Below, in pieces: positions 1-29,036 of a DNA stretch of 29,036 bases. The notes beneath the pieces are model-generated. The model was given only the letters and a program-made list of their open reading frames with translations, was not told where the DNA came from and did not search any database. The DNA comes from a virus. The stretch covers positions 1 to 29,036 of the IMG/VR virus record IMGVR_UViG_3300005511_000053; one strand, 5' to 3'. Each line of letters starts with the position of its first letter. The first letter of the stretch is position 1. Position numbers and translations under genes: made by a program.

Positions 1-104
1 GCGGCGGCGGTGGGGGCGTCGGGCGAGCCCAGGTTGCACCAGAGCACGGCGGTGCGAAGGGAGCCGGGGGTACTCGGGGCGGCGTTCTCGTGGGTCGAAG
101 GCAT
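1..104 (-). CDS. hemH: Ferrochelatase, N-terminal fragment (host gene)
   Basis: Reading leftward from the ATG at 104 gives 34 codons with no stop before the window edge. After a variable start comes LRTAVLWCNLGSPDAPTAA, which matches the first strand and loop of ferrochelatases (usual form LLVNLGTPDAPT). Ferrochelatase inserts Fe2+ into protoporphyrin IX in the last step of heme synthesis. This is the only host gene seen, and it marks the chromosomal side of the prophage junction. The Shine-Dalgarno sequence is weak, and bases upstream of the start may belong to the prophage. Only the N-terminus is visible, so the call rests on this signature. Confidence 0.8.
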   Translation of the reverse strand, partial: MPSTHENAAPSTPGSLRTAVLWCNLGSPDAPTAA

Positions 105-192
105 GCGATATTCTCAGGCAGAATCGCCAATCGCCTTGAAAGCCGCATGGATGCTAGAGGCGGTAGGAATTCGGTAGGAAAACGGTAAGAAC
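105..192. other. Presumed attL region of the prophage
   Basis: This 88-bp gap separates the hemH start from the stop codon of a lambda-type integrase. In lambda prophages attL (BOP') also lies next to the 3' end of int, with the P' arm on the int side. Three phased repeats lie at 161-191. The core itself cannot be placed without the other prophage end; by analogy with lambda spacing it would fall roughly 50-60 bp left of the first repeat, close to the hemH start codon. This is inference from gene order and repeats. Confidence 0.5.
161..191. repeat. Three tandem 9-bp repeats, candidate integrase arm sites
   Basis: CGGTAGGAA occurs at 161-169 and 172-180, and CGGTAAGAA at 183-191. The starts are exactly 11 bp apart, so all three lie on one face of the helix. 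Lambda Int binds three tandem P' arm sites with its N-terminal domain at the same place relative to int, and the integrase here has that N-terminal domain. The repeats are seen directly; the role is inferred. Confidence 0.55.
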
Positions 193-1281
193 TCAACCTA
201 GTTTGACCTTCTTGAATTCGGCGCCGCGATTGTTCTCATAAAGGTCAGCAGAGCTATTCGCCAGATGACCCAAAAGCGTCTTGGTATCCACGCCGCCCTG
301 CTCGATATACATGCGCTTGCACAGGCTTCGCAGTTCGTGGAACGTTGGCAGATTCTCTCCTTCGCCGAGTGCCTTCGTCACGTAGTCCGTGAACTTCTGT
401 GTCACAGTGCTGATGGCCATTCTTTGGCCTGGTGAGCTTCTTCCTGTATGCGCCGTTTGGTGAACCATGTACTGACTGACAACGCCCGTGCGTCGGCATA
501 GAGCAATGGCGCCCTTCAGGCTCATCTGCATGGCGTTTGAGTAGAGTTCCAGGGGGATTGCAATCTTCACCATGCCGCGCGACTTCCTGGGCGTCACCAG
601 AAGATACTCGCCGTCCACGTCAGAGAACCTTAGGGATGCAACATCCTCTCGGCGCAATCCGGTAATCATGGCTAGCAGTGTTGCATTGCGAATCCATGGT
701 GGTGCTTTCTGAAGAGCATCCCATACCTTTGAAAAAGTAGCCGCGGTAAATCGCTGTCGAGCAACTTTTGCTTTGTGTGTCGCCGTCATCAAAGCTGGAT
801 TGGTCGTCATGTGCCCCTTGGTGATTGCATCCCCAAAAGCAGATATCAAGACTGAGCGGGCGACTTGTGCAGTGGTTGTGCCACGCTTTTTCTTGATCTC
901 GTCCAGCCCCTCGGCAGTGTCCTTCACAGTCAAGCGGCCCAATGCAAGATCGCCCATCACTTCGTTGATGGCCTTGGACTTTGACCGGTAACTCTTCATG
1001 GTGTTCTCGGCGAGGCCCAAATCCTCCAGCCATTCCTTGAGCCAATCCCGAACAGTCTTGTCCTTGCCCTCCAGCTTGTCTATCAAGCGCGTCTTGCCAA
1101 GCTGCTCAGAAGCCCAGAGATTGGCCTCGATGACTTGGAGCTTCGCGTCAGCAAGAGGAACGCGCCCAATGGCGTCGTATTTCTTCTTGATTGGGTTGAA
1201 CCAAACGTAATAGCCTGGGCGCGACTCCGAAAGGCCGACAGGCCAGTCTCTGCGATACCGCGCGCGTGGACGTGCAGCCAT
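193..1281 (-). CDS. int: Lambda-type tyrosine integrase
   Basis: A 362-aa site-specific recombinase, close in length to lambda Int (356 aa) and alignable along its length. Residues ~1-60 resemble the lambda arm-binding domain, ~75-165 the core-binding domain and ~175-362 the catalytic domain. Catalytic residues are R210 in ITGLRRED, a Lys in the following beta hairpin (K233 or K239), H315 and R318 in FHELRSL, H339 in LLGH and the nucleophile Y348. It integrates and, with Xis, excises the prophage through a covalent 3'-phosphotyrosine intermediate. The ATG shares one base with the xis stop (TGATG), so translation is probably coupled. It is the last gene of the left operon and faces the host junction. 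Confidence 0.95.
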   Translation of the reverse strand: MAARPRARYRRDWPVGLSESRPGYYVWFNPIKKKYDAIGRVPLADAKLQVIEANLWASEQLGKTRLIDKLEGKDKTVRDWLKEWLEDLGLAENTMKSYRSKSKAINEVMGDLALGRLTVKDTAEGLDEIKKKRGTTTAQVARSVLISAFGDAITKGHMTTNPALMTATHKAKVARQRFTAATFSKVWDALQKAPPWIRNATLLAMITGLRREDVASLRFSDVDGEYLLVTPRKSRGMVKIAIPLELYSNAMQMSLKGAIALCRRTGVVSQYMVHQTAHTGRSSPGQRMAISTVTQKFTDYVTKALGEGENLPTFHELRSLCKRMYIEQGGVDTKTLLGHLANSSADLYENNRGAEFKKVKLG

Positions 1282-1487
1282 CAGGCGGATCTCAGACGTG
1301 AAACAAGGCGACCAGACCGCGCCACTTCGGTGATGTGCTGGGCATTTGGCTCAACGAAGTATGTGCGGCCGATCTTCATTGGGGCCGGGACAATTCGCCC
1401 AGTTCTCGCCCATATCCGGAGCGTGTTCTCTACTGGAGGTGGATCGAACTGCTTTGCCGCCCATGCCATCAATGTGATCTTGGTCAT
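1281..1487 (-). CDS. xis: Excisionase (lambda Xis-like)
   Basis: This 68-aa protein matches lambda Xis (72 aa) in size and pattern: an N-terminal helix (LMAWAAKQFDPP), a recognition helix (ENTLRIWARTGRI) and a wing (PAPMKIGRTYFV). Xis bends attR and recruits Int to favour excision. The start at 1487 is chosen because a GGGGGGAGAG sequence lies just before it and because homology starts here; the frame is open further upstream but that extension is Arg/Cys rich and overlaps the preceding gene. Its stop overlaps the int start. Confidence 0.85.
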   Translation of the reverse strand: MTKITLMAWAAKQFDPPPVENTLRIWARTGRIVPAPMKIGRTYFVEPNAQHITEVARSGRLVSRLRSA

Positions 1488-1849
1488 CTCTCCCCCCGAA
1501 CAGCAGCGGCAAAGGCTTTGCGTGCGCTTTCGCCGATTTCGACGCGGCCGCCTGCAGGCTTGCGCGGCGGCGCACATGTCTCGATCAGATTCGCAGCGCG
1601 CTCAGTGGCGGCGTTCCAAGTCCTCTCATGCATGCGAGCCTCGAATGATCCGAGAGGGGAGCGGCAGAGGTTGCGGCCGTCTTCGGTCCAGTATTGCTTG
1701 AAGGAGGCGGGATGCTGGGCACAGGCCTTGTCCCAGACGGCCTGCATTACGGCGCGCAGTTGGTCGGCGGTGTAGAGGTTGCCGGTGGTTGCTCGGCGAA
1801 TATAGGGCTCCGGCATCAGCGCCTCGAACTCGTCGCGGGGTGGGGTCAT
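1484..1849 (-). CDS. Hypothetical phage protein
   Basis: A 121-aa protein starting MTPPRDEFEALMPEPYIRR. It is rich in Trp, Arg and Ala in the middle and has no membrane segment or motif I recognise. The ATG at 1849 follows AAAGGA and overlaps the previous stop in an ATGA, typical of this operon. The 3' end overlaps the xis start by 4 bp. Its place in the int-xis end of the left operon suggests an accessory early function that cannot be specified. Confidence 0.75.
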   Translation of the reverse strand: MTPPRDEFEALMPEPYIRRATTGNLYTADQLRAVMQAVWDKACAQHPASFKQYWTEDGRNLCRSPLGSFEARMHERTWNAATERAANLIETCAPPRKPAGGRVEIGESARKAFAAAVRGER

Positions 1850-2046
1850 GAGGGGTCCTTTCCGCCGAGCAGTTGCCAAGCCTTCTTGGCGTGCGCAAGT
1901 TGCTCATTGGCTCTTTGCACTTCGGCCTTTGCTGTTTGGAGTCGCTGCCATTCAGGGAAGATGTGTGGTGTTGTGCGCTTAAGGGCTCGAATGTGAAGCT
2001 GGGCAGATCGGATACTTTGGCCCAAGCGCTCGTGATATGCATTCAT
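1846..2046 (-). CDS. Small hypothetical protein, predicted helical
   Basis: A 66-aa basic protein, probably one or two long amphipathic helices (LHIRALKRTTPHIFPEW, then QTAKAEVQRANEQLAHAKKA). It could be a coiled coil or a DNA- or protein-binding helix. AGGGG precedes the ATG, and both ends overlap neighbours by ATGA. No family recognised. Confidence 0.7.
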   Translation of the reverse strand: MNAYHERLGQSIRSAQLHIRALKRTTPHIFPEWQRLQTAKAEVQRANEQLAHAKKAWQLLGGKDPS

Positions 2047-2234
2047 TCTTTTCCCCTATAAATCGCAGCTGCTGCGCGGGTGGCAGGCATGTAGGTATGG
2101 TCAGCGGGTTGTCCAGCGCGTGGGCCTGTGAGAATGGGCTGATGAACGGCCATGTGCTCAGCCCATCCGCAGATGCGGCACGGGTTGACCACGTCGGCCT
2201 TCGGCGCTGTAGGTGGCGCTTTGCGTTTCAGCAT
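2043..2234 (-). CDS. Small protein with CxxC motif
   Basis: A 63-aa protein with CRICGWAEHMAVHQ near residues 18-31, a CxxC followed by two His that could bind one zinc ion. Such zinc-knuckle miniproteins are common in phage early operons. A strong GAGGAGGGG sequence precedes the ATG. It overlaps the gene before it by 7 bp and the one after by 4 bp. Function unknown. Confidence 0.7.
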   Translation of the reverse strand: MLKRKAPPTAPKADVVNPCRICGWAEHMAVHQPILTGPRAGQPADHTYMPATRAAAAIYRGKE

Positions 2235-2644
2235 CCCCGCCCCTCCTCGTCGCGATGTGAGAGGGCGGCGTCTACAGCGGCATCGAGTTCGCTATTGCAA
2301 GCGCCTGCACCGATATGCACCCAGACAACATTGCAGAGCTCTCCGCGTGCTGCTCTCCAACGCCGCGCATCCGCCTCCGCCTCGCGCACCCTGGCTTCGA
2401 GCTGGGCGATGGTGGCGTCTTTAGCGGCGAGGGCTGATTCGGCGTCTTCGAGGCGCACCATTGCCATGCTGATGCAGTCCGCGTCGCTGCCGTCTGGATC
2501 ACTCGGGTAGACCGAGTCTTGGCAGACGCAGTCGTCGCCGTCCCAAACAGGAGTTCGATCTCGCGTTGCCCGCAGATATGCAATCACAGGCATCGCTTCT
2601 CGAATCGCTGCGAGCGCGTTGCTCGCGGTGGGGGTGGTGGTCAT
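2228..2644 (-). CDS. Hypothetical protein with coiled coil
   Basis: A 138-aa protein starting MTTTPTASNALAAIREAM. Residues ~68-110 (MVRLEDAESALAAKDATIAQ and onward) form a clear heptad-like coiled coil, followed by an Ala-rich tail. Cys-containing segments before and after it have no recognised family. The ATG at 2644 overlaps the methyltransferase stop (ATGA), so I prefer it to the longer open frame, whose extension is antisense-like Arg-rich sequence. Possibly structural or a multimerising accessory factor; function unknown. Confidence 0.7.
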   Translation of the reverse strand: MTTTPTASNALAAIREAMPVIAYLRATRDRTPVWDGDDCVCQDSVYPSDPDGSDADCISMAMVRLEDAESALAAKDATIAQLEARVREAEADARRWRAARGELCNVVWVHIGAGACNSELDAAVDAALSHRDEEGRGC

Positions 2645-3189
2645 GCGGCCTCCAGCTGCTTGTTGGTGATGGCCTCCACGGCCTGGATTCGTTCCCCGAT
2701 CCATCGAGCGCACGGCACGGCCCACGAGTTGCCCAGGGCCTTGTAGCGCGGGCCATCGGCAGCAGGCTTGCCACGCACCGTGATGGCGGTGTAGTCGTCG
2801 GGGAAGCCCTGCAGGCGCTCGCACTCGCGTGGCGTGAGGCGGCGAACTTGCATGCCGCGCGCGACGAGCTCACTGTCTGCATGGTGGCCCGGGCTGTTGG
2901 TCTGTCCGCCTCCTCGGCTGGATCGAGCCACCATCGTTGCCGCGACCTGCGGCGTGTATGCCGGCACGATGTACGAGTCCTTGCTATGGCCGCTCCTGGC
3001 GCTGTGGCCTGCTGGCGTGTTCGCCCCATTGAGCATGGTCGGCATCACATCGATGTGCGCCACCGGCACCAGTGGCGTGCCTCGCCCCGTGCCGTCCTCG
3101 CTGGCGTCGAAGCCCTCGCCGGTCAGTGCGTGAGCGACGCCAAAGTGACCCCCGTTGGTAGGAATCAGCGTCTCCGATTCCGCGTCCAT
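2641..3189 (-). CDS. C5 cytosine methyltransferase, C-terminal part after frameshift
   Basis: This frame encodes the C-terminal half of an m5C DNA methyltransferase: target-recognition region, motif IX (RRLTPRECERLQGFPDDYT) and motif X (ALGNSWAVPCARWIGERI). It lacks motifs I-VIII, which are encoded just upstream in another frame (2984-3949). Taking one G out of the nine-G run at 3198-3206 joins both halves into one reading frame with NAKGGAGRMDAESETL at the junction, a sequence expected for this family. Residue 1 here is an internal Met of the full protein, so this piece alone should have no activity. Whether the run is a natural phase-variable tract, a mutation or a sequencing error cannot be told from the sequence. 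Confidence 0.8.
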   Translation of the reverse strand: MDAESETLIPTNGGHFGVAHALTGEGFDASEDGTGRGTPLVPVAHIDVMPTMLNGANTPAGHSARSGHSKDSYIVPAYTPQVAATMVARSSRGGGQTNSPGHHADSELVARGMQVRRLTPRECERLQGFPDDYTAITVRGKPAADGPRYKALGNSWAVPCARWIGERIQAVEAITNKQLEAA

Positions 3190-3949
3190 CCGGCCTGCCC
3201 CCCCCCTTGGCGTTCAGGCACATGCTGATGAGGTGCCCATGTCCGTGGTTGGCGTCTTGGCCGCTGGCTCCTTGGAGGCGTTCGAAACTTGCGTCAATGC
3301 ACGGTGCAACGCGCTCGGCAATTCCTTGCCCCGCTTGGCGGCTCGGCGCAGGATGCCCCGACAGGCTGTGGCGCTCAAAAAGTACCGCTGCGGCAGCTCG
3401 CCAGTCTCCAAGACATCCGACAACGAACACACGTCGGCGTCGCTGGGGAACTCCGAAGTACTGAGCGTCAAGAATCCGGTATGCGTACCCATACCCGAGT
3501 TCGCCCAGTCCGGCGAGGAAGGATCCGAAATCACTCGTTTCGTCAGCTTCCCATTCCTGTCCTTCGACCAGATCACTCGGCGGCTGATCGCCGGACCAGA
3601 TGGAAAGGACACCGGGGACGTTCTCCCAAACCACCCACTTGGGCCGATACTTTGCAGCAATCGCAAGGTAGGTAAGCATGAGGTTGCCACGAGGGTCAGC
3701 CAGTCCTGCTCGGAGACCTGCGACGCTGAAGGATTGGCAAGGGGTTCCTCCGCAGAGAAGATCGAGAGTTGCATCTGGCCAGTCCTTGAACTTCGTCATG
3801 TCGCCCAGGTTGGGCACGTCGGGGTAGTGGTGTGCGAGCACAGCGCACGGGAAGGGCTCAATCTCACTAAAACCCCAAGCTTTCCAGCCGAGGGGCTGCC
3901 AGGCGACGGAAGCCGCCTCGATGCCAGAGCAGACGGATAGGAATCGCAT
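2984..3949 (-). CDS. C5 cytosine methyltransferase, N-terminal part ending in frameshift
   Basis: Residues 1-~248 carry the catalytic half of an m5C DNA methyltransferase: motif I (SVCSGIEAAS, AdoMet binding), motif IV with catalytic C71 in GGTPCQS, motif VI (WENVPG, ENV at 109-111) and motif VIII (PQRRRRVFVVG). After the nine-G run at 3198-3206 the frame enters out-of-frame sequence rich in Arg and His and stops at 2984. The intact gene would span 2641-3949, about 435 codons. No cognate endonuclease is nearby, so it would be an orphan phage methyltransferase, probably shielding phage DNA from host restriction. It starts directly after the stop of the preceding gene (TAGATG). Confidence 0.85.
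   Translation of the reverse strand: MRFLSVCSGIEAASVAWQPLGWKAWGFSEIEPFPCAVLAHHYPDVPNLGDMTKFKDWPDATLDLLCGGTPCQSFSVAGLRAGLADPRGNLMLTYLAIAAKYRPKWVVWENVPGVLSIWSGDQPPSDLVEGQEWEADETSDFGSFLAGLGELGYGYAYRILDAQYFGVPQRRRRVFVVGCLGDWRAAAAVLFERHSLSGHPAPSRQAGQGIAERVAPCIDASFERLQGASGQDANHGHGHLISMCLNAKGGGRPDGRGIGDADSYQRGSLWRRSRTDRRGLRRQRGRHGARHATGAGGAHRCDADHAQWGEHASRPQRQERP
3198..3206 (-). repeat. Nine-G homopolymer at the methyltransferase frameshift
   Basis: The minus strand reads AAG followed by nine G and then CAGGCC. With eight G the two halves of the methyltransferase are in frame; with nine they are not. Poly-G runs of this length are classic slipped-strand sites in phase-variable restriction-modification genes, but also common sites of sequencing error. 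Confidence 0.9.
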
Positions 3950-4276
3950 CTACCGTTCTCCTTCGCCCTGCACAGCGGCGCGGGCGGCGATCAGCTCATG
4001 GGCACGCCGATAGAGCGCGGCAGAAATGCTCGTCTCGCTTTCGGCATCACACGACTCTGCAAGGATCTCGCAGAGCACGACGGCCAACGGGTCCACCGCA
4101 TCGCTGGCGCTGTGGGATGGAGCGGCGGCGAGTGCCAATACGGCGCGGCAGATAGCTGGGTAGTTCGGCATCTCGTGCGAGCCGTTCATGAAAACGAAGG
4201 GCCGGCAGAACTCGCGCCATTCAGCGTCGGTCTTGTGCGTCGCCGGGTTAATGGTCACGGTGATGGTGTCAGCCAT
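3950..4276 (-). CDS. Hypothetical phage protein
   Basis: A 108-aa protein starting MADTITVTINPATHKTDAEW. After a short beta-like start, the C-terminal ~65 residues are predicted helical and Ala-rich (ICRAVLALAAAPSH, LAVVLCEILAES). GAGGAG precedes the ATG. It ends immediately before the cytosine methyltransferase start and overlaps the adenine methyltransferase by 8 bp, so it is made with both enzymes. Function unknown. Confidence 0.7.
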   Translation of the reverse strand: MADTITVTINPATHKTDAEWREFCRPFVFMNGSHEMPNYPAICRAVLALAAAPSHSASDAVDPLAVVLCEILAESCDAESETSISAALYRRAHELIAARAAVQGEGER

Positions 4277-4772
4277 TGCTCTGCTCCTCAATGCTCTTGG
4301 CGTTGTCGTGATCGAGAACGAAGCAGGCGATGTGTCGGCCAGTTCCTTTCCCCGTGGATCCATCCTCAGTCGCCACCCACCGCACATCGCCGAGGTTGCG
4401 AACCTTTGCCCCTGCCTCCAGAAGCATCAGCACCCACTTATCCATCGGGTAGACCAGTACCACGCGCTTGCCCTTCTTGTGCTCGGCGATGGCCTTGCGC
4501 GCCCAGGCTGTCGGGCCCTTCTTCTTGCCCTCGTGGATGATCGATCCGAAGGGTGGATTCACGTAGTTCGACTGGCCCCATTCGCATGTCAGGCCATCGA
4601 AGTCTTCGGGCTTCGGGAATGGGCACGGATCGAAGTCGAAATCGAACTCGCCATCCAGGCTCTGGTAAAGCGAATGTGGCGTGAGCCAGTAGTGCTTCCC
4701 GTCGTCGCCGTTGCCGACGTGGAACTTGTTGGCCTCGGGGGCGAGCTGGCTTTGATGCAGTGCTTCAACCAT
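4269..4772 (-). CDS. Dam-like N6-adenine DNA methyltransferase
   Basis: A 167-aa protein of the short phage Dam type: YWLTPHSLYQSL, then FDFDFDPCPF, then the catalytic motif IV as NPPF in QSNYVNPPFGS, and later RVVLVYPMDKW. NPPF is an accepted variant of the D/N-P-P-Y/F motif that positions the target adenine. The predicted product is N6-methyladenine in phage DNA, which could block restriction or alter timing of gene expression. AAGGGAG precedes the ATG at 4772; the frame is open further upstream but that stretch is Ser/Arg-rich shadow sequence. It lies next to the cytosine methyltransferase, so the phage carries two modification activities. Target sequence unknown. Confidence 0.85.
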   Translation of the reverse strand: MVEALHQSQLAPEANKFHVGNGDDGKHYWLTPHSLYQSLDGEFDFDFDPCPFPKPEDFDGLTCEWGQSNYVNPPFGSIIHEGKKKGPTAWARKAIAEHKKGKRVVLVYPMDKWVLMLLEAGAKVRNLGDVRWVATEDGSTGKGTGRHIACFVLDHDNAKSIEEQSNG

Positions 4773-6000
4773 TGCGGGGCTCCCTTGCGCTGTCGGTGAG
4801 GGCACTATCAATGTCCGAGAGCAAAGCATGAACGCCGCTCGGGTCTTGCTTGACGCCGCCGCTATCCGTCCACCGCACGTTCTTGAGCGCATAGCTCGCG
4901 ACGAAGAATCTCGCCTTCTCAAGGAGCGCCACCGCCCCGGCATGCTCCTGAGAGGCGAGGGATTTACGCACGGCCAATTCAACACCGCGCGCAAAATCGT
5001 GAATACGAGGGGCATCGCACTCGCCGAAGCAGTCGTATTCCTCCTGAAGAACATCGATCTGCTCATCCGTCAGCACCTCACCATCCTCCTTCGCCTGCGC
5101 CTCGGGGGCTGCCTTCTTGACCGCAGCAGGACGATTGCAAGGACCGATTCCCGGGTATGCGCATGGCATCTGTCCGCAGCACGATGGCAGCGGGCTCTTG
5201 ATGTGCGCATAGTTCCACTCGACCGTCACGTCTTCGCCGCACTTCCTGCAGCGGATACGCGTCGTGCCATCGAGCTTCCCAGGCGCTTCCATGGCATCGA
5301 TCTGCCGCGCCAGTTCGTTGATGATTCCAGCCGCAGTCCCGGGATAGTTCGCGCACCATTCGCGCGTCATGGGTGCCGGCTTCTCTTGTGGCGCCTCGGG
5401 GGCTGTGGTTGCTGCGAGGGCGGCAGGCAAGGGCGAATGCTTGGGCTTGGCGGCCTGCTTGGCGCGGATTTTTGCCGTGATGGCCGGCACATTGATGCGC
5501 GCCAGCTCAGTTTCGCCCTCGGCGTGCATGTCGAGTTTTTGGGCCTCGCACAACGCGGCCAGCGTGACCATGACGCCGCCCACCTCTTGCCCCTTCTCAC
5601 CAATCGGGCGGTTGAAGGTGTAGTCCACAAGCTGGTGTGCTTCGCTCGCCGTGCAACCGCAGGCTTGCACCAACTCCAGCGCTTCTTCCAGGAACCGGTG
5701 ATTGCGCTCTTCGTGGTCCCCTGCAATCGCCTCTCCGAAGCATTCAAGCAGCCACGGCTTCACGCGGCGCTGAAACGCCTCTGATCCCGCTGCCGGGGCG
5801 GCCTCGGGCGTGCTGGGGGCGGCGAGGTGGTATTCCTCGATCTTGTGGCCTTGTTCGGGCAAGCTGAAATGCGCCACGACATCATCGTCTTCGGTAAACC
5901 AGTGGCTAAGGCCGCTCGGGACTGTGATCTTCCAGACTTTGCGGGCAGTGCCTGCTGCTGCCTCGCGCGCTGCGCCCGTGGTGGTGGTGGGTTGGGTCAT
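4765..6000 (-). CDS. MazG-like domain protein with zinc ribbon and C-terminal repeat module
   Basis: A 411-aa multidomain protein. Residues ~80-170 resemble phage MazG-like all-alpha NTP pyrophosphatases: NHRFLEEALELVQACG, then GQEVGGVMVTLAAL, supplying the acidic residues of the metal site. Next comes a Pro/Ala linker (~180-210), a Cys-rich segment (CRKCG at 251-255, CCGQMPC at 274-280, C288) probably binding zinc, and a module TDEQIDVLQEEYDC at ~311-345 also found in the gene ending at 6322. MazG proteins hydrolyse (d)NTPs or alarmones; here the substrate is not evident. AAGGA precedes the ATG, which overlaps the previous stop. Confidence 0.75.
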   Translation of the reverse strand: MTQPTTTTGAAREAAAGTARKVWKITVPSGLSHWFTEDDDVVAHFSLPEQGHKIEEYHLAAPSTPEAAPAAGSEAFQRRVKPWLLECFGEAIAGDHEERNHRFLEEALELVQACGCTASEAHQLVDYTFNRPIGEKGQEVGGVMVTLAALCEAQKLDMHAEGETELARINVPAITAKIRAKQAAKPKHSPLPAALAATTAPEAPQEKPAPMTREWCANYPGTAAGIINELARQIDAMEAPGKLDGTTRIRCRKCGEDVTVEWNYAHIKSPLPSCCGQMPCAYPGIGPCNRPAAVKKAAPEAQAKEDGEVLTDEQIDVLQEEYDCFGECDAPRIHDFARGVELAVRKSLASQEHAGAVALLEKARFFVASYALKNVRWTDSGGVKQDPSGVHALLSDIDSALTDSAREPRNG

Positions 6001-6329
6001 GGCTGTTGGTCCTTGGTGGTGGCATCGAGCCGCTTCAGTTGTTCGCGAAGGCCGTTCACACTGCAGACTTCGTTGCCTGCTAGCGTGCCAGCGTTGTAGG
6101 CATGGCCCTCGCCGTGCGCGCGCAGATGTGAAGCGATCAACTTCGCGTGCGGTGATGTATGGCCGCACCAGCGGTCGAGGTCATCTACGGCGTAGATGTA
6201 GCGGTTGCAGCGGTCCATGTGGTCCTGCCACATCCTGCGTTGCTTCATGCCGCCACGGAACTCGCCAAGGTAGTAAGCAAGGACAGCCCACCCCAACCCC
6301 AGCAGAACGTAAGTCGAAGCTTCAGCCAC
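5997..6329 (-). CDS. Small membrane protein
   Basis: A 110-aa protein with one N-terminal transmembrane segment (YVLLGLGWAVLAYYLG, residues ~7-22) followed by a basic stretch (GGMKQRRMW), so the C-terminal ~80 residues probably lie in the cytoplasm. These contain several His and three Cys. I choose the GTG at 6329 because GGAGG lies six bases before it; an upstream extension of the frame would overlap the previous gene more deeply. Function unknown. Confidence 0.65.
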   Translation of the reverse strand: MAEASTYVLLGLGWAVLAYYLGEFRGGMKQRRMWQDHMDRCNRYIYAVDDLDRWCGHTSPHAKLIASHLRAHGEGHAYNAGTLAGNEVCSVNGLREQLKRLDATTKDQQP

Positions 6330-7212
6330 GGCCACCTCCCATCTCGCCCGACTCCAGCTCGCGGGAGGTGGGTGCGGCACAGCCACGGCGCAAGCACTCG
6401 TCAGGTGAGAAGCACTTCGCGCATCGGCTCGGCGCGCAGTCTTCTTTCTCCTGCCTAGCGTGTTCGATCATGATGGCGAAGCCGAGGCCGTCACGCAGCG
6501 CGATCCATCTTGAGGACGCGCGTGCTTCTGTGATGGCAGCTGGATCAAGATCACGGCTGCTGCGAATGACAGTCCCCGGCGTGCTCGCCATCTGGCGCAG
6601 GAATGTCTCCGCCTCCATCTCGCGCGCTGGGAGGGCGGACAGCCATACGGCTACCTGCGCTTCGGCGTCTTCGAGCGCCTTGTCGAGGCCGTGTTGCTCG
6701 ATGTAGTGGCCGCCATCTCGGTGAATGCGGGCCAACAAGTTGCGCAGCATGCTCGCCTCGTAACTGTCGCCGCCGCGCCAAGCGTCACGAGTCTGCGTAG
6801 CGATAGAAGTGGTATCCGATGACTGGGCGCCACCGATACCAGCACATGCGTTGCTGAGCGTTGTTCCATCTGAGGATGTCGGGGTACATTGCTGCTCCTG
6901 GTTGGGTTGGTTGTGCGCTGGGAGGGCGGATGCGGGGGCGGCGAGGGCAGAGATGCGCACGAACACGTCAGGCGTGCAGAAGTAGCCACTGCCGTACTGC
7001 GGATGCGAATGCTCCACGAAGTCGTCGCTGAAGTCCGCCACCGCCCCGGCAGGCTCTGGAGAAGAGAGGGCGAGGACTGCGCGAGCGAAGTCGGCAACCT
7101 GTGTGAACTCCCTGATGCCGCGGCCATTCGAGGTGATGCCATAGCGCGTCCGCAATGTGGCGATCTGTTCGTCGCTCAGCGCCCCCGCGCCGTTCTGTTT
7201 GTTCGAGTTCAC
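6322..7212 (-). CDS. Hypothetical protein sharing a module with the MazG-like protein
   Basis: A 296-aa protein starting with GTG at 7212 behind GGGAG. Residues ~12-50 (LSDEQIATLRTRYGI, then DFARAVLAL) match the C-terminal module of the MazG-like protein. A Ser/Thr/Gln-rich linker follows, then a helical domain (LRNLLARIHRDGG, LEDAEAQVAVWLSAL) and a C-terminal Cys cluster (CAPSRCAKCFSPDECLRRGC) with five Cys that probably binds zinc. I recognise no enzyme motif. The module may be a protein-protein contact element used by several early proteins. Confidence 0.7.
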   Translation of the reverse strand: MNSNKQNGAGALSDEQIATLRTRYGITSNGRGIREFTQVADFARAVLALSSPEPAGAVADFSDDFVEHSHPQYGSGYFCTPDVFVRISALAAPASALPAHNQPNQEQQCTPTSSDGTTLSNACAGIGGAQSSDTTSIATQTRDAWRGGDSYEASMLRNLLARIHRDGGHYIEQHGLDKALEDAEAQVAVWLSALPAREMEAETFLRQMASTPGTVIRSSRDLDPAAITEARASSRWIALRDGLGFAIMIEHARQEKEDCAPSRCAKCFSPDECLRRGCAAPTSRELESGEMGGGRG

Positions 7213-7432
7213 GGTTAGGCTCCCGAAGCCAGCCAAGCATCACGCTCGGCATTGATCTCGCGCTGGATGTCCTCGGCCGTCTTCACGGTGCCATCCCGCA
7301 GCTTGTTGAACGGCGAGATGGTCTGCCAGAACTTGCGAGTCTCCTGGCGCTTCTTGCCGTCTGCATCCAACCAGCGGCGGTTTGCCTTGACGGCGACTTC
7401 TTGGAATCGAATGGTTTGCACGGTTAGGCTCC
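7210..7432 (-). repeat. Duplicated 14-bp stop/start junction
   Basis: The minus-strand sequence GGAGCCTAACCGTG occurs at 7223-7210 and again at 7432-7419. Each copy holds the last codons of one gene (GCC TAA) and the ribosome-binding GGAG plus GTG start of the next. The exact repeat at two consecutive gene borders suggests duplication or use of the junction as a recombination seam. Confidence 0.7.
7215..7421 (-). CDS. Small basic phage protein
   Basis: A 68-aa protein starting GTG at 7421 behind GGAGCC. It is rich in Lys/Arg and Trp (KANRRWLDADGKKRQ, TRKFWQTISPF) and ends in a helix. The charge could fit nucleic acid binding, but no domain is recognised. The start is fixed by the duplicated GGAG-TAA-GTG junction shared with the next gene. 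Confidence 0.65.
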   Translation of the reverse strand: MQTIRFQEVAVKANRRWLDADGKKRQETRKFWQTISPFNKLRDGTVKTAEDIQREINAERDAWLASGA

Positions 7433-7633
7433 TTGGGTGCGGGCGAGGGAGGCGAAAACATCGGCAATGCGGTACATGGCGGCATCGCTTCCGCAATTGC
7501 CGTTCTCGTTCCACTCATCGACGATGAATTCGATTGCGCCAAGCGCCGCTTTCACGGCATCCCCGCCAGCAACGGCAGGGCTCGTATCGACCAGCATGCA
7601 GGCTTCTCCTGCGGTGGGGGTGGGGTGGGGCAT
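7424..7633 (-). CDS. Small hypothetical phage protein
   Basis: A 69-aa acidic protein starting MPHPTPTAGEACMLVD and largely helical (DAVKAALGAIEFIVDEW, AMYRIADVFASLARTQGA). The ATG at 7633 has an ideal GAGGA five bases before it. An in-frame ATG at 7645 would overlap the exonuclease stop as ATGA and cannot be excluded; it adds four residues. Function unknown; it directly follows the recombination genes. Confidence 0.65.
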   Translation of the reverse strand: MPHPTPTAGEACMLVDTSPAVAGGDAVKAALGAIEFIVDEWNENGNCGSDAAMYRIADVFASLARTQGA

Positions 7634-7641
7634 AACAATCC

Positions 7642-8274
7642 TCATGCAGCCTTCAGGCGCAGCTTTTCTTCGTTGGACTGAACGAGCGCAGCGAAAGCCA
7701 TCAGGTCGGCTTCGAGCTTCTCGATGGCATCCTCATCACGTTCGATTCGGATGATGTGCAGGCCCTTGCGGCCAGCGGTTTCGAGGTCGGGCGCCCAGAG
7801 CACTAGGTCAACCCACTTGCGGCCGAGCAGCCAGAGATAGCCAAGACATTGATCGAGGTAGGCCGACAGATCGCCATCAACCAGCGCAGTGAACAGTGTG
7901 TCGCTGCTGACCATGGTCTTGATCTCAAGCACGCCGTCTTCGTCGATCAGGCCGTCAGGGCTGAGTCCGAAAAACCCGTCCTCAGTCCTGAAGAATCCGG
8001 CCTCATCAACCATGTAGCCAGTGCGAGCCTCATACATGGCGCGAGCTGCCGGCTCCTGTTCGACGCCAGTGCGCATTGCCGCGTTCTGGAACTTGGCAGG
8101 AGCGAAGCCGCCGAAGCGTTCGCGCGCCACATCGCGGGCATAGTCGAGGCAGCTCTTGGACGGCTGGCCGTTCTTCAACTTGTCGCGGCAGTCCTTGAAG
8201 CGCGATCCAGTGATTACGCCGCGGCGCGCTGCGAGCCATTCCTCCGAGCCTTGTTCAAGCTTCAGCCACGGCAT
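7642..8274 (-). CDS. YqaJ/lambda-exonuclease family 5'-3' nuclease
   Basis: A 210-aa protein with the YqaJ viral recombinase fold (PD-(D/E)XK): an N-terminal GSEEWLAARRGVITGSR, RTGVEQEPAARAMYE at ~68-82, catalytic D107 in GLSPDG, E117 and K119 in GVLEIKT, and Q142. The family degrades the 5' strand of double-stranded ends to leave 3' overhangs for the partner annealing protein. The start at 8274 has GGAGG seven bases upstream. It overlaps recT by 20 bp; together they form a Red-like recombination pair. It probably forms a toroidal multimer like lambda Exo. Confidence 0.9.
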   Translation of the reverse strand: MPWLKLEQGSEEWLAARRGVITGSRFKDCRDKLKNGQPSKSCLDYARDVARERFGGFAPAKFQNAAMRTGVEQEPAARAMYEARTGYMVDEAGFFRTEDGFFGLSPDGLIDEDGVLEIKTMVSSDTLFTALVDGDLSAYLDQCLGYLWLLGRKWVDLVLWAPDLETAGRKGLHIIRIERDEDAIEKLEADLMAFAALVQSNEEKLRLKAA

Positions 8275-9178
8275 CTTTCGCCTCCACATCAGTTACTTCG
8301 TTCTGGGAAGCCTGGGCTTCGAGCCGCTTCTTGTGGGCTTGGCATGCCTTCTTGAGGGCGTCATGCGACGACAGGTCATTCGCAAGCCGGCCGTTGTTCT
8401 CGGCCCAGTAGGCGTTCAGCTCGGCAATGGTCTTGGTGGCGCGCGCGCCATCGATGATCGGCGTCGGGTCCACCGTAGTAGGTTTCGGGGCCGTCACCGC
8501 CAGACCCTCTCCGCCATCGGTGTTCAGGTGGTGGATAGCTTGGTCGAGCCTGTCGGACTTCGGCCAGTACTTGTAGGCGCGCTTTACGACCGTCTTCTTT
8601 GCCATCTCGCCGTAGTCGGTGTCCCAAGGAGACTGCTTGCCAGCCTTGACGGACTCGGAGCGATTCTTGATGGCGTCGATGTCCTCGCGGCTCATGCACT
8701 CGGTCAGGTAGTCGCCGCTGTGCATCTTCACGACCACATAGGCCCCGACCATCTCGCCGCGGTCCTTGGAGAAGGGGTTGAACGAGTGCGTAGGCGGCTT
8801 GTCGAAGCCGTTCAGCGTGAAGGCATCGTTGGCATAGACGAGATCAGCCTGCGCCCACATGATCGAGCCCGACTGGATCGCCAGATCTATCAGGCCCATG
8901 TAGCTGATGTCCAGGCAGATCTTTCCCTTGCGCGGCACCAGATAGGCCTGCTTCTTCGCAGGGTTCAGGCTGATCCCGATGGCCGCGATGTTGGTCACCG
9001 CGTTCACCACGGATTGACGGTCGCCTGCCGCGAGCTTCGCCACATAGTCATTCGAGGTCAGGACCTGAATGGCAAATCCTGCCTCGCGCTCGAAGTTCAG
9101 CGATCGGTCCACCAGCACGTTCTGGAAGCCATCCTCGGCGCCGTAGACGTAGTTGGTGATGGTCTGGATTGCGTTCAT
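8255..9178 (-). CDS. recT: RecT-family single-strand annealing protein
   Basis: A 307-aa protein with the RecT core: NAVTNIAAIGISLNPAKKQA, YLVPRKGKICLDISYMGLID, then AYVVVKMHSGDYLTECMSRE and WPKSDRLDQAIHHLN. RecT anneals complementary single strands made by the exonuclease encoded next and drives phage recombination and circularisation. The C-terminal ~70 residues are a variable charged tail that may contact host SSB or the nuclease. The ATG at 9178 follows AGAGG and overlaps the previous stop (ATGA); the extension upstream is Gly/Arg-rich and not conserved in the family. Confidence 0.93.
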   Translation of the reverse strand: MNAIQTITNYVYGAEDGFQNVLVDRSLNFEREAGFAIQVLTSNDYVAKLAAGDRQSVVNAVTNIAAIGISLNPAKKQAYLVPRKGKICLDISYMGLIDLAIQSGSIMWAQADLVYANDAFTLNGFDKPPTHSFNPFSKDRGEMVGAYVVVKMHSGDYLTECMSREDIDAIKNRSESVKAGKQSPWDTDYGEMAKKTVVKRAYKYWPKSDRLDQAIHHLNTDGGEGLAVTAPKPTTVDPTPIIDGARATKTIAELNAYWAENNGRLANDLSSHDALKKACQAHKKRLEAQASQNEVTDVEAKDAVAEA

Positions 9179-9369
9179 GCGTGTGCCTCTTGATCCTCGT
9201 CCAGCCATGCCTGCCACTTTTCAGCAGGCAGCACTTCGTTGATCTTGGTAAGCAAATCCAGCATCTGGCCCTCGCTCAGTCGCATCTCGACCATGAGGCC
9301 GCGTGGCCGGTGTGGTGCCGAGTCAATGCTGTCGATGTTCTCGACCTCGACGGAAAGAACAGTGCTCAC
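9175..9369 (-). CDS. Small acidic protein upstream of recT
   Basis: A 64-aa acidic protein starting GTG at 9369 behind AAAGG. The C-terminal half is a predicted helix pair (LSEGQMLDLLTKINEVLPAE, KWQAWLDEDQEAHA). Its fixed place before RecT suggests a recombination accessory or a host-protein inhibitor, as with lambda Gam, but there is no sequence likeness to Gam, so this is only positional. Confidence 0.65.
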   Translation of the reverse strand: MSTVLSVEVENIDSIDSAPHRPRGLMVEMRLSEGQMLDLLTKINEVLPAEKWQAWLDEDQEAHA

Positions 9370-9371
9370 AA

Positions 9372-9542
9372 TCAGCCTTTCAAAGAGGCGCGCACGATCA
9401 CAACGACCAGCGCGATGAGAAACAGGAATCCGACGACGCCAAGGCAAGCAATGCCAGCGGCGCGGCTGTTGGGTTGCTCTTCCTGCGCCTCGGTGGGGGC
9501 ATCGCCCCAGTGGCCGGGCGTGCTCGACTTGATGGTGGTCAT
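9372..9542 (-). CDS. Tiny single-TM membrane protein
   Basis: A 56-aa protein with a polar N-terminus of ~26 residues (MTTIKSSTPGHWGDAPTEAQ and on) and one C-terminal transmembrane helix (IACLGVVGFLFLIALVVVIV, residues 31-50) ending RASLKG. AAAGGA precedes the ATG. It overlaps the next upstream gene by 4 bp and ends 2 bases before the following GTG. Tail-anchored layout, N-terminus in the cytoplasm. Short enough to be missed by gene finders. Function unknown. Confidence 0.7.
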   Translation of the reverse strand: MTTIKSSTPGHWGDAPTEAQEEQPNSRAAGIACLGVVGFLFLIALVVVIVRASLKG

Positions 9543-9724
9543 TGAGGTCCTTTCAGCGCCGCATGCTCGGCAGCGCGGTCGTTGTCGATCTGGGCCGTGA
9601 TGGCGGCCGTCTCGGTCTCGGAGTGCTGGTGCTCAAGGTAGGCGTTGAGGAACAGCACCGTGATGACGGCGGCAGCAGACAGCGCCCAGCTCACGGCGTG
9701 CTGGCGGAAAGTGGTGCGAGTCAC
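9539..9724 (-). CDS. Small single-TM membrane protein
   Basis: A 61-aa protein with a basic N-terminus (TRTTFRQHAV), a transmembrane helix (SWALSAAAVITVLFLNAYL, residues ~12-30) and an acidic tail (EHQHSETETAAI, then DNDRAAEHAA). The orientation should put the tail outside, in the periplasm. GTG start behind GGAGG, overlapping the previous stop as GTGA. It resembles small Rz-like spanins only in size and topology, and it is in the early rather than lysis region, so I leave it unassigned. Confidence 0.7.
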   Translation of the reverse strand: MTRTTFRQHAVSWALSAAAVITVLFLNAYLEHQHSETETAAITAQIDNDRAAEHAALKGPQ

Positions 9725-9825
9725 AGCACACCTCCATCCAGCAGCGTCACATACGCCGCCAAGCCAAACCCGGCAGCACCGAACAAGAAGCCTGCGAGCC
9801 AGGCGATCAGCTGGCGGCGGGTCAT
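9721..9825 (-). CDS. Tiny membrane protein (34 aa)
   Basis: A 34-aa protein: MTRRQLIAWLAGFLFGAAGF followed by a hydrophobic stretch to LLDGGVL. Two positive residues precede the helix, so the C-terminus faces the periplasm. GAGG precedes the ATG, which overlaps the previous stop (ATGA), and its own stop overlaps the next GTG. The tight packing on both sides is the main support that it is translated. Function unknown. Confidence 0.6.
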   Translation of the reverse strand: MTRRQLIAWLAGFLFGAAGFGLAAYVTLLDGGVL

Positions 9826-10073
9826 GAGGCCCTCGCTTTCAACATGGCGTCGGCCATCAGGTAGGCGTGCTCCGCGATGTAGTCCTTGCCGATTGCGCTT
9901 GAGTCGATAGGCGACGTGAACGCGCCTTGCATCGCCAAGCCAGCGAAGTGGTCGCGCAGCCCGTCTACCTCGGCTGCCAACTCGATATGCCTGTCGATCC
10001 AGGCTTGTGCTTGCGCTTGGTCGATATCGCCAGCCAGCAGCATCCGCAAGATGTCTTCGATGATGGGGATCAC
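9822..10073 (-). CDS. Hypothetical protein, predicted helical
   Basis: An 83-aa protein starting GTG at 10073 directly behind GGAGG. It is mostly alpha-helical (IIEDILRMLLAGDIDQAQAQ, AWIDRHIELAAEV). No family recognised. The GTG overlaps the preceding stop in a GTGA. The frame is open for ~290 bases further upstream but that part is Arg-rich shadow sequence. Confidence 0.65.
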   Translation of the reverse strand: MIPIIEDILRMLLAGDIDQAQAQAWIDRHIELAAEVDGLRDHFAGLAMQGAFTSPIDSSAIGKDYIAEHAYLMADAMLKARAS

Positions 10074-10288
10074 GATGCAGCCTCCTGGGCCTTGGCCAGG
10101 GCGGCGCGGGCCTCGGCGGGACTGTCGAACAGTGCTTCGCCGCCGTGAGCGTCGAGCATGGATTCGTAGTCGTAGCCGGGCTCTGCGGAGGGGTTCCAGC
10201 GGGCCACTGACCACTTGCCGCAGCTCGGGCCCTCGGTGCATGGCTCGATGAACCACGGCCCCGGCGTGTGCTGAGCGGCGGCGGTCAT
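10070..10288 (-). CDS. Small phage protein with HTPGPW motif
   Basis: A 72-aa protein starting MTAAAQHTPGPWFIEPC. The HTPGPW start is a recurring signature of short unknown proteins of tailed phages; their function is not known to me. Aromatic and Cys residues suggest a compact beta fold, followed by a helix (SPAEARAALAKAQ). AAAGGAG precedes the ATG; both ends overlap neighbours. Confidence 0.75.
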   Translation of the reverse strand: MTAAAQHTPGPWFIEPCTEGPSCGKWSVARWNPSAEPGYDYESMLDAHGGEALFDSPAEARAALAKAQEAAS

Positions 10289-10557
10289 GCTGCTCTCCTT
10301 TCAGTGCTGTCGAGTGTTTGGGGTTGCAGGCCACGGAATGCATCCGAGTCCGGCTCATCAAGATCGAGGTCTTGCGCGATGGTCAGCAGCTGGTCCTTGG
10401 ACTCCTGCTGTTCAGGAGCGCACTGGCCGATGAGGAAATTCACCATGTCGAACAGCTCGCGGTCGGACATGCCTCCAGCGCGGTAGACAGAGCGAATCTC
10501 GGCTCGTGCGTTGGTCAGGCGCTGCTCGCGATGTGCAAGGTAGGAGCGGGCGTTCAT
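10285..10557 (-). CDS. Hypothetical acidic phage protein
   Basis: A 90-aa protein starting MNARSYLAHREQRLTNARAE, basic and helical at the N-terminus and acidic at the C-terminus (AQDLDLDEPDSDAFRGL). The start overlaps the previous stop as ATGA; an ATG four codons upstream is possible. No family recognised. Confidence 0.65.
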   Translation of the reverse strand: MNARSYLAHREQRLTNARAEIRSVYRAGGMSDRELFDMVNFLIGQCAPEQQESKDQLLTIAQDLDLDEPDSDAFRGLQPQTLDSTERRAA

Positions 10558-10925
10558 TGCAGTTCCCACTCCGCCGGCACAGTTCCGCGCATCTCGACCT
10601 TGTGCTCACCACGGACTGAGGGCACATCGAGGCGGCAGCGGCCGTGCATGCGCTCCAGATACTCGGCAGGAGAAACTTCCTCCTCGCTGTAGATCAGCAC
10701 GCCGTCTGCCAAGACGAAGCAATAGCTGTCGTCTACGCGGCCGACAGTGGAGTTGCCATCGGCCTCGTCGTCGTAAATCTCAGCTTGCGCATTGACCGCC
10801 TCGACCAGCGCTTTTGCATCCTCCATCGCTTCGGCATAGGTGCCGCGCAGGCAGGGTGCGCTCTCAACGAACACCTCTTCGATCAGGTCGTAGAGGACGC
10901 CTTGAAATTGCTGGGGCTTTGCCAC
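10554..10925 (-). CDS. Hypothetical protein, first gene of the left operon
   Basis: A 123-aa acidic protein starting GTG at 10925 behind GGAGAG. Segments such as YDLIEEVFVESAPCL, DAKALVEAVNAQAEIYDDE and SYCFVLADGVLIYSEEEVSP suggest an alpha/beta fold. It is the first open frame after the ~290-base leader and so takes the place of lambda N, but it is acidic and lacks the Arg-rich RNA-binding start of N proteins; I do not call it an antiterminator. A 13-base palindrome (10939-10951) lies just upstream of its ribosome site and might affect its translation. Confidence 0.7.
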   Translation of the reverse strand: MAKPQQFQGVLYDLIEEVFVESAPCLRGTYAEAMEDAKALVEAVNAQAEIYDDEADGNSTVGRVDDSYCFVLADGVLIYSEEEVSPAEYLERMHGRCRLDVPSVRGEHKVEMRGTVPAEWELQ

Positions 10926-11214
10926 GTTCTCTCCTAGTGCGCCAATGGCGCGGGTTGGTTAGGAGCAGAGAGAGAAGCGGGCTGGACGCAACCCCAGCGA
11001 TACAACAATGCGGTCCACCGACTCGACGGCGCCTAGGGTGAGGGCTTGGCCCTCCTGTTTCCCGCTTCGTTGGCGTGGTGCCGATTTCCTACACCGCCGC
11101 TTCTCTCTCTGCTCTCCATCCACACCACCCAGCCAACTTGGCTTCCCCCTGTCTCTGCTTCCTGTCCGACTTCGCCTCTCGTGTCGCTAGAGGCTTGGGG
11201 GTTGGGGTGTCGAT
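10926..11214 (-). promoter_or_regulatory. Untranslated leader of the left operon, with long-range stem
   Basis: About 290 bases between the predicted leftward start site (~11214) and the first gene hold no convincing gene. In transcript order there are a hairpin with 6-bp stem GCCTCT/AGAGGC (11194-11174), a short palindrome GCCAAGTTGGC, one arm of an exact 18-bp inverted repeat (11114-11097), the other arm (10980-10963), and the palindrome GCGCCATTGGCGC (10951-10939) just before the ribosome site. No boxA was recognised. Structures are seen; any role in antitermination or translation control is inference. Confidence 0.55.
10963..11114. repeat. Exact 18-bp inverted repeat around 116 bp
   Basis: GAGCAGAGAGAGAAGCGG at 10963-10980 is the exact reverse complement of 11097-11114. 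In the leftward transcript the arms could pair and close a domain of 116 nt. The pairs do not extend beyond 18 on either side. There are no transposase genes or target duplications to suggest an insertion sequence. Confidence 0.85.
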
Positions 11215-11220
11215 GGGATG

Positions 11221-11248
11221 ATTATGCGCGAACGCATGGAAAAGGCAA
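11221..11248 (-). promoter_or_regulatory. Leftward early promoter (PL-like)
   Basis: On the minus strand TTGCCT (11248-11243) and CATAAT (11226-11221) are separated by 16 bp; the -10 has 5 of 6 consensus bases and the -35 has 4 of 6. One operator lies between the two boxes and another touches the -35. The start would be near 11214, giving a ~290-nt leader before the first left-operon gene. Confidence 0.55.
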
Positions 11249-11261
11249 TGAGAAAACGCAT
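11224..11261. promoter_or_regulatory. Left operators, two sites
   Basis: ATGCG-CGAA-CGCAT at 11224-11237 is a perfect 14-bp dyad. ATGAG-AAAA-CGCAT at 11248-11261 has one mismatch. Centres are 24 bp apart, close to the lambda OL spacing. The same consensus recurs three times between cI and cro, so these are very likely repressor/Cro sites over the leftward promoter. Confidence 0.7.
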
Positions 11262-11314
11262 GACCCAAGTGAAACAAAGGGTAAACACCTAGGCCGGACA
11301 GTCGCTGACAGAAC

Positions 11315-11340
11315 GAAAAAAGCCCGCACGGTGGCGGGCT
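11315..11340 (-). terminator. Intrinsic terminator of the lysogenic operon
   Basis: On the minus strand a stem AGCCCGC/GCGGGCT with a 6-base loop (11340-11321) is followed by TTTTTT. It sits 18 bases after the stop of the membrane-protein gene and would stop repressor-operon transcripts before the leftward promoter. Confidence 0.85.
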
Positions 11341-11358
11341 TCGTGGGGCAGATGTGCA

Positions 11359-11778
11359 CTAAGCGCGAGAGACGCCTAGGCCAGCAATCACCCAGTCTAG
11401 GATTTTCCAGAGCAGCATGATTGCAATGCCTACTCCGAGCGCGATTCCAATGGTTCCGGCCCAATGCATCAGGACTTTCTTCCAGTGCTGTTCGGTTTCC
11501 ATGGTGTAGATCTCGCAGGTGTCCCGGTGCTTGGGATTTTTGGCGCAGATATGGCGAAGGATTTCTTCATCCGAAGAGAAGTTCGCTCTGTAGGCGCGAA
11601 GGATCTCAGATGCAGTCGTCTTCATTTCATCTGCATCCTCTGCCGCCACCGAGAAAAGGAAGGTAGTGGCAAGGCTGGATTTACTCGGCGCAAGCGAAGC
11701 GCCTCCAATGATGGTGGCGATCACACCAACGCCAGCCACCACAATGGCCAAGCGTCTGATAGCTTCCCGGAAGTTCAT
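11359..11778 (-). CDS. Two-TM membrane protein linked to the repressor
   Basis: A 139-aa protein with a basic N-terminus (MNFREAIRRL), TM1 (AIVVAGVGVIATIIGGASLA, residues ~11-30), a ~75-residue middle domain with two Cys (CAKNPKHRDTC) that could form a disulfide in the periplasm, and TM2 (GTIGIALGVGIAIMLLW, residues ~108-125) ending in a short tail. The ATG overlaps the lipoprotein stop as ATGA, and the terminator follows. As the third gene of the repressor operon it should be made in the lysogen, a place typical of superinfection exclusion or other lysogenic conversion genes. No family recognised; that role is inferred from position and topology. Confidence 0.75.
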   Translation of the reverse strand: MNFREAIRRLAIVVAGVGVIATIIGGASLAPSKSSLATTFLFSVAAEDADEMKTTASEILRAYRANFSSDEEILRHICAKNPKHRDTCEIYTMETEQHWKKVLMHWAGTIGIALGVGIAIMLLWKILDWVIAGLGVSRA

Positions 11779-12047
11779 TCGCACCTGAAGAGAACTTCAG
11801 CCTCAGGCCATCCGCCCATCGGTTTCGCCTGCGTTTCCTTGACATCGATCACGCGGGCCTTCTTGGGAGCGCAGCTCGTGTTTGCCTCAGCTATAGCGGC
11901 AGTCTTGAGGCTGGATGTAGGCACCAGGAAGCTGCTCCCTTGATGGGTGATCTTCGCTAGGCCGTCCGACAGAGGAACGACGCCAGTGGTGGGGACCGCA
12001 CAGGCCGAAAGCATGGCCGCGGTGGAAGCAGCAATAAACATCCTCAT
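11775..12047 (-). CDS. Small lipoprotein linked to the repressor
   Basis: A 90-aa protein with a signal peptide and lipobox (AAMLSAC, lipidated Cys ~C16 counting from the first Met), then a ~70-residue domain VVPLSDGLAKITHQG, AIAEANTSC and a C-terminal WPEAEVLFRC. The two late Cys probably pair. I know this pattern, ending in PxAEVxFRC, from small proteobacterial lipoproteins of unknown function, so it may be an acquired host-type gene. AGGAG lies 9 bases before the ATG at 12047. It is 13 bases after the repressor stop and overlaps the membrane-protein gene, so the two envelope proteins should be made together in the lysogen. Confidence 0.8.
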   Translation of the reverse strand: MRMFIAASTAAMLSACAVPTTGVVPLSDGLAKITHQGSSFLVPTSSLKTAAIAEANTSCAPKKARVIDVKETQAKPMGGWPEAEVLFRCE

Positions 12048-12060
12048 GAGAGCAATCTCC

Positions 12061-12807
12061 TCAAAGTTTTTTTCCATTCCAGCACCAAACGACGCGCCCA
12101 CGCACTGTGACTGATTGAGATCCGTCCAGCACGTCAACGGTCTTGACTGTGGGATTGTCGCTACTGATTTCGTACTTCCCGTCAAGGCGCTGCCGCACTC
12201 GCTTGATGTAGATGCGGTCATTTGCCTCTAGGACGTATACGCCGTCAATGTCTGGATCCTGAACTCCGCTATCAACCAGAAGGATGTCTCCATCCATGAA
12301 TGTCGGCTCCATGCTGTCGCCATAGCCATGGATAAAACGGAGGTGCCGGATATCGGTCAGAGGCTTTAGGGTGCGAGATACCCATTCTGGCGAGACGGTC
12401 AATCGCCCAACCACCACCTCATCAGGCAAGAGGTGTTCGCCGCGCCCCATGGAGCCCGATTGGGCGAGCACAGGGATGCTCAACGCCTCAAAGCCCGGCA
12501 GGAATCGAGTGCGGGTCGTTTCGGGCGTTAGAGCGGGTTCTGGCGCCTCGTACTGGTCATCAAACCGGGCGAGTCCGCGATCCTGGGCAATCTGAGATGC
12601 CAAGTCCTCGTTGTAGAACGCCTCGGCAGCAATGCCGAAGAACCTAGCCACAGGTTCCATGGTGCTACGGCGCGGCTCAATTGCCTTGCCCGACAAATAC
12701 CTGCTGAGCTTCGACTGAAGCGATTGATCGCCCAGCCTTCCAGCAAGGGAGTTGGGATTCAGGTCGGCCTCGTCTAGCAGACCGCGAAGAAGGGCTCGTC
12801 CATCCAT
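12061..12807 (-). CDS. cI: CI-like repressor with S24 peptidase domain
   Basis: A 248-aa two-domain repressor. Residues ~1-65 form an XRE-type helix-turn-helix (NSLAGRLGDQSLQSKLSRYL), ~66-105 a linker, and ~107-245 a LexA/S24 domain with catalytic S165 in YGDSMEPT and K202 in RIYIKRVR. It should dimerise, bind the ATGCG-N4-CGCAT operators, maintain lysogeny and respond to RecA. The usual Ala-Gly cleavage pair is not obvious: the expected place reads VLAQSGSMG, so self-cleavage is uncertain. No Shine-Dalgarno precedes the ATG, and a -10-like CATAGT ends six bases before it, so the mRNA may be leaderless. Divergent from cro. Confidence 0.92.
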   Translation of the reverse strand: MDGRALLRGLLDEADLNPNSLAGRLGDQSLQSKLSRYLSGKAIEPRRSTMEPVARFFGIAAEAFYNEDLASQIAQDRGLARFDDQYEAPEPALTPETTRTRFLPGFEALSIPVLAQSGSMGRGEHLLPDEVVVGRLTVSPEWVSRTLKPLTDIRHLRFIHGYGDSMEPTFMDGDILLVDSGVQDPDIDGVYVLEANDRIYIKRVRQRLDGKYEISSDNPTVKTVDVLDGSQSVTVRGRVVWCWNGKKL

Positions 12808-12816
12808 GGGCGGACT

Positions 12817-12868
12817 ATGCGCTTTCGGATAATGCGACGACGCATTGCAATTCCATGCTCAAACGCAT
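12817..12868. promoter_or_regulatory. Right operators, three sites between cI and cro
   Basis: Sites are ATGCG-CTTT-CGGAT (12817-12830, one mismatch), ATGCG-ACGA-CGCAT (12832-12845, perfect) and ATGCT-CAAA-CGCAT (12855-12868, one mismatch). The first covers a -10-like CATAGT for cI (12819-12814), the third lies between the -35 and -10 of the rightward promoter, and the second sits between them, an arrangement like lambda OR3, OR2 and OR1. Confidence 0.75.
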
Positions 12869-12873
12869 AAGAT
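12845..12873 (+). promoter_or_regulatory. Rightward early promoter (PR-like)
   Basis: TTGCAA (12845-12850) and TAAGAT (12868-12873) are 17 bp apart, each with 4 of 6 consensus bases. The start would be at about 12880-12881, on or next to the A of the cro ATG, so cro mRNA may have no leader. An operator fills most of the spacer. Confidence 0.55.
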
Positions 12874-12880
12874 ATGCGCT

Positions 12881-13102
12881 ATGAGCGAAACCACCGACCT
12901 GATCAAGCGCCTCACCGAGGCGGGTTTGTCCCAGTCTGAGATCTCTCGACGGACTGGAATTCCCCAGCCTCGCCTTTCGCGATGGGAGAACGGGGAGGCC
13001 CCGGTCGGTGCGGATGACGCACTGAAGCTCTACCACTTGGTGAGCACGGCGCCGGAGTTGCGCAAACCCCGCCGCCCCTCCAAGCAGAAGGCAGAGGCCT
13101 GA
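12881..13102 (+). CDS. cro: Cro-like helix-turn-helix repressor
   Basis: A 73-aa protein starting MSETTDLIKRLTEAG with a clear XRE/Cro helix-turn-helix (LSQSEISRRTGIPQPRLSRW) and a basic tail (RKPRRPSKQKAEA). Divergent from the S24 repressor and first gene of the right operon, it should bind the same operators with a different order of preference and favour lytic growth. The ATG at 12881 is chosen because homology begins there; an upstream in-frame ATG at 12845 lies inside the operator and promoter. No Shine-Dalgarno is present. Confidence 0.88.
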   Translation: MSETTDLIKRLTEAGLSQSEISRRTGIPQPRLSRWENGEAPVGADDALKLYHLVSTAPELRKPRRPSKQKAEA

Positions 13103-13113
13103 CATGAAGCCGA

Positions 13114-13464
13114 TCAGGCCGTATCCGTCATTCCTGCAGCGCCAGATGGCGAAGTTGACTCGACCGCTTGAGGTGAGGGTGCTGCCCCACTGGTATTTAC
13201 CGACGGGAAGAAACCCATACCAGACTCCTTTTGGAAGTGCAGGGCAGTCAACACATGGTGCGGATGCACCAGAAGTGTCAGCGGTGGGGCGTTGGTTGAC
13301 TCCAGGACTCGCAACCGCAACAGATTTCCAGGCCCATCCTCCAGTGACGTGCAGTACAGCACAGGCACATACGCCTTGGTGGCAAGCATGAACCACGTCA
13401 CTGCTTTTCCGTATGCATCTGTTGGCGCGTCTTGCGTGAAGACGACTTGCCAGATCTCTTTCAT
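13114..13464 (-). CDS. Hypothetical protein antisense to the right operon
   Basis: A 116-aa protein read leftward from 13464, with a strong GGAAGGAG eight bases upstream. It starts MKEIWQVVFTQDAPTD and has hydrophobic stretches (YVPVLYCTSLED, TLLVHPHHVLTALHF) and a Ser/Pro/Ala-rich tail. No family recognised. It is convergent with cro and occupies the place where lambda has cII. The opposite strand is also open (ATG at 13104 just after cro), but that product has a Pro/Thr/Ala composition typical of shadow frames. A weak TTGGCG-N16-TACGAT lies upstream as a possible promoter. Being on the other strand it may be a separately expressed accessory gene. Confidence 0.6.
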   Translation of the reverse strand: MKEIWQVVFTQDAPTDAYGKAVTWFMLATKAYVPVLYCTSLEDGPGNLLRLRVLESTNAPPLTLLVHPHHVLTALHFQKESGMGFFPSVNTSGAAPSPQAVESTSPSGAAGMTDTA

Positions 13465-13543
13465 GTCCGCTCCTTCCGTTGATGGCTGTGTCAGAAGCGC
13501 CATCGTAAATCGGGGGGAGTGGGCGCCAACCAGAGGCTGATCC

Positions 13544-13690
13544 ATGCAAACCCTCATGTCCTTCCTCTTCATCTGGTTCGGCGCTGTCTTCGGCGTTGCC
13601 AGCTATATCGATGCAGAGCCTGTCATGGCGGGCTTCGGTGCCGTCATGGTGCTGATTGGCATTGGCGGCTTCTTCATGAAGGAGCGTTGA
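13544..13690 (+). CDS. Tiny membrane protein, two TM segments
   Basis: A 48-aa hydrophobic protein: MQTLMSFLFIWFGAVFGVAS, a short loop (YIDAEPVM), a second hydrophobic helix (AVMVLIGIGGFFM) and the tail KER. AGAGG lies seven bases before the ATG. It is one of a pair of tiny membrane genes ahead of the replication region. No family recognised. Confidence 0.6.
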   Translation: MQTLMSFLFIWFGAVFGVASYIDAEPVMAGFGAVMVLIGIGGFFMKER

Positions 13691-13693
13691 CCC

Positions 13694-13783
13694 ATGCCCC
13701 ACCTCCTCACCGCCTGGTTCTTCTTCATCGTCCTTCTCATGTACTTGAGTGGGGCTTTCCAAAGCGATTGCGAGGCCGACTAG
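13694..13783 (+). CDS. Tiny membrane protein (29 aa)
   Basis: A 29-aa protein: MPHLLTAWFFFIVLLMYLSG then AFQSDCEAD, one hydrophobic helix with an acidic tail. It begins three bases after the preceding stop. The upstream gene's AAGGAG lies about 10 bases before the ATG and could serve it. Very short, so translation is not certain. Confidence 0.45.
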   Translation: MPHLLTAWFFFIVLLMYLSGAFQSDCEAD

Positions 13784-13855
13784 GGCCGCATCGTGGACAT
13801 GAATCCAACCGCCTGAGCGCTGCTCGGCATTCCCACCAACCAACTCGAAATTTCC

Positions 13856-14062
13856 ATGTACTCGAACCCGACTCACTTGCGAGTGAAGCGCATCAACCTC
13901 TCTCTGAATGAAGTTGAAGACCGGATGGCCGAAGCGGCTGCCGAGTTCAACGGCAAGCAGAAATCGGCTTTCCTGCGAGAGCTGGTGCTGGAGGGATTGG
14001 CGCGTATGCATGCCATCAATGATGCAGACGAAGGCGTCGCAATGCGAGCGCTTCAATCGTGA
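13856..14062 (+). CDS. Small protein, ribbon-helix-helix-like
   Basis: A 68-aa protein: HLRVKRINLSLNEVEDRMAE followed by helices (EFNGKQKSAFLRELVLEGLA). A beta strand of alternating residues (VKRINLSL) and two helices fit an Arc/MetJ-type ribbon-helix-helix DNA-binding fold, which works as a dimer. No strong ribosome site is visible. It may regulate the early right operon. Fold assignment is by pattern only. Confidence 0.65.
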   Translation: MYSNPTHLRVKRINLSLNEVEDRMAEAAAEFNGKQKSAFLRELVLEGLARMHAINDADEGVAMRALQS

Positions 14063-14121
14063 CGCTTCCTGTGCAAGTCAGCAGTCAATAAGAGCCTGCA
14101 GCGTTACGGAAATGTGCCGCG

Positions 14122-14310
14122 GTGACGAGAGACAAAAACCAAGGAATCGACTTGACCGACAGCCAATTGCTGCAGCTCAAGCGATACGCGCGACTTCACG
14201 GCCTGACGGTCGAGCAAGCCGCCACACGCCTCGCTCAAGTAGAGCTTGATGCGCGCTACCGCCTTCGGAAGACCGGTATCAGCCAGGTGCTTCCGTTCAA
14301 GCGTCGCTGA
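14122..14310 (+). CDS. Small basic protein, possible DNA-binding
   Basis: A 62-aa basic protein starting GTG at 14122: TRDKNQGIDLTDSQLLQLKR, then ARLHGLTVEQAATRLAQVEL and a basic end (FKRR). The helix arrangement resembles a ribbon-helix-helix or short helix-turn-helix protein. Copies of a TTCCGTAA-type element lie on both sides (14104-14112 as TTACGGAAA, 14313-14325 as TTCCGTAACGGAA), which might be its operators; this is conjecture. Confidence 0.6.
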   Translation: MTRDKNQGIDLTDSQLLQLKRYARLHGLTVEQAATRLAQVELDARYRLRKTGISQVLPFKRR

Positions 14311-14338
14311 TCTTCCGTAACGGAAAAGGAGCACAAAG

Positions 14339-14827
14339 ATGACTATTTCGTTCGAACGTGCGCATTACCTATTTGCCTATTCCAGGGAAACAGGAGTGCT
14401 TAGCAGGAAAGTGCCCGTAGGAAATCGCGCTCTGACGAAGGGCGCTGTAGGGTACGCCGACAAAGATGGGTACTTGATCGTTAAGGTCGATGGTCGAGCA
14501 TTGAAAACGCATCGCCTGATCTGGTTCATGGAGACGGGAGCTTGGCCCACAGGAGATATTGACCATATCAACGGAGGACGCGCAGACAACCGCTGGGACA
14601 ACCTTCGCGATGTACCTCATTCCACCAACAATGAGAACCTGCGGCGTGCGCGTGCTGACAACGTCTCCGGCTATCTGGGGGTGAGCATTCGTCCGAATGG
14701 GGCCTTCTATGCAACCATTTGCCATGACAGACGAGTGAAGCACTTAGGCTCATTCAAAACGCCCGAGCAAGCTCACGCAGCGTATCTGAGCGCCAAGAGG
14801 CAGATTCATCAGGGGAACACGCTGTGA
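14339..14827 (+). CDS. HNH endonuclease with AP2 DNA-binding domain
   Basis: A 162-aa protein. Residues ~45-100 form an HNH_3-type nuclease: KTHRLIWFMETG, then DIDHINGGRADNRWDNLRDV with catalytic H76 and metal-binding Asn residues. Residues ~110-155 are an AP2-like three-stranded sheet plus helix (GYLGVSIRPNGAFYA, HLGSFKTPEQAHAAYL). This is the standard layout of free-standing phage homing endonucleases, which cut DNA of relatives lacking the gene. AAGGAG precedes the ATG. Its last codon overlaps the next GTG, so it is in the operon yet probably a mobile gene. Confidence 0.9.
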   Translation: MTISFERAHYLFAYSRETGVLSRKVPVGNRALTKGAVGYADKDGYLIVKVDGRALKTHRLIWFMETGAWPTGDIDHINGGRADNRWDNLRDVPHSTNNENLRRARADNVSGYLGVSIRPNGAFYATICHDRRVKHLGSFKTPEQAHAAYLSAKRQIHQGNTL

Positions 14828-15171
14828 ATCCGCCTCTTACCGATGAAATGGTTGCTGCAACCGACGACACCGCTGGTCTGATGGCAAAGAGCATCGGCCA
14901 GCAGCTCACCCTCGAAGCCAACGCCGCATGGACGAAGCGCGCCGCGGTGGAGCTGCGCTCCTGGCTGGACTCGCGCAAGGCTGCCGGCGCCACGCACATG
15001 ACTATGGAGGAGTTCCGGCATGTCGCGGTCCACCAGCCCGAATCCCACAAGGCATGGGGTGCGCTGACGACGGTGGCCAAGAACATGGGCCTCATCGCCT
15101 TCGACGGCTACGTGCGCGCCCAAAGCGTGAAGACCCATGCCCATCCGATTGGGCACTGGAGGATCGTTTAG
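14824..15171 (+). CDS. Hypothetical protein preceding the replication gene
   Basis: A 115-aa protein starting GTG at 14824 (GTGA overlap with the HNH stop). The N-terminal ~60 residues are helical and Ala-rich; the C-terminal half (HKAWGALTTVAKNMGLIAFD, then SVKTHAHPIGHWRIV) looks like a small winged-helix domain that recurs in phage proteins next to replication genes. Its stop shares one base with the replication-protein GTG. A role in replication or DNA binding is inferred from position. Confidence 0.7.
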   Translation: MNPPLTDEMVAATDDTAGLMAKSIGQQLTLEANAAWTKRAAVELRSWLDSRKAAGATHMTMEEFRHVAVHQPESHKAWGALTTVAKNMGLIAFDGYVRAQSVKTHAHPIGHWRIV

Positions 15172-15974
15172 TGGCCCGTATCCGCACGATCAAACCCGAG
15201 TTCTTCACCAGTGAGGACATCGTGAGTTTGAGCCCTCTTGCCCGTCTGCTGTACATCGCCGTCTGGTGCGAAGCAGACAAGGAGGGGCGTCTCCCTTGGA
15301 AGCCCATGACCTTCAAGCTGCGCTATTTCCCTGGCGACAACTGCGACATCCAGGCGCTCTGCAAAGAGCTGGTCGATGCAGGGCTTGTAAAGCTGTACGG
15401 CAAAGGGCTGGCCTGTATTCCGCAGTTCGCCAAGCACCAGCACGTTAACCCGCGTGAGAGCGCGTCGGTTCTTCCGCCTCCCGATTCAACTCTAGATTCC
15501 ACGCGTCACGACGCGTCGCCACGCGTCAATTCTGAAATTGACCCACAGGTAGGAAGGGAAGGGAAGGGAAAGGAAGGGAATACAGAACCTAACGGTTCTG
15601 GCGGCGAGCCGCCCACCGACATGACCAAGGACGAGCTTTGGAAAACAGGGAAGTCATTGCTGAGCCAAGCCGGGATGCCGCAAGCGCAGTGCGGCTCGTT
15701 CGTTGGACGGCTCGTGAAGGACTACGGCGATGCCGTGGTTGTCGATGCCGTCCGTGCCGCAGTGGTCGCCCGGCCTGCCGACCCTGCCGAATACCTCAAG
15801 GCCTCCTGCATGCGCGCTGCTGGACAGCGTGCAACCAACGAACCCGCATGGCGTGCTGAGCAGCGCGCTCGAACCCAACAAGCCGCGCCAGGCGTCGCTG
15901 CCGGCGCAGTCCCTGCAGACCAGTTTTTCATTGAGACGGAGGCTATCCATGTCGCTCCCCGCCGCCTGGGTTGA
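15171..15974 (+). CDS. O-like phage replication initiation protein
   Basis: A 267-aa protein starting GTG at 15171 behind GGAGG. The N-terminal ~100 residues (ARIRTIKPEFFTSEDIVSLS, LARLLYIAVWCEADKEGRLP) match the winged-helix domain of phage replisome organisers. A low-complexity linker (~105-150) is encoded by the iteron/purine-tract segment, and the C-terminal ~100 residues are helical (LLSQAGMPQAQCGSFVGRLV). Like lambda O it should bind repeats inside its own gene and recruit the helicase loader encoded next, with which it overlaps by 26 bp. Confidence 0.82.
   Translation: MARIRTIKPEFFTSEDIVSLSPLARLLYIAVWCEADKEGRLPWKPMTFKLRYFPGDNCDIQALCKELVDAGLVKLYGKGLACIPQFAKHQHVNPRESASVLPPPDSTLDSTRHDASPRVNSEIDPQVGREGKGKEGNTEPNGSGGEPPTDMTKDELWKTGKSLLSQAGMPQAQCGSFVGRLVKDYGDAVVVDAVRAAVVARPADPAEYLKASCMRAAGQRATNEPAWRAEQRARTQQAAPGVAAGAVPADQFFIETEAIHVAPRRLG
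15501..15600 (+). other. Candidate phage replication origin
   Basis: Inside the replication gene are three direct repeats of ACGCGTC in exact 10-bp register (15501, 15511, 15521), an imperfect further copy near 15460 (GCGCGTCGG), an inverted repeat CAATT-CTGA-AATTG (15527-15540), a 30-base all-purine tract (15551-15580) and a 7-bp hairpin CAGAACC/GGTTCTG (15583-15600). Lambda ori has the same order: iterons, then a strand-biased, easily melted tract, inside gene O. Sequence features are plain; origin function is inferred. Confidence 0.65.
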
Positions 15975-16401
15975 CCGCTTGTTCGACAAGATGACGCTGA
16001 CCTACGGGCAGTCGTTCCTTCGTCGCTGGCAGGACATCGACCTGAACGCCGTCAAGTCGGACTGGGCGCACGAGCTTTCAGGCTTCGAGCGCTTCCCAAA
16101 GTCCATTGCCTGGGCGCTGCAGAACCTGCCGCCCGAGAAGCCGCCGACGGTGCTGGAGTTCCGAAACATCGCGCGTAAGGCGCCCGAAGAAGAGCAGCCG
16201 CGCATCGAGCACTCCGCGGCAGGCAAGGAGCGCATTGCCGAAGAACTGCGCAAGCTCGGCCCCATCCTCGCCAAGACCGCCCCTTCCGGTGACTCACTCG
16301 ATTGGGCGCGTCGCTTGGTCCAACGCCATGAGAGCGGCGCCTACAAATCGACTCGTGCCGCTCTCGCGATGGCGCGGGATGCACTGGGGGTGCAGGCATG
16401 A
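15949..16401 (+). CDS. Putative P-like helicase loader
   Basis: A 150-aa protein starting MSLPAAWVDRLFDKMTLTYG behind GGAGG. The N-terminal part (FLRRWQDIDLNAVKSDWAHE, then SIAWALQNLPPEKPPTVLEF) has the pattern of lambda P-type proteins: a helical domain whose Trp/Arg-rich stretch ends in PxxxEFRxxAR. Those bring DnaB to the O-origin complex. It follows and overlaps the O-like gene, which strengthens the call. It is shorter than lambda P (233 aa). No Walker motif, so it is not a DnaC-type ATPase. Confidence 0.65.
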   Translation: MSLPAAWVDRLFDKMTLTYGQSFLRRWQDIDLNAVKSDWAHELSGFERFPKSIAWALQNLPPEKPPTVLEFRNIARKAPEEEQPRIEHSAAGKERIAEELRKLGPILAKTAPSGDSLDWARRLVQRHESGAYKSTRAALAMARDALGVQA

Positions 16402-16799
16402 GCGAATTCAGCGCCGAATGCCAAGCGGCCAACCGCATCGCTGCGGAGTTGCGCGGGCTACCGACTCCGCAGCATCGAGCCAGGGTGAAGGTCAAGGTCG
16501 ATCTCACGCCGAAGGTCCGGAAGCCCAGGGCATACGCAACAGGCGTTCCTGGCAAGGGGAACTACCTAAAGCTGGCAAAGCAAGCGCTCATGACCGAGGT
16601 GCTGGCCTATTGCCGTGAGTTCTTCGCCGACAACGACCAGCTGCCGACCCAGGCCTGCATCGCGCAGCGATTCGGGGTGACGGATCAGACCGGCTTCGAC
16701 TACCTGCACCGACTGGCTAGGGAAGGGCACATCGAGCGCAATGCGGTGGGCAAGTGGCGGTTCAAGCGAGTAGCACAACCAATCGACAAGGAGATTTGA
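16398..16799 (+). CDS. Winged-helix protein after the replication genes
   Basis: A 133-aa protein. Residues 1-~60 are basic and flexible (RVKVKVDLTPKVRKPRAYAT); residues ~70-125 form a LexA-like winged helix (LPTQACIAQRFGVTDQTGFD, YLHRLAREGHIERNAVGKWR). The ATG overlaps the previous stop (ATGA). The fold suggests a transcription regulator or DNA-binding accessory. It lacks an S24 domain. Confidence 0.75.
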   Translation: MSEFSAECQAANRIAAELRGLPTPQHRARVKVKVDLTPKVRKPRAYATGVPGKGNYLKLAKQALMTEVLAYCREFFADNDQLPTQACIAQRFGVTDQTGFDYLHRLAREGHIERNAVGKWRFKRVAQPIDKEI

Positions 16800-16800
16800 G

Positions 16801-16965
16801 ATGAAGCAACAGATTCTTTGGGTGGTGGAGTTCCAAAACTGGAGACGCACGCAATGGAGCGTCGGCGAAGCGTGTTTCACCCGGAAGGAAGCGCGCGAAT
16901 CCATGGCCGAGTGTCGCCGTGCTGGCATGCAGACCCGCATCGTCAAGTACATCAGGAGCGAATGA
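16801..16965 (+). CDS. Small basic protein (54 aa)
   Basis: MKQQILWVVEFQNWRRTQWS and onward, ending RIVKYIRSE. AAGGAG lies eight bases before the ATG. A beta-beta-alpha-beta pattern with Trp and Arg residues (WVVEFQN, KEARESMAECRRAG, TRIVKYI) is visible. The next gene overlaps its stop by ATGA. Function unknown. Confidence 0.7.
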   Translation: MKQQILWVVEFQNWRRTQWSVGEACFTRKEARESMAECRRAGMQTRIVKYIRSE

Positions 16966-17156
16966 CCATGTACACCGCACTCAAAATCATCCGCATCCCC
17001 ACAGGACAGCATTTCACAGAGTACGACCGACAGGGCCAGCTCGTGCGCAAGGAGTGGTATCGCGTGGACTGGGAATCTCTCGGCCCTTGCAAGGACATGG
17101 AAGACGCCAGAAATAGGTATGGCGGTCGGCCGGTGCTCGAAGAGGAGGAGCAATGA
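16962..17156 (+). CDS. Small hypothetical protein
   Basis: A 64-aa protein starting MTMYTALKIIRIPTGQHFTE, with strand-like start (MYTALKIIRI) and EYDRQGQLVRKEWYRVDWES, ending in EEEEQ. Overlaps both neighbours by ATGA. No family recognised. Confidence 0.65.
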   Translation: MTMYTALKIIRIPTGQHFTEYDRQGQLVRKEWYRVDWESLGPCKDMEDARNRYGGRPVLEEEEQ

Positions 17157-17413
17157 ACTGCAAGCCTGGAGATTTGGCTGTGGTGGTCCGCATCACTGAC
17201 CCTCGCGCGAAAAAGCATCTCGGGAGGATCGTCCGAGTAACGCAAATGCTGCCGCTTGGTGGAGAGCCGCTATGGTGGTTTGAGCCTGTCATAGATGAAT
17301 TCGTTCTCGCGCATGACAGCAGCCTGCGACCCATCCGCGACCCCGGCGACGATGCCCAAGACGAAACGCTGCAATGGCTGCCAGTTCCGAGCCGCGAGAA
17401 GGAAGCAGCATGA
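17153..17413 (+). CDS. Small phage protein with SH3-like pattern
   Basis: An 86-aa protein starting MNCKPGDLAVVVRITDPRAK and continuing LGRIVRVTQMLPLGG, PLWWFEPV, then DSSLRPIRDPGDDAQDE. CxxGDLAVV followed by GxIVRV is the pattern of small SH3-like barrels common in phage unknowns ending in LRPI-D-D. Probably a small beta barrel; its partner is unknown. ATGA overlaps on both sides. Confidence 0.75.
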   Translation: MNCKPGDLAVVVRITDPRAKKHLGRIVRVTQMLPLGGEPLWWFEPVIDEFVLAHDSSLRPIRDPGDDAQDETLQWLPVPSREKEAA

Positions 17414-17649
17414 AAGCCCTCGTTCATGTAGGCGCCCTAGGCCTCGCCCTCCACGAAGACGGCGAACCAGTGAACGGCATCAACACTGGCCCGACAGACC
17501 AGCTCTACGAAGCCCGCACCATCAAGTTCGACGCTGAGCGAGCCGCCAAGATGGGAGAACCGATTGAGAGGGCTTGTTCTTGGGAGAAAGGGACGGCTCA
17601 GCGGGGATGGTGGGAGGCTGCTTATCAGGCGGCTGGGGGAAGGGTATGA
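17410..17649 (+). CDS. Small hypothetical protein
   Basis: A 79-aa protein starting MKALVHVGALGLALHEDGEP, followed by RTIKFDAERAAKMGEPIERA and WEKGTAQRGWWEAAYQAAGG. Its start overlaps the previous stop and its stop overlaps the next start. No motif recognised. Confidence 0.65.
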   Translation: MKALVHVGALGLALHEDGEPVNGINTGPTDQLYEARTIKFDAERAAKMGEPIERACSWEKGTAQRGWWEAAYQAAGGRV

Positions 17650-17993
17650 CCCTCACCAAGCAAATCCTCGCCCTAATGCTGGACGGACGCCAGCACCGCC
17701 CTGAGCAGTTCGCGCCAGTCCTCGGCATCAACCCGCACCGCGCCAAGAACGTGATGTCCCACATGCACAGCGAGGGCTACATCAGCCTTCGAAGGAAGGA
17801 TGTCAAGGCCTACTGCATCACGATGAAGGGGCGCGCCAAGTTGGAGAAGAAGCCGAGGGCGGCGCCTAAGCCGGTTGATCGCACGCCTGTTGAAGCCGAG
17901 CCCGTCCGCATCATCGTGCCAGCCATAGACAACATGGGGATGGTGCCGCAGGCCATCCAGAAGCAGCCCGCGCTGATGCGGGTATGGAGGTAG
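17646..17993 (+). CDS. Winged-helix-like small protein
   Basis: A 115-aa protein starting MTLTKQILALMLDGRQHRPE. Residues 1-~60 have a winged-helix pattern (QFAPVLGINPHRAKNVMSHM, then SEGYISLRRKDVKAYCITMK). A basic Pro-rich linker (EKKPRAAPKPVDRTP) and a short C-terminal segment follow. Possibly a regulator of the right operon; not assigned. Confidence 0.7.
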   Translation: MTLTKQILALMLDGRQHRPEQFAPVLGINPHRAKNVMSHMHSEGYISLRRKDVKAYCITMKGRAKLEKKPRAAPKPVDRTPVEAEPVRIIVPAIDNMGMVPQAIQKQPALMRVWR

Positions 17994-17995
17994 CC

Positions 17996-18214
17996 ATGTT
18001 TACTGCTGACGAAACCATCGAGATGGCGCGCAAGCACCTCGAAGAAAAGTACGGCAATGGCTACGGCAGCCTGAAGAAGGCGGCTGAAGACTTGCACATC
18101 AACGTAGACACGCTCGGCGATCTCAGGCGAGGGAAGGGCGCTCCGCCCCTCGCTGTGTTGAGAAGCATGGGCTTCAAGCGGGTGATGATGTATGTGAAGG
18201 AGGACAAGCCATGA
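17996..18214 (+). CDS. Small helix-turn-helix-like protein
   Basis: A 72-aa protein starting MFTADETIEMARKHLEEKYG behind GGAGG. SLKKAAEDLHINVDTLGDLR followed by RGKGAPPLAVLRSMGF looks like an XRE-type helix-turn-helix (a PP-x-x-VL-x-x-G ending is typical). Likely DNA-binding. The start at 17996 is preferred over an in-frame ATG at 17984 because of the ribosome site. Confidence 0.7.
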   Translation: MFTADETIEMARKHLEEKYGNGYGSLKKAAEDLHINVDTLGDLRRGKGAPPLAVLRSMGFKRVMMYVKEDKP

Positions 18215-25303: not shown

Positions 25304-26089
25304 ATGTTGGAAGACGCGGAGTACAAGAAGGAGTACGACAAGGCAGCGGCAGATCTCGAAGCGGCGGCGCAAGCCACTACCGCAAGGGGCGCCGATGGCA
25401 AATTCGTAAAGGTCGAAGAGGTTGCAAAGCCTCCTGAGACTGAAGCGAAGGCCGAACCTGAGGTCACCAAGACCGAAGAGGCAAAACCGGTAGACGAACT
25501 CGCCGAACTTCGTGCGCGTGTCGAAAAGGCCGAGAAGATCGCCAAGGATAACCAAGCCTGGGCGACCAAACTCAGCCAGGAGCGCGCGCAGGAGCGACGT
25601 GAGCGTGAAGCCGCAGAGCGAGCAGCAGCAAAGCCGGCGATTTTGGATGCAAATCCAGAGCTGGCTGATGCAATTCGCTATGTGGCAAGCGAGCCTACTC
25701 CGACTGCTTCGAGGGTTGACCCTCAAGAGGAATGGCGCGTCACGATTGAGAAGGCGCACCCCGGGATTTTCGATGTCTCCATCGACCCCGATCTTGAGAA
25801 GGCTGTCATGGCGAGATTTCAAGCCCTCGGGGCTGAGGTCAATGACCCACTCGTGTGCATCCGTGAAATCACAGCAGAGAAATTGGCGCACACCGAGCGC
25901 CTTATCGGCAAGCGAGTAGCTGTCGAGAGCGCGAAGAGTGCAGAAAAGTCCGCGATGAGCGTGCCTGGAGCTGGCGGCAGCGGTGGGGTGAAAACTCCCG
26001 TTGACCCCGATCTGGAAGCGCGCAATCGCATCCTCAACATGTCGCCATCCGAGTTCGAAAAGGAACGCAGGAAGGTGCTTGGATACTGA
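25304..26089 (+). CDS. Putative scaffolding protein
   Basis: A 261-aa highly charged protein without Cys. It has an acidic Ala/Lys/Glu-rich N-terminus (EVAKPPETEAKAEPEVTKTE), a long coiled coil (LAELRARVEKAEKIAKDNQA and KLSQERAQERREREAAERAA, ~65-110), a more globular segment (~120-200) and a Gly-rich linker before a C-terminal helical end (MSPSEFEKERRKVLGY), which could be the coat-binding element. Composition, coiled coil and the place directly before the capsid gene are those of scaffolds. AAGGAG precedes the ATG. Confidence 0.75.
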   Translation: MLEDAEYKKEYDKAAADLEAAAQATTARGADGKFVKVEEVAKPPETEAKAEPEVTKTEEAKPVDELAELRARVEKAEKIAKDNQAWATKLSQERAQERREREAAERAAAKPAILDANPELADAIRYVASEPTPTASRVDPQEEWRVTIEKAHPGIFDVSIDPDLEKAVMARFQALGAEVNDPLVCIREITAEKLAHTERLIGKRVAVESAKSAEKSAMSVPGAGGSGGVKTPVDPDLEARNRILNMSPSEFEKERRKVLGY

Positions 26090-26105
26090 AAGTAGGTAAA
26101 CCAAA

Positions 26106-27095
26106 ATGGCAAACACTTCCCTCACGCAAGTCCCTCCTGGGGTACAGGCGTTTTACGACCGCAACCTTCTGACCCGTGCTCAGCCGGCTGAAGTGCATGG
26201 CCGATTCGGTCAAAAGCGCCCCATCGCTAAGCGTAACGGCAACCAGATCAAGTTCCGCCGCTATTCGCAACTGGCCGTCGCATCGACGCCGCTCACCGAA
26301 GGCGTGACGCCGGCAGGCTCCAGCCTCGCTGTCACCGACCTGACCGCCACGCTCGCGCAGTACGGCGACTACATCACCCTGACGGACATGGTTTCCATGA
26401 CCAACCAGGATGCGGTGGTCACTGAGGCTACCGACGTTCTGGGCGATCAAGCCGGCACGACCATCGACCAAGCGCGCCGCGATGTGCTGGTGGCCGGCAC
26501 CAACGCGCTCTATGCGAACGGTGTGGCCAACCGCGCCGCGGTGAACGTCAAGATCTCCAGCGCCGACCTGGACAAGGCCATCCGCTTCCTGAAGGTGCAG
26601 AACGCCAAGTACGTGAAGGACGGCATCATGCCGACCGACGCCGTTGGCACTGGCTCCGTCCGCAAGGCGTTCATCGCCATCGTTCACCCGGATGTCGAGT
26701 TCGACCTCGAAAACATCACCGGTTACCGCTCGGTGTCGGACTACGGTTCGCAGGAAGGCGTGATCGAGGATGAGATCGGCGCGTACAAGAACATTCGCTT
26801 CGTGTCGTCCACGAACGCGAAGATCTTCCCGGGTGCTGGCGCCGCGGGTACGACGGTCTACAAGAACAACGGCGCGAACTTCGACGTGTACTGCACGCTG
26901 ATCTTTGCCGCCAATTCCTACGGCGTCTGCCCGCTGTCGGGTGAAGCGATGAACACCTACGTGAAGTCGCTCGGTTCGGCTGGCACTGCTGACCCGCTGG
27001 AGCAGCGCTCGACCGTTGGCTGGAAGGCCACCACCACGACCAAGATCCTGAACGATTCTTGGATGGTCCGCATCGAGAGCGCGGCCAGCCTGTAA
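26106..27095 (+). CDS. Major capsid protein, N4-gp56 family
   Basis: A 329-aa protein with the N4-gp56 capsid pattern: AFYDRNLLTRAQPAEVHGRF at the start, KRNGNQIKFRRYSQLAVAST, PLTEGVTPAGSSLAVTDLTA, LAQYGDYITLTDMVSMTNQD, then FIAIVHPDVEFDLENITGY and YKNIRFVSSTNAKIFPGAGA. It should adopt the HK97 fold and build the head around the scaffold. Codon use is strongly GC-ending, as expected of a highly expressed gene. A stable UUCG hairpin follows the stop. Confidence 0.9.
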   Translation: MANTSLTQVPPGVQAFYDRNLLTRAQPAEVHGRFGQKRPIAKRNGNQIKFRRYSQLAVASTPLTEGVTPAGSSLAVTDLTATLAQYGDYITLTDMVSMTNQDAVVTEATDVLGDQAGTTIDQARRDVLVAGTNALYANGVANRAAVNVKISSADLDKAIRFLKVQNAKYVKDGIMPTDAVGTGSVRKAFIAIVHPDVEFDLENITGYRSVSDYGSQEGVIEDEIGAYKNIRFVSSTNAKIFPGAGAAGTTVYKNNGANFDVYCTLIFAANSYGVCPLSGEAMNTYVKSLGSAGTADPLEQRSTVGWKATTTTKILNDSWMVRIESAASL

Positions 27096-27102
27096 AGCAA
27101 CT

Positions 27103-27122
27103 TCCCCCGCTTCGGCGGGGGA
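27103..27122 (+). terminator. Stable UUCG hairpin after the capsid gene
   Basis: TCCCCCGC (27103-27110), TTCG, GCGGGGGA (27115-27122): an 8-bp stem with a UUCG tetraloop. No T run follows, so it may protect the capsid mRNA 3' end or mark a processing point rather than end transcription. Confidence 0.5.
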
Positions 27123-27143
27123 GCTTCATTCAAAGGAATCATC

Positions 27144-27467
27144 ATGGCACTGACTACCAACACCCAATCCGCACATCAGGTGCGCAACCAAGCTGTAGGC
27201 GTCATCGTCACCGATGCTGGCGCTGCGGCGGACACCACGATCACGGTCGGCTTCCTGCCGCGCGTCGTTCGCTTCCACAACATCACGGACCGCATCAGCG
27301 ATGAGTGGTTCGAAGGCATGACGGCGTTCAACTCGCTGCACACCATCGCCGCAGGAACGCGCACCCTGGAAACCACGAACGGCATCTCGGTGGGATCGAA
27401 CGCCTTCACCGTCAAGGCCGCAACCATCTTGGCATCCAAGACCTACGCCTGGGAAGCCATCGGCTGA
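27144..27467 (+). CDS. Small head-associated protein
   Basis: A 107-aa beta-rich protein with many Thr, Ala and Val: MALTTNTQSAHQVRNQAVGV, then TITVGFLPRVVRFHNITDRI and NAFTVKAATILASKTYAWEA. AAAGGAATC precedes the ATG. Size, composition and position right after the capsid gene suggest a head decoration or stabilising protein. No family recognised. Confidence 0.7.
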   Translation: MALTTNTQSAHQVRNQAVGVIVTDAGAAADTTITVGFLPRVVRFHNITDRISDEWFEGMTAFNSLHTIAAGTRTLETTNGISVGSNAFTVKAATILASKTYAWEAIG

Positions 27468-27489
27468 TCTGGCTCCTTCCCCTCAACTC

Positions 27490-27517
27490 AAGGCCCGGCT
27501 AACCCCCGGGCCTTTTT
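27490..27517 (+). terminator. Intrinsic terminator between head genes
   Basis: AAGGCCCGG (27490-27498) pairs perfectly with CCGGGCCTT (27506-27514) over a 7-base loop, followed by TTT. A strong hairpin in mid-operon probably acts as a partial stop that keeps capsid and decoration proteins in excess over the tail proteins. Confidence 0.75.
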
Positions 27518-27531
27518 CTTTGGAGAAACAA

Positions 27532-27813
27532 ATGACTGATGAAGTGATGGAAAAGCCGGCGAGTGGTCGCAAGGCACTCAAGAAGTACTCAATCACCTTC
27601 CATTCGGGCGAAGGCAAGGCCGAGGCGGAAGACGTGGTGATCGGCCACAACTGCAAGCTGAATCGCTTCCAGCGCGATGTCGAGACGACGATTGATGAGA
27701 ACTTCCTGAGCGTCTTGAAGGATGCGGTCATCAAGACTGTGGTCAAAGGCGACGACGGCGTGGAGCGTGAGGTCACGATCCCGCGTTTCTCGTACACGCT
27801 CAATCCGCTCTAA
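27532..27813 (+). CDS. Hypothetical structural-region protein
   Basis: A 93-aa protein starting MTDEVMEKPASGRKALKKYS, then ITFHSGEGKAEAEDVVIGHN and VLKDAVIKTVVKGDDGVERE. It looks like a compact alpha/beta fold. GGAGAAACAA precedes the ATG. It is the first gene after the internal terminator and sits before the gp4-like gene. Possibly a head-completion or assembly factor; unassigned. Confidence 0.7.
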   Translation: MTDEVMEKPASGRKALKKYSITFHSGEGKAEAEDVVIGHNCKLNRFQRDVETTIDENFLSVLKDAVIKTVVKGDDGVEREVTIPRFSYTLNPL

Positions 27814-27816
27814 GCC

Positions 27817-28503
27817 ATGGCCTGGACGCTCACTGCCATCGAGGTCATCCGTGGGGCGCTGCAGTTGTGCGGTGCTATCGGCGTGGGCGAAACCATTGCG
27901 GATGAGGATGCAGACCTGTGCATGGACTCGCTTACAGGTGTGCTCAAGGAACTGCCTCTACAGGGCTTCGCGTGGCCGGAGGTGTCGAGCACTCCCGTAG
28001 CAGTGGCATGGTCTGGCGTCACGCCGAGCGTCGTAACCCCGCCTGCCGACTATTTTGAGTCGCCGTTCCTCAAGTACACGGATGCGTCTGGGGTGGGAAG
28101 GCTGCTCACGCGCATCCCGAAGTGGAACTATGAGCAACTGGACCTTACGAAGACGGCGACCTATCCGCAGCTGTACTACATTGCGCCCGATCTGACCTTC
28201 AAGCTGTGGCCGACGCCCACGCAGAACCCGAACCTCACGCTCACCTACCAGTCGATCATCGCTGACCCGGTGCTGACGGCCACGCCGAGTATCCAGCAGC
28301 AGTATCTGAACTGCCTTCAGTACTTCCTTGCCGACGAAATCTGCCTGAAGTACGGCGTCCCTCAGGATGTCCGCGCCGAGATCGCAGCGCGTGCGGCGCA
28401 GAAGAAGTTCCTGATGAACCAGTGGGCCATCGATCAGGGTCCCGTGGCCTTCACGGTCGATGACTACTGCTATCCGCGGAATGGGCCGCTCGAATGGCGC
28501 TGA
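27817..28503 (+). CDS. P22 gp4-like head-to-tail connector protein
   Basis: A 228-aa protein whose start (LTAIEVIRGALQLCGAIGVG, ADLCMDSLTGVLKELPLQGF) and C-terminal part (QYLNCLQYFLADEICLKYGV, RAEIAARAAQKKFLMNQWAI) match the P22 tail accessory factor gp4 and related packaged-DNA stabilisation proteins in order of helices and in length. Twelve copies bind under the portal after packaging and prepare it for gp10 and tailspike. The next gene is gp10-like, as in P22. Some gp4 relatives carry muralytic activity; no such motif is clear here. Confidence 0.75.
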   Translation: MAWTLTAIEVIRGALQLCGAIGVGETIADEDADLCMDSLTGVLKELPLQGFAWPEVSSTPVAVAWSGVTPSVVTPPADYFESPFLKYTDASGVGRLLTRIPKWNYEQLDLTKTATYPQLYYIAPDLTFKLWPTPTQNPNLTLTYQSIIADPVLTATPSIQQQYLNCLQYFLADEICLKYGVPQDVRAEIAARAAQKKFLMNQWAIDQGPVAFTVDDYCYPRNGPLEWR

Positions 28504-29036
28504 AACCTGTCGCCCTCTTCGGCTTGGGGAACTTCGGAAAGTCGTACAACGTTGACTCGCAGAAGCGCACCAACCTGTATGCCGAGGTCCAGCGGGATGG
28601 GGAGAAGGGCAACCTTACGCTATACCCGACGCCCGGGCTGACGACATTCGTCAACTTCGGTGCGAACCCGAGCCGCGGCGCCTGGAAGAAAGACGATGTT
28701 CTGTACATCGTGAACCGCTCCAGCCTGTGGAAGCTCACGAACGACGGGACGATGACGAACATTGGCACGCTGGCCACTTCTGCCGGCCGCGTGGACATGA
28801 CCGACAACGGCACGCAGATCATCATGGTGGATGGACCCAATGGGTACATCTACAACACCTCGACGCTCGCATTCACGCAGATCACATCGCCCGGGTTCCC
28901 TGGTGGCGATACGGTCACTTTCCTGAATGGCTATTTCATCGTCAGTAAGCCGAATTCGGGGCAGTTCTTCGTCTCTGCGCTATATGACGGGCTGACCTGG
29001 GCGGCGCTGGACTTCGCCACGGCGGAATCCAACCCA
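28494..29036 (+). CDS. P22 gp10-like packaged DNA stabilisation protein, partial
   Basis: Reading from the ATG at 28494 (10 bp overlap with the gp4-like gene) gives 181 codons open to the window edge. MALKPVALFGLGNFGKSYNV is followed by RTNLYAEVQRDGEKGNLTLY, PTPGLTTFVNFG, repeating beta strands (LYIVNRSSLWKLTNDGTMTN, IIMVDGPNGYIYNTSTLAFT) and FFVSALYDGLTWAALDFATA, the pattern of P22 gp10, which closes the portal and holds the tail needle. The full protein would be ~450-500 aa; the C-terminus is outside the window. Confidence 0.75.
   Translation, partial: MALKPVALFGLGNFGKSYNVDSQKRTNLYAEVQRDGEKGNLTLYPTPGLTTFVNFGANPSRGAWKKDDVLYIVNRSSLWKLTNDGTMTNIGTLATSAGRVDMTDNGTQIIMVDGPNGYIYNTSTLAFTQITSPGFPGGDTVTFLNGYFIVSKPNSGQFFVSALYDGLTWAALDFATAESNP

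Follow-up and report, generated by a model that had tools for sequence, protein, structure and literature searches.

Five inverted repeats in a viral record of 29,036 bases (the window, by which we mean the whole stretch of DNA analyzed) are very probably the OL1, OL2, OR3, OR2, and OR1 operators of a CI/Cro-type lysis-lysogeny switch that would work by the mechanism proposed below, and our confidence in their identity as operators, which comes from sequence, is high. The sites would mark the docking place of the proteins that settle whether the phage lies dormant or kills its host. Comparison with related phages establishes their position, fixed spacing, and conservation, their co-inheritance with the HTH and Cro regions, and their overlap with the predicted core promoters PL, PR, and PRM. 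On these comparative grounds, we regard the overall picture, a conserved operator set with its own specificity in a variant geometry of the CI/Cro-type switch, as real.

The five sites and their genomic setting

A motif scan of the window found ATGCG-N4-CGCAT without mismatch at 11224 and 12832 and with one mismatch at 11248, 12817, and 12855 (Table 1), which confirms the coordinates and mismatch counts given for all five sites in an earlier note on this DNA. That note placed OL and OR some 1.6 kb from each other, on either side of the repressor operon, as they indeed are, and had called for a scan of the whole phage; such a scan turned up just two further sites with at most one mismatch, at 16927 and 25061. 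The motif and matrix scans covered the complete IMG/VR record, that is, 29,036 bases of viral DNA alone and no host chromosome. A second-order Markov model, run 300 times, gave on average 0.09 perfect copies and 2.0 copies when up to one mismatch was allowed, and not one of the simulated windows held three sites inside 60 bp. When two mismatches are allowed, the motif is found as often as expected by chance in the window (24 observed, 24.6 expected), and the signal therefore lies in the clustering of the sites. The 16-bp operator is TATGCG-N4-CGCATA. By the family matrix introduced below, OR1 and above all OL2 are weaker than the others, each having one degraded half-site.

Table 1. Features of the window, numbered from its first base; operators and promoters are predicted
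Feature	Position	Strand	Description
OL1	11223..11238	.	Core 11224-11237 ATGCGCGAACGCAT, perfect; matrix score 15.6, rank 3; outer edge serves as PL -10 box
OL2	11247..11262	.	Core 11248-11261 ATGAGAAAACGCAT; matrix score 8.9, rank 5, weakest site; 24 bp from OL1
OR3	12816..12831	.	Core 12817-12830 ATGCGCTTTCGGAT; matrix score 19.3, rank 1; over PRM -10
OR2	12831..12846	.	Core 12832-12845 ATGCGACGACGCAT, perfect; matrix score 18.7, rank 2; 15 bp from OR3
OR1	12854..12869	.	Core 12855-12868 ATGCTCAAACGCAT; matrix score 11.7, rank 4; 23 bp from OR2, inside PR
PL	11221..11248	-	-35 TTGCCT (11248-11243), spacer 16, -10 CATAAT (11226-11221); leftward
PR	12845..12873	+	-35 TTGCAA (12845-12850), spacer 17, -10 TAAGAT (12868-12873); 7 nt to cro ATG
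PRM -10	12808..12819	-	CATAGT (12819-12814), then 6 nt, then repressor ATG
PL leader RNA	10926..11220	-	Strongly structured; 18-bp closing stem; fold z -4.9
Intrinsic terminator	11319..11342	-	Ends the repressor operon directly before OL
Accessory gene, repressor operon	11359..11778	-	Reading frame; membrane-protein-like, no family
Accessory gene, repressor operon	11784..12047	-	Small; lipoprotein-like signal sequence; no Pfam match
Repressor	12061..12807	-	HTH (helices 18-25, 29-39) and S24 peptidase domain
Cro-like repressor	12881..13102	+	PF01381 (HTH_3), 7e-10; recognition helix PQPRLSRW (29-36)
Integrase	193-1281	-	Window gene annotation
tRNA gene	20681-20754	+	Rfam RF00005, 52 bits

The repressor and Cro HTH genes are divergent, reading leftward and rightward, respectively, and genes to the right of the switch include NinB, terminase, portal, and capsid. 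The S24 domain of the repressor (Pfam PF00717, E value of 1.9e-15; phrog_4) has an intact Ser165/Lys202 catalytic dyad, both residues of which are invariant in 19 aligned proteins. The match of the repressor to HTH_31 is weak and falls under the cutoff for that family; an HTH is present in the AlphaFold model. Described earlier as lacking close likeness to lambda CI, the repressor does so by sequence but not by predicted fold. A PDB sequence search with it returned no match; a fold search gave matches to lambda CI, a lambda-186 hybrid, and LexA. The window HTH is a divergent member of its kind, with 20 to 34% whole-protein identity to aligned relatives and named phages, and a search of viral contigs with the repressor N terminus found no match. 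The recognition helix of Cro, IPQPRLSRWE, is invariant in 12 aligned sequences. In the AlphaFold models, the recognition helices of the two proteins occupy the same positions (residues 29 to 39, around LQSKLSRYL, in the repressor and 29 to 36, PQPRLSRW, in Cro), a match that supports, without proving, a common specificity.

No close relatives of Cro or the repressor were found in named phages. The nearest named HTHs are those of BPP-1, DVM-2008 PrtR, Alize, UFJF_PfDIW6, APSE, and 683R1, and an operator scan of the nearest-HTH phages gave a clear full array in BPP-1 and one to three related sites in several others. Searches run without a positive control gave no Cro match in 399 genomes from the order of a Xenophilus genome or in 398 from its phylum. 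We infer the host from S24 relatives in Xenophilus, Pseudacidovorax, Acidovorax, and Comamonas genomes. The accessory gene pair at 11359-12047 (minus strand) would be expressed in the lysogen, and its members are candidates for superinfection exclusion or lysogenic conversion.

Conservation in relatives and exchange of the DNA-binding module

Relatives were collected by Cro protein similarity, so the motif had no role in their choice. A palindromic 18-mer weight matrix was trained on the 95 bp upstream of cro (the repressor-cro gap) in 29 non-redundant viral contigs, the window being excluded. In the window, the five highest-scoring positions by this matrix are exactly the reported sites, the next score being 7.1; in simulated windows, the fifth-best score averages 6.4 and reaches a maximum of 8.4. 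Because the matrix was seeded with a generalized form of the reported motif, we also made an unseeded count of all exact palindromes, in which ATGCG-N4-CGCAT was the commonest in OR (7 of 22 loci), compared with at most 2 in control regions.

Spacing is likewise conserved. The distance between OR3 and OR2 is 15 bp in all 22 non-redundant relatives, and that between OR2 and OR1 ranges from 22 to 26 bp. The OR-trained matrix also recovered an OL pair in every one of the 22 relatives, with the two sites 23 to 26 bp apart and 0.3 to 4.5 kb to the left of cro; no such pair scored below 26.6, whereas the control stretch to the right of cro gave no pair above 9.2. Matrix ranking, promoter overlap, and the conserved layout in relatives thus support the proposal of the earlier note that operators of one specificity lie at PL and PR, and the consensus that it offered is a testable one. 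Its description of that consensus as new fits our literature search, which found no report of it among the papers returned, but not the recurrence of the word in Bordetella phage BPP-1 and in upward of 20 relatives known from uncultivated viruses.

Several relatives show features of their own. A possible third OL site, scoring about 11 to 14, lies 19 bp inside the OL pair in L069, L072, L074-L079, L082, and L096. Isolated, well-scoring extra sites lie away from OL and OR in L067 (+1909 relative to cro), L068 (-630), and L104-L106 (+1042) and possibly mark further regulated promoters. Seven loci (L035, L036, L039, and L053-L056) encode divergent repressors of about 165 to 205 amino acids with the same kind of HTH and a short C terminus without a recognizable S24 motif, which suggests the use of the same operators without RecA-type cleavage.

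One related locus, L014, is informative about which protein reads the word. L014 and the window share 93% amino acid identity in the S24 domain and 93% base identity along 99 bases of the leader, and their homology is restricted to window positions 11123-11221 (the PL leader) and 12065-12504 (the S24 domain). At OL, it stops at 11221, just before the OL1 16-mer, and within the repressor gene, the DNA homology breaks where the HTH domain gives way to the S24 domain, at residue 101. The OL, accessory genes, HTH, OR, and cro of L014 are all non-homologous to those of the window, and the operator word read from its sequence, beside its own leader (OL) and in its own OR, is TAAAC-N5-GTTTA. Since L014 replaces HTH, cro, OR, and OL together, the operators at both ends travel with the HTH/Cro module, and the L014/window pair amounts to a natural domain-swap experiment in which operators 1.6 kb apart were replaced along with the DNA-binding domain. 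Among 21 loci that share the S24 domain and have another HTH, scanned over 250 bp upstream of the repressor, 19 are without any site scoring 9 or more; L016 and L017 (one sequence present twice) have a single upstream site scoring 14.2 that is not within an array.

These data bear on an unlikely reading that nevertheless deserves weighing, in which the sites serve Cro in the first place and just a subset is bound by the repressor (or Cro binds only OR3), making an asymmetric switch as in phiKO2 and PY54. It would fit the invariance of the Cro recognition helix, set beside repressor HTHs that are more variable, and it has a precedent in phiKO2, in which CB binds all five operators and Cro only OR3 (PMC4997575), so that binding of Cro to all five sites may fail here. 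However, OL has no adjoining Cro gene and yet keeps the same word in 22 of 22 relatives, and the repressor HTH, where extracted, is alignable among relatives and is replaced along with the operators in L014.

Promoter geometry and the proposed mechanism

The operators are interleaved with predicted promoters. The -10 box of PL lies under OL1, that of PR under OR1, and that of PRM under OR3; the inner operators touch the -35 boxes of PL and PR. The outer half-site of OR1, OR3, and OL1 serves also as a -10 box. OR2 overlies the PRM -35 region and touches the PR -35 box. PL is the sole promoter-like site called between 10500 and 13200, and because 0.7 such sites are expected by chance, its prediction leans mainly on the fit to the conserved layout. 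In 21 of 22 relatives, 5 to 11 nt separate the PR -10 box from the cro start codon, and a CATAGT-like hexamer followed by 6 to 7 nt and a start codon is found in the window and in 20 of 22 relatives. Little or no room is left for a ribosome-binding site, and the repressor and cro mRNAs are therefore both predicted to be leaderless.

An Rfam search with the structured PL leader RNA found no family; this RNA could be an antitermination or regulatory leader. We rejected it as a general element of the class, as low fold z-scores occur in some relatives only and the sequence is common to L014 only.

If a leaderless start is assumed, OR2 is centered at -31.5 from the repressor start. Its lambda counterpart is at -42, and the window has no operator close to that position. 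The 15-bp center spacing amounts to about 1.4 turns, which places OR3 and OR2 on opposite DNA faces, whereas OR1-OR2 and OL1-OL2 (22 to 26 bp) retain the lambda-like face. The opposite faces of OR3 and OR2 and the location of OR2 at -31.5 make lambda-type activation of PRM unlikely.

In the mechanism that we propose, the repressor (HTH plus S24 domain) would bind the operators as dimers, occupying at PL and PR the leader-proximal site over the -10 box together with another that covers the -35 box about two helical turns farther upstream, and occupancy of both site pairs would silence early lytic transcription. Cro, with a recognition helix like that of the repressor, would bind the same sites and, at OR3, turn off PRM. 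DNA damage would lead to RecA-stimulated self-cleavage of the repressor via Ser165/Lys202. Less certain, and drawn from geometry, is the step in which the repressor on OR2 would block PRM instead of activating it: with OR2 over the PRM -35 region at -31.5 and OR3 and OR2 on opposite faces, PRM would be autorepressed. Polymerases at PRM and PR would be mutually exclusive, the predicted starts being only about 73 bp apart. We hold PRM autorepression and mutual polymerase exclusion with moderate confidence, and octamer looping between OL and OR is possible.

An exactly lambda-like switch, with PRM activated by CI bound cooperatively at OR1-OR2 and repression stabilized by octamer loops between OL and OR, is distinctly improbable. 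The spacings of OR1-OR2 and OL1-OL2 are near the 24 bp of lambda OR1-OR2, OL and OR lie 1.6 kb apart, a distance like the 2.3 kb of lambda, and the predicted repressor fold resembles lambda CI, but the shifted OR2 with nothing near -42, the 15-bp OR3-OR2 spacing on opposite faces, the presence of two OL sites and not three, and an OL-cro separation that ranges among relatives from 0.3 to 4.5 kb all speak against it. That the sites are chance palindromes, or hairpins or terminators instead of protein sites, has next to no likelihood, for although the two-mismatch count in the window is at chance level, the simulated windows never held three sites in 60 bp, and the conserved spacing and position in 22 of 22 relatives and the enrichment in the unseeded count already contradict it.

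Comparison with known switches and implications

The earlier note likened two operators on the left and three on the right to lambda, which was mistaken: the lambda record carries three on each side, and the three-plus-two arrangement is the N15/phiKO2 layout. The immB region of these phages (CB, Cro) resembles the window in having three OR and two OL sites, 16-bp operators, divergent repressor and cro, and OL beyond the repressor, and N15-type three-plus-two operators are bound experimentally by their repressor, CB (PMC4997575). Unlike the word of the window, the N15/phiKO2 operator is TA-N10-TA, and the matrix gives scores of -1.5 or lower at the annotated N15 operators; CB is also without the S24 Ser/Lys dyad (PMC4997575), which is intact in the window repressor.

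Lambda resembles the window in its divergent repressor and cro, operators over PL, PR, and PRM, S24 repressor of CI fold, and OR1-OR2 spacing, but it differs in its three-plus-three operators of other sequence, OR2 at -42, and an OR3-OR2 distance of 23 bp (15 bp in the window). The matrix had no matches at the annotated operators of lambda and P22, with scattered weak ones elsewhere only. The lambda cI and PaaR2 mRNAs are leaderless (PMC8630535), as predicted for the window repressor, but in the window, the cro mRNA is predicted to be leaderless too. The PaaR2/YdaS system of CP-933P in Escherichia coli O157:H7 is a lambda-like switch with a leaderless regulator and OL/OR-like operators (PMC8630535), but its regulator lies inside a toxin-antitoxin operon and its operator word is of the GTTTAGTAA type.

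Bordetella phage BPP-1 (cI, Bbp31; L111) has six sites of the window's word, where 0.04 are expected in that stretch; they lie at 2876-2946 and 3897-3951, with three in the interval that separates cI from Bbp31 and the other three past cI, and the BPP-1 record annotates none of them. As the word occupies equivalent places there, it is not unique to the window. None of the papers that our literature search returned describes these operators. The BPP-1 CI has a QPT-type recognition helix and a distantly related HTH, with 22% whole-protein identity to the window repressor, and BPP-1 differs from the window in its OR spacing (about 17 and 40 bp) and its three OL sites.

We offer one broader proposal tentatively, holding it with slightly more doubt than belief: that these loci represent a widespread, undescribed class of temperate-phage switch. 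Such a class would be marked by TATGCG-N4-CGCATA, an invariant 15-bp OR3-OR2 abutment in which OR2 serves two back-to-back promoters as their common -35 operator, and a pair of leaderless mRNAs; mutual polymerase exclusion and autorepression would take the place of lambda-type activation, and the full specificity set of HTH, Cro, OR, and distant OL would be exchanged between phages while the S24 domain stays the same. Independently of this proposal, the quantitative matrix describes an operator class that is conserved in more than 20 uncultivated phages and present in BPP-1, so that immunity groups can be predicted from sequence. The geometry, with no activating site at -42 and two predicted leaderless mRNAs, is a testable departure from the lambda model, and the repressor/operator pair is a candidate orthogonal regulator.
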